Source: BD2-11 clade cluster bacterium bin43 (lineage in GTDB: Bacteria; Gemmatimonadota; Gemmatimonadetes; Longimicrobiales; Gaopeijiaceae). From it: DNA of 64,000 nucleotides. Every line of letters starts with the position of its first letter. Within the stretch, counting starts at the first letter, position 1. The DNA lies in the NCBI GenBank assembly GCA_002238605.1, contig MPMR01000002.1:186001-250000 (forward strand). Reading direction: 5' to 3'. Both the position numbers and the translations under genes were made by a program. Of the stretch, positions 1-64,000 are shown piece after piece. The notes beneath the pieces were generated by a model, which was not told where the DNA came from, ran no database searches, and was given only the letters and a program-made list of their open reading frames with translations.

Positions 1-201
1 GACCGAAGGAAAATCCCGTCCCCGCTCGCGCGTCGCCGTGAAGGCCCGAAGGCGAGCGCGGAGCGCACTGGATGACTGACGCCCCGGGCTGCACGCCGCC
101 GCCCGGGGAAGCCGCCGGAGCGGGCAACCGGAACCTGGCGGTGTCCATCCCATTAGACACTACAGAGCACCGCATCAACCTCGACCTTCCCTGACCCGCC
201 G
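1..201. other. Left-edge non-coding or partial sequence
   Basis: No complete gene is visible here. Two forward frames are open from base 1 to stops near 75-80, so the tail of an upstream gene cut by the window edge is possible, but the short peptides are Arg/Ala-rich and not recognisable. The stretch just before 202 presumably holds the leader of the first gene; I see no convincing promoter. Confidence 0.3.
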
Positions 202-1344
202 ATGGCCATCCACCAGTTCCCACTCGTCCGGCGGCAGCCGCATCGCAGCGTCCCGCTCGCGCATGACCGCACCCCGGGCGGAGCCGCCCCCGCTTGGGGC
301 GCATTCCTCCTGCTGATGTTCGGCCTCGCCGCCGCGTATCCAGTGCAGGCCCAGATCACCGGCTACGTGCTCAACGAGGAGGGCGACCCGGTCGCCGGCG
401 CGGCCGTGGAGGCCTGGGCGGCGGACCGCAAGATCGGAGGCCGGCTGGCCGATGAGGACGGCTGGTTCCTCTTCCCCGCCAACATGACGGGACAGATTCG
501 CGCACTGTACGCGGGACAGCTCGGATACCATCCGGAAGTAGTCCAGATGGAGGAAGGCGTCGACGCCTACGAGATCCGCCTGACCCGCGAACCCATTCCG
601 CTTCCCGAGCTGGTCGTGGATGCGCAACGGGCCCGCTGCGCCGGCGGAGAGGATCGCGACGCGCGACGCCTGTGGGAGTACGCCGCCGCGCGCTACAACC
701 AGGGTCTGGACACGCTGGGCGTGGCCACCTACCTGGCATCCGTGGAATCCATCCTGCCGGAAGGTGAGGTGGGGACGGTCCAGGCTGCGGGCGAGGCCAT
801 CGCCCAGCGCGGGTCCTCTTCCCTGCTCCGCTTCAGCTGGCGGCGGCGCATCGAGCGCGAGGGGTACGCGTACCAGATCCGGCGAACGACCCCCGAGCAA
901 TCGTACACGTCCTGGGTCTATCCTCCTCTGGAGGCGGATTTCGCCCCGCACTTCGCGGGGGAGTTCTTCGGCGACCGGCATCGCTTCCAGTTCGACAGGG
1001 TCGAGGAGCCCGACCAGGACGGGAGCGTGACGGTGGTGTTCTGCGCACGGGACGACGACCATCCGTCGATGGAAGGCACGCTGGTCATCAGCCCGGACAC
1101 GACGATCGCGGTTGCCCAGTGGCTCTTCCGCACCCCGGAGCCGGTCGAGCATGCGGGCGGGCGGGCGGTGTTCGGCCCACTCGCGGACGATCCCGAAGAC
1201 TCGTATCTGCTGCCCATCGAGGGTGTCTTCTGGCGCAGGTCGCCGCCCGACAGCTTCTGGCAGCGGTACCAGAAGTTCGAGCGGTGGATGGTGGCGCAGG
1301 GAGACTCGGTACCTTTCCTTCCCAAGAGACCTGGCGGAGATTAG
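202..1344 (+). CDS. Exported protein with carboxypeptidase-regulatory-like N-terminal domain
   Basis: 380 aa. A basic N-terminal stretch is followed by a hydrophobic segment at about residues 30-48 ending in an AQA-type signal-peptidase site. The mature protein opens with ITGYVLNEEGDPVAGAAVEA, the usual start of a carboxypeptidase-regulatory-like (Ig/prealbumin-fold) domain, reaching about residue 125. The remaining 250 residues match no enzyme I recognise. Members of this architecture are usually secreted or periplasmic and often lie near outer-membrane receptors, but no receptor gene is adjacent here. The PQQ-dehydrogenase gene follows after 53 bp on the same strand, so the two may be co-transcribed. 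The function is not predicted. Confidence 0.75.
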   Translation: MAIHQFPLVRRQPHRSVPLAHDRTPGGAAPAWGAFLLLMFGLAAAYPVQAQITGYVLNEEGDPVAGAAVEAWAADRKIGGRLADEDGWFLFPANMTGQIRALYAGQLGYHPEVVQMEEGVDAYEIRLTREPIPLPELVVDAQRARCAGGEDRDARRLWEYAAARYNQGLDTLGVATYLASVESILPEGEVGTVQAAGEAIAQRGSSSLLRFSWRRRIEREGYAYQIRRTTPEQSYTSWVYPPLEADFAPHFAGEFFGDRHRFQFDRVEEPDQDGSVTVVFCARDDDHPSMEGTLVISPDTTIAVAQWLFRTPEPVEHAGGRAVFGPLADDPEDSYLLPIEGVFWRRSPPDSFWQRYQKFERWMVAQGDSVPFLPKRPGGD

Positions 1345-1397
1345 GGCGGCCTGCGGGTACGCCGCAGCAACCTTCGCCCCCCGAACCCGCCACCGCC

Positions 1398-3332
1398 ATG
1401 AAACGCTTTGCCTTCGGCACGCGCGTTCGCGCCGGCTTCGTGGTCCTCCTGCTGTCCGCCTGCGCCGACGCCGCCCCCGCGCCCCGGCCACCCGGCGACG
1501 GGGACTGGGTGGCCTACGGCCGGGACGCGGGAGGATCCAGCTATTCGCCGCTCGACCAGATCACGACCGCGAATGTCGGCGGGCTCGAGCTGGCGTGGAG
1601 CTGGGAGACGGGCGAGGAGCCGATTCCCGGCCCTCTTTCGCCGATTCGCGGGCAGGAGGTGCGGCCGGGCAACTTTGAGACCACGCCGCTCGCCTTCAAC
1701 GACACGCTCTTCTTCACCACGGCCTACAACCGCGTCATCGCCCTCGAAGGCAGCACCGGCAGACCGCTCTGGGAGTACGACCCGCGCACCGTGGAGTGGG
1801 GGCAGCCGCCCAACGGAACGGGCTTCGTGCACCGCGGGGTGGCGGTGTGGAGCGGGCCGGGCGAGCGGCGCATCTTCCTCAACACGCGCTGGCGCCTGAT
1901 TGCGCTCGACGCCGCCACCGGCGAGCCGGTGCAGTCGTTCGGGCACCGGGGCGAGATCGACCTCACCGAGCAGCTGCTCTGGCCCACCAACCGCCTGCAC
2001 TACACGCAGACGTCGCCGCCCGTGGTCTTCGAGGACCTGGTCATCGTCGGCAACGGGGTATGGGACGGCTTCGTCTACCCGCGCGATCCGCCCGGCAACG
2101 TGCAGGCCTTCGACGTGCACACCGGCGAGCTGGTGTGGTCGTTCAACCTCATCCCGCAGCCCGGCGAGCCCGGAAACGAGACCTGGGAGGACGGCAGCTG
2201 GGACTACACGGGACACACGAATGCGTGGGCGCCGATGGTGGTGGACGAGGAGCGCGGGCTCCTGTACGCGGGGATCGGCACGCCGTCCAACGACTACTAC
2301 GGCGGCCACCGCCTGGGCGACAACCTGTACGCCGAGTCGCTGGTGGCCCTCGACGCGCGCACCGGCGAGCTGGCGTGGCACTTCCAGACGGTGCGCCACG
2401 GGCTGTGGGACTTCGACCTGCCGGGTGCGCCGGTGCTCTTCACCGTGGCGGTGGACGGCCGCGCGGTCGACGCGGTGGCGGTGGCCGGCAAGACCGGCTT
2501 CGTCTACACCTTCGACCGGGAGACCGGCGAGCCGGTGTGGCCCATCGAGGAGCGGCCGGTGCCGCCGAGCGACGTGCCTGGCGAGGTTGCAGCGGCGACC
2601 CAGCCCTTCCCCACCTCCCCACCCCCCTTCGCCCGCCAGGGATTCACCCCCGATGACCTCATCGACCTCACCCCGGAGCTGCGGCGGCGCGCCGAGGAGC
2701 TGACCGCCGGCTACCGCTTCGGGCCCCTCTACGAGCCGCCTTCCATGGAGGGCACCATCGCCATGCCGGGCATCCTGGGCGGCGGCAACTGGGGCGGGGT
2801 GGCGGTGGACCCGGCGAGCGCCGTCCTGTTCGTGAAGTCCTCCGAGGAGGCCAGCCTGCTCAGGATCGCACCCGCCAACCCGGCCACCACGGTTGCCGAC
2901 TACGGCATCGATCGCACGGCCTCCAGGACCCTGACGGTCGACGGACTGCCCATCTCCAACCCGCCGTACGGGACCCTCACCGCCATCGACATGAACGGCG
3001 GCGCGATCCTCTGGCAGGAGGCGGTCGGGGAGCGCCCGGAGATCGCGGGCCATCCCGCGCTGGCCGCGCTCGACCTGCCCGCCCGGCTGGGGGTGGTGGG
3101 GGCGCCGGGCCCGTTTGCAACCGGCGGCGGCCTGGTGTTCCTCACGGGCGGCTCGGACATCCTGTACGCCTTCGACGCGGCGAGCGGGGAGGTGCTGTGG
3201 GAAGGCCGGCTGCCCGCGCGGGCCTACGCCAACCCTATGACCTTCGAGACACGCGACGGGCGCCAGCTGGTGGTCATCGCAACCGGCGAACGCGAGGGAG
3301 CGGCGCTGCTGGCGTTCGCGCTGGGGAGCTAG
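1398..3332 (+). CDS. PQQ-dependent dehydrogenase, lipoprotein
   Basis: 644 aa from the ATG at 1398. The open frame runs further upstream, but this start gives a clean lipoprotein signal (hydrophobic VVLLLSAC, Cys22 as lipidation site). The mature protein begins with a WVAYGRDAGGSSYSPLDQI segment, the hallmark first blade of quinoprotein glucose/alcohol dehydrogenases. Repeated A-x-D-x-x-T-G-E-x-x-W blades follow, as does the WHFQTVRHGLWDFDLP segment typical of the glucose-dehydrogenase branch. Such enzymes oxidise sugars or alcohols in the periplasm with pyrroloquinoline quinone and pass electrons to the respiratory chain; the substrate cannot be told from sequence. No pqq biosynthesis genes are in the window. 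The stop lies 1 bp from the stop of the convergent asparagine synthetase gene. Confidence 0.9.
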   Translation: MKRFAFGTRVRAGFVVLLLSACADAAPAPRPPGDGDWVAYGRDAGGSSYSPLDQITTANVGGLELAWSWETGEEPIPGPLSPIRGQEVRPGNFETTPLAFNDTLFFTTAYNRVIALEGSTGRPLWEYDPRTVEWGQPPNGTGFVHRGVAVWSGPGERRIFLNTRWRLIALDAATGEPVQSFGHRGEIDLTEQLLWPTNRLHYTQTSPPVVFEDLVIVGNGVWDGFVYPRDPPGNVQAFDVHTGELVWSFNLIPQPGEPGNETWEDGSWDYTGHTNAWAPMVVDEERGLLYAGIGTPSNDYYGGHRLGDNLYAESLVALDARTGELAWHFQTVRHGLWDFDLPGAPVLFTVAVDGRAVDAVAVAGKTGFVYTFDRETGEPVWPIEERPVPPSDVPGEVAAATQPFPTSPPPFARQGFTPDDLIDLTPELRRRAEELTAGYRFGPLYEPPSMEGTIAMPGILGGGNWGGVAVDPASAVLFVKSSEEASLLRIAPANPATTVADYGIDRTASRTLTVDGLPISNPPYGTLTAIDMNGGAILWQEAVGERPEIAGHPALAALDLPARLGVVGAPGPFATGGGLVFLTGGSDILYAFDAASGEVLWEGRLPARAYANPMTFETRDGRQLVVIATGEREGAALLAFALGS

Positions 3333-3333
3333 C

Positions 3334-5340
3334 CTACAGCCCGTACCTCTCCTGTAGCACCGCCGCCGAGGCCAGCATCAGCAGGAGCGAATCGACGGAG
3401 GGACGATCCCGGTCCGCGAGACGCGGCAGGCCGTCCAGGATCCCCGTCACCGCGCCGGCGTCCAGGAACGGGACCGCGCGCACCGACGCTCCGCGCAACG
3501 TGTCCTGCAGGAAATCGTGGAGCGGGCCCTCGGTGCCGACCGCGGAGGGAGCCATGAACGCGCGCTTGGCCCTGCCATATACCGCATCGGGGATGTAGGG
3601 CCGCATCGCTTCACGGAGCAGGCGCTTTTCTCCGGGAGGAGCGGTGAGCACCGCGAGCGGCAGGCGGTTCGCGTACTCGAACAGCTCGTGGTCGAGAAAC
3701 GGGAGGCGCACCTCCACCCCGTGCGCCATGTCCAGACGATCCGCGGCGAGGTGGTAGTTGACGAAGAGCGAGTGCAGCCAGAGGTAGAGGAGCTGCCGCG
3801 ACGGCTCCCGCCGGGAGAGGGCGCCGGAGGCGCGTGCACGCCGGTAGAAGGCATGATAGAGGTCGTATCCAGCGAAGCCGCGCAGGAAGTCCTCGGCGCA
3901 CACCGACTGGATGAGCCCGAGCCCCCGGGTTAGTCGCGTGAAGAGCGAGGGAGCCGAGGGCAGCAGCAGCGCGATGCGGGCGAGCCACGGGGAGACGGCC
4001 GCGAGCCCGGGGTACTCCCGTGCCGGAGAGCGCAGCAGCCCGCGCAGGATTCGCAGGATCTTCCGCGGGCCGAGCCCTCCTCCCCCCGCCCCCGCCGCGG
4101 CGCGCAGGAACTCGTAGCCGAAGAAGGCCTCGTCGGCGCCCTCGCCCGCCAGCACCGACCGGTATCCGGCCTCGCGAACGCCGCGCGCAAGCAGATAGCG
4201 GGCAACGCCATGCGTGTTGTACTGGAGCGTCTCGGCGTGCCGGACCGCGTCCGGGAAGTGGTCGGCCAGCGCGGCGTCGTCCAGCATCACGACGGTGTGA
4301 TCCGCGCCGGCCGCAGCCGCCATCTCACGCGCTCCCGCGCTCTCGTCGTACTCTCGGCGCTCGAACCCGACCGTGAAGGCCGCAACCGGCTTCCCGGTCC
4401 CTGCCGCGGCCAGCCCCAGCACCGAAGAGGAATCCAGGCCGCCGCTCAACAGGCACCCCACCGGCACGCCGGCGACCATGCGCAGGCGGACGGCCTCCTC
4501 CGTCAACCCGCGCACGCGCTCGACCGCTTGCGTGAATCCGGAAATCGTGGGCGCGTCGCCGGACCGCTTGTGGACGGAGGCGGTGGCCGACCAGCCGTGC
4601 CGGCTTGGACCGGTGGCCCCGGCTCCCGCCCCGGCTCGGCCCCCACGGCGCAACCAGCCCCCCTGCCGCGGCGACGGCGGCAGATCCCAGTACGGCTCCA
4701 GCTGCAGGCCATCCGCACCGGCCCGCAGAACGTGCCCGGGCGGCACCTGCGAGATCCCGGCAAAGAGGGACCGCCGCTCGTCCGGGCAGGCGTGGAGCGC
4801 ATGGTAGACCGCGCGCCCATCCCACGAACGCGGGATCCCCGCCGCGAACAGCGCCTTCGCCTCCGACGCCAGGTACACCGCGCCGCGATGCTCCGCGAAG
4901 AAGAGCGGCTTCATCCCGAAACGGTCTCGCGCGGCGAAGAGACGCCCCGACTCCTCGTCCCAGACGACGAAGGCGAACTGGCCACGCAAGCGCTCCAGGC
5001 ATCCGGCGCCGAGCTCTTCATAGAGATGCAGCGCGATCTCGCTGTCGGAGCGGGTGCGGAAGCGGTGCCCCCGCGCTTCGAGTTCCGACCGAATCCGCGC
5101 GAAGTCGTAGAACTGGCCGTTGACGATGATCCGCAGCCGCGCGTCCTCGCCGGCGATCGGCTGAAAGCCCTCCGGATCGTTGATGGCGAGAAGGGTGTGG
5201 CCCAGTCCCGCTCGGCCGCCGGGGGAAACCCAGGTCCGCGTTCCGTCCGGACCCCGGTGCTCCAGCGCCTCGGTGGCGCGCCGGAGCGCGGCTCCGGGGA
5301 CCGGGCCGCTGCGCGACAGGATGGCGACGATTCCGCACAT
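3334..5340 (-). CDS. asnB: Asparagine synthetase (glutamine-hydrolysing) family protein
   Basis: 668 aa. It starts MCGIVAIL, so Cys2 becomes the N-terminal nucleophile of a class II glutamine amidotransferase after Met removal; RGPDG and the GQFYDF glutaminase motifs follow. The C-terminal synthetase domain carries the PP-loop SGGLDSS at residues 299-305 and a GEGADEAFFGYEF segment. A Gly/Arg/Ala-rich insert of about 40 residues (around 235-275) separates the two domains. The family makes Asn from Asp, ATP and Gln, but many long AsnB paralogues amidate other carboxylates such as cell-surface or peptide substrates. The partner gene 16 bp upstream encodes an HTTM membrane protein, which suggests a specialised role rather than bulk Asn synthesis; this is inference. 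Confidence 0.88.
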   Translation of the reverse strand: MCGIVAILSRSGPVPGAALRRATEALEHRGPDGTRTWVSPGGRAGLGHTLLAINDPEGFQPIAGEDARLRIIVNGQFYDFARIRSELEARGHRFRTRSDSEIALHLYEELGAGCLERLRGQFAFVVWDEESGRLFAARDRFGMKPLFFAEHRGAVYLASEAKALFAAGIPRSWDGRAVYHALHACPDERRSLFAGISQVPPGHVLRAGADGLQLEPYWDLPPSPRQGGWLRRGGRAGAGAGATGPSRHGWSATASVHKRSGDAPTISGFTQAVERVRGLTEEAVRLRMVAGVPVGCLLSGGLDSSSVLGLAAAGTGKPVAAFTVGFERREYDESAGAREMAAAAGADHTVVMLDDAALADHFPDAVRHAETLQYNTHGVARYLLARGVREAGYRSVLAGEGADEAFFGYEFLRAAAGAGGGGLGPRKILRILRGLLRSPAREYPGLAAVSPWLARIALLLPSAPSLFTRLTRGLGLIQSVCAEDFLRGFAGYDLYHAFYRRARASGALSRREPSRQLLYLWLHSLFVNYHLAADRLDMAHGVEVRLPFLDHELFEYANRLPLAVLTAPPGEKRLLREAMRPYIPDAVYGRAKRAFMAPSAVGTEGPLHDFLQDTLRGASVRAVPFLDAGAVTGILDGLPRLADRDRPSVDSLLLMLASAAVLQERYGL

Positions 5341-5356
5341 CGGAAGTCCCGGATCC

Positions 5357-6811
5357 TCAGCTCGGAGAGTGCATGACGGCGTCGCCGCGCCGGCAGGTGA
5401 AGCGCATCAGCGACCGCCGCTCGCCGCGGGTCAGCTCCAGGTTGTCCGCGGTGATCCGCTGCACGACCGCGACCACATCGATCGTTCCCGCCTCGGGATG
5501 CGCTCGGGCGTAGCGGCGGGCGTGGCGGACCAGCAGCGACCTGTGCACCGCCTCGAGCTTCGCCGGGCCCAGCTGCAGCCAGATGTTGCCGACCAGGTAG
5601 GACTGCAGCAGCAGATGGCGCATGCTCTGCGGAAAGAGTGCTTCGGAATCGATGCAACGGCCCCGGGGACCGCGCATGCCCTCCGCCTCCCCCACCCTCC
5701 TCACCTCGAAGCGCACATGGTAGTTGCGCTCGTCGACCCAGTCGAAGAGCCGGTAGCTCTGATACACCCCCGCCATCCAGAGCAGCGCCTGCACCGGGTT
5801 GTACCAGCCCCGCGACGAGTAGCGCTCCGTCAGCCGCGTGCCAGTGAACACGATGTCCCAGAGCAGCATGATCGCGATCAGCACGACCAGGGCGACCGCC
5901 ACCAGCCCCGCGGGAGCAAGCCCGGCCGCCGAGACCTCCCGCAGAGGCGGAAGCCCCAGGCCGCCGAGCATGATCTCCGGGGCGAAGGCGAGCGGCAACA
6001 CCCCGAGCATGGCGCTGTTGGAATAGGGGATCTTGAGAGTCAGCGCGATCCCTCCATGGAAGATGACGGCTCCCGCCGCCAGCAGCCACTTGACCGCGGA
6101 ACCGGCGGGGAGCACGAAGATGAGGGCGAAGAGCGGCTCCACGACCAGGGCGGCGTGGGTGACCCACCGCAGCGGCGTGCGACAGCGCAGCGTCCACAAG
6201 TCCGGCGCGCGGGCGATGGGCATCCGGAGGGCCGCGTGCATGGCCGACCCATCCCGCCACATGGGGCTTGTGAACTTGTAGAACCCCGCAACCACGTAGA
6301 CGAGCACCATGTTGGCGAGGAATGCCCGCGGTGCCAGGCCCGGAACCGTCGCCAGACTCCACTCCCGAATCTCCGGTCCGCCGGCCAGCAGATCGGGCAG
6401 GGTGAGGGTATGCCCGACCGGAAGCAGCACCAGCCACAGGCAGAACAGGTGTATCATGGCGTCGTCGAGGTACGCAGCCAGCACGTTCCAGCGGTAGTTG
6501 GAGACGGCCGCCAGGAACATGAACGCGGCGGCCGCCCTCGGATGGTATCCCACGACGACCAGCAGCGAGGCCGCGCACCCGCCGAGGAAAACGACCCGAA
6601 ACAGCCAGCCGGGCATCCCCGGCTGAAAGAGGCTGAGCCGGGTGGGCGGAAGGAGCCCGACCACCAGCCGGTGGTCGATGAGGCCGTCCGGATCGCTGAA
6701 GTCCCGCGACTGCCTGAGCGCTCCCAGGAAGTAGAAGAAGAGGACGCCGCCGATCAGGATGCGGGCCATGTCCACGGGCAGCGCGTAGACGGGTGCGGTG
6801 ATCGCGCTCAA
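5357..6811 (-). CDS. HTTM-domain (vitamin K-dependent gamma-carboxylase-like) membrane protein
   Basis: 484 aa with several hydrophobic helices in the first 310 residues and a soluble C-terminal 150 residues. The pattern of an early helix after the MARIL segment, a SNYRWNVLAAYLDDAMIHL-type loop and a Trp-rich CFYKFTSP-like region fits the HTTM family, whose founding member is vitamin K-dependent gamma-carboxylase. Bacterial members are mostly of unknown function; some act on lipids or proteins. The open frame begins with TTG at 6811 without a strong Shine-Dalgarno. An ATG at 6769 would start just before the first helix and is an alternative. It lies 16 bp upstream of asnB on the same strand, so the two are probably one operon. 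Confidence 0.7.
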   Translation of the reverse strand: MSAITAPVYALPVDMARILIGGVLFFYFLGALRQSRDFSDPDGLIDHRLVVGLLPPTRLSLFQPGMPGWLFRVVFLGGCAASLLVVVGYHPRAAAAFMFLAAVSNYRWNVLAAYLDDAMIHLFCLWLVLLPVGHTLTLPDLLAGGPEIREWSLATVPGLAPRAFLANMVLVYVVAGFYKFTSPMWRDGSAMHAALRMPIARAPDLWTLRCRTPLRWVTHAALVVEPLFALIFVLPAGSAVKWLLAAGAVIFHGGIALTLKIPYSNSAMLGVLPLAFAPEIMLGGLGLPPLREVSAAGLAPAGLVAVALVVLIAIMLLWDIVFTGTRLTERYSSRGWYNPVQALLWMAGVYQSYRLFDWVDERNYHVRFEVRRVGEAEGMRGPRGRCIDSEALFPQSMRHLLLQSYLVGNIWLQLGPAKLEAVHRSLLVRHARRYARAHPEAGTIDVVAVVQRITADNLELTRGERRSLMRFTCRRGDAVMHSPS

Positions 6812-6948
6812 TTCAGCGCCACCGGCGCCTTGTCGCCTTGAGCCCGGCCTCGATCACGCAAAGCGATGTCAGTCGCTGGTGCGGGTGCCCTTCGAGGAGT
6901 CGATGGACGCGGCGAGGCTGCGAACCTGCGCCGGAGCTCCGGCCACAT

Positions 6949-8004
6949 CTACTGCTTGTCCGTGGGCTCGGCGTGCGGCCGCGCCTCGTCCGCACCTGCG
7001 GCGGACCCAGCCGGACCTCCCCGATTCTCCCGCAGCAACTCCTCGGCCCCCTCCGGCAGGAACAGCTTGTCCGAGATGTCCGCGATCTCTTCAGCCTCCT
7101 CCCAGGCCTTCTCGAGCAACCAGAGTTCACCCTCCAGGGCGCGTCGCTCCTGCTCTTCGTGGAGCGCCATTTCGAGGGCGAGCTTGTGCGGCCCGGGCAT
7201 CTTGTTGATGTAGCCCGGAACGCCCTTCTTGTCCTCGAAGCGCTGTCCCTCCGCGATCCGGACCAGAAATCGCTCCGGATGCCCGGTGGTTTCGATGAGG
7301 TCGACGGCGTTTCCGACCGTGTCCCTGCTCCCGCCCATGCGGTTCATCCTGGGAAGGATCGCCCCTGCGAACCGGCGCGCTTCGACTCCCTCGAACCAGG
7401 TCTTCGTCTTTTTCCTGCGCACCTGAAGCCTGAAGCCCTGCGCGTCGTCCGACGGACGCACGCGAGTGCCAAGGAGGTCCTGCTGGTTGAGCTTCAGAAC
7501 GCCCCCTTCGGCGGGGTTGAGCTTCACGAGGGTTCGCCGGCTGTTCCAGATGTTGAACCAGTTCGGAATCTGACTGATCACGCCTGCGCTCAGGCCCGCG
7601 GCAACTCCGCCGACCACGATCCCGCCCACCACCGCAATGCCGGCCGCCCCGAACAGGAGAGCCCGCCGCCGGCGCCGTCCGAACTGATCCCCGTACCGCC
7701 ACGCCGCGAACTCGGGACGCATGGGCTGGCCGATGCGCACCAGGGTGAGTCCCTCCGGATGGCGCGCAAGGCCGATGTTGTCGGTGGAGACGCGGATCCG
7801 GGTGCCGCGGAAGAGGCGCTCGCAGTCCTCGACCGCTTCCCAGCGTTCCTCAAGCGGCGTGAGGTTCCAGCGCTCGCATTTCGTGCACACGACCCAGAGG
7901 CGGCCCCGGGCGGCGTCGAAGGCCAGCCTCCGCCCGACGGGGAACGACTCCACCACCTCGTTGGTTCCCAGCGGCTTCCGGCAGAACATGCACGATGTGT
8001 ACAC
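6949..8004 (-). CDS. Unrecognised membrane protein with N-terminal CxxC zinc-ribbon-like motif
   Basis: 351 aa from a GTG start at 8004, preceded by GGGAG at suitable spacing. Residues 5-45 carry two CxxC pairs (CMFC and CTKC), like a zinc ribbon. A single hydrophobic stretch follows a RRRRR cluster at about 130-160, giving a cytoplasmic zinc ribbon and a large C-terminal part outside the membrane or membrane-associated. The C-terminal 190 residues are charged, with a long acidic helix near 285-325, and show no motif I can name. It lies 137 bp upstream of the HTTM gene on the same strand and is divergent from the DUF819 gene. The function is unknown. Confidence 0.6.
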   Translation of the reverse strand: MYTSCMFCRKPLGTNEVVESFPVGRRLAFDAARGRLWVVCTKCERWNLTPLEERWEAVEDCERLFRGTRIRVSTDNIGLARHPEGLTLVRIGQPMRPEFAAWRYGDQFGRRRRRALLFGAAGIAVVGGIVVGGVAAGLSAGVISQIPNWFNIWNSRRTLVKLNPAEGGVLKLNQQDLLGTRVRPSDDAQGFRLQVRRKKTKTWFEGVEARRFAGAILPRMNRMGGSRDTVGNAVDLIETTGHPERFLVRIAEGQRFEDKKGVPGYINKMPGPHKLALEMALHEEQERRALEGELWLLEKAWEEAEEIADISDKLFLPEGAEELLRENRGGPAGSAAGADEARPHAEPTDKQ

Positions 8005-8405
8005 GGCGCTCCCTGTTGGCTCGCGCGTTCGCGCGCGGAACGTGACGCCGGCTCACCCCGCGGCGACTTGTGTTTCATGCTGCGATCGTGGCAAGGTGCT
8101 GCAGCGGCAAACCTTGCGACTTCTTTACCAAATGTGCCCGCGTTCCGTTTCCCGGCGCTGAAGCCGCCGGCCGGCCGCTGACCATCGCTGGCGCAGGCGC
8201 TGATGCCACCTCCCTCCGGGACACTGAACCTATACTGACATCTACTGATATCATGACTGATATCTACTGACATAATTGCGGAGGGTGATTCAACGTCCCG
8301 CCGTTGACGATCGGTGCTGTTACTACGCTGCGGTCTCCGATCGCCAGCCGGCTGGTCTCGCCGCCCCTCTCCAACACCAGACGGATTGAGACGGAGGAAG
8401 CTCAC
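8005..8405. other. 401-bp divergent intergenic region
   Basis: This gap separates the minus-strand zinc-ribbon gene from the plus-strand DUF819 gene. No gene is supported in it. It contains the AT-rich repeat cluster listed separately at 8231-8276 and a GGAGG Shine-Dalgarno at about 8394 serving the ATG at 8406. It should hold the promoters of both flanking genes. Confidence 0.6.
8235..8273. repeat. Four copies of CTGAYAT in helical phase, putative operator
   Basis: CTGACAT at 8235, CTGATAT at 8245, CTGATAT at 8257 and CTGACAT at 8267 lie on the same strand at spacings of 10, 12 and 10 bp, roughly one helical turn. The middle of the cluster includes the palindrome TGATATCA at 8246-8253. The block is strikingly AT-rich against its surroundings and ends in CATAAT, a possible -10 element. 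Position and phasing suggest a transcription-factor binding array controlling the DUF819/Sel1 pair; the factor is unknown. Confidence 0.5.
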
Positions 8406-9599
8406 ATGGGTCAGGAAACCACGGCACTCATCACCGATCCGATGGGGGTATTCGGCTTCCTGGCCGCCCTCGTGGCGCTGGTCTTCTGGGTCTCGGAACT
8501 GCCCCGCTTCCGCAAGGTGTTCGAGGTCGTCCCACCGGTCATCTACGTCTACTTCCTGCCCATGCTGGCGACGACCGCCGGGATCACCCCCGCCGAATCC
8601 CCGCTCTACGGCTGGACGGTGCCCTCCTTGCTCCTCTTCGCACTCCTGATGCTGATGGTCTCGGTGGACCTGGGGAGCGTCGTCAAGCTGGGGGGCACGG
8701 CGCTCTTCATGGTGGCGGCCGGCACCGTGGGGATCATCATCGGGGGCCCGATCTCGCTCCTGATCTTCGGGGACATGCTGCCGCCCGACGCGTGGACCGG
8801 CTTCGCGGCGCTCTCCGGCAGCTGGATCGGGGGGACGGCCAACATGGTGGCCATCGCCGAAAGCGTCGGCACGTCGCCCGACGCGATGGGGCCGGCGATC
8901 GTGGTCGACACCGTGGTCGGATACGGATGGATGGGGGTGCTGATCGCGATGGTCGGGCTGCAGGGGCGTTTCGACCGGCGCACCCGGGCGCGCACCGAGG
9001 CGATCGAGGAGACCAACCGCCGCCTGGAGGCCATCAACCGGGAACGCCGCCCGATGTCGATGCGCGACGCGGTCATCATGATCGGGTTCGGGATGGCGTG
9101 CGCGGTGGGCGCCCGGCAGGTCGGCGCGATGCTCCCGGCCGTCGGTGATCCCACCATCATCAGCGGCACCACCTGGGCCATCCTGATCGTCGTGACCGGC
9201 GGACTGATCCTGTCCTTCACCCGGCTGAGGGAACTCGAGAGCGTAGGGGCGTCACACCTGGGCTACACGGCGCTCTACCTGCTGCTGGCCGGGATTGGGG
9301 CCCAAGCCGACCTGAGGGCCGTGCTCCAGACCCCTGTCTACCTCGCGGCGGGAGCCGTGTGGATCGCGATCCACCTGGCGGTGCCGCTGATCGCCGCCCG
9401 CATCGTGCGCGCGCCCCTGTTCTTCGTGGCCACCGGGAGCATGGCCAACGTCGGCGGGGCGGCGTCCGCGCCGGTGGTCGCGGGGGTGTACCACCGGGCG
9501 ATGGCCCCGATCGGGCTGCTCATGGCCGTGGCGGGCTACATCCTGGGCATCTACGGGGCGCTCGCGTGTGCGTGGCTGCTGGGTCAGGTGGGAGGATGA
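8406..9599 (+). CDS. DUF819 family membrane protein
   Basis: 397 aa from the ATG at 8406, preceded by GGAGGA at good spacing; the frame is open upstream but unsupported there. About ten to eleven hydrophobic helices run through the protein, with the Gly/Ser-rich segments SGSWIGGTANMVAIAE and GSMANVGGAASAPVVAG at similar places in each half. These repeated motifs are typical of DUF819 (YjcL-like) proteins, which resemble ion or small-molecule transporters, though no substrate is established. The stop codon overlaps the start of the Sel1 lipoprotein gene (ATGA). The upstream spacer carries the repeat cluster at 8235-8273. Confidence 0.82.
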   Translation: MGQETTALITDPMGVFGFLAALVALVFWVSELPRFRKVFEVVPPVIYVYFLPMLATTAGITPAESPLYGWTVPSLLLFALLMLMVSVDLGSVVKLGGTALFMVAAGTVGIIIGGPISLLIFGDMLPPDAWTGFAALSGSWIGGTANMVAIAESVGTSPDAMGPAIVVDTVVGYGWMGVLIAMVGLQGRFDRRTRARTEAIEETNRRLEAINRERRPMSMRDAVIMIGFGMACAVGARQVGAMLPAVGDPTIISGTTWAILIVVTGGLILSFTRLRELESVGASHLGYTALYLLLAGIGAQADLRAVLQTPVYLAAGAVWIAIHLAVPLIAARIVRAPLFFVATGSMANVGGAASAPVVAGVYHRAMAPIGLLMAVAGYILGIYGALACAWLLGQVGG

Positions 9600-10297
9600 C
9601 TGGGGGCAACGGATCCCGTGCCGGAGCTTTCCGCAACCGGGCACCGATGTGCCTGCTCCTTCTCGCCGCCGCCTGCTCCCCTGCCCCGGCCGACCCCGAC
9701 CCCGCGCTCGTCGAGGCGATCGACTGGTACACGGGGGTGGCGGGAAGCGTCGACGACACCCGTGCCCACGAACTGCTCGAACAGGCGGTCGACCGCGGGG
9801 GCCCGCTCGAGCTGATGTGGCTGGCGCGCGTCCACTCCACCGGTCGGATGGGGTTCCCCCGCGACGAGGATCGGGCGCGCGGGATCGCCGCGGAGGTCAT
9901 CGGGGAGGTGGAGCGCGCGGCCGAGGCGGGCGTGCTGGAGGCCGTCTTCCTGATGGGCACCGCCTACGACGAGGGGCTGGGCAAGCCGGTCGATCCCGGG
10001 CAAGCCGCGGTCTGGCACCGCCGGGCCGCCGAGCGGCGGCATGTGCTCGGGGCCCACAACCTGGGGAATCAGTACGCTGCCGGACGGGGGGTGGAGGAGG
10101 ACCCCGCCCTGGCGGCGGAATGGTGGCTGCGGGCCGCCGAACGGGGGGACGCCATCACCCAGCTCCGGCTCGGCGAGGCCTACGAGTCAGGCCGGGGTGT
10201 ACCCCTCGACCTGGATCGGGCGCGGGAGTGGTACGGCCGCGCGGCCGCGGCGGGAAACGCGCAGGCGCGGGAGGCGCTGGAGCGGCTGGAGGGGTAG
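9596..10297 (+). CDS. Sel1-repeat lipoprotein
   Basis: 233 aa. The ATG at 9596 overlaps the TGA of the DUF819 gene, so translation is probably coupled. The N-terminus is a lipoprotein signal with lipobox LAAAC (Cys27). About four Sel1-like helical repeats follow, seen as recurring A-x-x-x-LG-x-x-Y-x-x-G-x-G-V and A-x-x-W-x-x-x-AA segments (for example NQYAAGRGVEEDPALAAEWW). Sel1 repeats are protein-interaction scaffolds. The likely role is a periplasmic adaptor, possibly for the membrane protein it is paired with; that link is inferred from the overlap only. Confidence 0.82.
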   Translation: MTGGNGSRAGAFRNRAPMCLLLLAAACSPAPADPDPALVEAIDWYTGVAGSVDDTRAHELLEQAVDRGGPLELMWLARVHSTGRMGFPRDEDRARGIAAEVIGEVERAAEAGVLEAVFLMGTAYDEGLGKPVDPGQAAVWHRRAAERRHVLGAHNLGNQYAAGRGVEEDPALAAEWWLRAAERGDAITQLRLGEAYESGRGVPLDLDRAREWYGRAAAAGNAQAREALERLEG

Positions 10298-10298
10298 G

Positions 10299-10859
10299 GG
10301 TCTCGACTCAGCTGAATGCGAGACGAGCCGGTCCACCGTCTCCGGCTACCTCGAGTTGCTCGAGGACCTCCTGCTGGCATTCCGCTTTCCGGTCTTCACA
10401 CGGAGGGCCAGGCGGCGCCTCGTGGCACATCCCCGCTTCTTCTACTTCGACTGCGGCGTATTCAGGAGCCTGCGTCCCTCGGGACCTCTCGACCGGCCCG
10501 AAGAGATCGCGGGTCCGGCGCTCGAGGGGCTGGTCGCGCAGCATCTGCGCGCGTGGCTGGCCTACTCCGAAACGGACGGAAAGCTGTACTACTGGCGCAC
10601 CCGGACGGGCGCCGAGGTCGATTTCGTCCTCTACGGGACCCTCGGCATCTGGGGCATCGACGTCATGAACGCCGCACGCATCCGTCCTGCCGATCTCCGG
10701 GGACTCGGGGCCTTCGGTGACGAGTATCCCGAAGCCCGCCGGATCCTGCTCTACCGTGGCGAGCATCGGCTGGTTCGGAATGGCGTGCTCTGCCTTCCCG
10801 TCGATGCGTTCCTGGCCGGACTTGGTCCGTCGAGCGCATTGGAGGACATGGTCGGATAG
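10299..10859 (+). pseudogene. Remnant of a DUF4143-containing AAA ATPase (C-terminal part only)
   Basis: From just after the Sel1 stop, one frame reads a helix-turn-helix-like SRSTVSGYLELLEDLLL followed by FYFDCGVFRSL and YYWRTRTGAEVDFVL. This is the order found in the C-terminal DUF4143 half of a common family of prokaryotic ATPases. The N-terminal AAA domain with its Walker motifs is absent and no start codon with a ribosome-binding site precedes the homologous part, so this looks like a decayed fragment. The nuclease-like E-V-D-F core seen in DUF4143 is still present. It lies next to a VapBC pair, consistent with a small accessory patch. Confidence 0.65.
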
Positions 10860-10910
10860 CCGTCCGTGCCGGCTCGCCACCGGTACTCCGGCTGTCCCGC
10901 ACCCAGGCAA

Positions 10911-11327
10911 TCAGCGCAGGTCCCGGGGCCAGATCGCTGGCTGGCCCTTCAGCTTGACGGCTCCGAAGTCGCGCAGATCCAGCGTTGCGATCGCCTGCGC
11001 TTCCAACCGCTCCGCTACCGCCATGACGACGCCGTCGACCAGCCCCAGCGAGAGGTCACGATGGGCGCGGTCGAGCTCCAGCGCCCTCCGTACGTCGGCC
11101 CAGCCACTCCATTCGACGGCGAAGCAGCCCTCCTCCAGGTCGGCGTGGAATGCCCTGTGCACGGCGGGGCCGACCGTCCGGGGAATCATGTAGTCCAACT
11201 CGGGGAGGATCGCCCACGGCAATACCCACTGGTCCCGGCAGGCACGGAACGCCTCCGCCAACGCCCCGTGGGAACGACTCCCCCGATCGAGGAGTCCCAG
11301 CAGCGCGCTTGTGTCTGCCACGATCAC
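10911..11327 (-). CDS. vapC: VapC-type PIN-domain toxin (ribonuclease)
   Basis: 138 aa, normal for VapC. It opens MIVADTSALLGLL with the first catalytic Asp, has an acidic residue in ILPELDYMI, and ends with the GLVDGVVMAVAERL and IATLDLRDFG segments that complete the PIN active site. VapC toxins cleave tRNA or rRNA until bound by VapB. The start overlaps the antitoxin stop by 4 nt, giving the usual antitoxin-first operon. All recognisable acidic residues are present, so it is probably active. Confidence 0.85.
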   Translation of the reverse strand: MIVADTSALLGLLDRGSRSHGALAEAFRACRDQWVLPWAILPELDYMIPRTVGPAVHRAFHADLEEGCFAVEWSGWADVRRALELDRAHRDLSLGLVDGVVMAVAERLEAQAIATLDLRDFGAVKLKGQPAIWPRDLR

Positions 11328-11638
11328 GGGGCCGGATCCCCGGGCTCAGGGTGCGGGCGGTGCTCGGCGGCCGGTGCCGTGCCACGGTCCTCGGCGTCCG
11401 TGAGACCCTCTGCGCCGAAGCCGTCCAACATGTCCTCGTACCTCTCGGCCAGGTCGGCGACGCCGCTGTCTCCCATGCCGATGGACCGTGGCCATCGACG
11501 CTCGGTTGCGCGAGCCGCATACTCGGCCACCGCCTCGCGAACCAGCTCCGCCGCCGAACGCTTCTGGTCGGCCGCCAGCGACTTGAGCGTGCGGTAGTCG
11601 GCCGCATCCAGGTACACGGTGGTCTTGATCGTCTTCAT
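11324..11638 (-). CDS. vapB: VapB-type ribbon-helix-helix antitoxin
   Basis: 104 aa. The first 45 residues (MKTIKTTVYLDAADYRTLK, then a SAAELVREAVAEYAAR helix) form a ribbon-helix-helix DNA-binding unit. The acidic, Pro-rich C-terminal half is the part expected to wrap the toxin. The gene precedes vapC with a 4-nt overlap. No Shine-Dalgarno is visible before the ATG; instead, 4 nt upstream lies the palindromic operator at 11643-11668. A leaderless or very short-leader transcript repressed by the VapBC complex is the natural reading. Confidence 0.82.
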   Translation of the reverse strand: MKTIKTTVYLDAADYRTLKSLAADQKRSAAELVREAVAEYAARATERRWPRSIGMGDSGVADLAERYEDMLDGFGAEGLTDAEDRGTAPAAEHRPHPEPGDPAP

Positions 11639-11642
11639 GGGG

Positions 11643-11668
11643 ACATATGGTATATGGTAACCATATGT
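11643..11668 (-). promoter_or_regulatory. Inverted-repeat operator of vapBC
   Basis: ACATATGG (11643-11650) and CCATATGT (11661-11668) form a perfect 8-bp inverted repeat around the 10-bp spacer TATATGGTAA, which itself contains a third ATATGG. It ends 4 nt before the vapB start and stands out as AT-rich. The half-site geometry fits ribbon-helix-helix dimers, so autoregulation by VapBC is likely. Confidence 0.65.
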
Positions 11669-11690
11669 ACGGCAAGGCGGCGTCCCCGGG

Positions 11691-12707
11691 TCAGCCGGTC
11701 GGCCGATACTCCGCAGCCGCCTGATGGAGCGCCCGGAACACGACCCCGCGGTCCCCGAGCCGGTGGTGCAGTTGGCGTTCCAGGCCGGCGATGGGATAGA
11801 GGTTCTGGGGAGCGCGGTCGTCCTTGTGGGGCTCGGAGGCGAACCGCGGCAGCACGACTGCGGTCGCGTCCGCGATCTTCCGCACCTGCTCCAGCTCCGT
11901 CTCCGGCCAGGCCTCGCAGCGAACGATTCCGGCCCAGGGGTGCCCCTGCGCTTCCGTCAGACGCAGGTACCACGAGTACCGCGTCCACTTCGTCTGGATG
12001 AGGAAGACGGGGGTTCGCTCGCGTGGCGCGAGCTGCCCCACCACCGCACGGGGGGCCGCGCCCAGATACTGCACGCGGTGGCTCTTCACGTAGCCGATGG
12101 CTCCCGGGATGCGCTGGCGGCCCCGCAACGGACCATCCATCAACATCAGGGCGCCGGAATGCAGCGGAGGGTTGGTGCCGTTGGAATCCGAGCCAAGGCC
12201 GACGCGCGCCGAACGACGGCGCGATCGCCGGGCGCCCCATCCCCCCGCAACCTCGACCTCCAGCTGACCCATTCGCTCCTGGAGGCCATTGACGAGCTGC
12301 TCGATGTCGTCTTCCGCCACCGGGCATGCGGCGAAGGTCCCCACCCGGGTCACCAGGTCAGGGACTCCGGCTTGCCCGAAGAAGCCACGGCGCACCTCGG
12401 CCGCCACGATCTCCGCCCTGCTTCCGCAGCGGACCATCCCGGCCGCGTACGAGGCGCAGATGCCCAGTCGGGGCTCGTCCTCGCCGCTCATCCAGACGCG
12501 CGCCTCGATGCGGCGCACGCCGTCGACGAAATAGACCCGCCCGGGGATCTCCCGCCGCTCGCCGGCAGGAAGCGGGCGCCATTCGCTCTCGGGAAGCTCC
12601 ACACCGGGGTCGACCTGCTCCCCCGGAATCTCCTCCCGCTTCGCCTCGACCGGGGAACCGAACTCCGGGGACCAGCCTTCGACGGCCAGGGACTCGAAGC
12701 GTTTCAC
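11691..12707 (-). CDS. nurA: NurA-family 5'-3' nuclease
   Basis: 338 aa from a GTG at 12707 that overlaps the rad50 stop (GTGA). The NurA fold is indicated by two Asp-Gly motifs with correct spacing: YFVDGVRRIEARVW near residues 58-72 and LMLMDGPLRGR near 185-200. These carry the metal-binding aspartates of the RNase H-like active site. A PVFLIQTKWTRYSWYLRL segment and a C-terminal YPIAGLERQLHHRL helix also match the family. NurA forms a complex with the HerA translocase and resects DNA ends together with Mre11-Rad50. It is the last gene of the herA-mre11-rad50-nurA operon. The Arg-rich stretch near 158-167 is unusual. Confidence 0.82.
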   Translation of the reverse strand: MKRFESLAVEGWSPEFGSPVEAKREEIPGEQVDPGVELPESEWRPLPAGERREIPGRVYFVDGVRRIEARVWMSGEDEPRLGICASYAAGMVRCGSRAEIVAAEVRRGFFGQAGVPDLVTRVGTFAACPVAEDDIEQLVNGLQERMGQLEVEVAGGWGARRSRRRSARVGLGSDSNGTNPPLHSGALMLMDGPLRGRQRIPGAIGYVKSHRVQYLGAAPRAVVGQLAPRERTPVFLIQTKWTRYSWYLRLTEAQGHPWAGIVRCEAWPETELEQVRKIADATAVVLPRFASEPHKDDRAPQNLYPIAGLERQLHHRLGDRGVVFRALHQAAAEYRPTG

Positions 12708-15484
12708 GTCTCCACCCGCGCCACCGAGGAGGAGTTTCCCACCTTCTTCACCCGGTACTGGACGGGGATGCGGTCGGCGAGCTCGGAGACATGGGTGACG
12801 ATCCCCACCATGCGCTCGGTACCGAGTTGCTCGATGGTGGCCGCCACTACATCCAGCGTCTCCGAATCCAGCGTGCCGAAGCCCTCGTCAAGAAAAAGCG
12901 CTTCGAGCTTGGCGCTCCCGCGCGCCGCCAGTTCGGCCACCTGCTCCGCCAGCGAAAGAGCAAGCGCCAGGGAGGCAAGAAAGGTTTCACCGCCGGAGAG
13001 CGTCTTTGCCAGGCGCGGCTCGTCGGCGTTCCTGTGATCGATCACCAGGAATTCGTTTTTTCCGGAGAGATCCAGCGAGTACTGGCCGCTGGAGAGTTCC
13101 CGCAGCCGCGCCGTCGCCCCCTGGACCAGCCAGGCCAGGATCTGATTCTGCAGCCAGGCGCCGAAGTTCTTGGCGTTGAGATGGTTGCCCAGATCCCGGG
13201 CGATCAACGCGCGCTGGTGCGCGTGTTTCCGTTGCTCCTCGACGCGCTCTCTCTCCCGGGCGGCTTCGCGAAGATCATCGAGACCCTTGCGGGCGGCTCC
13301 CAGCTCCTCCGCGCACCTCTTCGCGGGATCCTCTTCGGATCCCAGGGAAAGGCCGTCGTGACCGCACCGCTCCCGGAGTCGGGCATCGAGGCGGTCCTTT
13401 TCCGAGGACGCAGCCTCGCGCGCGGCGCCCGCCCGGGCCATCGCCTCCTGCGTTGCGCCGTACTGCCGCCCGGCCCATTCCGACAGCCTCGCCCAGGAGC
13501 CGGCCAGGTCACCTTCGACTGAAGCCGGCGGCTTCATCTCGGCGACGAGATCGCGAACCTCGCCGTACTCCGACCACGCAGCGTCCAGACGCGTCTGCCC
13601 CTTCTCGAGCTCCCTTCTCGCGTGCTCGTGGGTGCGCCGCGCCGACTTCTCTTCCACCCCCGCCCGCCGCAACGACCCGTCCGCCGAGCTGATCGCATCC
13701 AGGAGGGCCGCCGCCTCGTCCGGGGTGGGAGCCTCTCGCAGGTCGGCTCTCAGGTTGGTCGCGAATGCCTTCTGCTGCTTGAGGGTCGCGCTGGCGCTCC
13801 TCAGCCGTCCGTCCGCCTCTGCTCGCTTTCCGGCCGCTTCCTCAACCCGTCGCGCCAAGCGCTCGACGCGGGCTTCGCAGGCAGCGATCTCGACCATCAG
13901 CGCGGATATTTCTTCGTCCGTGGGGGCCTCGGACAAGGACACCCGCAGGGACTCGGCGGACTGCTCCCGGAGCGTCAGGGTGGTCGCGCAGGCGGTCCGC
14001 GCCGACCTGCAGCGATCCCTGTCGGCTCCGGCCTGGACGGCTGCACGTTCCGTCACCCGCTTCCGCTCTCGAGCCGCGTCCAGGTCCTCGGGAGGGTCGT
14101 GGTCGGGGAGGTGGGCTACGTTCTGGCGACAGACCGGGCACGGCCTGCCCTCTTCCAGGTGGTGAGCCATGTCGGCCGCGCTGTGCGCCACGCGGAGGGC
14201 CTCAAACGCCCGTGCCGCAGCCTCCATCGTCCGATCAGCTTCGGTTTTTCGGCCGCGCGCCGCCGTGTACGCCTGCTCGGCCTGCGCCAGGTCGCGGCCT
14301 GCGCGCTCGGCGTCGTCCTCCGTTCCGGCGAGCTGCTTCCGCTTCTCCCGGACGCCTTCGAGTTCCGATTTCCCGGGGAGCCGCCCCAGCACCTCCCGAG
14401 CCTTGGAGAGATCCTCCCGGGCCGACTTGTCATCCGCGACAGCTACGGCGGCGGTCTCGGCCGCCGCATTCAGCTCTCTCCGGGTGCGATCGATGTCCGC
14501 GTCCAGGCGCGCCAGGTCCGCCCTCTGCTTCACGACCTTTTCGACGGCTGCCCTTTCCGGTAGCGCGTCGCGCATCGCCTGGGCAGCGCGCAGACTCGAG
14601 GCTGCGGCTTCGCGGGCCTCCGAAGCCCGACGGAGTTCCTGCTCGGCCTGCCTGTGCCGGGTCGCCAGTTCGGAGGTGCTCTCCGGAACTCGAACCTCCC
14701 CCAGCAGCTCCAGCTGCTCGGCGCCCTTCGACCACCGCTCGCCCGCGGCCTCGATCGCCGTGGCGGCCTCGATCAGCCTGCCCGAGACCCCGTCGATATG
14801 CTCTCTGAGTCTCTCGAGCGTCGCGACCCGGTTTTCCGCTTCGCGAACGGCTTCCGGGGTCGCGTGAGTCAGCGCGGACTCAAGGCGCCACTGCAGATTG
14901 GCGACCCGGTTTTCCTCCTCCTTCCACCGCAGGTTTGCCGCCTTGCGCAGCCTCTCGTACAGACCGAGCCCGAGCAATCGCTCGAGCAGCTGCTTTCGCT
15001 CGCCGGGTTTCGCCCGCAGGAAGGCCGCGAACTCGCCCTGCGGGAGCACGACGCACTTGGTGAAGTGGTCGAGGCCCAGCCCGATGACGTCGTTCTGGAC
15101 GCAGGCCGATAGTTCCGACTCCGTGGCCGCCAGGGTCTTCACCGAGGCGCCGTTCTCGCTCTCCTCCAGGCGGGCTTCCTTCGTGGTGGCGCCGGTTGCG
15201 GTGCGCTGCACGACCCGGACCGCCGAATAGGTCCTCCCCCGCGCCTCGAAGTCGAGCCGCACCCTCGCGCGGACCTTGCCCTGGCTGATGACCGGCGCGA
15301 TCAGGTTCCGGTTGTCGTAGCGCGGCACCGAGCCGTAGAGGGCGAAGATCATCGCGTCGATGAGGCTCGACTTGCCGGATCCCGTCGCTCCCCTGAAGAC
15401 GAAGAGGTCGGTGTCCTCGAAGCTCACCTCCGTCCGCTCGCGAAAGGAGGTGAAGCCCTCCAGTTCAAGCCGCAGCGGACGCAT
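12704..15484 (-). CDS. sbcC: Rad50/SbcC-type SMC-like ATPase with zinc hook
   Basis: 926 aa from the ATG at 15484, chosen because MRPLRLELEGFTSF is the canonical family N-terminus; the frame continues 15 codons upstream without support. The Walker A motif is GATGSGKS (32-39). A central CPVC zinc hook at residues 449-452 is flanked by two long coiled-coil arms rich in Glu, Arg and Ala. The C-terminal lobe has LSGGETFLASLALALS and the Walker B LFLDEGFGTLD. It joins Mre11 (385 aa, gene just upstream, 20-nt overlap) to tether and process DNA ends. Its neighbours are HerA and NurA, so it acts here in an end-resection set rather than a stand-alone sbcCD pair. Confidence 0.93.
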   Translation of the reverse strand: MRPLRLELEGFTSFRERTEVSFEDTDLFVFRGATGSGKSSLIDAMIFALYGSVPRYDNRNLIAPVISQGKVRARVRLDFEARGRTYSAVRVVQRTATGATTKEARLEESENGASVKTLAATESELSACVQNDVIGLGLDHFTKCVVLPQGEFAAFLRAKPGERKQLLERLLGLGLYERLRKAANLRWKEEENRVANLQWRLESALTHATPEAVREAENRVATLERLREHIDGVSGRLIEAATAIEAAGERWSKGAEQLELLGEVRVPESTSELATRHRQAEQELRRASEAREAAASSLRAAQAMRDALPERAAVEKVVKQRADLARLDADIDRTRRELNAAAETAAVAVADDKSAREDLSKAREVLGRLPGKSELEGVREKRKQLAGTEDDAERAGRDLAQAEQAYTAARGRKTEADRTMEAAARAFEALRVAHSAADMAHHLEEGRPCPVCRQNVAHLPDHDPPEDLDAARERKRVTERAAVQAGADRDRCRSARTACATTLTLREQSAESLRVSLSEAPTDEEISALMVEIAACEARVERLARRVEEAAGKRAEADGRLRSASATLKQQKAFATNLRADLREAPTPDEAAALLDAISSADGSLRRAGVEEKSARRTHEHARRELEKGQTRLDAAWSEYGEVRDLVAEMKPPASVEGDLAGSWARLSEWAGRQYGATQEAMARAGAAREAASSEKDRLDARLRERCGHDGLSLGSEEDPAKRCAEELGAARKGLDDLREAARERERVEEQRKHAHQRALIARDLGNHLNAKNFGAWLQNQILAWLVQGATARLRELSSGQYSLDLSGKNEFLVIDHRNADEPRLAKTLSGGETFLASLALALSLAEQVAELAARGSAKLEALFLDEGFGTLDSETLDVVAATIEQLGTERMVGIVTHVSELADRIPVQYRVKKVGNSSSVARVET

Positions 15485-16622
15485 ACTCCTCCTCGAGCAA
15501 CTCGTCGAAAAGTCCCGCCAGCTCTTCACCCGCGATGTCGCGCTCCTTCAGATAGCGCCGAAACTGCGTGCGCGGATCGCGCAGCTTGCCGGGATCGACG
15601 GGCTCGGGCCCGTTTACGTCTCCATTCGGACGCGCGACGATTACGTCCACGGCATGCGGGAACATCCCCCGGACCCGTTCGGCGAGGCCGGGTGAGGGCG
15701 CCTCCTCGACGATGACGCGGAGGAAGTCGTCGCCGGTCGTTCCCTCCATGGCGTCCAGGTCGAGACTGCTGCCGCGCAGGGTGCGCAGGGCCCGCCCCGA
15801 CGTCAGCGGGACCTTTTGCACGCGCGCCGGCCGATTCGCCGCCGCCTCTACGACCAGGACGCAGTTCTCCCCATGGGTCTCGCCGAAGTCGAGGGCGAAA
15901 GGCGAGCCGGCGTACCAGATGGGGCACTTTCCGGGGATCATCTGGGGTTTGTGGATGTGCCCGAGGGCGACGTAATGGGCGCTCGTGGGAAAGAGGTCCG
16001 CGGGGACGTAGTAGTCGAAGATGTGAGCCTCTCGTTCGCCGCCTCCCATCGCCGCGCCAACCACGGTCAGGTGAGCCACGACCAGGTTGACGGTCTCGGG
16101 AGAGAATTGCCCGCACAGCGCGGCCGCGATCGTGCGGCAACGGCCGCTGTACTCCTTCTGGTGATCGTCGGGGTCGCCCCCCATGAGCGCCTCCGCGGTC
16201 ACGATCCCGCGCTTCGACTGGAAGGGGAAGAGCGCGATGCACGCCGTCTCGCCGGACCTGGTGTCGAGGCGCACCACGCCGCCTTCGTCCGGTCGAGTCA
16301 CCCTGACCGCCGAGGTGACGTCGGCGAGCTCGAGCAGCGGGCCGACCGCAGCCAGCCGGCGCGGATTGTCGTGATTCCCGGCGATGACGACGACGTGGGC
16401 GCCGGTGCGGGCCAGCCGCAGCAGCGCGTCGTAGACGATTTCCTCCGACTCGGGACTGGGGACGGCGCGGTCGAACTGGTCGCCGGCGACCAGCACGATA
16501 TCGACGGCCTCCCGCTCGGCGATGGCGATGATCTCGTCGAGGACGGCCCGGTGTTCGTCGGCCCGGCTGCGCCCGCGGAGCGTCTTGCCGACATGCCAGT
16601 CCGCGGTGTGGAGGACTTTCAT
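15465..16622 (-). CDS. sbcD: Mre11/SbcD-type DNA exonuclease
   Basis: 385 aa starting MKVLHTADWHVGK. The ATG at 16622 lies one base past the herA stop, and the 22 codons of open frame above it lie inside herA. The phosphoesterase motifs appear in order: HTADWHVG, VAGDQFDRA, VIAGNHD, VVAHLTVVG and YVALGHIHKP. They supply the Asp, His and Asn ligands of the two Mn ions. Mre11 nicks or degrades DNA ends and hairpins with Rad50 ATP hydrolysis. The C-terminal tail (about 280-385) is the Rad50-binding part. The near-abutting start suggests translational coupling to herA. Confidence 0.93.
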   Translation of the reverse strand: MKVLHTADWHVGKTLRGRSRADEHRAVLDEIIAIAEREAVDIVLVAGDQFDRAVPSPESEEIVYDALLRLARTGAHVVVIAGNHDNPRRLAAVGPLLELADVTSAVRVTRPDEGGVVRLDTRSGETACIALFPFQSKRGIVTAEALMGGDPDDHQKEYSGRCRTIAAALCGQFSPETVNLVVAHLTVVGAAMGGGEREAHIFDYYVPADLFPTSAHYVALGHIHKPQMIPGKCPIWYAGSPFALDFGETHGENCVLVVEAAANRPARVQKVPLTSGRALRTLRGSSLDLDAMEGTTGDDFLRVIVEEAPSPGLAERVRGMFPHAVDVIVARPNGDVNGPEPVDPGKLRDPRTQFRRYLKERDIAGEELAGLFDELLEEEYASAAA

Positions 16623-16623
16623 G

Positions 16624-18330
16624 TCACCAGGACCCGAGGCCCTCGAAGGGATCGCCGCCGCCGCTCCCGGTCTCCCCTTCCCCCCCACCGGCGTCTCCCG
16701 CCTCGTCCGGCCGGGTGGCCCACGCGGGAAAGGGGAACTCGAGCACCAGCGGAACCGGCAGCTCGGGCTGCGACAGGATCATGGTGCCGGGCTTGAGGAT
16801 GGTGGCGCGCTGCCGGTGGGCGGTCGGCAGGAAGGCGTACTCGGGCCGCCCCGCCTCGGCGCTGTCCAGACGCCCGGCCACCCTGAGCGAGGAGTTGGCG
16901 ATGACGCGGCGCTCCACCTCGCTGGCGGTCTGCTGTGCGCCGATCAGGATCACACCCAGCGAGCGGCCGCGCTCGGCCATGTCCAGCAGGATCTCCTTGA
17001 TGGGGCTGCGGCCGTCCCGGGGCGCGTACTTGTTCAGTTCGTCCAGCACCACGAAGAGCAGCGGCTCGCGCGCGCCCGTCTCCTCCTTGTCCTGGAAGGT
17101 CTTGCGCAGCACCACTCCCACGACGAAGCGCTGTGCCCGGCGCGACAGCTTGGCGATGTCGACCACCGTGAGCTGCTCCTGCATGCCGATGCGGTGCTTG
17201 TCCGGGTTGGGCACGTCGCCCCGCACCAGGTGCTCGGCGTCCCGGCGGGCCGCGTACAGGCGCCGCACGAAGGCGTTGATGGTGCCGCCGCCGATGGAGC
17301 GCCCCGCCCAGTCTGGCTGATCCGCCGGATCCTCCACGCGCTCGCGGATGGCCTCGATCAGGTCGCCGAAGGTGCGGCAGGTGGTCCCCGCGACGCGCAC
17401 GCCTCCGTCATCGAGCGGCCGCGCGTCGCGCCGCAGCCGCGCGGTCACGTTGTGCACCACGATGGTGTATTGCTGGCGCTCGTCCTCGGCGTCCGCGAAC
17501 AGGAACGGGAGAAGCTCGTCCTGACAGAAATCCGACAGCGTCCAGAAGAACGAGGTGACTCCCTCGGAACGGCTCCCGGTGCGGGGTGCGGCGGAGGGGT
17601 CGCCCGGGCGCGGCGGCGCCCACAGTTCGACGCTGCCGAAGGGCTGGGCCGGAAGATCGAGCGCCGCATAGCGGGCTGCCTGCTCTCCGTCCAGGTGGCG
17701 GTTGCGCTTGTCCAGGAAGAGCAGGTCGTCGCCCTTCACGTTGAAGATCAGCGCCTTTGTGTTGTGGGCGCCGTCGCCCAGCTGGCCCGAGGTGAACAGG
17801 CTGTGCAGCAGAAAGACGGCGTAGCTGGTCTTGGTCGCCACCCCCGACACGCCGCTGATGTTGACGTGCGCGCCGCGGGTGCCGTCCAGGAACTCTACGT
17901 TGGCGTGCACCACCTCGCCGTCGCGCGACAGGCCGACGGGCATCCTGCGCTCCATGCCGTCGAAGAAGAGAGCCTCCTCGCGCTCCTTGCCGACTGCCTT
18001 GCGCACCAACTGGCCGGGCACGGGAGGGACGAACACCTCGGGCTCGAAGCGGGTCGCCAGCACCTTGGCCGCTTCGGTCACCTGTGCCGGGAGCACCCCT
18101 TCCTCGATCAGGAAAACGTCGCTGTCGAAGCGCGCGCCTTCGTGTCGGACGCGCAGGTCGGCCACCATGCCGTAGATGCGGATCGGATCCGCCGCGCCCG
18201 GAAGGAGGCGCTCGACAACGACCACGTCGTCGAGCTGCAGGAAGGCCCCGTCGGCCACCGCCACCCAGAACTCGAGCGGCGTCGCCGGATCCGTGCCGAT
18301 GACCCGGCCGACCGGGATCGATTCGCTCAC
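16624..18330 (-). CDS. herA: HerA-type DNA translocase ATPase
   Basis: 568 aa from a GTG start. The N-terminal 100 residues fit a HAS-barrel (SIPVGRVIG start). The ATPase domain has an odd P-loop, GVSGVATKTS at residues 160-169, with Thr where the last Gly of G-x4-GK[ST] should be and one residue more than the canonical spacing. The Walker B LFVVLDELNKYAPR has Asp430-Glu431, and the C-terminal FLPTAHRQRA and ILSQPELPVPL segments match HerA. The hexameric enzyme pumps DNA into the NurA nuclease. It is the first gene of the four-gene operon; no clear promoter was found in the 122-bp gap upstream. Confidence 0.82.
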   Translation of the reverse strand: MSESIPVGRVIGTDPATPLEFWVAVADGAFLQLDDVVVVERLLPGAADPIRIYGMVADLRVRHEGARFDSDVFLIEEGVLPAQVTEAAKVLATRFEPEVFVPPVPGQLVRKAVGKEREEALFFDGMERRMPVGLSRDGEVVHANVEFLDGTRGAHVNISGVSGVATKTSYAVFLLHSLFTSGQLGDGAHNTKALIFNVKGDDLLFLDKRNRHLDGEQAARYAALDLPAQPFGSVELWAPPRPGDPSAAPRTGSRSEGVTSFFWTLSDFCQDELLPFLFADAEDERQQYTIVVHNVTARLRRDARPLDDGGVRVAGTTCRTFGDLIEAIRERVEDPADQPDWAGRSIGGGTINAFVRRLYAARRDAEHLVRGDVPNPDKHRIGMQEQLTVVDIAKLSRRAQRFVVGVVLRKTFQDKEETGAREPLLFVVLDELNKYAPRDGRSPIKEILLDMAERGRSLGVILIGAQQTASEVERRVIANSSLRVAGRLDSAEAGRPEYAFLPTAHRQRATILKPGTMILSQPELPVPLVLEFPFPAWATRPDEAGDAGGGEGETGSGGGDPFEGLGSW

Positions 18331-18430
18331 GCAGAAACCCCGCTCCGCTCAACCGCCATCGACGGCATCCCTTGCTCCGCACGTGGCCACGAGCACCGGT
18401 CGCTCGCGGCGGCGCACCTCGTTCCCCCTT

Positions 18431-18465
18431 CCATCAGGCCGTCCGGTTCCCATCAGGCCGTCTGG
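18431..18465. repeat. Short direct repeat at the 3' end of the DAHP synthase gene
   Basis: CCATCAGGCCGTCCGG at 18431 recurs as CCATCAGGCCGTCTGG at 18450, 19 bp apart. The second copy spans the stop codon of the DAHP synthase gene, so the first is probably a small tandem duplication of the gene end. No function is evident. Confidence 0.4.
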
Positions 18466-19502
18466 CGGGCCTCCGCGAGAGGAGACACCAGGGGCCGGCC
18501 GATGTGTTCGGCGATCCCGCGCACCTGGGCCATCATTTCGACGAACTCCTCCGGGTAGAGCGACTGGGCTCCGTCCGAGAGCGCCTGCGACGGGTCGGGG
18601 TGCACCTCCACGATGAGGCCGTCCGCTCCGGCGGCGACCGCGGCGCGGGCCATGGGCGTCACCTTGTCGCGAATGCCGGTGCCGTGGCTGGGGTCGGCGA
18701 TGATGGGCAGGTGCGAGAGCGACTGCACCACGGGGATCGCGGTCAGGTCGAACAGGTTTCGGGTTTCGGTGTCGAAGCTGCGCACCCCCCGCTCGCACAG
18801 GATGACGTTGGCGTTGCCCTCCGAGAGGATGTATTCGGCCGCGAGCAGCAGCTCCTTGATGGTAGCCGCGAGTCCGCGCTTCAGCAGGACGGGCCGCGGG
18901 GAGCGCCCCGCGCGGCGCAGCAGAGGGTAGTTCTGCATGTTGCGCGCGCCGATCTGCACGATGTCGGCGTACTCCTCGACCGCATCGAGGCTGTTGAGGT
19001 CGAGCGCCTCGGTCACGATGGCGAGGCCGGTCTCCGCACGGGCGCGCGCCAGCAGCTTGAGGCCCTCGACCTCCAGCCCCTGGAACGAATACGGCGAGGT
19101 GCGCGGCTTGTAGGCGCCGCCGCGCAGGATGGTGGCGCCCGCCTCCGCCACCCGCTCGGCGGCCTCCATGATCTGCGCCTCCGACTCGACCGAGCAGGGG
19201 CCGGCCATCACGGCGACCTCGCGCCCGCCGATGATGGTACCGTTGGCGAGCGGCACCACGGTGTCTTCCTCGCGCCACTCGCGCGACACCTGCTTGTATG
19301 GGCGGCTGACCGGGATGATCTCCAGTACGCCGGGGAGTCCCACCAGGCGGGCCTTGTCGACTCGCCCGTCATTCCCCACGAGGCCGATCGCCGTACGCTG
19401 GCGGCCGGGCATGAGATGCGCCTGGTACCCCATCGCGTGGATGGTGCCCACGGCTCCCTGGACCTCCTGGGCCGTGGCGTTGTGCTTCATGACGATGAGC
19501 AT
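18453..19502 (-). CDS. aroF: 3-deoxy-7-phosphoheptulonate synthase (DAHP synthase, type I-beta)
   Basis: 349 aa. It condenses phosphoenolpyruvate and erythrose 4-phosphate, the first step of the shikimate pathway. Residues 1-70 form the ferredoxin-like regulatory domain found in the Thermotoga/Bacillus-type enzymes. The TIM barrel then shows AGPCSVES (metal-ligand Cys), LRGGAYKPRTSPYSFQG, IGARNMQN, LLKRG and the ADPSHGTG region with a metal-ligand His. The length is normal and the start codon is ATG. It lies 105 bp downstream of smc and 122 bp upstream of herA on the same strand, with no aro genes nearby. Confidence 0.93.
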   Translation of the reverse strand: MLIVMKHNATAQEVQGAVGTIHAMGYQAHLMPGRQRTAIGLVGNDGRVDKARLVGLPGVLEIIPVSRPYKQVSREWREEDTVVPLANGTIIGGREVAVMAGPCSVESEAQIMEAAERVAEAGATILRGGAYKPRTSPYSFQGLEVEGLKLLARARAETGLAIVTEALDLNSLDAVEEYADIVQIGARNMQNYPLLRRAGRSPRPVLLKRGLAATIKELLLAAEYILSEGNANVILCERGVRSFDTETRNLFDLTAIPVVQSLSHLPIIADPSHGTGIRDKVTPMARAAVAAGADGLIVEVHPDPSQALSDGAQSLYPEEFVEMMAQVRGIAEHIGRPLVSPLAEARQTA

Positions 19503-19607
19503 GTCCGATCTCGTGGATGAAAGGTGGCTGCGAAATCCGCAGGGCTCGGTGAAGTGTGGCTGAGGCGGGTGGCCGGATCGGAAGTTCGATTGCGGAGACG
19601 GCGCGGC

Positions 19608-22600
19608 TTACGCAGACGCACCCGCCTCGAGGCGAACCCCTACCACCGAGCTCACGCCCGGTTCCTCCATGGTCAGGCCGTAGATCCAGTCGGCCGCCTC
19701 GATGGTGCGCGGATTGTGCGTGATCACCACGAACTGGCTCTGCTGCTTGAACTCTCGCAGAAGCTGAACGAAGCGGTCAATGTTGCTCTCGTCAAGCGGG
19801 GCGTCCACTTCGTCCAGGACGCAGAACGGGCTCGGCTTCACAAGGTAGATGCCGAAGAGGAGCGCGAGCGCGGTGAGCGCCCTTTCTCCCCCCGACAGCA
19901 GATCGATGCGCCGGGTCTTCTTGCCCATCGGGGCGGCGTGGATGTCGACGGGCCCTCCCAGCGGATCCTCGGGGTCGCCCAGACGCAGGTCGCACTCTCC
20001 GCCGTCGAACAGGCGCTGGTAGATGTTGCGGAAGTTCTCGCGCGCGGTCTCGAAGGTCTCGAGGAAGAGCCTGGTGGCGGTCTGGTCGATCTCGCGGATG
20101 GCGGCCCGCAGGTCGTTGCGCGCCCGCCCGAGGTCGTCGCGCTGCCCGGTCAGGAAGGTCAGGCGCTCATTCTGTTCCGCATGTTCCTCGATGGCGAGCA
20201 TGTTGACGGGACCCAGGCGTTCGATCGCCTGCACGAGCCCGCCCAGCTCCTCCTTGAGCTCCTCGGGGTCGCCCTCGACCGGCTCCGCCATCTCGACCAG
20301 CTTCTCGAAGGATCGCGCCCATTCCGCCTCCACGCGTTCGCGGATGAGGACGATCTTCCCGCCGAGTTCCTGCTCCTCGAGGTTCAGGTCGTGATGCCGG
20401 TCGGAGGCGGCCCGCTCGGCCGAGCGCGCGGCTTCGACCCTCCGGTCGGCCTGCTTTACCGCCTCCTTCGCCTGCCCGAGCGCCGCGTCGTCCTGTGCGA
20501 GCCGCTCCTGAGCGCGGTCACGCCGCTGGAACAGCCGCTCGACGGCCTTCCCCCCGCGCGTGAGCAGCGCGCGGGCTTCGGACAGCTCGCGCCCGAGCTG
20601 CTCTTTCTCCTTCTCCAGCCGCGCGAGCTGCGCGGAGGCCTGCGTCTCCGACCTGCCTAGATCGCCCAGACGCTCGTCGGCGCGCGCGAGTTCGCCCTGG
20701 TGCTGATTCGACTGGATCGCGAACCGGGCTTCGTCCACGCGCGCGCGCTCCCAGTCCCCCTCCGCCACCTCGAGCACCTCGGCGGCCCGTTCTCCACGAC
20801 TGCGCAGGGAGGCGGCTCCCGCGGTCAGGCTGTCGAGTTCCTCCTGCTGCGCGCGCTCCTGCCCGGTCGCGGTGGCGATGGCCTCCCGTATGTCGCGGAC
20901 GCGCCGCGCGAGGTCGTCGCTGTCCCGTGTCAGACGGGTGCGGCGCTCCTCGTGGGTGCTCCGGTCCGCCCGGGCGGCGCGCAGGTCGTCGTCGGCGCGG
21001 GTCAGCGCCGCGCGCCGCTCCTGGAGCACCCTCTCCGCCCGCTCGACGCGCGCCTGCGCCGCCTCGCGCGCCCCACGGGCGCGCGAGGCTTTCCGGGCAG
21101 CGGCGACGGCGGCCTCCTCGAGGGCCGCGAGCTTGCCGCGGCGTTCGAGGAGGCCGGCCGTCCCCGCGGGGTTGCCCACCACCACCACGCCGCGCGCGTC
21201 CACGGACGCGGGCGGGCGGTCACGGCCGGGCGCCTCGTCCCCGCCGGTGGAGTCCCCGGGCTCGTCGCGGTCCACCCCGGCCAGAAGTATGCGTGCCCAG
21301 GAGGCGCCCGGCCCTTCCGGGCGGAGTTCGCTCAGCAGCGACCCCGCTGGACCCGCCTCGGTGGCCTCGTCCAGCGGGAGCAGCACGATCCCTCCGCCCT
21401 CGGTCCACTCCTCGGCGAACCACCTGCGCAGGCGTGCGGCGGCCTCGCCGCCCTCCACCAGCAGCGCCTGAGCCAGATGGCCCAGATACGACTCCGCGGC
21501 GCTCAGCGCGCCCGCCGGGCCTGCAATGCACTGCGACAGCGTGCCGAGAACCAGATCCGGATGCGCCTCGCGGGCCGCCCGCACGACCGGCTCGTAGCCG
21601 GCTCCATCCCGCTCCATGATCTCGAGGGCGGTCCGCCGGGCCTCGAGCGCTGACGCCCGGTCAGCCGCCTTCACTTCGGCTGCGCGCGCCCGCGCCTGCG
21701 CGCTGCGTGCGTCCTCGAAGTCCCGCAGCCCCTCGTCCACCTTCGTCCGGGCCCGCGTCGCGGAGGCCTCGAGGCGGACCATCCGGTCGTCGGATTCCCC
21801 GCCCTCCCGGCGCATCCCGGTCAGCTCGAGCTCGGTCTGGGAGGCACGTTCCTCGAGCCGGACCAGCCGACCATGCAACTCCTCAAGCCGCGTGCGCGAG
21901 GCGCCGACGGTGCCCTCCATGCCGGCCACCCGGCGCAGCAGTTTCCGTTCCTTGCCGCGCACCTCCGCCAAGGTCGCGCGCGCGCGCCTCAGCCGTTCCC
22001 TCGTGCGCGCCGTAACCTGCTGCGCCTGTTGCGATTCCGCGCCCACTTCGGCCAGTTCGGCCGCGGTTCGGGCGCGCGACCTCCGCAACTCGGCCAGCTC
22101 GCGCGCCAACTCGCCGGAACGCCGACGACCCACGTCCTGATCCTCGCCGATCTGCCCCAGTCGCCGCTCCGCGTAAACGATGCGCTCGCGCGCAACCGCC
22201 AGGTCCCGTTCCCAGCGCACCAGGTCCTTCTGGATGCTGTCGAGCACCCCCGCCGCCTCGGTGCGGGACTTCTCGGCCTCCAGGCTTCGCACCCGCGAGG
22301 CCTCGCGCTCGGTCTCGGCCGTCCGGAGCTCGATGAGCGTCGCCTGCTGCGCCTCCTGCTCGCGCGCGAGCAGCTCCCGAACCTTCGTCAGGCGATCCTC
22401 GAACTCGACGAGGTCCACCGACACCACCGCGACCTCGACCGAGAGCCGTCGCTTCCTCAGACCGTGGTAGCGCTGTGCCTTCCCCTTCTGGCGCGCCAGC
22501 GAGCGGACCTTGGTCGCCACCTCCGCGATCACGTCCTCCAGCCGCTCCAGGTCCAGTTCGGCCCGGGCCAGCCGCTGTCCCGCGATCCGGCTCCGGTCCT

Positions 22601-23111
22601 TGTACTTGCCGATGCCCGCGGCCTCCTCGAACAACCCACGGCGCTCTCCCGTCCGCTCCGAGAGAATCGCGTCGATCATGCGGCTCTCGATGATCGCGTA
22701 GGCGTTGGCGCCGAGTCCGGTGTCCCGGCACAACTCCTGGACATCGCGCAGGCGACAGGTGGTGCGGTTGATCGAGTACTCGCTGCCGCCATCGCGGTAC
22801 ACCGTGCGGCCGATCTCGACTTCGCCGAAAGGCACCGGGAGCAGCCCGTCCTCGTTGGTGACCCGGAGGATGACCGATCCGCGGTTGATGGGCCGCCGAT
22901 GGACGGTTCCCTGGAAGATCACCTCTTCCATGCGTGAGCCGCGTACCACCGTGGGCCGCTGCTCGCCAAGCACCCAGCGAACGGCGTCGCTGATATTGGA
23001 CTTGCCGCATCCGTTCGGGCCCACGATCGCGGTAATGCCCTCGTGGAACACAATGTCGGTGCGTTCGGGGAACGACTTGAACCCGTGCAGGCTCAGCGAG
23101 GCGAGCTTCAT
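19608..23111 (-). CDS. smc: Chromosome segregation ATPase SMC
   Basis: 1167 aa, standard SMC length. The N-terminal lobe MKLASLSLHGFKSF leads to the Walker A GPNGCGKS at residues 31-38. Long coiled coils flank a hinge around residues 500-640, which contains an unusually long Asp/Gly/Pro-rich insert near 610-635. The C-terminal lobe has LSGGERALTALALLFG and the Walker B FCVLDEVDAPLDESN. It organises and separates sister chromosomes with ScpA/ScpB, which are not in this window. The ATG overlaps the stop of the ParA-like membrane protein gene (ATGA), so the two are translationally coupled. Confidence 0.96.
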   Translation of the reverse strand: MKLASLSLHGFKSFPERTDIVFHEGITAIVGPNGCGKSNISDAVRWVLGEQRPTVVRGSRMEEVIFQGTVHRRPINRGSVILRVTNEDGLLPVPFGEVEIGRTVYRDGGSEYSINRTTCRLRDVQELCRDTGLGANAYAIIESRMIDAILSERTGERRGLFEEAAGIGKYKDRSRIAGQRLARAELDLERLEDVIAEVATKVRSLARQKGKAQRYHGLRKRRLSVEVAVVSVDLVEFEDRLTKVRELLAREQEAQQATLIELRTAETEREASRVRSLEAEKSRTEAAGVLDSIQKDLVRWERDLAVARERIVYAERRLGQIGEDQDVGRRRSGELARELAELRRSRARTAAELAEVGAESQQAQQVTARTRERLRRARATLAEVRGKERKLLRRVAGMEGTVGASRTRLEELHGRLVRLEERASQTELELTGMRREGGESDDRMVRLEASATRARTKVDEGLRDFEDARSAQARARAAEVKAADRASALEARRTALEIMERDGAGYEPVVRAAREAHPDLVLGTLSQCIAGPAGALSAAESYLGHLAQALLVEGGEAAARLRRWFAEEWTEGGGIVLLPLDEATEAGPAGSLLSELRPEGPGASWARILLAGVDRDEPGDSTGGDEAPGRDRPPASVDARGVVVVGNPAGTAGLLERRGKLAALEEAAVAAARKASRARGAREAAQARVERAERVLQERRAALTRADDDLRAARADRSTHEERRTRLTRDSDDLARRVRDIREAIATATGQERAQQEELDSLTAGAASLRSRGERAAEVLEVAEGDWERARVDEARFAIQSNQHQGELARADERLGDLGRSETQASAQLARLEKEKEQLGRELSEARALLTRGGKAVERLFQRRDRAQERLAQDDAALGQAKEAVKQADRRVEAARSAERAASDRHHDLNLEEQELGGKIVLIRERVEAEWARSFEKLVEMAEPVEGDPEELKEELGGLVQAIERLGPVNMLAIEEHAEQNERLTFLTGQRDDLGRARNDLRAAIREIDQTATRLFLETFETARENFRNIYQRLFDGGECDLRLGDPEDPLGGPVDIHAAPMGKKTRRIDLLSGGERALTALALLFGIYLVKPSPFCVLDEVDAPLDESNIDRFVQLLREFKQQSQFVVITHNPRTIEAADWIYGLTMEEPGVSSVVGVRLEAGASA

Positions 23112-24106
23112 CGGGCGAAGTACCCGCTCACCCGCGCGAGGAGGTTGTCGTACAGTTCCCAGAGCCGGTCGGCTCCGGGCACGTCGGCGATCCCGGCATT
23201 GTCGATCCCCATCAGGATCATCAACGCCGCGAACAGGATCAGCACCACGAACGCCGAGGCGCTGAGGCCCCGACCCCGGCCGTGGGAGACGGACTCGGGT
23301 CCCGGGCCGTCTCGGGGCTGCGCGGGGGCGGTGGCCGCGGCTGCCGGAGCCGGCTCCGCTTCGGCCACGGAGGGTTCGTCCGCCTCCCCGCCGTCATCGA
23401 ATCCCTGCCACAGCGTGGCTCGGTAGGTCTGCCCGCCGAGGCGGTTCTCTCCCTTCCCGGTCACCGTCGTGACGGAGGTACCGTTGGGGGCCGGACCCAG
23501 CAGCGCGATGGCGTCCCTCAGTCCCACGCTTCCCAGCGCGCCCATGGGTTCGCCCTTGCAGCCAAGCACGATCGAAGGGGTGCCGCGCGGATGGAAGGGC
23601 GATTCGGCAGCCTGATAGGTGACGACCATGATGCCGCCCTCGACCAGCGCAGCAAGAAGTCGATGCCACGCGGGACGGTGGAGCAGGCGGCGCGGATTCG
23701 CCACGGGAGTCCCCGCCGTGGCCACCCAGAAACTCCCGTCGTTGACGGGGCGGGCGATTCGCCCCAGGGAAGCGCCGTACTCGATGGCATCGCTGATGCC
23801 CTCGAGATTCTCGCTGTTGAACGCCCGGTGCAGGTGGGGCTCGTCGAAGCACAGGTCGACGAGCAGCACGCGTGCTCCCCGGGAGGCCCAGCTCCCCGCG
23901 ATCGCCACCGCGGCGTGGACGGCCCAATCCTTGTGGCGTGCCCTGGAGCTGGCCCGGACCTCGACCAGCCGCCCATGCTCCGAGCCGATGGGAAGGTCGC
24001 GGTCCAGGATGCCGGAGGGGACGTCCGGGGAAAAATCAAAGGGCTGCAACTGCAGCGCGGAAGCGCCGGGCTCGGATCCCGCGGATGCATCACCCGGGGG
24101 GGTCAT
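23108..24106 (-). CDS. Degenerate ParA/CpsD-fold protein with C-terminal membrane anchor
   Basis: 332 aa, not assignable to a named family. Residues 40-125 look like the start of a ParA/BY-kinase NTPase: a strand, a loop at the P-loop position (ASSRARHKDWAV), a helix, then GARVLLVDLCFDEPHLHRAF, which resembles the second nucleotide-binding motif. The deviant-Walker KGGxGKT/S sequence is missing, so nucleotide binding is doubtful. An Ala/Pro-rich linker (about 245-275) leads to one transmembrane helix at about 283-302 and a short tail. Both ends overlap neighbours by 4 nt (rsfS upstream, smc downstream), placing it inside a tightly coupled set. A membrane-linked partner for SMC or for chromosome partition is an attractive but untested idea. 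Confidence 0.6.
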   Translation of the reverse strand: MTPPGDASAGSEPGASALQLQPFDFSPDVPSGILDRDLPIGSEHGRLVEVRASSRARHKDWAVHAAVAIAGSWASRGARVLLVDLCFDEPHLHRAFNSENLEGISDAIEYGASLGRIARPVNDGSFWVATAGTPVANPRRLLHRPAWHRLLAALVEGGIMVVTYQAAESPFHPRGTPSIVLGCKGEPMGALGSVGLRDAIALLGPAPNGTSVTTVTGKGENRLGGQTYRATLWQGFDDGGEADEPSVAEAEPAPAAAATAPAQPRDGPGPESVSHGRGRGLSASAFVVLILFAALMILMGIDNAGIADVPGADRLWELYDNLLARVSGYFAR

Positions 24107-24495
24107 GGCGGCCCGCCCTCCGTGTCCGGCGCAAGCTCGTGGCGGGGCGCGTCCCCCCAGAGCGCCTCGAGCTGGTAGAAGGACCGCACCTCTGGATGAA
24201 ACACGTGTACGACGAAGTCGATGTAGTCGATGAGAACCCAGCGGCCTTCCCGCCCTCCCTCCGTGTGCGCGGGGTGGGTTCCCTCCTTGCGCAGCTGCCG
24301 GGTCACGTGGTCCGAGATCGAACGCACCTGGGTGTCGGAAGTGCCGGTCGCCAGGAGGAAGTAGTCGGTGGCCGAGGAGATGCCGCGCAGGTCGAGCACG
24401 ACCACGTCGCTGGCTTTGCGTTCGAGCGTCAACCGGGCCGCCCGCCGGATCGCGGGCGGGAGACCGGAATCGCCGAAAAGGGCAGCTTCGACCAT
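24103..24495 (-). CDS. rsfS: Ribosomal silencing factor RsfS
   Basis: 130 aa. Segments KASDVVVLDLRG, ATDYFLLATGTSDTQVRSI and GRWVLIDYIDFVVHVFHPEVRSFYQLEALW are diagnostic of RsfS (Iojap/DUF143). The protein binds ribosomal protein uL14 and blocks subunit joining when nutrients are scarce. It lies 20 bp downstream of rplI and overlaps the next gene by 4 nt. The C-terminal 15 residues are a non-conserved Pro/Gly tail. Confidence 0.93.
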   Translation of the reverse strand: MVEAALFGDSGLPPAIRRAARLTLERKASDVVVLDLRGISSATDYFLLATGTSDTQVRSISDHVTRQLRKEGTHPAHTEGGREGRWVLIDYIDFVVHVFHPEVRSFYQLEALWGDAPRHELAPDTEGGPP

Positions 24496-24515
24496 GCGCG
24501 GGGCGCCCGGCGGCC

Positions 24516-24971
24516 TCAGCTCGTCCTTTCCACGTGCACCGTCACCTTGACCTCCACCTCCGCGTGGAGCTTGATCGGAACGTCGAAGACGCCCAGCGTC
24601 TTGATCGGTTCTGCAAGGTTGACGTGTCGCTTGTCCAGAACGAAGTCCAGCCCTGAGCTGACCGCCCGTTCGGCGATGTCGGCAGCGGTCACGGAGCCGA
24701 ACAGCTTGTCGGATTCGCCCGCGCGTGCCCGGAACACGAGGTGCATGCCCTCGAGCCTGGAGGCGCGCCGGCGGGCTTCCAGGTACGCCCTGCGGGCCCG
24801 CTCCTCCGACCGCCGCTGCTCCCGCTCCAGCCGACGGACGTTGGCCGCGGATGCTTCGTAGGCGAGGCCGCGCGGCAGGAGAAAGTTGCGGGCGTAGCCC
24901 GGTTTCACGTTCACGACATCGCCCGGTTCACCGAGGCGATCCACGGTTGCCTTGAGGATCAGTTTCACCAT
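24516..24971 (-). CDS. rplI: 50S ribosomal protein bL9
   Basis: 151 aa from the ATG at 24971 (MVKLILKATVDRLGEPGD); the frame is open 16 codons further but only this start matches the family. The N-terminal domain has VNVKPGYARNFLLPRGLAYEA, followed by the long connecting helix with many Arg/Glu and the C-terminal domain ending in VKVTVHVERTS. It binds 23S rRNA domain V near the L1 stalk and helps maintain reading frame. It lies downstream of the rpsFR fusion and the DUF2232 gene, the usual cluster. Confidence 0.95.
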   Translation of the reverse strand: MVKLILKATVDRLGEPGDVVNVKPGYARNFLLPRGLAYEASAANVRRLEREQRRSEERARRAYLEARRRASRLEGMHLVFRARAGESDKLFGSVTAADIAERAVSSGLDFVLDKRHVNLAEPIKTLGVFDVPIKLHAEVEVKVTVHVERTS

Positions 24972-25037
24972 CCACTCCTGGTTTCTCGAAACATGCGGGC
25001 CTGCGCCGTCAGGCGCCACGCAGGCCGGGGTTTTCGG

Positions 25038-25940
25038 TCACGTCCGCTGGGCTCGGGCGCGGATGTCCACCCAGGTGTCTCCCAGCCCGATCAGCAGTGC
25101 CGCCGCGAACAGAAAGGGTGCCAGCAGCAGGAAGGCGAGCGCAAGCAGGACCCATCCGAGGGTGGACACGCCGCGGGTCAGGGCAACCGCCACGCCAGCT
25201 CCGCGCAACGCGTAAAGCGCGCCGGTGAAGGCGAGCAGGTTCAATCCGGCCCGGCCCGTGGCGCCGTCGGGCTGCAAAACGAACATCACCGCGCCCGCAA
25301 CCAGCAGCCACACCAGCTGGTCGTTGAACCGGAAGTCACGCAGCGGGCCAAGTCCTTCGCCGCTTCCGCGCACCAGGCGGACGTAGAGCCACCATGCGGC
25401 TCCCAGCGCGGCGAGAGACGACAGTCCGAGCATCGCCGGAAACAGGTTGCTCTGCCACTCCGCAGCCTGGAATACCGTGCTGATCACGGTCCCGGGGAGC
25501 GGAGTTCCGTCCCGGAGCACGCGCAGCGCTTCCAGGGACGTGCTCACCCCGTCCCGCAACCTGGTCGCCACCATCCGGTCGATGATTGCCCAGCGCCGGG
25601 GGCTCAGCCCCAGGGCGGCCCATGCGCCGGCACCGGCAACCGCGATGGCCAGCAGCGCCCGGGGCAGGAACCGCCGTTCGGGCCACCGCAGCGTCACGGC
25701 GGCGAAGCAGCCGCCCAGGATGATCGTCCATCCACGCTCGACGTACCACAGTCCGGATCGGGTCGCGCCCGCCAGCGCCATCACCATCCCCAGAGCGCCG
25801 GCCATCACGGGCAAGACCCGCTTCGCGGGCGCGCTGAAGACGAGCCAGGCGAAGGGGATCAGCACCAGGACGAGGGGAGCGAAGACCGAGAGCACCAGCG
25901 TCGCGAAAAACAGGGCTCCCGCCCGCCCCCAGCCCCTCAA
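25038..25940 (-). CDS. DUF2232 (YybS-like) integral membrane protein
   Basis: 300 aa with about eight hydrophobic helices. Short charged loops and the C-terminal-half motif FRFNDQLVWLLVAG are characteristic of DUF2232 proteins, which commonly sit between rpsR and rplI. The function is unknown; the family is related to membrane-embedded energy-coupling components. It is flanked by the rpsFR fusion 27 bp upstream and rplI 66 bp downstream on the same strand. Confidence 0.8.
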   Translation of the reverse strand: MRGWGRAGALFFATLVLSVFAPLVLVLIPFAWLVFSAPAKRVLPVMAGALGMVMALAGATRSGLWYVERGWTIILGGCFAAVTLRWPERRFLPRALLAIAVAGAGAWAALGLSPRRWAIIDRMVATRLRDGVSTSLEALRVLRDGTPLPGTVISTVFQAAEWQSNLFPAMLGLSSLAALGAAWWLYVRLVRGSGEGLGPLRDFRFNDQLVWLLVAGAVMFVLQPDGATGRAGLNLLAFTGALYALRGAGVAVALTRGVSTLGWVLLALAFLLLAPFLFAAALLIGLGDTWVDIRARAQRT

Positions 25941-25967
25941 CGCGGCCCCCGCCCGACCAAGGGCCGG

Positions 25968-26618
25968 CTACCCTTCGTGACGGCGCACGTAGGGAAGCAG
26001 GGCCAGGTAGCGCGCCCGCTTCACCGCCCGTCCCAGCTTGCGCTGAAATCCGGCGGCCACGCGAGTGGTGCGCCGGGGGAGGAGCTTCCCCTGCTCGGTG
26101 ACGAAGCGCGACAGCGTGGCCACATCCTTGTAGTTCAGGATCGTGATCGGGGGACCTTCGATGCGCCTGCGGTGCCCGCGTCCGCCGGAGAACTCGGGCG
26201 GGCTCGTGCGGACCTCGGCTTCTTCTTCCCCGCCCTTTTCCTCGCCCTCGGCGTTGTCGTCGCCGCGGGATTCCTCCGGCGCACGGGAGGCGGGAGGGGC
26301 CTCGGCAACCATCGACAGTCCCGATGAGGGTTCGCCCTCGTTTACGACGAGGAGGTACCGGAGCACGCCCTCGTCGAGCTTCATGATGCGCTCCAGCTCG
26401 GGCAGGCTTGCAGGATCGCCGAGAAACTGCGTCACGACGTAGTGGCCGGAGGTCTGCTTCTGGATGGGGTAGGCGAGCTTACGGCCGCCCCAGTGGTCCA
26501 CGACCCTGATTTCGGCGTCCCCGCCGGATACCAGGCCGTGGAATCGGTCCATCTTCTGCTGGATGGCATCCTCGCCCAGGGCGGGATGGAAAATCACAAC
26601 GAGTTCATAGTCGCGCAT
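25968..26618 (-). CDS. rpsF-rpsR: Fused 30S ribosomal proteins bS6-bS18
   Basis: 216 aa in one uninterrupted frame. The ATG at 26618 has a GGGAGAG Shine-Dalgarno and gives [12 protein letters not shown], the bS6 start; a 41-codon upstream extension is unsupported. Residues 1-95 are bS6 ([30 protein letters not shown]). Residues 96-147 are a Pro- and Glu-rich linker ([13 protein letters not shown]). Residues 148-216 are bS18 ([43 protein letters not shown]). bS6 and bS18 bind each other on the 30S platform, so fusion is structurally sensible. Elsewhere an ssb or priB gene often lies between the two genes; here it is absent. The bS18 part lacks the N-terminal Cys residues seen in some homologues. 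Confidence 0.9.
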
Positions 26619-26784
26619 GGTCTCTCCCATGGTCCGCGTCTTGACGGGCCTCGCTCCCGGGAGGGCTGTCTGCGGGAAGATTCCCTCCGGGGCCGAGGCG
26701 GGATCGGCAACGGAATATACCCTTCCGGACCGGAGCTTCAACCCGGAGGCCGCCGCGTGGGCAAGGGGTTCGGTCCCGGGAAGC

Positions 26785-27990
26785 TCAGCCGCTCCCTGCC
26801 GCTTCCTGCACGGCGAGGATCAGCGACGGATAGCGGCTGAACGCCCAGCGGGCCTCCTCGACGTCGAGACGTTCGCGGTTGGTGTGCGCGTAGCGCTCCT
26901 CCCCGGGGGCGAAGCCGATGGTCGGAATCCCGAACACCCCGCAGGTCCAGCCTCCGTCGGTGGCGAAGGTCCAGGGGCGGCAGTGGGCGGACGTGGCGGG
27001 ATCGCCGCGGCGCCCCACCGCTTTCGCGGCCGCCGTCACCACGGCGTGGTCGGGTTCCATGAGGAAACCCGGCGTGAGCAGGTTGCGGTCGGCGGACCGG
27101 CCCGTGTAGGAGGTCTGGCGCTCCGAGGCGAGGCGGCACTCGATCGCATAACCCGCCGGAACATCCGGGAGCACCTCGGCGATCGCGTCCTCGACCCGCC
27201 CGATGAGGCTGGCCTCGGTATCGGCGGGCAGGATGCGCCAGTCGAGCACCACGATGACTTCGTCGGGGATGACGTTGGGGCTCTCGGGGCGCACCCGGAC
27301 ATCGGTGGGCGCCAGGCTCGCCAGCCCCAGGACGGGATCGGACTCCTGCCGCCGCGCGAGGGCGGCGACCCCGGTCAGCACGCCGGGCAGCAGGTCGAGG
27401 GCGTTGCGGGCGCGGTCGGGGGCGCTGGCGTGCCCGGCGAGACCACGGATCACGACCTCGAGCTGCGCGCGGCCGCGGTGACCCAGAGCGATGTCGCCGT
27501 ACGTCGATTCGCCGATGATCACCGCCGCGGGATTCACCAGGCCCGACCGCACCAGGTTCTCCATGCCCCAGCCGCCCCGCTCCTCGTACACCACCTGCCC
27601 CACGATCACGTCGCCGGGCGCGCGGTCGGCGAGGGCGGCGGCGGCGTAGACCTGGAGCGCCATGGGGCCCTTGATGTCCATCGCCCCGCGGCCATGCAGG
27701 TGGCCGTCCACGACTTCGCCGCTGAACGGCGGATGCTCCCACTCCTCGTGGGCTCCCTCGGCCACCACGTCCAGGTGGCAGGAGAGCATCACCGGGGGCG
27801 CATCTCCCCTTCCCCTGACGACTCCGGCGACGCTGCCCAGCCCGTCGACCTCCACCCGGTCGAAGCCCAGCACGCGCATCTCCTCCTGGAGGCGGGCGGC
27901 GACTTCGCCCTCCTCGCCGCTCATCGAGGGAATGCGGATGAGATCGGCGGCGAAAGCGAGGGCGTTCTCGAAGGTCGGCTCGCGGTTCAT
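26785..27990 (-). CDS. M20-family metallopeptidase/deacylase (ArgE/DapE-like)
   Basis: 401 aa. Metal-site motifs are present: SCHLDVV (His/Asp), [11 protein letters not shown] (bridging Asp), VYEERGGWG (catalytic Glu pair) and a His in the C-terminal [13 protein letters not shown]. The smaller dimerisation domain lies between about residues 180 and 300. Family members hydrolyse N-acyl or peptide bonds, such as acetylornithine or succinyl-diaminopimelate. The [23 protein letters not shown]-type substrate loop does not settle which. It lies between hppA and rpsFR on the same strand with no arg or dap genes nearby, so a general peptidase role cannot be excluded. Confidence 0.85.
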
Positions 27991-28029
27991 GGGCTCAGGC
28001 TCCGGGTCAGGCGCGGGAAGAGGCGCGGG

Positions 28030-30147
28030 CTATCCGAGAAGGGCTTCCAGAACACCCCGCACCCACGACATGCCAACTCCGCCTTCCCCATGCACGCGCA
28101 CGAACCAGGGAGCCAGCACGAGGGCCACCACGCTCATCAGCTTGATGAGGATGTTGAGCGAGGGACCCGAGGTATCCTTGAAGGGATCCCCGACGGTGTC
28201 GCCCACGACCGCGGCCTTGTGGGGCTCGGAGCCCTTGCCGCCCATCGCTCCGCCCTCGATGTACTTCTTCGCGTTGTCCCAGGCGCCGCCGGCGTTGGCC
28301 ATGAAGAGCGCCATGAGCACGCCGGTCACCGTCGCGCCGGCGAGCAGTCCCCCCAGCGCCTCCACACCGAGAAAGCGGCCGACGATCACCGGCGACAGCA
28401 CGGCGATGACTCCCGGGAGGATCATCTCGCGCAGCGCCGCGCGGGTGGAGATGTCCACGCAGCGGGCCGAATCGGGTTTTGCGCGGCCTTCCATGATGCC
28501 GGGGATCTCGCGGAACTGGCGCCGCACCTCGGCGACCATCCCGGCCGCCGCGCGCCCCACGGCGGTCATGGTGAGCGCCGCCACCAGGAAGGGCAGCGCC
28601 GCGCCCAGGAAGAGTCCGATCACGACCAGCGGGTCGACGATGCTGATCCCGGTCTGCTGGAGGCCCACCTTGGTGGTATAGGCGGAGAAGAGCGCGAGGG
28701 CGGTGAGCGCCGCGGAGCCGATGGCGAAGCCCTTTCCGATCGCCGCGGTGGTGTTGCCGATCGCATCCAGCGAGTCGGTGATCCTGCGGGTCTCCTCCCC
28801 GAGGCCGCTCATCTCGGAGATGCCGCCGGCGTTGTCCGCGACGGGCCCGTAGGCGTCCACGGACATGGTCACACCCACGGTGGCCAGCATGCCGACGGCG
28901 GCGATGCCGATGCCGTACAGCCCCGCCGCCATGAACGAGACGAAGATCGCGAGGCAGATGAGAAGCACCGGGATCACCGTGGACTCCATCCCCACTGCCA
29001 GCCCGGTGATCATGTTGGTTGCGGAACCGGTGTCGCTCGCGCGGGCGATCCGGTGCACCGGCTTGCCGGCCGTGTAGTACTCGGTGGCCAGCCCGATGAG
29101 GATCCCCACCAGGGTTCCCGCGAGGATCGCCCAGAAGGGCCCCATCGGGGAGTAGGCGGTGTCGCCGTCGGCCAGCTGCAGGTCCAGCGATCCGACGATC
29201 AGGTACATCGCCACCAGGAAGAGGCCCGCGGCGACGAAGGTGACGTTGCGCAGGGCGCCGGCCGGGCTGCTGCGCTCAAGGACTTTCATGGCGGCGATCC
29301 CGAGCAGCGAGGCCACCAGCCCCGCCATCACCGTCAGCAGGGGCAGCGCGACCGTCTCCGCGACGCTGGCGGAGGTGAGCTGCGAGGTCGCCGCGATGGC
29401 GATGGTGGCAATGATCGACCCGACATACGACTCGAAGATGTCGGCGCCCATGCCGGCCACGTCCCCCACGTTGTCGCCCACGTTGTCGGCGATGGTGGCC
29501 GGGTTGCGCGGATCGTCCTCCGGGATGCCCGCCTCGACCTTGCCCACGAGGTCCGCCCCCACGTCCGCCGCCTTGGTGAAGATGCCGCCGCCCACGCGCG
29601 CGAACAGGGCGATGGAGCTGGCCCCCATCGCGAAGCCGGAAACGACCTCCGAGAAGCGCGGGAAGTCGCTGGTGCCGGGGATGGCGCCCGCGGCGAAGAT
29701 CCAGTAGAAGATCCCCACCCCGAGCAGCCCCAGCGCCGCCACCGAGAGACCCATGACCGCGCCCCCCGCGAAGGCGATGCGGAGCGCCTTGCCCTGGCCC
29801 TCGCTGCTGGCCGCGGCGGAGGTGCGCACGTTGGCGCGCGTGGCCGCCTTCATGCCGAAGAAGCCGGCGAGCACCGAGGAGGAGGCGCCCGCCACGTAGG
29901 CAACCCAGGTCCAGCCCGGTATCGCCACCGCCAGCAGGATGGCGACCAGCACGACGAACCCCGCCAGCACCGTGTATTCGCGGCGCAGGAACGCCATCGC
30001 TCCGTCGTGAATCTGGTCGGCGAGATCGACCATCACGGCCGAGCCCGGGTCCTGCCCGCGCACGTAGGCGAAAACCCCGCCGGCCGCCGCGAGCCCGACG
30101 ACGCCGAACATCCAGGCCCAATTCGCAAGGGGTACCAAGTCGTTCAT
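28030..30147 (-). CDS. hppA: Membrane-bound ion-pumping pyrophosphatase (K+-dependent type)
   Basis: 705 aa with about sixteen transmembrane helices. The PPi-binding core is intact: [20 protein letters not shown], then a [19 protein letters not shown] segment rich in Mg-binding Asp, and a C-terminal region with [10 protein letters not shown] and [11 protein letters not shown]. The signature [10 protein letters not shown] has Ala at the position that is Lys in K+-independent enzymes, so it should belong to the K+-dependent class, which includes both H+ and Na+ pumps; sequence alone does not separate these here. It couples PPi hydrolysis from biosynthesis to ion gradient formation. The gene sits between pth and the M20 peptidase. 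Confidence 0.96.
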
Positions 30148-30201
30148 CTGATCTGCTTCTCGTGAGGGTGGCGGTTCAGTCCCCGCCCTCGCGCGGGCGG
30201 G

Positions 30202-30765
30202 TCATCGGTTGTAGGCGTTCATCGCGGGATCGATTCCCTCGGCCATCCACAGCCGGGCTGCGGCAGGCAGTTCGTCCAGCAGGGCGACGACCACGTCCTC
30301 GTCATCCTCCGGCATCGGCGAGAGCACCCAGTCGGCCAGGTCCATGCCTTCGGGGCGGCGACCCACCCCGATGCGCAGCCGCGGATAGTCCGGGGTGCCG
30401 AGCACGCCGGTCACGGACCGAAGCCCCTTGTGTCCGCCGGCCCCGCCTCCGGGCCTGAACCGCAACCGCCCGACGCCGAGGTTGACATCGTCGGCCACGA
30501 CCAGAAGGTCCTCCCCGGCGCCGAATTCAGCCGCGTCGAGGTAGGGAGCCAGCGCGGCCCCGCTCCGATTCACGTAGGTGACCGGTTTCACCAGGTGCAC
30601 GGCGTGGTCATCGACGACGCCGTCGGCCAGCAGCGCGGCGCGCGTCCTCTCGAAGGGCCCGAGATCCCAGTCGTACGCCAGACGGTCGATCACCCACCAT
30701 CCCACGTTGTGGCGCGTGGCGTCATAACGGGGTCCCGGATTCCCGAGGCCCACGATGACCTTCAA
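30202..30765 (-). CDS. pth: Peptidyl-tRNA hydrolase
   Basis: 187 aa, normal size. The start MKVIVGLGNPGPRYDATRHNVGWW carries the catalytic His at about residue 20; NRSGAAL, VADDVNLGVGRLRFRPGG and GGHKGLRSV complete the active-site and tRNA-binding signatures. It recycles peptidyl-tRNAs that drop off ribosomes. The start lies directly after the stop of rplY with no gap, the usual rplY-pth pairing. Confidence 0.96.
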   Translation of the reverse strand: MKVIVGLGNPGPRYDATRHNVGWWVIDRLAYDWDLGPFERTRAALLADGVVDDHAVHLVKPVTYVNRSGAALAPYLDAAEFGAGEDLLVVADDVNLGVGRLRFRPGGGAGGHKGLRSVTGVLGTPDYPRLRIGVGRRPEGMDLADWVLSPMPEDDEDVVVALLDELPAAARLWMAEGIDPAMNAYNR

Positions 30766-31404
30766 CTAGGATTCCTCGACATCCTCGCCGGCTTCTTCGA
30801 CCTCGCCAACTTCCAGTTCCTCCTCTTCGTCGTCTTCAGGCTCCCAGGATGTCGCGATGTGACACACCAGCGTATCCGGGCCGGAGAGCAGCTCAACGTC
30901 CTCGGGGAGGGCGAGGTCGCCGAGCCGAAGCGACTCTCCGATCTCGAGTTCCGAGATGTCGGCGTGGATCGACTCCGGTATCCTTGCGGGCGTGCAGCGG
31001 ACATGCGCTTCGTGGACGGCGATGTCCAGGCGGCCGCCGCTGCGGGTACCGGCGGGAGTGCCGGAAAGCGAGATCGGCACGTTCAGTTCGACCGCTATGC
31101 CCCGGCGCAGGTGCATGAAGTCGACGTGGATGACGTCGGGGCGGAAGGGATGGGTCTGGATCTCGCGCACCAGCGTGCGCAGCGTCTCCCCGCCGCCGAT
31201 GTCGAGCTGGAGGACGGTGTTGGCCACCGGGATGGACTCGAACAGGAGGACCGCCTCCTGCTCGTCCAGCGAGAGCGGGATGGGTTCCATGTCCTTGCCG
31301 TACACGACCGCCGGGATACGTCCCGCGCGCCGCAGGCGGCGGGCGACGCCCTTGCCGGTCTTTTCCCTGCGCCGGGCCTGGAGGGAGGCTACTGCTACGC
31401 TCAT
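30766..31404 (-). CDS. rplY: 50S ribosomal protein bL25/general stress protein Ctc
   Basis: 212 aa, the long TL5/CTC form. The N-terminal 5S rRNA-binding domain is seen in KTGKGVARRLRRAGRIPAVVYG; the C-terminal beta domain includes HVDFMHLRRGIAVELNVPISL. It ends in an acidic Glu/Asp tail of about 25 residues, common in this form. It lies 18 bp after prs and abuts pth, giving the conserved order prs-rplY-pth. Confidence 0.95.
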   Translation of the reverse strand: MSVAVASLQARRREKTGKGVARRLRRAGRIPAVVYGKDMEPIPLSLDEQEAVLLFESIPVANTVLQLDIGGGETLRTLVREIQTHPFRPDVIHVDFMHLRRGIAVELNVPISLSGTPAGTRSGGRLDIAVHEAHVRCTPARIPESIHADISELEIGESLRLGDLALPEDVELLSGPDTLVCHIATSWEPEDDEEEELEVGEVEEAGEDVEES

Positions 31405-31422
31405 TTCGGGCTCTTCGTCATT

Positions 31423-32478
31423 TCAGGAGGTTGTCAGGGAGGATCGGGCCGCGCGCGTCGGCCACGCACTCGCTGGTGCGGGGTCGACGTCACCGGCCTC
31501 TATGACGATCGGGGCCTCTCGGGCCGGCATCCTGAACAGCTGGCTCACGGAGGAATTGGAGTGAATGTAGCGAATGGCGTCGGACAGCAGGCCGGCCACG
31601 GAGAGCACCTTCAGCTTGGGAAAGCGCAGTTCCGGAGATATGCCGATGGTGTTGGTGACCACCACTTCCTCCACCGGGGCCCCCTGCAGCCGCTCGGACG
31701 CCCTTCCCGACAGGAGGGCGTGGGTGGCGCAGGCGTAGACCGCGGCCGCTCCGCGTTCCTTCAGCGCGTAGATGCCGTTGGTGAGGGTGCCTGCCGTGTC
31801 GACCATGTCGTCGACGATCAGGCAGGTCCTGCCCTGCACCTCGCCCACGACGTTGACCACTTCGGCCACGTTGGCGGTGCGCCGGCGCTTGTCGATGACC
31901 GCCAGGGAGGCTCCGAGCCGGCGGGCGAAGCCGCGGGCCATCTTCGCGGATCCCGCATCCGGGGCGATGACGACCAGATCATCCAGGTCCATGTCGCTGA
32001 AATACCGCGTCAGCACCGGCGCCGCGTACAGGTGATCCACGGGGATGTCGAAGAATCCCTGGATCTGATGCTGATGGAAGTCGATGCCCAGCAGCCGGTC
32101 GGCACCGGCGGCGACGATCAGGTTGGCGACCAGCTTGGCGCCGATCGAGACCCGGGGCTGGTCCTTGCGGTCCTGGCGCCCGTAGCCGAAGTAGGGGACC
32201 ACGGCGGTGACGCGGGCGGCCGAGGCGCGGACGGCGGCGTCGACAAGGAGCAACAGCTCCATGATGTTGTCGGCCGGCGTCGTCGTCGGCTGGATGATGA
32301 AGACATCGCGCCCGCGCGCGTTGCGGTCCAGTCGCACGAAGATCTCGCCGTCCGCGAAATCCCGCACCGTGGCTCCGAAGGCGGACTCGCCCAGCCTCTC
32401 GCCGATCTCCGCGGCCAGAGGCCGATTGGCCCGGCCAGCAAGGAGCAATAGCGGACCGCGGCGGTATTGATCGTCCAT
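31423..32478 (-). CDS. prs: Ribose-phosphate pyrophosphokinase
   Basis: 351 aa from the ATG at 32478, where the family N-terminus (LLLLAGRANRPLAAEIGERL) begins. An in-frame ATG at 32547 would add 23 residues, and neither has a strong Shine-Dalgarno. Key parts: FADGEIFVRL, the ATP-binding YGRQDRK, DFHQHQIQGFFDIPVDHL, and the PRPP loop VDDMVDTAGT. It makes PRPP from ribose 5-phosphate and ATP for nucleotide, His and Trp synthesis. The C-terminus has a non-conserved tail of about 30 residues after the SVSQLF end typical of the family. Confidence 0.95.
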   Translation of the reverse strand: MDDQYRRGPLLLLAGRANRPLAAEIGERLGESAFGATVRDFADGEIFVRLDRNARGRDVFIIQPTTTPADNIMELLLLVDAAVRASAARVTAVVPYFGYGRQDRKDQPRVSIGAKLVANLIVAAGADRLLGIDFHQHQIQGFFDIPVDHLYAAPVLTRYFSDMDLDDLVVIAPDAGSAKMARGFARRLGASLAVIDKRRRTANVAEVVNVVGEVQGRTCLIVDDMVDTAGTLTNGIYALKERGAAAVYACATHALLSGRASERLQGAPVEEVVVTNTIGISPELRFPKLKVLSVAGLLSDAIRYIHSNSSVSQLFRMPAREAPIVIEAGDVDPAPASAWPTRAARSSLTTS

Positions 32479-32597
32479 GGAGGCGTCACCGTCAGCTGGC
32501 GTTGCGGAGGCGAGTTCGGCGTTACGGTAGCCGTTAAGTGTAGGCATCCCGGAGAGGAGCGTCAACGCGCCATCTGCTCGACGACGCCACGGGCGGG

Positions 32598-34412
32598 CTA
32601 TCCGACAATCTGCACCCGCCGCCGTCGAATCACGGGAGCCCAGTCGTCGACTCTGAGCTCCAGCCGAAGCTCGTAGATCCCGGGTGCCAGGTTTCGGAAA
32701 TCGAGGTCGACGGAGCGGAAGTGCGCACCCGGCCGCCCGGGGCTCGCCTCGCTCCACTCGACGTTCAGCGGAGCCTCCCTTCGGCGCAGCCTCAGGAACT
32801 CTCCCAGGCGGCGGAAGAACGACCGGTCGAGCGGCTCGATCGCCAGGCGATACGCGATCCGGGCTTCACCCGTCCCGAGCCCGTAGGCCTCCCACGCGAC
32901 AGCCAGCTCCTGCAGCCCGCCGAGCGCCAGGGATGGCAGGGCATGGTGCATCACGTCATCGACCGACTCGGGCGCCCGGTCCGGGGCCTCGATGACGAGG
33001 AAGTCGGAGAGATCGGGAATATCATCCGGATGCGGACCCAGGACGAGGTCTCCCCGCAGACGCGCTCCCTGACCGGCTCGGCGGTCGAGCGCCTCCACGC
33101 TGTACACATAGCTGCCCAGCGGCGCCATGAGCGACAGCGTGCCGTGTTCCGCCAGCATGCGGTGCACCGGCGGGCGGATCTCGCCGACCGTCTCGGCCCA
33201 GGGCACCAGGAACAGCCCGGCCTGTACATCCCGCCGCTGCTCGTTCCCTTCCCCGGGGCTGCCAGGATTGGACGCTGCTTCGGCCGTGTCCCGGGGCTCG
33301 AACCGGAACGGGGCCACCACCAGGAGCGAGTCGCCGCGGCGGAAGCGGGCGAGTACCGTGTGCATGGTCCCCAGTTCGGGGGCATACGACGGTGCGTACG
33401 CGCTACGGGGCCGTTCCAGCGGGTCACCCCAGACGGTGCCGGCAGGCAGGCTGAATCTGCCGGTCAGAACGCCGTCCGGCGGCATGTACCGCTCCGAGTG
33501 CGGAGGATGGCGCCCGGTTACCCGCGGACGCATGCTCGATCCGCTTGTGGGGACGTACCTGGACCAGCTGGTCTCGTGCCCGTAGCGAATGGCGAGTTCG
33601 TCCAGTCCGGACGTCCAGGGGAGCCCGTGGGGATTGCGCGCGCGCCGCTGAATGCGACCCCCGGTGTGCCGGCTCATGTGTTCGGTCCAGCGGTCGTTGC
33701 CACGCACCAGGTAGTAGGGATCGGCGAGTGCCCACAGCCGGCGGCTCGCCCGCTCGCGCGCTTCCGGATCGAGCCCGGCCAGGCCGGATTCGTCCATCCC
33801 CTCGAGCAGCAGATCCAGGGTCAGCCACTCCTCGGCCTCGCGCGCATCCATCGCTTCCAGGGCCACGCGATAAGCGCGCTCCGCGTCCTCGAAGCGTTCC
33901 AGTCGATGGAGCGCGAAACCGCGCAGCGCCTCGCACCAGCCAGGCTCGCGGGCGGTGCAGGCGCGGGCGACCGCGAGAGCCTCGTGCGCCCGTCCCGCCT
34001 CCACGAGGTAGTGGACGCGCTGGCCCGCGATCCAGCCGTCGCCGGGCAGCAGCCGCGCGGTGTGCGCCAGGGTGTCGAGCAGCTCCTCGCGCGCCACGGT
34101 GATCGCCACGTCCTCCGGATCCGGCTCGGTGTGGTTGTCTCCGTGCCAGTAGCACATGCGGCCGATGACCTCGTCGCACGGAGACGAGCCGGACTCAAGG
34201 GACACGGGCAGATGACGGACACGCAGCCGCTCGAAGCGCCGTTGGGCTTCGCGGCTTCGGTCGTGAATCGCGGAGGAGTCGGGCTCCGTCCCGGCCTCCT
34301 GCAGAGAGGGGTCAGGCGGAAGATTGCGCTCTTGCCCATGAGAAGGCGCGGCGGTGGCCGCGGACGGTCCGGCGAGGACCGTGGCCAGCGCGAGCAGAAC
34401 GGGCGTGAGCAT
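32598..34412 (-). CDS. Large exported protein of unknown function with TPR-like helices
   Basis: 604 aa from the ATG at 34412, giving a clear signal peptide (MLTPVLLALATVLAGPSAATA); the frame stays open further upstream, but there it reads through the tRNA-Gln gene. After cleavage, residues 85-210 contain helical pairs such as EALAVARACTAREPGWCEALRGFALHRLE and RFEDAERAYRVALEA, which look like tetratricopeptide repeats. A YLVRGNDRWTEHMSRHT segment precedes a large beta-rich region, and the last 60 residues read like an Ig-like strand set. No catalytic motif is seen. It lies 41 nt downstream of tRNA-Gln. Confidence 0.65.
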   Translation of the reverse strand: MLTPVLLALATVLAGPSAATAAPSHGQERNLPPDPSLQEAGTEPDSSAIHDRSREAQRRFERLRVRHLPVSLESGSSPCDEVIGRMCYWHGDNHTEPDPEDVAITVAREELLDTLAHTARLLPGDGWIAGQRVHYLVEAGRAHEALAVARACTAREPGWCEALRGFALHRLERFEDAERAYRVALEAMDAREAEEWLTLDLLLEGMDESGLAGLDPEARERASRRLWALADPYYLVRGNDRWTEHMSRHTGGRIQRRARNPHGLPWTSGLDELAIRYGHETSWSRYVPTSGSSMRPRVTGRHPPHSERYMPPDGVLTGRFSLPAGTVWGDPLERPRSAYAPSYAPELGTMHTVLARFRRGDSLLVVAPFRFEPRDTAEAASNPGSPGEGNEQRRDVQAGLFLVPWAETVGEIRPPVHRMLAEHGTLSLMAPLGSYVYSVEALDRRAGQGARLRGDLVLGPHPDDIPDLSDFLVIEAPDRAPESVDDVMHHALPSLALGGLQELAVAWEAYGLGTGEARIAYRLAIEPLDRSFFRRLGEFLRLRRREAPLNVEWSEASPGRPGAHFRSVDLDFRNLAPGIYELRLELRVDDWAPVIRRRRVQIVG

Positions 34413-34453
34413 CGGGATCGTGATGGCGGCTCCTCCTGCACGGCTGGAGCGGA

Positions 34454-34524
34454 TTGGCCCGGGTGGATTCGAACCACCACCGCCGGTTCCAAAGACCGGT
34501 GTCCTGCCATTAGACGACGGGCCA
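34454..34524 (-). tRNA. trnQ: tRNA-Gln (anticodon TTG)
   Basis: 71 nt without encoded CCA. The 7-bp acceptor stem pairs TGGCCCG (34518-34524) with CGGGCCA (34455-34461), discriminator A. The anticodon arm CCGGT-CTTTGGA-ACCGG gives loop anticodon TTG, reading CAA/CAG. The T arm contains GGTTCGAATCC. No adjacent tRNA is present. Confidence 0.95.
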
Positions 34525-34600
34525 CTCACGACGGCTCCCGGAATCCTACTCGCGCCGCGGCGCGGTCTCAAGAGCGAGGCGGCGCGGCGGGACGCCCCCC

Positions 34601-35503
34601 CTACGCGGGCTGAATGGATGGAAAGCTCGAAAGCGTGCTCGTCAGATGGACCTGTCCGGCCCCCGCCATCCGATCAATGCGGCGGCGGGCGCGGGCGGCA
34701 GCCTCGGCGCCCCGGTCGACCGCGAAGGTCGGGCTGCCGCTGCCCGACATGAGCGTCGGGAGGGGGGATGTTGCCCGCAACGACATCACCGTTTCCCGGA
34801 GGTCGGGGCGGGCGGCGAAGATGGGCCCCTCGAAGTCGTTGTGGGCCATCCCGGCCACGGTCGCCCAATCCCGGCAGCGGGCCGGGGTGAGAGGCACCGG
34901 CTTCCGGTCGGAGAGCCCCTCCGCCCCTCCACCCCTCCCCCGGGCGAGCAGGCTGTACGCCCAGGCCGTCGCCACCCCCTCCGGCGACCCCACCAACAGC
35001 ACCGGCCGGGAGGGTAGCGGGGGCAGCGGCGTGAGGTGGTCGCCGCGGCCGCCACCCAGTGCGAGCGGCGACGGCGACAGGAAGAAGGGGACGTCGGCGC
35101 CGAGGCCGCGCGCCACCTCGGTGAGCGCGGCGACGCCGGCGGGAGGCTGGAACAGCTCGTCCAGGCAGCGGAGCGTCGCCGCCGCGTCCGACGAGCCGCC
35201 CCCCAGCCCGCCACCGACCGGAATGCGCTTCTGCAGCCGGATGGCCACCCCGCCCCGCTCGTCCCGCGCGTCCAGGTAGGCCCGCGCCGCGCGGTACACC
35301 AGGTTGTCGCGCGGGTCGCCCAGGTCGGCGCCCGTGACCTCGACGGCGATCCCGGCCGCGGCGCGCTCCATCCGCAGGCGGTCGCACAAGCCGACCGCCG
35401 CGAAGAGCGTGTCGACGTTGTGGTATCCGTCGGCGCGGCGCGCGCCCACGCGCAGGACGAGATTGACCTTGGCCGGAGCCTCGACCACGACCGCGCGCTT
35501 CAC
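34601..35503 (-). CDS. ispE: 4-diphosphocytidyl-2-C-methyl-D-erythritol kinase
   Basis: 300 aa from the GTG at 35503, preceded by GGAGGG at 9 nt. This start begins the family pattern VVVEAPAKVNLVLRVGARRADGYH. The GHMP-kinase ATP loop is RIPVGGGLGGGSSDAAATLR, and LGADVPFFL and MSGSGSPTF complete the fold. It phosphorylates CDP-ME in the non-mevalonate isoprenoid route. The open frame extends to 36031, but that part is a low-complexity Gly/Arg run overlapping another gene and is not part of the protein. A tRNA-Gln gene follows downstream. Confidence 0.94.
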   Translation of the reverse strand: MKRAVVVEAPAKVNLVLRVGARRADGYHNVDTLFAAVGLCDRLRMERAAAGIAVEVTGADLGDPRDNLVYRAARAYLDARDERGGVAIRLQKRIPVGGGLGGGSSDAAATLRCLDELFQPPAGVAALTEVARGLGADVPFFLSPSPLALGGGRGDHLTPLPPLPSRPVLLVGSPEGVATAWAYSLLARGRGGGAEGLSDRKPVPLTPARCRDWATVAGMAHNDFEGPIFAARPDLRETVMSLRATSPLPTLMSGSGSPTFAVDRGAEAAARARRRIDRMAGAGQVHLTSTLSSFPSIQPA

Positions 35504-35652
35504 CGCGCCCGGCCCTCCGCGCCAAGCGCCGGGACCGCGCCCGCGACCCGCACCGAGACCACGCCCCCACCCAGGATCGAGACCGAGACCGGCGTCGCGA
35601 CCAGGACCGATCGCGCCCGCGCCCGGCACGGACAACTCGACGGAACCATCGA
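35504..35652. repeat. Low-complexity GACC/GAGACC-rich spacer
   Basis: The gap between ispE and the next upstream gene contains an irregular array of 6-7-bp units such as CGAGACC, CGCGACC and CAGGACCGA between about 35530 and 35615. It reads as Gly/Arg-rich in one frame. It is probably slippage-generated filler and may form part of the ispE leader. Confidence 0.4.
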
Positions 35653-36705
35653 TCACGCCCGGGAAGGCTGCCGGCGCCCCCGCCGCGTCGCCTCTTCCCC
35701 GCCCTTCCTCGCAGGCACCATCTCCCGGAACGAAAACCCCATGCGCCAGAAAAACCAGAGCCCGATCGCGGTCACCGGAATGAAGGTCGTGATGTGGTAT
35801 CCCGCGGCGAACGCGAGCGCCGGGTTCTCGCCGACTCCGAGGACGTCGACAAGCGCCACCCGCACCGCGGCCTCGAACGGGCCGAAGAAGCCCGGTGCCG
35901 AAGGGAGCGCGACCGCCAGCGCGGTAATCCCGTTCAGGAAGAGCGCTTCCGCGTACCCCGCATCGATGCCGAACGCGGCGAACCCAAGCCAGAACGAGGC
36001 CGAATGCCAGAGCCAGAAAACGAGGCTCCACCCCGCCGCGCGCACCACCAGCATGGGACTGCGAAGCGCACCCAGCCCCTCGATAAGCCCGTCCAGAATG
36101 AGCAGCGTCCTCTCCCCCGCCGCGCCCGGCAGACGGGACGCAAGCCGCCGGCCGATCGCCCGCGCCCAGTCCGGACGCGCGAGCACCAGCACGACGACCA
36201 GCACGACGATCGCGAGCACGGCCAGGAACCCGGCGACCGCTCCCCGGACGATGTTGCCCGCAAGCTCCGAGTCGGCGCGAAACCCCGGCAGCGACAGCGA
36301 GACCACCAGCAGCGCCACAACCGTCACGCCATCAAAGAGGCGTTCCACGGCGAGGGAGGCCAGGCACGCGGAGGTGCGCAGCTTCTCCATGCGCGCGAGC
36401 GACCAGGCCCTGGCGAACTCGCCGGCCCGAGCGGGCAGCAGGTTGTTGACCATGAAGCCGATGGAGGTGGCGGCGAAGCGCGGGCGCAGGCCGGTCTGCG
36501 GGCGGAGCGGGGCGAGCAGCACTTTCCATCTCATGGCGCGCAACAGGTAGCCTGCGGTCGCGACGAACACCGACGCGAGCAGCCACCAAGGGTCGGCGGC
36601 CGCCACCTCGGCGGCGATGGCGCCCAGGTCCTCGCCGCGGAACACCCACCACAGCAGCAGGACGCTGATGGAAAGCCCGATGACGGACTTCCAGGACGAT
36701 GTCAC
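35653..36705 (-). CDS. Lysylphosphatidylglycerol synthase TM-region / flippase-like (UPF0104) membrane protein
   Basis: 350 aa with about eight transmembrane helices. The pattern VLLLWWVFRGEDLGAI near the N-terminus, then YLLRAMRWKVLLAPLRP and FMVNNLLPARAGEFARAW, is the standard core of the LPG_synthase_TM family, which includes AglD-like and MprF flippase domains. The probable role is lipid or lipid-linked sugar translocation; the substrate is unknown. It lies 10 bp downstream of pdxJ and ends with a basic tail. Confidence 0.85.
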   Translation of the reverse strand: MTSSWKSVIGLSISVLLLWWVFRGEDLGAIAAEVAAADPWWLLASVFVATAGYLLRAMRWKVLLAPLRPQTGLRPRFAATSIGFMVNNLLPARAGEFARAWSLARMEKLRTSACLASLAVERLFDGVTVVALLVVSLSLPGFRADSELAGNIVRGAVAGFLAVLAIVVLVVVLVLARPDWARAIGRRLASRLPGAAGERTLLILDGLIEGLGALRSPMLVVRAAGWSLVFWLWHSASFWLGFAAFGIDAGYAEALFLNGITALAVALPSAPGFFGPFEAAVRVALVDVLGVGENPALAFAAGYHITTFIPVTAIGLWFFWRMGFSFREMVPARKGGEEATRRGRRQPSRA

Positions 36706-36715
36706 GAGCGAGACC

Positions 36716-37480
36716 TCAGAAGCCGATGGGAGGCAGCCAGCCCTCGGCGCTCATCATCCCGGGAGCGCGCCGGATAATCTCCTTCATCTCCCGCACCGCA
36801 CGCTCGAGCCCCACCAGCACCGCGCGCGAGATGATGCTGTGGCCGATGTTGAGTTCCTCGATCTCGCCGACCGCGGCCACCGGGATCACGTTCTCGTAGG
36901 TGAGCCCGTGCCCGGCATGTACCGCCAATCCGGCTTCCCGCCCCGCGCGCGCCGCCGACACCAGGCGACCCAGCTGGGCGGGACGGCCGTCCAGGTCCGC
37001 CAGCGCGTACTCTCCGGTGTGCAGTTCCACGGCGTCGGCGCCCAGCTCCGCGCTTGCTTCGATCGCGTCCTTGTCCGGGTTGATGAAGAGCGACGTCCGG
37101 ACCCCGGCGTCGGCGAGGCGAGCGAGCGCATCGCGCATGGCGGCGCGCACTTCCGCCGAACCGAGGGCCAGTCCCCCCTCGGTGGTGACCTCCTCGCGGC
37201 GCTCGGGCACGAGCGTAGCCTGCATCGGCGCGAGCTCGCATGCCAGCCCCAGAATGTCGGGCGCAGTCGCCAGCTCGAGATTGATCCCGGTACGGGCCGT
37301 CTCCATGAGCAGCCGGACATCCCGGTCACTGATGTGGCGCCGGTCCTCGCGCAGGTGCACGGTGATCCCGTCGGCGCCTCCCAACTCGGTCAGTACCGCC
37401 GCGCGCACGGGATCGGGTTCATCGGTCCGGCGTGCCTGCCGGACGGTGGCGACGTGATCGATGTTGACGTAGAAGCGCAT
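36716..37480 (-). CDS. pdxJ: Pyridoxine 5'-phosphate synthase
   Basis: 254 aa from the ATG at 37480 ([17 protein letters not shown]), with GAGG 6 nt upstream; a TTG at 37492 overlapping the hflX stop is the alternative. Family motifs: [54 protein letters not shown] and [10 protein letters not shown]. The enzyme condenses 1-deoxyxylulose 5-phosphate with 3-amino-2-oxopropyl phosphate in the DXP-dependent vitamin B6 route. No other pdx gene is nearby. Confidence 0.95.
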
Positions 37481-37488
37481 GGCGTGCC

Positions 37489-38754
37489 TCAACCGGATGA
37501 AGGAATGACGTCCTCGGACACCCCCTGAGCGGCGACCTCCAGGATCTCGATCCCGCGGGCCTGGAGGCGGCCCAGGGCCGACGCGGGAAGCCGCGCCGTG
37601 ACCGTGAGCGCCGAGTCGTCTCGCATGGTCTTCACAACCTCACCCTCGCGATAGAGCGCTGCAAGCGTGCCCCCGTCCGTCACCTTGAGCACCACCTGCA
37701 CGCTGTGCAGCGCTGCCCGAATCCGAGCCAGAAGCACGTTTCGCAGCCGATCGAGCGTCTTCGGCCGGAAGGCCGAGAGGAAGACGGAAGGGGTATGCTC
37801 GCGACCTCGCACGCGCTCCCTGAGCACCTCCTCCTCGGCGTGGGTGACGAGGTCGGTCTTGTTGAACACGAGCACGCGGGGCGCGTCCAGGAGTTCGAGC
37901 TCCTCCAGCACCTCGTGCACGACGGCGAGCCGGCCTTCCCAGTCGGGCTCCGAAGCATCCACCACGTGCAGGATCAGATCCGCTTCCCGCGCCTCCTCGA
38001 GCGTCGACCGGAACGACGCGATGAGGTCGTGCGGGAGCTTGCGGATGAAGCCCACCGTGTCCGTGAGCAGCGCCTGGTGCGCCTCTCCCAGGGACACCAC
38101 GCGGGTGGCGGAATCGAGGGTGGCGAAGAGCCGGTCCTCCACCAGCAGGTCGGCGCCCGAGAGCGCCTTGAGGAGCGACGATTTGCCGGCGTTGGTGTAC
38201 CCGACAAGCGCCGCGCGGAAGGAGTTCGCCCGTCCCTTGCGCTGGGTGGCCCGCGACCGGGCGACCGCTTCCAGCTTGTGCTTCAGTTCCGCAATCCGGG
38301 TGCCGATCAGGCGCCGGTCGGTCTCGAGCTGGGTCTCGCCCGGCCCCCTGAGCCCGATCCCGCCCCGGATGCGCGAAAGGTGGCTCCACATGCGCTTCAG
38401 GCGTGGCAGCAGGTACTCGAGCTGCGCAAGCTCGACCTGCATGCGGGCTTCCCGGGTGCGCGCGCGGGTGGCGAAGATATCCAGGATGAGCTCGGCGCGG
38501 TCCATCACCCGGATCCCCAGGAAGTCCTCCAGATGGCGGGCCTGATCCGGCTTCAGCTCATCGTCGAAGATGACCAGGTCGGCCTTCGAGGCGCGCGCCG
38601 TCGAGCGCAGTTCGCGGACCTTCCCCTTGCCGACGTAGAAGCGAGGATGGGGACTGCGGATGCGCTGCTGCACCGTCCCCACGACATCCGCCCCGGCGGT
38701 ATCCGCCAGGCGGGCGAGCTCCTCGAGGTGCTCACGCGCGGTGGCCTCGTGCAT
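37489..38754 (-). CDS. hflX: GTPase HflX (start probably further upstream)
   Basis: 421 aa from the only in-frame ATG, but the conserved family N-terminus lies above it. The codons before the ATG read IPERFIDNRPAIDRAILVG and match the HflX start; they are preceded by a perfect AAGGAGGT at 38833-38840 and the codon ATC at 38824-38826 six nt later. No ATG, GTG or TTG exists in that frame between there and rarA, so initiation at ATC (445 aa) is plausible. Motifs: [18 protein letters not shown], the G1 loop [14 protein letters not shown] (G3) and NKTD (G4). HflX splits or rescues stalled ribosomes. The start of pdxJ follows 8 nt after the stop. Confidence 0.92.
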
Positions 38755-38832
38755 GCGTCCCCGCGGTGCCCCGACCAGGATCGCGCGATCGATGGCGGGC
38801 CGGTTGTCGATGAATCGCTCAGGGATTGCGGT

Positions 38833-38840
38833 ACCTCCTT
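38833..38840 (-). promoter_or_regulatory. Perfect Shine-Dalgarno of hflX before an ATC codon
   Basis: AAGGAGGT on the minus strand is fully complementary to the 16S rRNA tail. The only codon at normal distance in the hflX frame is ATC (38824-38826). Either ATC is used as a rare start, or a base error hides an ATG here. Confidence 0.6.
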
Positions 38841-38931
38841 GCGTGGCGAGCCGGTTCGAGCTCGTTCCGTCTGCCTCCGCAAGCGTCGGGACGGGTCGCG
38901 GACGTGGCAGGTTCAGGCATCCGGGTTTCGC

Positions 38932-40377
38932 TTACGTTTGGGCGCCCGGGCGCGGTTTCGAGATGCTTCCATCCCCTTCCGATGCGGCCTGGACGCGCAG
39001 GGTCCGGAAGCGTTCGAGCCTGGCCGCGATATCGTGTTCCTCTCCCGCCGCGCCAGGGGCGTAGAAGCGCCTCCCCTCGAGTTCGGCCGGCAGGTAGCTC
39101 TGGGCGGCGACGCCGTCCGGCGCATCCGGATCGTACTGATACCCGGCGCCATAACCCAGCTGCTTCATCATGTCGGTAGGCGCGTTGCGGAGATGCAGCG
39201 GCACCGGCGCGCCCGGCGTCTGCCGCGCCGCCCGTCCGGCATCGAGCCACGCCCGATAGAGCCGATTCGACTTGGGCGCCGAGGCCAGATACACCACGAC
39301 TTCGGCGAGGGCCAGCTCCCCTTCGGGAGAGCCCAGGAAATGAAAGGCCTCACGTCCGGCCAGCGCGACCGCCAGCGCCCGAGGATGCGCCAGCCCGATG
39401 TCCTCGGAAGCCATGCGCACCAGTCTCCGCGCGATGTAGCGCGGGTCCTGCCCTCCCTGGAGCATGCGCGCGAGCCAGTAGAGGGCGGCGTCGGGATCGC
39501 TGCCGCGCACCGCCTTGTGCAGCGCCGAGATGGTATTGTAGTGCTCCTCGCCGGCCTTGTCGAAGTGCGAAAAGCGGTGCTGGGCCGCCTGCCGCGCGTG
39601 CTCCAGGGTTATGGCGCGTTCCGGACCGGCCAGTTCGCTCGCCCGCTCCAGCACCCCGAGCGCGCGTCGCGCATCTCCGTCGGCGCGTCCGGCGATCCAG
39701 TCGAGCACACCCGCGCCGGCGCCGTCCCGCGATCGTCCCAGACCCCGCTCGCCATCCTCCAGCGCCCGTCCGAGGATGCCCGCAAGCTCATCCGCCGAAA
39801 GTGGTTCCAGGACAAACACCGGAGCCCGTGACAGCAGCGGCCGGATGACCTCGAAACTGGGGTTCTCGGTGGTGGCGCCGACCAGAACCACGATCCCCTC
39901 CTCGACATAGGGGAGGAACGCGTCCTGCTGCGCCTTGTTGAAGCGGTGAATCTCGTCGCAGAAGAGGATCGTTCCGCGGCCGCTCGCGGCGATGCGCTCC
40001 CGGGCCTCCGCGATGATCGCGCGGACGCGCGCAACCCCCTCCGTCACCGCCGAGAACGCGACGAAGGCCGCATCGCCGCGGTGGGCCAGGAGCCGCGCCA
40101 GCGTGGTCTTGCCGCTTCCCGGGGGGCCCCAGAGGATCAGGCTCGAGAGAGCGCCCCCTTCGAGCATCCGCCTGAGCGGGCCGCCGTCTTCCAGAAGTCG
40201 GGCCTGTCCCGCGAACTCGGCGAGGGTGCGCGGGCGCATGCGGGCCGCGAGCGGAGCCCCGGCGCCGTGGGAGGACGCCTGCTCGACATGGACGCCGGCC
40301 GCCGCCCGGCGCGCTCGGTCCGATCTGCCGGAGTGGCCTTCGGCTCCGACATCCCCGAAGAGCGTGGGCTCGTTCAC
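38932..40377 (-). CDS. rarA: Replication-associated recombination protein A (AAA ATPase)
   Basis: 481 aa from a GTG overlapping the stop of the nucleotidyltransferase gene (GTGA). After a non-conserved 45-residue lead comes PLAARMRPRTLAEFAGQ, Walker A GPPGSGKTT, Walker B LFCDEIHRFNKAQQD, sensor ATTENPSFEV and the C-terminal MgsA domain (GSDPDAALYWLARML). RarA/MgsA tetramers act at stalled forks and resemble clamp-loader ATPases. The conserved core is complete. Confidence 0.94.
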   Translation of the reverse strand: MNEPTLFGDVGAEGHSGRSDRARRAAAGVHVEQASSHGAGAPLAARMRPRTLAEFAGQARLLEDGGPLRRMLEGGALSSLILWGPPGSGKTTLARLLAHRGDAAFVAFSAVTEGVARVRAIIAEARERIAASGRGTILFCDEIHRFNKAQQDAFLPYVEEGIVVLVGATTENPSFEVIRPLLSRAPVFVLEPLSADELAGILGRALEDGERGLGRSRDGAGAGVLDWIAGRADGDARRALGVLERASELAGPERAITLEHARQAAQHRFSHFDKAGEEHYNTISALHKAVRGSDPDAALYWLARMLQGGQDPRYIARRLVRMASEDIGLAHPRALAVALAGREAFHFLGSPEGELALAEVVVYLASAPKSNRLYRAWLDAGRAARQTPGAPVPLHLRNAPTDMMKQLGYGAGYQYDPDAPDGVAAQSYLPAELEGRRFYAPGAAGEEHDIAARLERFRTLRVQAASEGDGSISKPRPGAQT

Positions 40378-41744
40378 GCGGGCCTCCGCGGGCCGCCCGA
40401 TGCCTGCGCGCGGGCATCGATGTAGAGCCGGGCGCGCCGCGTCAGAATCGAACGACGATTCAGCGCGGGATCATCCAGAACCAGATCGAGGAGATGAGCG
40501 AGCACGGCGCCGAAGCCGGGACCGGGCCGCATGCCCATCTCGATGAGATCGTGCCCGCTCAGAGCCAGGTCCGCCACCGTGAGCGGAGGATCCTTCGCCA
40601 ATTCCGCCCTGACCGCCTTCCAGCCGGACTGCACGGCGCTCTCCGGGCTCGGCGTCCCCCGAGCGGCCTCCAGGCGCGCACGGGCGATCCAGATGCGGAA
40701 CAGGTGGTGGCGGTCGACACGGCGGGTTTGGCGAAGCCAGCGTCGCAATGCCGGCCCGGAGCCGGTTTCGGGACCGGCTGCGAGCGCGCGCACCAGGGCG
40801 CTCACGCCCTCGACGTCGGCGCGCGAATAGCGCAGCCGCTCCATCAGCTCGGCCGCGCGCATGCGGGCGCGCTCCTCTGGACGAAGCTCCTCGCCGACCC
40901 CCCGTGAGGGTATGCCGATCCCGCCCAGGAGACACGCCAGACGAGCCAGCGGATAGCTCCTCGAGATGATGTCCACGGTGAGCAGGGCGACGCCCCATGA
41001 ATCGGGCTGCCCGTCCTCCTGTCGGCTCAGGCATCGCGCCAGCGCCGGATAGAGCACCGGGAGCACGCCTGCCGCGGCGTACAGAGAGAGGGCGCGCGAG
41101 GGTCTCGCGCAGCCGAGGATCTTCGCCAGCTCCTCCCGCACGCGCTCCGGAGAGAGGTCGGCCAGATGCCGCCGGTGCTCGCACAGGGCCGCCCAGGTGT
41201 TCGGCTCGATGGCGAGGGCAAAGCGCCCGGCGAAGCGCAGCGCGCGCAGGATGCGCAGGAAATCCTCGGCGAAGCGTGTCCGGGCATCTCCGACCGTGCG
41301 CAGGGTGCCGGCGGCGAGGTCGTCCATGCCCCCGAAGGGATCGCGCAGCTCTCGGCGCAGGGGGTGCCAGGCGATGGCGTTGATGGTGAAGTCCCGCCGC
41401 GCCAGGTCCTCGTCGATGTCGTCGGCGAACTCCACGGTGGCTCTGCGCCCGAACGTCTCCACGTCGCGCCGGAAGGTGGTGACCTCGTACATGCCTTGCC
41501 GGGTGAGAACCCCCATGGTCCCGTGTTCGACCCCGATCGGAACCACCCTTCCGAACACCGTCCTCATCTGTTCGGGCCGCGCGCGCGTGGCCAGGTCCCA
41601 ATCGCCATCCCTGGCGGGCCGTCCAACCAGCGCGTCCCGTACAATGCCCCCGACCGCCCACGTCTCGAAGCCGGCCCGCTCGAGTTTCCGAATCACCCAG
41701 CGGACGGAGTCGGGGGCGGCTGGCGGTTCCCTCGTGTCCGTCAC
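40374..41744 (-). CDS. cca: tRNA nucleotidyltransferase / poly(A) polymerase family protein
   Basis: 456 aa from a GTG start that overlaps the small gene upstream (GTGA). Class II nucleotidyltransferase signatures: WAVGGIVRDALVGR, the metal-binding DGDWDLAT, RRDFTINAIAWH, DPFGGMDDL and RFAEDFLRILRALRFAGRF. The C-terminal 200 residues are helical and lack an obvious HD phosphohydrolase motif. It either adds CCA to tRNAs or polyadenylates RNA; the two cannot be separated reliably by eye. The encoded tRNA-Gln here lacks CCA, so a CCA-adding enzyme is needed. It is coupled to alaS and rarA. Confidence 0.88.
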   Translation of the reverse strand: MTDTREPPAAPDSVRWVIRKLERAGFETWAVGGIVRDALVGRPARDGDWDLATRARPEQMRTVFGRVVPIGVEHGTMGVLTRQGMYEVTTFRRDVETFGRRATVEFADDIDEDLARRDFTINAIAWHPLRRELRDPFGGMDDLAAGTLRTVGDARTRFAEDFLRILRALRFAGRFALAIEPNTWAALCEHRRHLADLSPERVREELAKILGCARPSRALSLYAAAGVLPVLYPALARCLSRQEDGQPDSWGVALLTVDIISRSYPLARLACLLGGIGIPSRGVGEELRPEERARMRAAELMERLRYSRADVEGVSALVRALAAGPETGSGPALRRWLRQTRRVDRHHLFRIWIARARLEAARGTPSPESAVQSGWKAVRAELAKDPPLTVADLALSGHDLIEMGMRPGPGFGAVLAHLLDLVLDDPALNRRSILTRRARLYIDARAQASGGPRRPA

Positions 41745-42034
41745 CGCCAGGCAGCCGCGCAGCGATCCAGAATCAGGTGTAGCCCGGAGGCGACATCGGG
41801 TTCATCGACGGCGGCTTCGCAGGCGTAGGTCAGAAACGCGTCGGCCGCCAGGAGCTGAAAGGCCGCGTGTCGGTCGAGCCGCCGGGACACCTCGGCGCGG
41901 TCGAGCGCAACGATCCCGAGTTCCGCGAGCCCGGCGACCGAAAGGAGAAGGTCATCGTCGACCGCGAGCCACTCTTTCAACCCGTTCGGTACGGCCGGGC
42001 GGCGCGCATCGAGCCAGGTGCCGAGCGCCGTCAC
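41741..42034 (-). CDS. Small protein of unknown function between alaS and cca
   Basis: 97 aa, helical and rather hydrophobic, rich in Ala, Leu and Asp. It has GTGA overlaps at both ends, with alaS upstream and the nucleotidyltransferase downstream, so it is translated as part of this chain and is not a shadow frame. It contains no cysteine pair, signal peptide or known motif apart from DAFLTYACEAA. Its position suggests a tRNA-related role, but nothing in the sequence proves it. Confidence 0.6.
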   Translation of the reverse strand: MTALGTWLDARRPAVPNGLKEWLAVDDDLLLSVAGLAELGIVALDRAEVSRRLDRHAAFQLLAADAFLTYACEAAVDEPDVASGLHLILDRCAAAWR

Positions 42035-44739
42035 CGCGCGTCGCCGCCGCCGCTCGCGGAGAGTTCGCGTACAACGGCTTCGCCCGCCGCGAGCGCCTCG
42101 TCCAGCCGGCTGGGATCGGCGACGCCCGCCTGGGCCATGTGCGGTCGCCCGCCGCCGCGTCCTCCCACCACCGCCGCCACCCCCCGCACCACGTCGTCCG
42201 CCTTGATCCCCCGGCGGATGAGGGCGGCGCCGACGAAGCTGAACAGGGTCTGCTTGCCACCGGGGAGCTCGGCGGCGACCACCGCCACCCCACCCGGCTC
42301 GGCGGCCAGGAAGTCGTCGCCGTAGCCGCGCACCTCGTCCGCCCGGCGCGCCCGCAGCCGCACCGCCCGGTAGGCAGCCCGGAAGGGGTCGCCGTCGCCA
42401 AGGGTGAGCTCGCTGGCCACGACCACGGTTTCGCGCGCCCCCCCCGCCTTGCTCATCTCGTCCAGCAGCCGCTCGAGCTCCTTCTTCTCCTCGATCAGCT
42501 GCTGCGTGCGCCGAACCGCGTTGCGCACCGGCGTCCGGAGCAGGCCCGAGACCTGCTCGAGCTCGGCCTCAATGTCCTGATAAACCTTGAGCGCGCCGGG
42601 CCCCGTAACCGCCTCGATTCGGCGCACCCCCGCCGCCACCCCCGCCTCGCTCACCACCTTGAAGAGCCCGACCTCGCCGGTATGGCGCAGGTGGGTGCCG
42701 CCGCACAGCTCGATGCTCACTCCGGGAACCGTGATCGTGCGCACTCGGTCGCCGTACTTCTCGCCGAAGAGCGCCATCGCGCCCGCGGCGATCGCCTCGT
42801 CGTACGTGGACTCTCCGGCCTCGACGGGATGGTCGCGCCACACCGCCTCGTTGACGAAGGTCTCGACCCGATCGACCTCCTCCGGCGTCATCGGCCCGGA
42901 GTGGGCGAAGTCGAAACGCAGCCGGTCCGGGGCCACCAGCGATCCCTGCTGGGTGGCGTGCTCTCCCAGCACCGACCGGAGCGCCGCGTGCAGCAGATGT
43001 GTGGCGGTGTGGTTTCGCTCGGTGTCGTGCCGGACGTCCTCCGGGATCTGGGCATGCACGGGCAAAGGACCCGCATCCAGCGGGGGCGGATCGCCCTCCA
43101 GCGGCCCGATCAGCGCGGTCCGGCCCTCCACCCGCTCGACCCGCTCCACCGTCAAATGCCACCCGTCCCCCGTCACCTTCCCCTGATCGGAGATCTGGCC
43201 GCCGGCCTCGACGTAGAAGGGGTTCTCGCGCAGCTGCACGTGCCACTTTCCGGCGCCTTGGCCCTCGCGCACGGCGATCACTACCGTCGATGTTCCCCGA
43301 TGTTCGTACCCTACGAAACTCTGCTCGGCATTCTCGCCCAGATACTGCCATGGGAGAGTGGCGCTCAGATCGCCGCTGGCTGCTGGAATCCCTGAACTAG
43401 CCACGCCACGAAGGGCCGCCGTTGGCCGACTCCGCGCTCTCTGCCTCTCCAGCGCCTTCTCGAACCCCTCCACATCCACCGAATACCCACGCTCCCGCGC
43501 TATCACCTCGGTGAGGTCCAGCGGAAAGCCGAAGGTGTCGTATAGTCGGAAGGCGTCCTCTCCGCTAATCACGCCACCCCGCTCCCCGCCTTCTTCCGCG
43601 ACGATGGCATCGAAGCGCTCCATCCCTCCCTCGATGGTCGTCAGGAAGCGCTCCTCCTCCCCCCGCGTGATCGACAGGATGTGCTCCGCCCGCTCGACCA
43701 GCTCCGGATAGGTCCCGCCCATGGCCGCGATGACCGCGTCGACCACCTCCACAACGGTGGGCTCGCGGCGACCCAGCAGCCAGGCGTGCCGCACGCCGCG
43801 CCTCAGGATCCGCCGCAGCACGTAGCCCCGCCCCTCGTTGGACGGATAGACCCCGTCGGCCAACAGGAAGGCCACGGCGCGGCTGTGGTCGGCGAGCACC
43901 CGGTAGCTCACCCCTTCCGGCGCCTTCGGGTCGTACGCCCGCCCCACAGCCTGGGACGCGCGTTCCAGCAGCGGCTGGAAGAGGTCGATGTGGTAGTTGG
44001 AGTCAACGCCCTGCAGCACCGTGGCCAGGCGCTCGAGCCCCGCCCCGGTGTCGATGGAGGGCGCCGGCAACGGGTGCTGCACCCCGGCCTCGTCCCGGTT
44101 GAACTGCATGAACACCAGGTTCCACAACTCGAGGAACTCGCCCCGCTCGCCCTTTTCCTCGAACTCGTCGACCGGCGGATGCACGCCCCGCTCCCCCCTC
44201 GGACGCAGGTCGTAGTGCACCTCCGAACAAGGGCCGCACGGTCCCGTGTCGGCCATCTGCCAGAAGTTGTCCTTGTCTCCCAGGCGGTAGATGCGCGACC
44301 GCTCGAGACCCGCAACCTCGTGCCACAGCTCGGCGGCTTCGTCGTCCGTATGGTGGACGGTCGCGTACAGCCGGTCCGGGTCGATGCCCAGTTCGACGGT
44401 CAGAAAGTCCCAGGCGTAGCGGATGGCCTCGCGCTTGAAGTAGTCCCCGAACGAGAAGTTGCCGAGCATCTCGAAAAAGGTGTGGTGGCGCGCGGTCCGC
44501 CCCACCTCCTCCAGATCGTTGTGCTTTCCCCCGGCGCGGAGGCACTTCTGGGAGGTGACCGCGGTCCGGTGCGGCGCAGCCTCCTCCCCCAGGAACACGC
44601 TCTTGAACTGGACCATGCCCGCGTTGGTGAAGAGCAGGCTGGGATCGTTCCCGGGAACCAGCGAGGAGCTGGATATTACGCCGTGTCCGCGCTCTTCGAA
44701 GAACCCCAGAAAGCGCCGGCGGATTTCAGCAGTGTCCAT
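42031..44739 (-). CDS. alaS: Alanyl-tRNA synthetase
   Basis: 902 aa, full length. Class II catalytic core: SSSLVPGNDPSLLFTNAGM, FFEMLGNFSFGDYFK and GAGLERLATVLQG. Editing domain: NHTATHLLHAAL (zinc His pair) and CGGTHLRHTGEVG (zinc Cys). The C-Ala dimerisation domain ends in a Gly-rich GGRGGGRPHMAQAG. It charges tRNA-Ala and removes misacylated Ser/Gly. It starts with ATG 114 bp after recA and heads the alaS-small gene-cca-rarA coupled chain. Confidence 0.97.
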   Translation of the reverse strand: MDTAEIRRRFLGFFEERGHGVISSSSLVPGNDPSLLFTNAGMVQFKSVFLGEEAAPHRTAVTSQKCLRAGGKHNDLEEVGRTARHHTFFEMLGNFSFGDYFKREAIRYAWDFLTVELGIDPDRLYATVHHTDDEAAELWHEVAGLERSRIYRLGDKDNFWQMADTGPCGPCSEVHYDLRPRGERGVHPPVDEFEEKGERGEFLELWNLVFMQFNRDEAGVQHPLPAPSIDTGAGLERLATVLQGVDSNYHIDLFQPLLERASQAVGRAYDPKAPEGVSYRVLADHSRAVAFLLADGVYPSNEGRGYVLRRILRRGVRHAWLLGRREPTVVEVVDAVIAAMGGTYPELVERAEHILSITRGEEERFLTTIEGGMERFDAIVAEEGGERGGVISGEDAFRLYDTFGFPLDLTEVIARERGYSVDVEGFEKALERQRARSRPTAALRGVASSGIPAASGDLSATLPWQYLGENAEQSFVGYEHRGTSTVVIAVREGQGAGKWHVQLRENPFYVEAGGQISDQGKVTGDGWHLTVERVERVEGRTALIGPLEGDPPPLDAGPLPVHAQIPEDVRHDTERNHTATHLLHAALRSVLGEHATQQGSLVAPDRLRFDFAHSGPMTPEEVDRVETFVNEAVWRDHPVEAGESTYDEAIAAGAMALFGEKYGDRVRTITVPGVSIELCGGTHLRHTGEVGLFKVVSEAGVAAGVRRIEAVTGPGALKVYQDIEAELEQVSGLLRTPVRNAVRRTQQLIEEKKELERLLDEMSKAGGARETVVVASELTLGDGDPFRAAYRAVRLRARRADEVRGYGDDFLAAEPGGVAVVAAELPGGKQTLFSFVGAALIRRGIKADDVVRGVAAVVGGRGGGRPHMAQAGVADPSRLDEALAAGEAVVRELSASGGGDAR

Positions 44740-44795
44740 CTGTAAAGGGCCAGGTGCGGGAAGGCGCCGCCGCCCGATACGGGACGCCAGCCCCT

Positions 44796-44825
44796 AGAAT
44801 AACCGCGCCCCGCAGCCGGGCTCAA
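44796..44825 (-). promoter_or_regulatory. Possible sigma70-type promoter of alaS
   Basis: On the minus strand TTGAGC (44820-44825) and TATTCT (44796-44801) are separated by 18 bp in the recA-alaS gap, about 55 nt before the alaS start. Match and position are reasonable, but the evidence is by eye only. Confidence 0.35.
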
Positions 44826-44853
44826 TACGCGTCCGGCTCGCCATCGGCGCAAC

Positions 44854-46005
<1,152 letters not shown>

Positions 46006-46252
46006 CGCTGTATGTCTCCGTCTGATTCGCGTGAACGAGGAAGTGCCATCCCAACATACGAGACCCGAACAGAAAGCGAAAGGGGGCCCGCGTGGGAAGA
46101 AACATAACGGGTCCCCGATGGCCCCTGGAATGCTTTATCGGGACGATCTCGGGACCCCCGTTGCGGAGGGACGGCGACTCCTGTTCTCTTTTCTGACGGG
46201 CGGCCCCGGTCGGCCCGGTTCGACTGGAAGACACTCGCTGGAGCTGCTGACC

Positions 46253-47065
46253 ATGACGACAAGACAGACCCTGCTTCCGCCACTGCTGGTCTGCTTGCTC
46301 GCGGCAGTGCCGGGCGCCGCGCAGGAAATTCCGGACCACGCGGACTTCACGCGGCTGCTCGAGGCCGTCGTCCGCTCGCCGCGGGTGGACTACGCGGCTC
46401 TCCAGAACCGCAACGCGGAGCTGGCCGCCTATCTCGACCAGCTCGCCGGCACCGATCCGGCGGCGCTCGGGTCGGCTGCCGACGAAGTCCAGCTCGCGTT
46501 CTGGATCAACGCCTACAACGCCTGCATGCTGGACCGGGTGGCGACGCACTATCCGATCCGGAAGAACGCCGGTCTCGTGGGCTCGATCCGCAACGCGTTC
46601 GCCGACCGCCCCGACAACTCCGTCTGGCAGATCCGGGACGTCTTCACGGGCGCCTTCTGCGACGTCGCAGGAGCCACCCGCTCCCTCGACGAGATCGAGC
46701 ACGAGATCATCCGGCCCACGTGGGGTGAACCGCGTATCCACTTCGCCGTCAACTGCGCCGCCCTGAGCTGTCCGCCGCTGGCGGCCGAGGCCTACGTGCC
46801 GGAGCGCCTCGATGACCAGCTCGATCGAGCCGTGCGCGGCCTGGTGGCGAATCCCGAGCACTTCCTCATCGATCGCTCGGGGACCGGATCCCTCACCCTG
46901 AACCGGGTGCTGGACTGGTACGGCGGTGACTTCGGAGGCACGGAGGGCCTGCTCGGCTTCTTTGCCCGGTACCTGTCCGATGAGGATGCCGGATTCCTCC
47001 GGCGCCCGGGCGTCGAGGTGCGCTTCTTCGAATACGACTGGACGCTGAACGACCTCGATCCGTGA
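46253..47065 (+). CDS. DUF547 domain exported protein
   Basis: 270 aa from the ATG at 46253, with GGAG 9 nt upstream and a clear signal peptide (LLPPLLVCLLAAVPGAAQ); the frame is open upstream. The DUF547 core is seen in QLAFWINAYNACMLDRVATHYP, a WQIRDVFTG segment and HFAVNCAALSCPPL, ending with FEYDWTLND. The domain is widespread in bacteria and plants with no agreed function; the conserved Asn, Cys, Ser and Trp residues suggest a peptidase-like fold. Its stop overlaps the GTG of the glycosyltransferase gene. Confidence 0.88.
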   Translation: MTTRQTLLPPLLVCLLAAVPGAAQEIPDHADFTRLLEAVVRSPRVDYAALQNRNAELAAYLDQLAGTDPAALGSAADEVQLAFWINAYNACMLDRVATHYPIRKNAGLVGSIRNAFADRPDNSVWQIRDVFTGAFCDVAGATRSLDEIEHEIIRPTWGEPRIHFAVNCAALSCPPLAAEAYVPERLDDQLDRAVRGLVANPEHFLIDRSGTGSLTLNRVLDWYGGDFGGTEGLLGFFARYLSDEDAGFLRRPGVEVRFFEYDWTLNDLDP

Positions 47066-47781
47066 CCGGCGCCACCCTGGGGGTGGTGATCCCGACGATC
47101 GACGAAGCGGGTCATCTGCCCGGACTGCTGGCCGATCTTGCCGACGTTGAGCTTCCGCTTCGCGTCGTGGTTTCCGATGGCGGCTCGGCCGACGACACCC
47201 TCGACCTCGCCCGCGCCGGAGGCGCCGTGTGTCTTTCCGGGCCCCGCGGGCGCGCCGCCCAGATGAACGCCGGGGCGCGCGCGCTCGACACCCCCTGGCT
47301 CCTTTTCCTGCACGCGGATTCCCGTCTCCCGCCCGTCTCCCGCTCGGCGCTCGTCTCCGCGCTCCGCGCCGACAACGGTCCGGCGGCGGCCTATTTCCTG
47401 TTCCGCCTGCGCGGACGCGGCTGGTTCTGGCGCCTGGTGGAGTCCGGTCAGCGCGTGCGCGAGCGCCTGACCGGCCTCGTGTACGGCGACCAGGGCCTGC
47501 TGGTGCGGCGCGAGGTGTTCGAAGCGGTCGGCGGCTACCCCGAGCTGCCCCTCATGGAAGATGTGGAGATGGTGCGCCGGCTGCGCCGCTCCGGGAGGAT
47601 CGCACGCCTGCCCGGTCCTCTGGTGACCAGCCCCAGAACCTACCGGCGGCTGGGAAGATGGAAGGTCTGGCTGCGCAACGGGGCGGCCATCTCGCTATAT
47701 CTGGCCGGCGTCGCTCCCGAGCGGCTGGTGCGCTGGTATCCTGAACGCTTCCCGGTCTCGGAGAACGGACGGAACAGGTGA
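47062..47781 (+). CDS. Family 2 glycosyltransferase (TIGR04283-type)
   Basis: 239 aa from a GTG overlapping the DUF547 stop. GT-A fold signs: VVIPTIDEAGHLPGLL start, VVVSDGGSADDTLDLA, GRAAQMNAGA, LFLHADSRLPP (metal DxD-like) and YGDQGLLVRREVFEAVGGYP, PLMEDVEMVRRLRR. It transfers an unknown sugar. This type commonly pairs with the DUF2064 protein encoded next, as it does here with a GTGA overlap. Confidence 0.88.
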   Translation: MTGATLGVVIPTIDEAGHLPGLLADLADVELPLRVVVSDGGSADDTLDLARAGGAVCLSGPRGRAAQMNAGARALDTPWLLFLHADSRLPPVSRSALVSALRADNGPAAAYFLFRLRGRGWFWRLVESGQRVRERLTGLVYGDQGLLVRREVFEAVGGYPELPLMEDVEMVRRLRRSGRIARLPGPLVTSPRTYRRLGRWKVWLRNGAAISLYLAGVAPERLVRWYPERFPVSENGRNR

Positions 47782-48392
47782 CGCGCGGCGTGGAACGCAC
47801 CCTGATCGCATTCGCGAAAGTGCCTCGGCCGGGGCGGGTCAAGACGCGTCTCGCCGCGGCCATCGGCGACGCCGAGGCCGCATCCCTGTACCGCGTCATG
47901 GGCCGCCGGATACTGGATGGGGTTCGTGGCGGGGATTATCGCGTCGTCGTCTACATCGATCCCGCGAATGAGCTGGCGGCGGCGCGCGCCTGGCTGGGCG
48001 CGGCGGGCGTCGATTTCAGACCCCAGAAAGGCGACGGCCTGGGGGAGCGCCTGGCCGACGCTTTCCGGACCGAGTTCAAGCGCGCACGGCGCGTGTGCGC
48101 CATCGGCACCGATGCCCCCGCGGTGGACCGTCCCGTCGTCGAGCGGGCCTTCGCTCAACTCTCGACGAACGATCTCGTGCTGGGTCCCGCGCTGGACGGC
48201 GGATACTACCTGATCGGCACGGCGGGCTACCGGCCCGAACTATTCCGCGAGGTGCCCTGGAGCACGGAGGAAGTCATGACCGTGACGCTGGCCCGGGCGC
48301 GCGCCCTGAAGCTGCGGACGGCCGCCCTCGAGCCGCTGCCGGACATCGACACCGTCGAGGACCTGGAACGGGCGGGCGCTCCCCCGTGGTGA
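47778..48392 (+). CDS. DUF2064 nucleotidyltransferase/glycosyltransferase-like protein (TIGR04282-type)
   Basis: 204 aa from a GTG overlapping the previous stop. It opens LIAFAKVPRPGRVKTRLAAA, the signature of this family, which resembles the GT-A nucleotidyltransferase fold of CofC and MobA. GTDAPAVDRPVVERA and LGPALDGGYYLIG contribute the substrate-binding loop. The family is often found beside TIGR04283 glycosyltransferases; the substrate is unknown. It is the last gene of the three-gene operon and is followed by a strong terminator hairpin. Confidence 0.88.
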   Translation: MTRGVERTLIAFAKVPRPGRVKTRLAAAIGDAEAASLYRVMGRRILDGVRGGDYRVVVYIDPANELAAARAWLGAAGVDFRPQKGDGLGERLADAFRTEFKRARRVCAIGTDAPAVDRPVVERAFAQLSTNDLVLGPALDGGYYLIGTAGYRPELFREVPWSTEEVMTVTLARARALKLRTAALEPLPDIDTVEDLERAGAPPW

Positions 48393-48427
48393 TCAAGGCG
48401 TCCCCGCCGCCCTGATGGTCAGTCCAC

Positions 48428-48470
48428 GACGAAGCCCGCCCCGGCGCGGATGGCCGGGGCGGGCTTCGTC
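48428..48470. terminator. Bidirectional terminator hairpin, 18-bp perfect stem
   Basis: GACGAAGCCCGCCCCGGC (48428-48445) pairs perfectly with 48453-48470 around a 7-nt GCGGATG loop, in the 104-bp gap between two convergent genes. No U-run follows on the plus strand. The length and symmetry allow it to end transcription from both sides. Confidence 0.8.
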
Positions 48471-48496
48471 GAACTTGCGCGAAACGCGGAAAGACG

Positions 48497-49906
48497 TCAG
48501 CCGCGCACCCGCGCCGGCAGTTCGTACGGCTGCCAGCGTCCGGGGGTCACGGGCACGTAGATCATCGGAATCGGATCCTCGCCCGCCGCGGCGGACTCCG
48601 CGAAGAGCGGCACGCCCATCCACTCGCCGACCCGGGTGATGGTGGCGCAGTTCGGGTTGATCTGTTCGCCCACCTTCTCGTACGGGTAGCCCCCGTGCTC
48701 GATCTCGCTGTCGTTGTTGAACCACTCGGCGTCCGCCGCGTATACGCCGCCCAGCGCTTCCACGGCAATCACTTCCGCCCCTTCGGGCGTGGCCATCACC
48801 GTGCCGTTCTCACCCGTCGCCAGGCACAGGGTCCGCTCCATGCTGAGCTCGATCGGAACCTCGGTGGTGCGCTCGATGACGACCGTGTCCGGCGGCGGCG
48901 CGGGAAGCTGAATCGGCTCCGGCCGCGGCATCAGCTCGGGCCTGCACAGCAGACCGCTGCCGCCGGGACAGAGCGCCAGCGAAGCCATCACCCCGAAGCG
49001 GGAACTGCGATATATGGTGGAGTTCTCGACGTGCTGAATTCCGAGCACATAGGCGCCGGCCCGAATCCCGCCGACGTCCAGCTGCAACCCGGTGTTGAAG
49101 TCCCATCCGTCGTATTCGCCCATGAGGTTCAGGAGCACCCCCCGGGACAGCTGGATGTGCAGTGCGGTGGCCGCGAGCCAGCCGCGCGAGTAACGCCTGC
49201 CGTACCAGCCGAGATCGCTTCCGCTCCCGCCGAACATCCCCATGCCGTATCCCAGCCCGAAGGTCAGGTCGTGCTCCGGAAGGGCGTCGCTGTCCACGCC
49301 GGCGAGCTGGAAGGTCGCCATCGCGTACGGAGAGAACGAGGTCGCCATGTCGTCGACCAGGCCTCCCTCGTATTCGCCGTAGAATCGGATGTCGGGGAAT
49401 CCGAGGCGGGGAGGAATGTGGTCTTGCCCCTCCCCGGAGAAGGAAGGTCCGCTCACGAAGCGCGCGCCCACCGCCAACCCGAATCCCGACGACTCGGGAC
49501 TCACCAGCGCGACCCGGCCGAATGCCCCGACCATGTTCCCGCCGTCTTCGGCATCGGCGAAATTCTGGAAGGAGGCGCCGAGTTCGACGCGGTCGAAGAG
49601 GCCGATCGCAACCGACGCGTCCTGCAGCCACTCGCTCCACTCGCCCGAGAGACGACCCTTTTCGATCCCTCTCTGGGAGATGAATACGCGCTCGTCCACG
49701 CTGATCCCGAACCCCGAATAGGTGCCCGTGATCGCGAGATGCGGGAGCGTGGAAGCGGCGGGGACGTTGAAGAATCCGGAACCGTACCGCAGCGTGCTGC
49801 CGATCTTGGTGCCCTGAGCGTCGAGCGGCTGAACCTGAGCAGCCCCGGCCAGCCCCACGAGCAAGAGGGGCATCCAGCGTCCTCGTCGATTGCCACGTCC
49901 TCTCAT
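48497..49906 (-). CDS. Outer-membrane beta-barrel-type protein of unknown function
   Basis: 469 aa with a signal peptide (MPLLLVGLAGAAQVQPLDAQ). Residues 35-320 alternate in short beta strands rich in Gly, Tyr and Phe (GFGISVDERVFIS, FGLGYGMGMFGGSG, FNTGLQLDVGGIRAG), as in an outer-membrane barrel. A Pro-rich linker follows, with a C-terminal domain of about 120 residues including a Cys and a GGYPYEKVGEQINP region. No family was recognised. It lies 135 bp downstream of ccmD and may be an independent unit. Confidence 0.6.
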   Translation of the reverse strand: MRGRGNRRGRWMPLLLVGLAGAAQVQPLDAQGTKIGSTLRYGSGFFNVPAASTLPHLAITGTYSGFGISVDERVFISQRGIEKGRLSGEWSEWLQDASVAIGLFDRVELGASFQNFADAEDGGNMVGAFGRVALVSPESSGFGLAVGARFVSGPSFSGEGQDHIPPRLGFPDIRFYGEYEGGLVDDMATSFSPYAMATFQLAGVDSDALPEHDLTFGLGYGMGMFGGSGSDLGWYGRRYSRGWLAATALHIQLSRGVLLNLMGEYDGWDFNTGLQLDVGGIRAGAYVLGIQHVENSTIYRSSRFGVMASLALCPGGSGLLCRPELMPRPEPIQLPAPPPDTVVIERTTEVPIELSMERTLCLATGENGTVMATPEGAEVIAVEALGGVYAADAEWFNNDSEIEHGGYPYEKVGEQINPNCATITRVGEWMGVPLFAESAAAGEDPIPMIYVPVTPGRWQPYELPARVRG

Positions 49907-50041
49907 CCTGTCACTCCTTGCGAGCGTCCATGCGCCGCGACCCGTGCCCGACCTGTAGCCGATCGCACACCCGGGCGCAAACGCCGAAGTGTTGAAAAAA
50001 TAGGCCGAAGGAGAGCCGAAATCCAGCGAGTGTAACGCGGT

Positions 50042-50287
50042 TCACGCGTCGCGATCCCCGGTTCCCCCGTGCTCCAGTCCGCGCATCCGCCTGCCGATGG
50101 AGAACATCCAGCCCACAAGCAGCAGCCACGCCAGCGAATAGGCGATGAAGACGTACCAGTACGGCCGCAGCGACTGCTGTGCGAGCACCTCGGTTCCCAC
50201 CTGGGCGCTCACGGGCGCAGCGAAAGCCAGCAACGCCGCCAGCGCGGCCAGAAGGACGGTTTCCGGTCGGGAACGAAGACTACGCAT
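50042..50287 (-). CDS. ccmD: CcmD-family heme exporter small subunit
   Basis: 81 aa from the ATG at 50287 (AAGGAG 6 nt upstream). A signal-like hydrophobic stretch is followed by RPYWYVFIAYSLAWLLLVGW, the single transmembrane helix typical of CcmD, and a basic GRRMRGLEHG end. CcmD holds together the CcmABC complex and helps release heme-loaded CcmE. It ends the ccm cluster, 10 bp after ccmC. Confidence 0.78.
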   Translation of the reverse strand: MRSLRSRPETVLLAALAALLAFAAPVSAQVGTEVLAQQSLRPYWYVFIAYSLAWLLLVGWMFSIGRRMRGLEHGGTGDRDA

Positions 50288-50297
50288 GGCCGGCTCC

Positions 50298-51002
50298 TTA
50301 GGCTGCCCGAGGCTGGTCGCGCGTTTCCAGGGCATGCTGGTAACGCAGATGCTCGAGGCCGTATCTGAAGATGACGATGGAGAAGAAGATGAGGGTAAAG
50401 GCCAGCAGCCCGACCATCAGGGTGATCAGCATGTCCGAATCCAGCGTCGGCCCCTCATCGATATTGAGCACCACAGGCTGGGGATGGAGCGACGGGAACC
50501 AGAGCACGCTGACGTGGACGAGCGGAATCAGCAGCGCTCCCAGGACGCCGATCACCGCCGCCATGCGTTTTCCCGCCAGCCGATCTTCCGCCGAAGCGCG
50601 CACGAGGAAGTAGCCGAGGAAGACGAACCACATGAGCAGCGTCAGGGTCAGGCGCGGCTCCCAGGTCCAGGGCGTCCCCCAGGCGTACGCCGCCCAGAGC
50701 GGCCCCGAGGTGAGCATGATCGCCCCGAAGACGAGCCCCCCCTCGGCCGCGGACTGCGCCGCCCAGTCCAGCCGCTCGTCGCGCAGCCAGAGATAGGCGG
50801 CCCCGCACAGCGCGGTGATGCCGAAGGCGAGGAAGGTCACCCATGCGGAGGGGACGTGCACGTAGAAGATGCGCTGCACGATCCCCATGGTGCGCTCCGT
50901 CCCCACCCAGAAGAAGACCAGCCAGTGGAGAACCAGCACGCCGGCGACGCCCAGGACCCCCAATACCATCGCCATCCATCGGATGCGCGTCAGTGACATC
51001 AT
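50298..51002 (-). CDS. ccmC: Heme exporter protein CcmC
   Basis: 234 aa from the ATG at 51002, overlapping the ccmB stop. Six hydrophobic helices carry a HVPSAWVTF segment with heme-ligand His and the tryptophan-rich WGTPWTWEPRLT loop between helices; Glu replaces the usual Asp there. CcmC moves heme onto CcmE. It is longer at the C-terminus than some homologues. Confidence 0.93.
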   Translation of the reverse strand: MMSLTRIRWMAMVLGVLGVAGVLVLHWLVFFWVGTERTMGIVQRIFYVHVPSAWVTFLAFGITALCGAAYLWLRDERLDWAAQSAAEGGLVFGAIMLTSGPLWAAYAWGTPWTWEPRLTLTLLMWFVFLGYFLVRASAEDRLAGKRMAAVIGVLGALLIPLVHVSVLWFPSLHPQPVVLNIDEGPTLDSDMLITLMVGLLAFTLIFFSIVIFRYGLEHLRYQHALETRDQPRAA

Positions 51003-51679
51003 TCCTCCACCACGTATCGAAACAGGATCGCGCCCGCCGCGAGCGAAAGCACGGCAAAGGCCGCCAGCAGATAGAGGCTGCCCTCGACCTCCTGTGCGGG
51101 ACGCGAGGCGAAGATGCGTCCCGTGGCCGTGACTCCGAAGATGACGACAGGAACCAGAAGCGGAAAGATCAGGATGGGAAGAAGGGTCTGTCCCATGGTG
51201 GTCTGCGCCGATATGGCGCTGAACAGCGTGGTGACGGCCACGACTCCGAGCGTCGCCACGGCGAGCACGCCGGCAAGCAGGAGAGGATCGCCTCCGTAAT
51301 CGAATCCGAAGAACAGCCAATAGGCCGCGAGCGCGATCACCTCGATCAACGCGACCAGCACGAAATTCGAGATCACCTTGGCCAGGTATATGCCATCCAG
51401 TGGAATGGGGCTTGCGAGAAGGCCCTGGATCGCGCCGTGCTCCCGCTCCATCTCGAAGGTCCGGCCCATGCCCAGCATGCCTCCGAACAGGATCGTCATC
51501 CAGAGCAGGCCCGCCGCCAGCTGCTGCATCCGCACCAGCCCCTGATCGATCGCGAAATGAAAAAGGATGGCCACCAGCACGGTCAGCCCGCCCATCGCCG
51601 CCAGCCGTTCCCGGGTGCGCAGTTCGAGCAGGAGATCCTTGCGCACGATGGCTGCGACCTGCCGGAGATAGACGGTCAC
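50999..51679 (-). CDS. ccmB: Heme exporter protein CcmB
   Basis: 226 aa from a GTG overlapping the ccmA stop. Six membrane helices with the family segments QVAAIVRKDLLLELRTRE, FEMEREHGAIQGLLASP and LLPILIFPLLVPVVIF. It is the permease partner of CcmA in the CcmABCD complex. Confidence 0.93.
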   Translation of the reverse strand: MTVYLRQVAAIVRKDLLLELRTRERLAAMGGLTVLVAILFHFAIDQGLVRMQQLAAGLLWMTILFGGMLGMGRTFEMEREHGAIQGLLASPIPLDGIYLAKVISNFVLVALIEVIALAAYWLFFGFDYGGDPLLLAGVLAVATLGVVAVTTLFSAISAQTTMGQTLLPILIFPLLVPVVIFGVTATGRIFASRPAQEVEGSLYLLAAFAVLSLAAGAILFRYVVEE

Positions 51680-52422
51680 GCTCCCTCCTCCACGGCGCGC
51701 CGGTAGGATCTCTCCAGGCCGCCGGCGTCCAGTTCGGCCCGCCGGGCCTCGAACACAAACCTGCCGCGCACCTGGATTGCCACGCGATCGGCCAGTTCGA
51801 GCCCTCTCCCCAGGTTGTGCGTGACCATGACGACCGTGCGCCCGCCGTGTTTCAGCGCCGACAGCAACTCCTGGAGCAGCGCGCCGGCATAGGCGTCGAG
51901 TCCGGTGTACGGCTCGTCGAGGAGGACGATCTCCGGGTCGTGGAGCAGCGCCCGCGCTACCGCCAGCCGCTGCACCGTACCGCGCGACAGCGTGTCCACC
52001 CGGCTGTCGGCGTAGCGTTCGAGGCCGACGTCGCGCAGGCGGTCCGGCACCCGGGAGTCCAGGTCTTCGAGGCCGTGCAGACGGCCGTGGAACAGGAGGT
52101 TCTCGCGCGCGGTCAGGCGACCGTACAGGAAGCTCAGGTGAGACAGAATGCCGATCCGGCCGCGCGCCGCCCGGTCACCGATCGTGAGGGGAATCCCGGA
52201 CACCCGCACCTCGCCGGTCGTGGGGCGAAGCCCTCCCGCGAGCAGCCGCAGGAGGGAGGTCTTGCCGGCGCCGTTGGGACCGAACACCGAGAGGAACTCG
52301 CCGGCGCCGAGACGGAAGGACACGTGATCCACGGCCCGCACCGGCCCGTAGTCCCGGACCAGCGACGCCGCCTCCAGCACCGGAGCGTGGGTGCGGGGGG
52401 CGGCGGAGGGAGAACCGGACAT
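51676..52422 (-). CDS. ccmA: Heme exporter ATP-binding protein CcmA
   Basis: 248 aa. Walker A GPNGAGKTS, a Q-loop equivalent SHLSFLYGRLTARENL, signature LSRGTVQRLAVARAL (variant of LSxGQ, as is usual in CcmA) and Walker B IVLLDEPYTGLD. ATP hydrolysis releases heme-bound CcmE from CcmC. It lies 4 bp after the zinc-ribbon gene. Confidence 0.93.
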   Translation of the reverse strand: MSGSPSAAPRTHAPVLEAASLVRDYGPVRAVDHVSFRLGAGEFLSVFGPNGAGKTSLLRLLAGGLRPTTGEVRVSGIPLTIGDRAARGRIGILSHLSFLYGRLTARENLLFHGRLHGLEDLDSRVPDRLRDVGLERYADSRVDTLSRGTVQRLAVARALLHDPEIVLLDEPYTGLDAYAGALLQELLSALKHGGRTVVMVTHNLGRGLELADRVAIQVRGRFVFEARRAELDAGGLERSYRRAVEEGA

Positions 52423-52426
52423 CAGG

Positions 52427-52906
52427 TCATCGGCCCCGTGCGGCCGCGGCCTCCTCCCCGCGTTCCGACTCCAGCTGCCGGCCGCAGGTCGCGCAGAAGA
52501 GCGCCTCCGCGACGTTGGCGCTGCCGCAGCGGTCGCACAGCGTCCCCGATCTCAGGGCCGCCCGATAGGCTGCGATTTCCCGCTCGAGGTCGTCCGCCAC
52601 GGCGTCCTTCGCCGGCGGCGCGTCCTCAGCCTGATCCCGGCTCCGCTGCACCTCCCGCAGCGCATCCAGCGCTTCGCGTCCCAACTCGTCGCGCAATCGC
52701 CGGTAGTCGCGTTCGTCGACCTTGCCGGTCGCGAAGTCATACTCGACGTCGCGCAACGCCACCAGGCTCAGGTGCCTGCGCGCCTCCGCCTCGGTGAACT
52801 CCTCGTCCAGGCTCGCGAGGGACGCCCTCTCCCCGCTGAACACGGGCTGCACGACGTACAGGACCACCGCCGCCGCGACCAGAACAGCCCCCAGCAGGAT
52901 CATCAT
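52427..52906 (-). CDS. CcmI-like membrane protein with C-terminal zinc ribbon
   Basis: 159 aa: one N-terminal transmembrane helix, a helical EAEARRHLSLVALRDVEYDFATGK region like the start of CcmI/CycH, and a C-terminal zinc ribbon with CDRC and CATC pairs. TPR repeats of true CcmI are absent. It sits between ccmF and ccmA, so a role in cytochrome c maturation, perhaps apocytochrome handling, is likely; the family assignment is tentative. Confidence 0.6.
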   Translation of the reverse strand: MMILLGAVLVAAAVVLYVVQPVFSGERASLASLDEEFTEAEARRHLSLVALRDVEYDFATGKVDERDYRRLRDELGREALDALREVQRSRDQAEDAPPAKDAVADDLEREIAAYRAALRSGTLCDRCGSANVAEALFCATCGRQLESERGEEAAAARGR

Positions 52907-52980
52907 GCGCTATGCAACGTCATCATGGGCGATGCGGCGGCGGAGCCGGGGGCAGGGACCGAACGGGACGACGGCCCGGG

Positions 52981-55016
<2,036 letters not shown>

Positions 55017-55020
<4 letters not shown>

Positions 55021-55433
55021 CCGGCCATCTCGTCCGGCATCGCCTCGTAGCGGCTGCCACACTTGGTCAGCACCGTGGTCGCCTCGAAGACCCCGTCGCG
55101 GCGGAAACGCCCTTCGACCACGACTTCGGTCTCGTCGCTGAAGGTGTCCGGGAGAATATCACGATACTCCACCCGGAAACTGGCGTCCTCGCGGGCGAGG
55201 TCCATCACCGAGAAGTAGTGCTCGAACGCGCCCGCGCCCTCGTAGCTTCCCTCGACCACCCGGCCGCTGACCTTCACCCCGATGTCGTGGAAGGTGTCGT
55301 CCTCGGCCACCTTCGCCATGAGTTCGACCGGGGTCAGGTAGTACACCATCGCCTTGTCGAAACCGGTCCAGATGAGGAAGGTCACGACCATGGCGACGCC
55401 GACCAGACCGATATAGAAGCGGCTGTTCTTCAT
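55017..55433 (-). CDS. ccmE: Cytochrome c maturation protein CcmE, CXXXY variant
   Basis: 138 aa from the ATG at 55433 (MKNSRFYIGLVG). One N-terminal anchor helix is followed by an OB-fold with TPVELMAK, VSGRVVEGSYE and VVVEGRFRRDGVFEATTVL. The heme-binding motif reads LTKCGSRYEAMP: Cys125 and Tyr129 replace the standard His-x-x-x-Tyr, which makes this a CXXXY-type CcmE. Such variants are known from archaea and some sulfate reducers, in systems lacking CcmH. It is the first gene of the ccm operon, with a possible promoter at 55507-55534. Confidence 0.93.
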
Positions 55434-55506
55434 CCGCTGCGCTCCTGTGTCCCGTGTGTCCCGCACCCGGCCCGACTGCCTCGAGTCCGGCCTTGCCAGC
55501 GTTCAG

Positions 55507-55534
55507 AATATAGGATGGAGGCGCGGTTTCTCAA
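55507..55534 (-). promoter_or_regulatory. Probable sigma70-type promoter of the ccm operon
   Basis: TTGAGA (55529-55534) and TATATT (55507-55512), 16 bp apart on the minus strand, sit 75-100 nt before ccmE and overlap the end of glpK. The match is good for this GC-rich genome. Confidence 0.5.
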
Positions 55535-57048
55535 ACCTGAGCGGGTTGCTCGCTCCCGCGGGCCCAGCTGCGGGCGGCCGCGACCGCCCTCTCCCACCCG
55601 GAGATGAGCGCCGCGCGGTCTTCGGAGCCCATTGCGGGCGAGTAGACGTCGGGATCCCCGGAGGAGGCCGCGAACACCTCTCCGTCCGGCCACAGGCCTG
55701 CCGCGATCCCCGCCAGGCCGGCCGCCCCGAGCGCGGTGGTCTCGACCCGGGGCGCGCGTCGCACGGGCACGTCCAGCACGTCCGCCTGGAACTGCATCAG
55801 CCACCGGTTGCGCGCCGCCCCGCCGTCGGCGCGCAGCTCCCGGGTGGCCAGCCCGGCGTCCCCCTCCATGGCACGGATGACGTCGACCGTGCCGTACGCC
55901 ATCGACTCGAGCGCCGCGCGGGCCAGGTGGGACGCGGTCGTCCCGCGCGTGATGCCCACCACCGTCCCGCGCGCCTCCGGGATCCAGTGGGGCGCCCCCA
56001 GCCCGACGAACGCGGGCACGAAGTAGACTCCGGCGTTATCCGCGACCTCGCGGGCGCGCTCCTCCGATTCCGCGGCGTGGTCGAGGATGCCCAGGCCGTC
56101 GCGCAGCCACTGAACGGACGCGCCCGCCGAAAAGATCGATCCCTCCAGGGCGTACGCCGGGCCGCCGCGCGCGTCGCAGGCCAGCGTGGTGAGAAGCCCG
56201 TTGTCCGAGGGCACCACCTCCTGGCCCGTATGCAGCAGCAGGAACGCCCCGGTGCCGTAGGTCACCTTGGCGAGGCCGGCGCGGATGCACCCCTGCCCGA
56301 AGAGGGCGGCCTGCTGGTCGCCGACCACGCCCGCAATCGGAACTTCCGTCCCCAGGTGTTCGCCGCGTACGACCCCGAAGTCGCCGGAGCTGGAGCGCAC
56401 CTCGGGCAGGATGTCCGCGGGGACTTCGAGCAGGTCGGCGAGCGACGGGTCCCAGGCCCGGCGGTGCAGATCGTAGAGGAGGGTGCGGGAGGCATTGGTG
56501 TGGTCGGTGGCGTGTACCGCCCCGCCGGTCAGGCGAGCCACCAACCAGGCGTCGATGGTGCCCGCGGCCAGGTCGCCGGCTTCCGCCGCCGAGCGCAGCT
56601 CCGGGCGCTCGCGAAAGAGCCAGGTCAGCTTGGTTCCCGAGAAGTAGGGATCCAGAACCAGCCCCGTGCGCCGGCGCACCTCGGACTCGTGGCCCCCGCG
56701 GCGCAACTCCGTGCATATCGAAGCGGTGCGGCGGTCCTGCCAGACGATCGCCCGGCACACCGGCTCGAGCGAAGCGCGGTCCCACAGCACCACGGTCTCG
56801 CGCTGGTTGGCGATGCCGATGGCCTCCAGGCGCGCCTCCCCGCCGGCGTCGTCCAGCGCGGCGCGCGCGACCCGCCGGGTAACCCGCCAGATCTCCTCCG
56901 CGTCGTGCTCGACCCGGCCCGGACGGGGGAAGTGCTGGGTGAACTCCGAGTAGCCGCGTCCCACGATCCGTCCGTCGCTCGTCACCACGAGGGCGGTCGA
57001 GCCGGTCGTGCCCTGGTCGAGGGCCAGAACCGCGGATGGTCTGCTCAC
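55531..57048 (-). CDS. glpK: Glycerol kinase
   Basis: 505 aa from a GTG overlapping the maf stop. FGGY-kinase signatures: LALDQGTTGSTALVV, IANQRETVVLWD, VWQDRRT, GTIDAWLVARLTGG, GVVGDQQAALFGQGC, KVTYGTGAFLLLHTG and the C-terminal LRADGGAARNRWLMQFQAD. It phosphorylates glycerol to glycerol 3-phosphate. No glpF or glpD is nearby. It is coupled to maf and dtd by GTGA overlaps. Confidence 0.95.
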   Translation of the reverse strand: MSRPSAVLALDQGTTGSTALVVTSDGRIVGRGYSEFTQHFPRPGRVEHDAEEIWRVTRRVARAALDDAGGEARLEAIGIANQRETVVLWDRASLEPVCRAIVWQDRRTASICTELRRGGHESEVRRRTGLVLDPYFSGTKLTWLFRERPELRSAAEAGDLAAGTIDAWLVARLTGGAVHATDHTNASRTLLYDLHRRAWDPSLADLLEVPADILPEVRSSSGDFGVVRGEHLGTEVPIAGVVGDQQAALFGQGCIRAGLAKVTYGTGAFLLLHTGQEVVPSDNGLLTTLACDARGGPAYALEGSIFSAGASVQWLRDGLGILDHAAESEERAREVADNAGVYFVPAFVGLGAPHWIPEARGTVVGITRGTTASHLARAALESMAYGTVDVIRAMEGDAGLATRELRADGGAARNRWLMQFQADVLDVPVRRAPRVETTALGAAGLAGIAAGLWPDGEVFAASSGDPDVYSPAMGSEDRAALISGWERAVAAARSWARGSEQPAQV

Positions 57049-57704
57049 AACTTCGCTCCGGTTTCCGGTCTCACCTCAACTTCGGACGCCGTTGCCCAAC
57101 CACCGAAGCCGTACGGGACGCCGGCGGCGCCCAGCAGGCCCACGAGCAGCGGCACGGGCAGCCCCACCACCGTGAAGTAGTCGCCCTCCAGCGACTCCAC
57201 CAGCACCGCGCCGGCGCCCTGTATGGCATAGGCTCCCGCCTTGTCCATCGGCTCCCCGGTGGCCACGTAGGCCCGAGCTTCCTGCTCGGCGAAGGATCGC
57301 AGCCATACCGTGGTTCGCGAGACGCCGGCGTGCACGCACCCGTCAGGCTCCACCAGCGCCAGCGCGCTGACCACCTCGTGGGCCCGGCCGGACAGGCTGA
57401 GAAGCATCGCGACCGCATGATCGGCGTCGCCGGGCTTGCCCAGGATGGTCCCGTCCCGCACCACGACCGTATCGCCGCCCAGCACCAGCCTCCCCGGCCG
57501 GCGCCCCGCCACCGCGCGCGCCTTCCCCTCCGCCAGACGCCGCGTATGCGCGACCGGGTCCTCCCCGGGCAGCACCTCCTCCGGGATGTCCGCCGGGTCG
57601 ATCTCGAACGGGATCGCCAGCATCGAGAGCAGGTCCGCGCGCCGGGGCGACCGGGACGCGAGCACGAGACGGTGGCCCCGCCCATCCGCCGGCCGCGCAG
57701 TCAC
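57045..57704 (-). CDS. maf: Maf-type nucleoside triphosphate pyrophosphatase
   Basis: 219 aa. [17 protein letters not shown] is the Maf signature; LGGDTVVV with catalytic Asp, [13 protein letters not shown] and [27 protein letters not shown] complete it. It hydrolyses non-canonical or dTTP/UTP-type nucleotides to keep pools clean. The start overlaps the dtd stop (GTGA), and the C-terminal 25 residues are not conserved. Confidence 0.92.
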
Positions 57705-58141
57705 CGTTCGAGCACCAGCGTGACGGGACCGTCGTTTACGAGCTCCACGTCCATCATGGCGCCGAACACGCCGGTCTCGACCCGACCCGGGGCCTTCTCC
57801 CGCAGGAGCGCCACGAAGTCCTCATAGAGAGGCACCGCCACGTCCGGCCCCGCCGCCCGAATGAAGCTCGGCCGGCGTCCCTTGCGGGTATCCCCGTACA
57901 GCGTGAACTGGCTCACGACCAGAACGTCGCCGGAGACATCCTGGAGCGACAGGTTCATTCTGCCCTGCGGATCGTTGAAGACGCGCAGCCCCAGCACCTT
58001 GTTGGCCATCCACCTGAGCGCGTCCACGCTGTCCCCGCGGGTGAATCCGGCCAGCAGCAGGAGCCCGGGACCGATGCGGCCCACCACCGAGCCGTCGACG
58101 GTCACCGAGGCGCGCGCCACGCGCTGGAGCACGATCCTCAC
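57701..58141 (-). CDS. dtd: D-aminoacyl-tRNA deacylase
   Basis: 146 aa. [17 protein letters not shown] start, [17 protein letters not shown] and the C-terminal ELVNDGPVT, equivalent to the NxGPxT cross-subunit motif. It hydrolyses D-amino acids from tRNA. It heads the dtd-maf-glpK coupled group, 64 bp after glmS. Confidence 0.94.
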
Positions 58142-58205
58142 CTCGCGCCCCCGCCGCAGACCGGCCCGGCAGGCGTGATCCCCATCCGTCCCCGCGCCCG
58201 GACCT

Positions 58206-60044
58206 TCACTCGACGGTGACCGACTTGGCCAGGTTGCGGGGCTGATCCACGTCGCAGCCCCGGAGGACGGCGATGTGGTAGGCGAGCAGCTGAAGGGGCA
58301 CCGTGGTAAGCACGGGGCGCAGGAAGGGCAGCGTGTCCGGCACCCGGATGACGTGGTCCACCTTGTCCTCGAGCTCCGAGTTGCCTTCGCTGACGACGGC
58401 GATCACGCGCGCATCCCTCGCCTTCACCTCCTCGATATTGGAAACGACCTTCGGATAGACGGGATCGCTGGGGGCGAGGATCACGACCGGCATGGCCTCG
58501 TCGATCAGCGCGATGGGGCCGTGCTTCATCTCCGCGGCGGGATAGCCTTCGGCGTGGATGTAGCTCACCTCCTTGAGCTTGAGCGCCCCCTCCAGCGCCA
58601 CCGGAAACTGGAAGCCGCGGCCCAGGTAGAGGAAGTTGGGCGCGTCCTTGCAGGTGCGGGCCAGTTCCAGAATGGAATCGTTCAGCTTCAGGACCTCCTC
58701 CACCTGTCCCGGGAGCTCCTGCATGGCCTGGACGATGCGGCGTCCTCCCAGCAATGAGATCTGCCGGCGCCGGCCCATCCACAGGGCGAACAGGGCGAGC
58801 ACCACGAGCTGGCTGGTGAAGGCCTTGGTGGACGCCACCCCCACCTCCGGCCCGGCGTGGAGGTGGCAGCCGAAGGCGGTATCGCGCGCGATGGAGGAGC
58901 CCACCACGTTGACGATGCCCATGGTGCGCGCTCCCCGGCGTCGCGCCTCCCGCAACGCGGCCAGCGTGTCCGCGGTCTCTCCGGACTGGCTGATCGCGAC
59001 CACCAGGGTGCGCTCGTTCAGCACAGGGTTCTTGTAGCGGAACTCCGAGGCGTACTCCACCTCGACCGGGATGCGCGCGAGATCCTCGAGCATGTATTCG
59101 CCGATCAGCGCCGCGTGCCAGCTGGTTCCGCACGCCGTCATGACCACGCGATCCACGGAGAGCAGTTCTTCGCGGTGCCGCTCGATGCCGCCCAGGCGAG
59201 CCGTCCCCTCGGCCTCCAGCAACCGTCCCCGAAGGACGTCGCGCAGACTGCGCGGCTGCTCGCAGATCTCCTTCAGCATGAAGTGCTCGAAACCGCCGCG
59301 CTCGATGGCGGAGAGGTCCCAGGTCACCTGGTGCACGGAGCGGCGCACCGTGCCCCGCCCCATGTGGTAGACCCGGTAGCCGGTGCGCTCGAGCTTCGCA
59401 TAGTCGCCGTCCGCGAGGTAGACGACATCGCGCGTCCGGGCCACGACGGCGGCCGCGTCGGAGCCCACCAGGTATTGGCCCGAGGCTCCCACCCCGAGCA
59501 GGAGCGGGCTCCCCCGGCGCGCCGCGACCAGCTTGCCCGGCTCGTGCGCGGAGATCGCCGCGATGCCATAGGTGCCCTCGACCCGTTCCAGCGCGAGCGC
59601 GAGGGCTTCCTCCAGCGGAGATCCCTCCCTGCGGAAGAAATCGACCAGGTGCACGACGACTTCCGTGTCGGTATCGCTGCGGAACCGGTATCCGCGCGCC
59701 TCGAGCCGCCGCCTGAGGAGGGCCGCGTTCTCGATGATGCCGTTGTGGACCAGGGCCACGCCGCCATCCTGACTGACATGGGGATGGGCGTTGCGCTCGG
59801 TCGGGGCGCCGTGGGTGGCCCAGCGCGTATGGGCGATGCCGCAACTCCCCCCCGGCGAGTCGCGGCCGATGGCCGCCTCCACCCGCCCCAGCTTGCCCGC
59901 CCGCTTCACCACGCGCAGCCCGGCGTCGCCGTCGACCACCGCGAGACCGGCCGAGTCGTATCCGCGGTACTCGAGACGGCGCAGGCCCTCGAGCAGCACG
60001 GGGGTCGCGTCCTCCGGACCCACGTATCCGACTATTCCGCACAT
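58206..60044 (-). CDS. glmS: Glutamine-fructose-6-phosphate aminotransferase
   Basis: 612 aa from the ATG at 60044, so Cys2 of MCGIVGYVG is the glutaminase nucleophile. Motifs: [26 protein letters not shown]; sugar-isomerase part with two SIS domains ([36 protein letters not shown]) and the C-terminal NLAKSVTVE. It makes glucosamine 6-phosphate for peptidoglycan and lipopolysaccharide. GlmM follows in the pathway and lies directly upstream on the same strand. Confidence 0.97.
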
Positions 60045-60137
60045 GTCGTCTTCGATGCTGGGGTCATTCGGGCACCCGGGCCGCCGCCTCTGCAGCCGCC
60101 GCGCCCGCACCACACGGAAGCTACCTCGTGCACCACC

Positions 60138-61529
60138 TCAGGGGGAACGCGCCAGCCCGTCCAACTCGGCGCGCGCGTCCTCCACGAGCTTCCCCGCGCG
60201 CGGCCCGGCCGGCGCTTCCGCGATCAGCCGCACCACCGGCTCCGTGCCGGAGGGCCGCACGTGCAGCCACTCGCGGCGGTCGGGCCAGGTCAGCCGCAGC
60301 CCGTCGGCGCGGTCCCGGTGCGCGCCGGGCCAGCGCTGCTGCAGGCGAACGTAGGCGGTTTCCAGCACCTCCCTGGGGAAGGCGACCTTTTCCTTCACGA
60401 TGCGGTAGTCCGGATAGCGGCCGACGGCAGCCGCCAGCGAGATCCCTTCGTCGAGAAGATGCTGGAGCACGAGCGCGGCGCCCACCAGCGCGTCCCGGGT
60501 GTGGTGCAGCGCCGGCACGATCACCCCGCCGTTCCCTTCCCCGCCCACCACGGCTCGCTCCGCCTGCATGCGGCGCACCACGTTGATCTCGCCCACGGGC
60601 GCGCGCAACGTCTTCGCCCCGGTGGCGGCCGAGGCGTCCTCGATCACCTGGCTCGTGGAAAGGTTGGTCACCACCAGCCCCGGAAACCGTCTGGTCACGG
60701 CCGCGGCTGCCAGGGCCAGAGTGAAGTCCTCGCCGACCGGATCACCGGTCTCGTCCACCAGCGACAGGCGGTCCACGTCGGGGTCCACCGCCATCCCCAG
60801 GTCGGCCCGGCTCTCCCGCACCAGCGCCCCCAGGTCGCCCAGGTTCGCGGCGGTCGGCTCGGGGTCGCGCGGAAAGCGACCGTCCATCTCCAACCCGATG
60901 GCGTAGACGCGGCACCCCAGGCGCTCCAGCAGCTCGGGCATGACCGCGCCCCCCGCCCCGTGAACGCAGTCGAGCGCCACGGAGAATCTGCGCGCACGCA
61001 GCGCGGCAACGTCCACGAAGGGAAGGTCCAGGACCGCCCGCAGGTGCCGCCGGGCCGCGCCATCGTCCCTCGTGAACTCCCCGACCCGATCCCAGGGCGC
61101 GCGCGGAATCTCCCCCTCCAGCACCCGCCGGAACCGCGCCATCCCGGGTGCGTCCAGGAACATGCCCTCGGCCGTAGCGAACTTGAGGGCGTTCCACTCC
61201 GCGGGATTGTGGCTCGCCGTGACCGCGATCCCGCCAGCCGCACGGGCGTCGCGAACCGCCATCATGAGCGTCGGGGTGGGCACGATGCCGATGTCGACCA
61301 CGTCGCACCCCACCGACGCCAGTCCGGCACCGGCAGCCGCCGCGAGCATGCGCCCGGACGTCCGCGAATCCCGTCCCAGCATCACGGATCGCCCCGCGCC
61401 CTCGCCGCCCAGGAATCCGCCGTACGCCGCCGCGAGCGCGGCGACCAGCTCGGGCGTGAGCGGATCTCCCACCCGGCCCCGGAAGCCCGAAACACTGACC
61501 ATGAGCCCGCGCGGAAGCACGATCGGCAT
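60138..61529 (-). CDS. glmM: Phosphoglucosamine mutase / phosphohexomutase
   Basis: 463 aa from the ATG at 61529 (MPIVLPRGLMVSVSGFRG). The active-site Ser loop is TASHNPAEWNALKF, the metal loop is DPDVDRLSLV (DxDxD), the sugar loop is GGEGNGGVIVP, and the phosphate loop is RPSGTEPVVRLIAEA. Being next to glmS favours glucosamine 6-P to glucosamine 1-P conversion, although the Trp-containing Ser loop and DPDVDR differ from typical GlmM and a bifunctional phosphomannomutase cannot be ruled out. Confidence 0.88.
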   Translation of the reverse strand: MPIVLPRGLMVSVSGFRGRVGDPLTPELVAALAAAYGGFLGGEGAGRSVMLGRDSRTSGRMLAAAAGAGLASVGCDVVDIGIVPTPTLMMAVRDARAAGGIAVTASHNPAEWNALKFATAEGMFLDAPGMARFRRVLEGEIPRAPWDRVGEFTRDDGAARRHLRAVLDLPFVDVAALRARRFSVALDCVHGAGGAVMPELLERLGCRVYAIGLEMDGRFPRDPEPTAANLGDLGALVRESRADLGMAVDPDVDRLSLVDETGDPVGEDFTLALAAAAVTRRFPGLVVTNLSTSQVIEDASAATGAKTLRAPVGEINVVRRMQAERAVVGGEGNGGVIVPALHHTRDALVGAALVLQHLLDEGISLAAAVGRYPDYRIVKEKVAFPREVLETAYVRLQQRWPGAHRDRADGLRLTWPDRREWLHVRPSGTEPVVRLIAEAPAGPRAGKLVEDARAELDGLARSP

Positions 61530-61637
61530 AGCTGGCAACCCCCTGTTGGGCGGCGGGACTCGCCTTCGTCCCGTCGCGCGGACTAGATTCGAGCCGTTCA
61601 CAGTTGTCCAGAACCCCTTCGGCCACATCCCGGATCC

Positions 61638-62822
61638 ATGACCCAGCCCCTGCCCAGGACGTCATCGCCCCGTCGCGGGCTCGGAACGCTCGCGATTCAC
61701 GGGGGACAGGCGCCCGAGCCGCACACCGGGGCCATCATGCCTCCCATCTTCCAGACTTCGACCTACGTGCAGCCCGGACTCGACCAGGGCTGGGCCTACG
61801 ACTACGCGCGCATCTCGAACCCTACCCGCGAAGCCCTGGAACGCAACCTCGCCGCTCTCGAAAAAACGTCCCACGGAATCGCATTCGCGAGCGGGATGGC
61901 CGCCATCGATTGCGTGGCGCGACTGCTTTCGGCAGGCGATCACGCGGTCTGCGAGGAGAACACCTACGGCGGGACGACGCGGCTGGCCACGCAGGTCCTG
62001 AACCGGGCCGGCATCTCCTTCTCCTTCGTGGACTCGAGGGATCCGCAGCGAATCCGGGACGCGCTCCGGCCGAACACGCGGCTGGTGCTCCTCGAGAGCC
62101 CCACCAACCCCATGATGCGCCTGTGCGACCTCCGCGCGGCCGCCGAGGCGACCCGCGACGCGGGCGTGCTTCTGTGCGTGGACAACACCTTCGCGACGCC
62201 CGTGAACCAGCGCCCCCACGAGACGGGCGCGGACATCGTGATGCACTCGACCACGAAGTACCTGAACGGCCACAGCGACATCATCGGCGGGGCTCTGACG
62301 GTGCGCGACCCGGACCTGGACGACCGTTTGCGCTTCCTGCGCAAGTCCACCGGCGCCGTCCCCGGCCCCATGGACTGCTGGCTCTGCCTGCGCGGCGCCA
62401 AGACCCTGCACGTGCGCATGCGCGAGCACAACGCCAACGGGCTGGCGGTGGCGCGCTTCCTGGAGGCCCATCGGGCCGTCGACGAGGTGTACTATCCGGG
62501 CCTGGCCTCCCACCCGCAGCACGAACTCGCGGCACGCCAGATGACCGGGTTCAGCGGCATGGTGTCCGTCACCCTGCCGACCGAGGACGCCGTGCGGCGG
62601 CTGGTGGAGGGCACGCGCATCTTCGCGCTCGCGGAGAGCCTGGGAGGGGTGGAATCGCTCATCTCGGTGCCCGCGCTCATGACCCACGCATCGGTGCCCC
62701 GCGAGCGCAGGGAGGAGATGGGGGTCAGCAGCCGGCTGGTGCGGCTGTCGGTGGGAATCGAGGATCCGCGGGACCTGCTCGAAGACCTGGACCAGGCTCT
62801 GTCCCGCGGGTCCGGCGGCTGA
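61638..62822 (+). CDS. Cys/Met-metabolism PLP-dependent enzyme (cystathionine gamma-synthase/lyase type)
   Basis: 394 aa. LGTLAIHGGQAPEPHTGAIM start, PIFQTSTYVQPG, YARISNPTREALE, FASGMAAI, YGGTTRL, VDNTFATPVNQRP and the PLP-Lys segment HSTTKYLNGHSDIIGG. The C-terminal SLGGVESLISVPALMTH is typical. It could be cystathionine gamma-synthase, gamma-lyase or a related enzyme in trans-sulfuration. It is divergent from glmM across a 108-bp shared upstream region and is followed 140 bp later by the M48 gene. Confidence 0.92.
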   Translation: MTQPLPRTSSPRRGLGTLAIHGGQAPEPHTGAIMPPIFQTSTYVQPGLDQGWAYDYARISNPTREALERNLAALEKTSHGIAFASGMAAIDCVARLLSAGDHAVCEENTYGGTTRLATQVLNRAGISFSFVDSRDPQRIRDALRPNTRLVLLESPTNPMMRLCDLRAAAEATRDAGVLLCVDNTFATPVNQRPHETGADIVMHSTTKYLNGHSDIIGGALTVRDPDLDDRLRFLRKSTGAVPGPMDCWLCLRGAKTLHVRMREHNANGLAVARFLEAHRAVDEVYYPGLASHPQHELAARQMTGFSGMVSVTLPTEDAVRRLVEGTRIFALAESLGGVESLISVPALMTHASVPRERREEMGVSSRLVRLSVGIEDPRDLLEDLDQALSRGSGG

Positions 62823-62962
62823 TGGACTCCCGGAATTACGCCGCAATGGTGCCGAAACCTCGGTTCCGGGCGGGGCGTACGAGAACCGACCACGGCGGGG
62901 GGGAGCCCGGCGCGGCCGACACGAATACCAGGACGCGAGGCGTCCGCTAAAGGAGAATCACC

Positions 62963-63994
62963 ATGGACGGTTCTGACGCAGGCCGTGGCAACGGCGCGGC
63001 CGAGAACGCCAATGGAAACGACGGCGGCGCACCCCACGCACACGCGCGCCGCATCCTCACGGGCATATCGTCGCGTTCGTGGGAACACCCCGCGGATCGC
63101 GCGGCCCTGGCCGCACTGCGCAAGCTGCCCGTCTTCGACGAAGTCCTGAAGACCCTCTTCGGCTTTTTCGGCGAAAAGCCCATCCGGCTCGCGTTCCAGG
63201 CGAACGCGCTACGGGTGAGCGAGCGCCAGTACGGCCACATCTACGAGCGCTACCGGGACATCGTCGAGACGCTGGACACCGAGGAGTACCCGCTCTACGT
63301 CTCCCAGACGCCGATGGCCAACGCCGGCGCCTACGGAATGGATCAGCCCTTCATCATCCTCAACTCGGGGACGGTCCTGATCCTGAACGATGACGAGCTG
63401 TCCTTCATACTGGGTCACGAAGTGGGTCACATCATGAGTGGCCACGTGCTGTACCGCACGATGATGGTGCTGCTGATCCAGCTCGCCAGCCTCGGGTTCC
63501 CGATCGTCGGACTCGCCGCGCGCGCCGTGCTCATGGGGCTGCTGGAGTGGTCCCGCAAGAGCGAGCTCTCGTCGGACCGCGCCGGCCTGCTCTCCATCCA
63601 GGACGCGGATGTCGCCATGAGCGCCATGATGAAGATGGCGGGCGGCGGCACCACTTCGGACCTCAACCTCGGCGAGTTCGTGCGTCAGGCCGAGGACTAC
63701 CGCGAGGGCGGAGATGTGGCCGACCACGTCTTCAAGGTGCTCAACCTGCTCGGCGTCACCCATCCGTTCTGGGTCCTGCGGCTCTCCGAGATCCGGAGCT
63801 GGATCGAGAGCGGCGAGTACGACCGCATCGTGGCGGGAGAGTACCCGCGCCGCGACGACCCCGACCCGTCGTACCGCGACGACATTTCCTCGGCGGCCGA
63901 GGCCTACGCGGAGGAGGCCCGCAGCTTCATCGGATCCGTGCGCGGGGCGGCCCGCAGGATGGGCGGCTCGATCAGGGACAACATCCGCAGATAG
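62963..63994 (+). CDS. M48-family metallopeptidase
   Basis: 343 aa from an ATG preceded by AAAGGAG. The zinc motif HEVGHIMSGHV lies near residue 153, with the downstream SELSSDRAGLL providing the third zinc ligand. A hydrophobic helix pair just after HExxH suggests membrane association, as in HtpX-like enzymes, but there is no N-terminal signal. It presumably degrades or processes envelope proteins; the substrate is unknown. The C-terminal 50 residues are Arg/Ala-rich. It ends 6 nt before the window edge. Confidence 0.88.
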   Translation: MDGSDAGRGNGAAENANGNDGGAPHAHARRILTGISSRSWEHPADRAALAALRKLPVFDEVLKTLFGFFGEKPIRLAFQANALRVSERQYGHIYERYRDIVETLDTEEYPLYVSQTPMANAGAYGMDQPFIILNSGTVLILNDDELSFILGHEVGHIMSGHVLYRTMMVLLIQLASLGFPIVGLAARAVLMGLLEWSRKSELSSDRAGLLSIQDADVAMSAMMKMAGGGTTSDLNLGEFVRQAEDYREGGDVADHVFKVLNLLGVTHPFWVLRLSEIRSWIESGEYDRIVAGEYPRRDDPDPSYRDDISSAAEAYAEEARSFIGSVRGAARRMGGSIRDNIRR

Positions 63995-64000
63995 GCCCCG

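Follow-up and report, generated by a model that had tools for sequence, protein, structure and literature searches.

A HerA-SbcCD-NurA operon of predicted DNA-end-processing function in Gemmatimonadota and the repeated switching of its versions within one family

The window (the whole stretch of 64,000 nucleotides that was analysed) carries the genes herA, mre11, rad50 and nurA as an intact, collinear operon that we propose, with a probability of roughly three in four, to encode a bacterial DNA-end-processing machine working beside an AddAB-like complex, RecJ and RecO. The sequence itself shows which genes are present and how they are ordered, that their catalytic residues are kept, that HerA and NurA are homologous to the active Deinococcus radiodurans complex, and that the genome has an AddAB-like pair and a single SbcD. 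The operon itself is of a known kind, and what is new is its evolution, since two deeply different versions of it have switched repeatedly within the family of the host.

The four genes run in the order herA, mre11, rad50, nurA on the minus strand from 18330 to 11691 (Table 1). One base pair separates the stop of herA (16624) from the ATG of mre11 (16622), the end of mre11 and the start of rad50 share 20 bp when ATG 15484 is taken as the rad50 start, and rad50 and nurA overlap by 4 bp in a shared GTGA. These coordinates bear out the initial annotation, which had described four genes on one strand joined by a 1-bp gap and overlaps, and its placement of the CPVC motif at Rad50 residues 449-452 is correct when counted from ATG 15484 (464 in the longer ORF). 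The operon is neighboured by DAHP synthase and smc genes and by an RHH-PIN (VapBC-like) pair. The pair (10911-11638) comes after nurA in the window, as it does at L057:14288-15438, and its homologue lies between rad50 and nurA in the sister loci L056:13598-14418 and L058:9689-10509; because the order differs among sister loci, the pair and nurA have swapped positions within the genus.

Table 1. Coordinates of the operon, its motifs and the adjoining gene pair in the window
Feature	Position	Strand	Evidence
herA, Deinococcus-type HerA/FtsK-family predicted hexameric DNA translocase, 568 aa, GTG start	16624..18330	-	PDB 7F6D_B E 1.2e-152; family alignment
HerA Walker A, non-canonical G-x-S-G-x-A-T-K-T, residues 160-169 (K167/T168)	17824..17853	-	in 88/88 HerA rows; corresponds to D. 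radiodurans K175/T176
HerA Walker B DELNKYAPR, D430/E431, with translocation arginine R438	17017..17043	-	corresponds to D. radiodurans D487/E488/R495
mre11, sbcD-type nuclease, ATG 16622 (longer ORF from 16688)	15465..16622	-	TIGR00619 sbcd 184.8 bits; PF00149
rad50, sbcC-type SMC-like ATPase, ATG 15484 (longer ORF from 15529)	12704..15484	-	PF13476, PF13558; TIGR00618 241.7 bits, under cut-off 478.5
Rad50 zinc hook CPVC	14129..14140	-	sequence motif
nurA nuclease, GTG 12707 start; D62/K208/R298	11691..12707	-	PF09376 22.4 bits; D. radiodurans NurA 7F6D_H E 1.4e-20; residue mapping
RHH antitoxin-like gene, adjoining the operon, outside the resection set	11324..11638	-	PF01402
PIN-domain VapC-like toxin gene, partner of the RHH gene	10911..11327	-	PF01850

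HerA of the window is homologous over its full length (residues 6-557) to the D. radiodurans protein in PDB 7F6D. It gave no match to Pfam at E 0.01 and no meaningful match to NCBIfam, where a single unrelated-looking model matched weakly; matches to the HerA models of PADLOC were weak and partial. Mapping of positions that mutants or structures of the D. radiodurans complex have proved important (PMC9960219) showed that K167, T168, D202, D430, E431, R438 and R495 are kept, so that the Walker A K/T, the Walker B D-E, the catalytic aspartate and the pore arginines of the Deinococcus type are all present. Judged by its sequence, HerA is of the bacterial Deinococcus type, and hexameric DNA-dependent ATPase activity is predicted for it. 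The Walker A motif, GVSGVATKT, was considered as a novelty and rejected as such: G[VI]SG[VL]ATKT is the norm of the family in every HerA row examined and also occurs in the solved Deinococcus structure. NurA passes the cut-off of its domain model (21 bits for PF09376), and its D62, K208 and R298 align with the catalytic D53, K201 and R309 of D. radiodurans NurA. The expectation that models would recognise both proteins was thus confirmed, for NurA by PF09376 and for HerA, which lacks a Pfam match, by the Deinococcus structure.

Mre11 scores above the cut-off of the SbcD model TIGR00619 (77.65 bits). Rad50 has both ATPase halves and the hook; its score against TIGR00618 stays under the cut-off of that model. 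Compared with the best archaeal models, to which Mre11 and Rad50 score 54 and 95 bits, the bacterial SbcD and SbcC scores are 185 and 242 bits, and the Mre11-Rad50 pair is by this comparison of the bacterial SbcCD type rather than the archaeal. Archaeal-type sequences, as expected of a member of the archaeal HerA-Mre11-Rad50-NurA operons, were therefore not found for Mre11 and Rad50. The description of the genes as the classic archaeal set holds for the order of the four genes but not for their sequences, which are bacterial in their SbcD/SbcC scores and in their Deinococcus-type HerA.

Sets of this kind are already known from Deinococcus, relatives of Thermus and archaea. D. radiodurans NurA-HerA (PDB 7F6D, 7WRW and 7WRX; PMC9960219) is homologous to the window pair over nearly its full length and shares with it the non-canonical Walker A, the Walker B, the arginines of translocation and the catalytic residues of NurA; however, it is encoded by a two-gene nurA-herA operon in a host said to lack RecBCD and AddAB, whereas the window pair is joined to SbcCD in a genome with an AddAB-like pair. 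The nurA-hepA-sbcDC cluster of Oceanithermus profundus (PMC5448004) brings all four functions together in a single cluster and, as in the window, has SbcD and SbcC of the bacterial type, but in it nurA comes before herA, an order described for Thermus relatives, whereas nurA is last in the window. The archaeal herA-mre11-rad50-nurA operon, as it is cited (Constantinesco et al. 2004, in PMC5448004), likewise clusters the four functions, although in the window Mre11 and Rad50 are matched far better by the SbcD and SbcC models; bacterial and archaeal HerA and NurA are published as sharing <20% identity. The Sir2-HerA and DUF4297-HerA anti-phage systems have the HerA ATPase core in common with the window (weak PDB and PADLOC matches), but the likeness is limited to the surroundings of Walker B, and the partners beside HerA in the window are NurA and SbcCD instead of Sir2 or DUF4297. 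The bacterial HerA-NurA work that we found in the open-licence literature rests on Deinococcus and Thermus, and NurA/HerA homologues have been noted in Actinobacteria (PMC8708640). A search of the same literature for the four-gene set in Gemmatimonadota returned a single, unrelated paper, and none of the papers listed deals with version switching of the operon.

We also searched the whole genome of the host (4.47 Mb, 65 contigs, 97% complete). The initial annotation had seen neither recBCD nor addAB; the search, however, revealed an AddAB-like pair of overlapping adjacent reading frames on contig C53, consisting of an AddB-like protein of 1127 aa with PDDEXK_1 (L039:2317-5697) and an AddA-like protein of 1243 aa with UvrD-helicase and PDDEXK_1 domains (L039:5427-9155). 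Matches of the pair to the NCBIfam AddA and RexB models are below the cut-offs. RecJ and RecO are encoded in the same genome, and as a result the operon is not the sole resection route. A full RecBCD or AddAB together with SbcCD elsewhere in the genome, with this set unexpressed, had been named as evidence that would overturn the initial proposal: the AddAB-like pair does lie elsewhere, but no second SbcD was found, and the SbcD of the operon is the only one of the genome. A recA gene (PF00154; 44857-46134) is present in the same window, as annotated, but it is not beside the operon, lying ~26 kb away and adjoining alaS. Elsewhere in the window, at 34438-34524, ARAGORN predicts tRNA-Arg (+) and tRNA-Gln (-) on the same bases, of which at most one is likely to be real.

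In the mechanism that we propose, Mre11-Rad50 (SbcCD) would be the part that recognises DNA ends, blocked or hairpin ones among them, and opens or trims them; HerA would act as a hexameric, ATP-driven ring that pulls duplex DNA into a NurA dimer, and the NurA dimer would cut it, leading either to a 3' tail for RecA or to full degradation. That the four genes are expressed together, and that their products form a complex, are active and play such a role in the cell, is what we infer. The role of HerA-NurA is disputed between resection and antiviral degradation: the D. radiodurans proteins resect 5' ends in vitro (PMC9960219), but deletion of nurA-herA raised the resistance of that host to UV and mitomycin C (PMC9960219), and for the Thermococcus HerA-NurA a 2026 study argues that both strands are degraded, maybe as an antiviral activity and not resection (PMC12977600). 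The deletion result and the Thermococcus study count against the proposed machine, as does the consideration that the AddAB-like pair could perform resection itself.

The distribution of HerA was surveyed at the protein level in 200 genomes from across the phylum, with versions A, B and C set by identity and tree. HerA is present in 131 of the 200: version A, the type of the window, in 13 genomes (the hybrid G035 included), version C, with HerA about 42% identical to the window type, in 12, and version B, about 33% identical, in 106 genomes, mostly of families f4 and f5. Wherever enough flank could be read, nurA accompanies herA in all version A and C loci of the phylum; it lies upstream of herA in version C and in most version B loci examined, and at the operon end in the clade of the window. 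PDDEXK_1 at E <= 1e-20, a threshold chosen for this analysis, served as the sign of AddAB-like proteins and, with counts tabulated by hand, was positive in 13/13 version A, 12/12 version C and 15/106 version B genomes and in 51/69 genomes without HerA. We considered HerA and AddAB as alternatives to each other and rejected this: the contrast is strong across families (Fisher p 1.6e-22) but, in the same counts, is not visible within family f5, indicating a lineage pattern that is not independent evidence. Four genomes of that family (G055, G068, G078 and G180) gave neither a HerA match nor a strong PDDEXK_1 match.

Versions A and C are mutually exclusive in the host's family, where no searched genome carries both. 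An AlaS tree covering 28 genomes requires the A/C label to change at least 6 times, all forced by well-supported branches, and a tree from the RecA DNA of 19 genomes requires 6 changes, 4 of them forced; these counts carry no direction, and the two trees are not fully independent because the genes are neighbours in the genome. The clearest comparison is offered by G173 (version A) and G061 (version C), which are sisters in both trees and share 92% DNA identity around alaS. Their operons occupy the same locus, with 89% identity across 650 bp of one flank and 88% across 7.9 kb of the other, whereas the ~7 kb between the flanks yield only short, weak matches and differ in gene order. Loci L139:3394-18710 and L140:3013-19001 represent sister species with different operon versions at one locus between 88–89% identical flanks. 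Similarly, in the single-contig genomes G017 (A) and G058 (C) the operons differ behind a common upstream flank, which encodes an aminotransferase and a TonB receptor with 77-79% identity at the protein level. The simplest reading of these alignments is that the whole operon has been replaced in place.

Exchange may also involve single genes. In genome G035 (L055, G035:C16:16000-34000), HerA and Mre11 belong to the clade of the window, and a version-C NurA lies upstream. HerA of this hybrid is 73% identical to that of the window and 42% to version C, whereas its NurA shares 62-70% identity with three NurAs of version C from genus g2 and 33% with the window NurA; grouping it with the window clade is rejected by the AU test (p about 1e-45). 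The hybrid stretch is one assembled contig with no N. In-place swaps and NurA exchange thereby provide natural allele pairs and a natural hybrid with which the purpose of the machine, and how close a match between NurA and HerA it demands, can be tested.

How this turnover arose, and what it says about function, can be read in several ways. The two versions might be former tandem paralogues that were differentially lost, with no transfer or replacement. This history draws on the direction-free switch counts and on the long version-C HerA branch, which the trees cannot place (AU p 0.6), but it requires many parallel losses, no genome holds both versions, and sister species carry one version or the other in the same place, bounded by flanks that are 88-89% identical; we judge it improbable. 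If operons are indeed replaced, whole operons may be exchangeable immunity-like alleles that succeed each other at one locus, with NurA traded, under conflict with phages or plasmids. The turnover fits conflict with phages without demonstrating it, and we put this idea forward tentatively, as possible but somewhat doubtful. Another proposal sees in the operon chiefly an innate defence nuclease, degrading linear foreign DNA from its ends and leaving repair to AddAB, with phage inhibitors or specificity driving the turnover. The repeated switching of two deeply different, mutually exclusive versions in one family, once by replacement at one locus, the presence of the other version's NurA in one genome, the strong AddAB-type match in every A and C genome and the degradation of both strands by Thermococcus HerA-NurA (PMC12977600) all speak for it. 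Against this, the operon adjoins housekeeping genes (DAHP synthase and smc) in the genus of the window, with no recognisable defence island, the PADLOC matches to HerA are weak and partial, and the operon contains neither the Sir2 nor the DUF4297 partner found in known HerA defence systems. On balance, a mainly defensive role seems unlikely.

At the opposite pole, the operon could be the main end-resection machine of the host, as had been suggested initially, with AddAB idle or specialised. The sole SbcD of the genome lies in the operon, and in the sister families f4 and f5, which have version B, 91 of 106 genomes are without a strong AddAB-type match. However, the f4/f5 pattern holds between families and not within them and is not independent evidence, several f5 genomes are without both HerA and a strong AddAB-type match, all 25 genomes with version A or C have such a match, and the genome of the window has its own AddAB-like pair along with RecJ and RecO. 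The suggestion is consequently not demonstrated, and we regard it as improbable. An end-processing machine that works beside AddAB, RecJ and RecO remains our preferred reading.

Outside the phylum, Actinomycetota commonly have the order herA-mre11-rad50-nurA; it is frequent in Acidimicrobiia, Nitriliruptorales and Micromonosporaceae, and the exact order occurs in most Acidimicrobiia and Micromonosporaceae loci on long enough contigs. In some actinobacterial relatives (L062, L064, L072, L109, L111 and L122) unrelated genes of ~1.5-4 kb split the four-gene set. On the HerA tree the window clade falls among actinobacterial HerA. We considered horizontal transfer from Actinomycetota but claim no donor or direction, given that version C forms a long branch that AU tests cannot place (p 0.6). 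Operons close to that of the window were also found in two records titled Gammaproteobacteria, L057 (JAPPJO010000088.1) and L063 (JAPPND010000033.1); the label of the L057 bin is probably wrong, the smc-DAHP synthase neighbourhood being common to L057 and the window.

Follow-up and report, generated by a model that had tools for sequence, protein, structure and literature searches.

A predicted BY pseudokinase encoded beside smc in Gemmatimonadota, with SPOR domains in most homologs: a possible tie between chromosome and envelope

FtsN, DamX, and DedD consist of a cytoplasmic N-terminus, one transmembrane (TM) helix, and a periplasmic C-terminal SPOR domain. SPOR domains are described as recognizing peptide-stripped peptidoglycan, which is enriched in the septal ring (PMC6895207). 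In pneumococcus, the BY-kinase CpsD is reported to interact with ParB, and its phosphorylation is reported to affect nucleoids (PMC4574921), which provides a precedent for a BY-kinase with a chromosome-side partner. EcpK provides a second precedent, as a BY pseudokinase that is proposed to be a scaffold (PMC12004946). According to a 2024 paper, Gemmatimonadota genomes seem to be without Min, MipZ, PomZ, MapZ, and SsgAB, and ParA-like proteins outside parAB are named there as putative candidates for division-site placement (PMC11271474).

The window, which is the whole 64,000-nucleotide stretch of DNA analyzed here, carries a frame between rsfS and smc that is referred to below as gene X (Table 1). 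The frame encodes 332 aa, and the ORF coordinates agreed with the initial annotation on its position and on its ATGA overlaps with both neighbors, one between the X stop and the smc start (23111) and the other between the rsfS stop and the X ATG. A chance or artifactual ORF was ruled out by the homologs, the pairing with smc, and dN/dS, which was 0.53, 0.65, and 0.61 for the whole protein in comparison with three members of the genus. X matches with an E value of ≤1e-3 were found in 52 of the 59 genomes searched (its own genome counted), although the weakest of these may be true BY-kinases. The Pfam search of X gave zero matches at an E value of ≤1, and the NCBIfam matches were all sub-cutoff. 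The best four of these were tyrosine autokinases, with EpsG first (E value, 8.5e-9; 35 bits versus a cutoff of 313.8; residues 64 to 157). X had no Pfam match that would indicate homology to ScpA or ScpB, which are encoded together on another contig (C43) of the window genome, and a strong AAA_31 (ParA-type) match in this genome also lies away from X. The DAHP-synthase-like gene downstream of smc is found at this place in many of the class members examined. The presumed SbcC-/SbcD-like pair and HerA-like frame are about 1 to 7 kb from the 3′ end of smc.

Table 1. Features of the X locus and of related loci. Positions refer to the window unless preceded by a locus number.
Feature	Position	Strand	Basis or remark
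Gene X, 332 aa: predicted BY-pseudokinase domain followed by an acidic linker, a single TM helix, and a short tail	23108..24106	(-)	
Predicted cytoplasmic BY-kinase-fold domain, about residues 46-206 of X	23489..23971	(-)	AlphaFold2 model; CapA2B2 Z 20.0
Site expected for BY-kinase P-loop (GEGKST); reads RASSRARHKD, residues 51-60	23927..23956	(-)	Alignment with Shouchella BY-kinase
Walker A′-like strand VLLVDLCFDEP, residues 80-90, retained	23837..23869	(-)	Alignments A1, A3
Variable linker, Glu/Ala/Pro-rich, about residues 214-282	23261..23467	(-)	Model pLDDT under 50 for most
TM helix, about residues 283-301, GRGRG before	23204..23260	(-)	Hydropathy; helix in model
31-residue post-TM tail, partly predicted helix	23111..23203	(-)	AlphaFold2 model, sequence
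smc, chromosome segregation ATPase	19608..23111	(-)	NCBIfam TIGR02168, E 3.8e-252
rsfS, ribosome silencing factor	24103..24495	(-)	PF02410, E 1.7e-32
Presumably rplI	24516..25019	(-)	Synteny: adjoins rsfS upstream in many relatives
Presumably DAHP-synthase-like	18453-19502	(-)	Downstream of smc
Presumably SbcC- and SbcD-like pair	12704-15529 + 15465-16688	(-)	
Presumably HerA-like ATPase	16624-18330		Near SbcC-/SbcD-like pair
C-terminal SPOR genes directly upstream of X	L070:6311-7714, L076:7511-9271, L079:2647-4149, L074:3309-4736		Over Pfam cutoff
SPOR gene directly upstream of smc, X not found	L088:5676-7520		Over Pfam cutoff
Frame of ~1000 aa with YFGQNxVQY motif	L072:12318-15308, L070:2831-6202, L088:2791-6060		

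The initial annotation had linked X to smc, and this pairing proved to be kept across the class. In a phylum sample of 160 genomes, 156 had an smc match, and 150 smc loci were available among the matches listed. The gene directly upstream of smc was X in 103 of these loci (called at a profile E value of ≤1e-3, with 10 calls weaker than 1e-8), rsfS in 15, and another gene in 32, and the 103 X loci rule out a chance neighbor. In 92 of the 103, the junction lies between −12 and +4 nt relative to the smc start, and the pairing was found in eight of the nine class families sampled (f1 to f5 and f7 to f9), mostly through weak profile matches in f7 and f8. With a stricter profile cutoff (E value, ≤1e-10), 103 genomes had an X match, which was located ≤3 kb upstream of smc in 91 of them. 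The remaining 12 matches, which may include true BY-kinases, consisted of one that overlaps smc (G176), six in genomes without an smc place among the matches listed, four on a different contig or strand from smc, and one that is 2.8 Mb from smc (G195). In G195 (L074/L149), which is a single contig, the X-like gene follows rsfS, so that the pairing with the distant smc is broken.

Gene order was also followed in smaller sets. rsfS, X, and smc were all present in order in 22 of 30 loci from the 59-genome search, and the other eight lacked one or two neighbors within the available DNA. X was directly upstream of smc in 15 of 20 regions examined; three of the others were without X (G034, G031, and G098), one was without smc (G195), and one ended at a contig end (G092). 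The adjacency of X and smc was kept where rsfS and X are about 1 to 9 kb apart. Of 13 loci in named genomes, 11 were assigned to Gemmatimonadota, Gemmatimonadetes, Longimicrobium, or Gemmatimonas, and two were Shouchella BY-kinases; smc followed X in 10 of these 11, and the contig of the eleventh ends in X. Gemmatimonadota is thus the most likely phylum of the window. In other class families, the frame with the YFGQNxVQY motif sits between rsfS and the SPOR gene or X. At the 15 loci where rsfS adjoins smc, the rsfS stop is up to 181 nt from smc, and the genomes concerned had zero X matches genome-wide at an E value of ≤1e-10. Thus, X is dispensable in some lineages, and because smc was retained where X was lost, X is not a core SMC subunit there.

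The fold of X was predicted with AlphaFold2 for the window protein from residue 2 onward (mean pLDDT, 69.0; 84 to 96 per ten-residue block over model residues 51 to 190) and for a full-length relative, L096 (mean pLDDT, 81.5; pTM, 0.49). The structure comparisons covered the N-domain. The window model was closest to the BY-kinase CapA2B2 (Z, 20.0; rmsd, 2.8 over 188 residues), followed by MinD (14.3) and Soj (13.2), and the L096 model scored 20.6 with Wzc versus 14.6 with Soj. Foldseek with the predicted window model returned 4jmp (E value, 9.9e-9) and favored BY-kinases as the Z scores did. By these models, the cytoplasmic domain of X has a BY-kinase fold. The initial annotation had likened a strand of X to ParA and BY-kinases and had named two results that would speak against its reading, an unrelated fold and a lack of linkage to smc in related genomes; neither came about. 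Since BY-kinases surpass ParA and MinD in both fold and profile matches, the suggested descent from a partition ATPase is unsupported, and a ParA origin was rejected as the best description.

The VLLVDLCFDEP strand and the missing Walker A, both pointed out previously, were recovered in the alignments. Asp84 of this strand is invariant (19 of 19 rows of A1 and 12 of 12 rows of A3), and a loose Walker A′ regular expression fits 100 of the 103 X homologs. Window X has no Walker A, the deviant form included. Among 103 homologs, GK[ST] in the expected region was seen in 0 and GxGK in one. The Shouchella BY-kinases L100 and L101, which were set aside from the X set as true BY-kinases, do have the GK[ST] P-loop. 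The Walker B Asp of VIIDTPP (L100) is matched by no Asp in any of 19 rows, and the Tyr-rich C-terminal cluster is absent from window X, in which the only tyrosines are at positions 110, 164, 228, 319, and 329. Because the P-loop and Walker B Asp are gone and the Walker A′ Asp is kept within a BY-kinase fold, X is a bacterial tyrosine pseudokinase (BY pseudokinase) rather than a decayed ParA, and the loss of these motifs suggests that it is catalytically dead. The N-domain tree had low resolution, with stars on 31 of its 101 inner branches, and its outgroup is one long branch joined by another long branch.

Hydropathy and the model both placed the one membrane helix of the initial annotation after the linker. 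Lys and Arg were more abundant before the helix than after it in 77 of 91 X proteins, which is consistent with an inner membrane protein whose N-terminus is inside the cell. Twelve of the 103 homologs were under the hydropathy threshold for a TM helix after the N-domain, and in two of these the frame ends early.

In most X homologs the TM helix is followed by SPOR domains, which had been missed from the window because its genus has, judging by the sequences, lost this part of X. When the first ten homologs were compared with Pfam SPOR (PF05036), six were over the cutoff (best E value, 7.9e-19), two were below it, and two were without a match. In the L096 model, the N-domain is followed by a long helix where the TM is expected and then by two successive beta-alpha-beta-beta-alpha-beta units. 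The proteins encoded immediately before smc, whether X or a different SPOR protein, were scanned with Pfam over their last 330 aa, and SPOR was detected at an E value of ≤1e-3 in 104 of 128. This total is the 150 loci minus 15 with rsfS upstream, 6 in which an upstream ORF of 300 aa was not clear, and 1 with masked letters (L149). An analysis-built SPOR profile matched 82 of the 103 X proteins and none of the other 21, window X included, as well as 26 of 26 upstream ORFs that had no X-profile match (one of them, L149, with masked letters); these counts are not independent, because the profile consists of 10 segments of the same proteins, but the Pfam count is. A regular expression for the key SPOR Gln, a poor one that failed to match in 42 of the 82, found Gln in 13 and another residue in 27. 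With Gln in only 13 of 82, many homologs may bind glycan weakly or in an altered way. Families f4, f5, and f9 have a further SPOR gene before X, with a lipoprotein-like start where visible, and a SPOR protein directly before smc can persist in genomes without an X match. For the SPOR genes listed in Table 1, visual inspection suggested a lipoprotein-like start wherever that part was visible, and the gene in L074 also gave weak WD40-type matches.

Window X had no PF05036 match, and the window genome had zero matches to this domain at an E value of ≤0.01. Seventeen of the 21 SPOR-less X proteins belong to the window's family. In 15 of these, a clear TM helix is followed by a tail of 2 to 51 residues, and the other two frames end early. 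The remaining four are from f5 and have tails of over 200 residues, with a sub-cutoff Pfam match in G081, and their sequences may hold diverged SPOR domains. G158, with SPOR, and G029, with no SPOR match, are sisters in both the N-domain tree and the smc tree, so SPOR was lost more than once or its loss was reversed.

Amidase_3 is the type of enzyme whose products SPOR domains bind. Of the 39 genomes in the window's family, 19 had either no Amidase_3 (PF01520) match (9 genomes) or a weak one (10 genomes; E values, 8.5e-10 to 9.4e-6, which count as over Pfam's cutoff), and the match in the window genome was weak only. No SPOR match was found in 17 of these 19 genomes versus 2 of the 20 others. 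Two genomes outside the family (G038 and G171) entered the amidase comparison as SPOR-less because they were absent among the matches listed, and two in which the X frame ends early (G176 and G191) were treated as unknown in the label counts. It is possible that the amidase/denuded-glycan/SPOR pathway is reduced in the window's lineage. This lead is suggestive only, because the weak matches are over the cutoff, SPOR-less X was found both with and without a strong Amidase_3 match among genomes with X, and just three independent contrasts were available on starred branches, with which a sign test cannot reach 0.05.

Taken together, a dead kinase fold, a TM helix, septal-type wall-binding domains, and coupling to smc are most simply read as a transmembrane scaffold that would connect the envelope with SMC or the chromosome, ancestrally at the septum. 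We consider this reading close to an even chance, if somewhat short of it, and we infer the partner of X, its contact with SMC, its septal localization, and its function as follows. X would be a catalytically dead BY-kinase-fold scaffold with a single membrane anchor that is made together with SMC. In the ancestral protein, a partner on the chromosome side (SMC-ScpAB or ParB) would be bound by the cytoplasmic pseudokinase domain, and amidase-processed septal peptidoglycan by the SPOR domains in the periplasm, which would tie chromosome organization to the division site. SPOR-less X of the window's genus would serve simply as a membrane anchor or regulator. Points against a scaffold role are the 15 of 150 loci at which rsfS adjoins smc, the separation in G195, the 21 of 103 X proteins without a SPOR match, the low count of the key SPOR Gln, and the 12 of 103 X proteins under the TM threshold. 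The broader proposal, that Gemmatimonadota have a dedicated coupler, a former BY-kinase with SPOR domains, which ties SMC condensin to amidase-processed septal peptidoglycan and whose wall-binding half was lost in the window's lineage, is possible but less likely than not.

The strongest alternative is that X is a division or envelope protein of the FtsN/DamX kind that is merely cotranscribed with smc, so that proteins of division and of the chromosome are produced together, and does not contact SMC. Operon adjacency can reflect coexpression alone, SPOR is the common element upstream of smc (26 of 26 non-X upstream ORFs with the analysis-built profile), f4/f5 and f9 have a further SPOR protein before X, and smc stays where X is lost. 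However, where SPOR is lost in the window's family, the kinase-fold cytoplasmic domain and the junction with smc are still present, which points to a cytoplasmic role. Cotranscription without contact is a real possibility but not the expected one. That SPOR-less X in the window is a functionless, decaying remnant would agree with the absence of the SPOR part in scattered branches of the family, the absence of the whole gene in other genera of the family, and a dN/dS of 0.53 to 0.65, which is only moderately low. A remnant seems unlikely, because X is full-length in nine other members of the genus, in which frame, N-domain, TM helix, and tail are kept at 64.6 to 74.2% identity. Even less probable is an EcpK/HfsB-like scaffold of a polysaccharide copolymerase: the fold and the loss of catalytic motifs are as described for EcpK (PMC12004946), but no polysaccharide gene was recognized by eye beside X in the window, the identified neighbors in relatives are rplI, rsfS, smc, and the DAHP-synthase-like gene, and X has its own TM helix and, in most homologs, SPOR domains. 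That X is a positioning ATPase of the ParA/MinD type that has degenerated is very improbable. Soj and MinD, from the same superfamily, are the next structural matches (Z, 13 to 15), but in each model the best BY-kinase leads by about 6 Z units, and the profile matches are mainly to BY-kinases.

The ParA-superfamily fold, the membrane anchor, the septal-type wall-binding domains of most members, and the class-wide pairing with smc make the X family a testable candidate for division-site placement in Gemmatimonadota. Contact of X with SMC, if it occurs, would reveal one route by which a condensin is anchored to the envelope, and it would add chromosome biology to polysaccharide export as a field in which BY pseudokinases act; if the coupler proposal is true, X would be a physical link from chromosome to septum. 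Both BY pseudokinases and SPOR proteins have been described before, and what appears from the sequences to be new is their union in one protein that is paired with smc across a class. Among the papers listed in a literature search of sources other than subscription papers and preprints, none describes an smc-coupled BY pseudokinase with SPOR domains.

Compared with known systems, X shares the cytoplasmic-domain fold and the Walker A′-like strand with BY-kinases (Wzc, CapAB, and CpsD/EpsG). Unlike them, it is without Walker A, the Walker B Asp, and the Tyr cluster (the last judged in window X), and it has an extra linker, a C-terminal TM helix, SPOR domains in most homologs, and a place beside smc. 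The relatives of X have the part order of FtsN, DamX, and DedD but differ from these in the BY-pseudokinase N-domain and the linkage to smc; L096 has two SPOR-like units, and the window copy is SPOR-less. ParA, MinD, and MipZ belong to the same fold superfamily, from which X is set apart by the missing P-loop and a fold nearer to BY-kinases. EcpK and HfsB are described as having, like X, a BY-kinase fold without catalytic motifs and are both proposed scaffolds; the partner given for EcpK is the PCP EpsV, and EcpK is described as also being without Walker A′ (PMC12004946). X differs from EcpK in being a membrane protein with a retained Walker A′ Asp, in the SPOR domains that most homologs carry, and in its coupling to smc.
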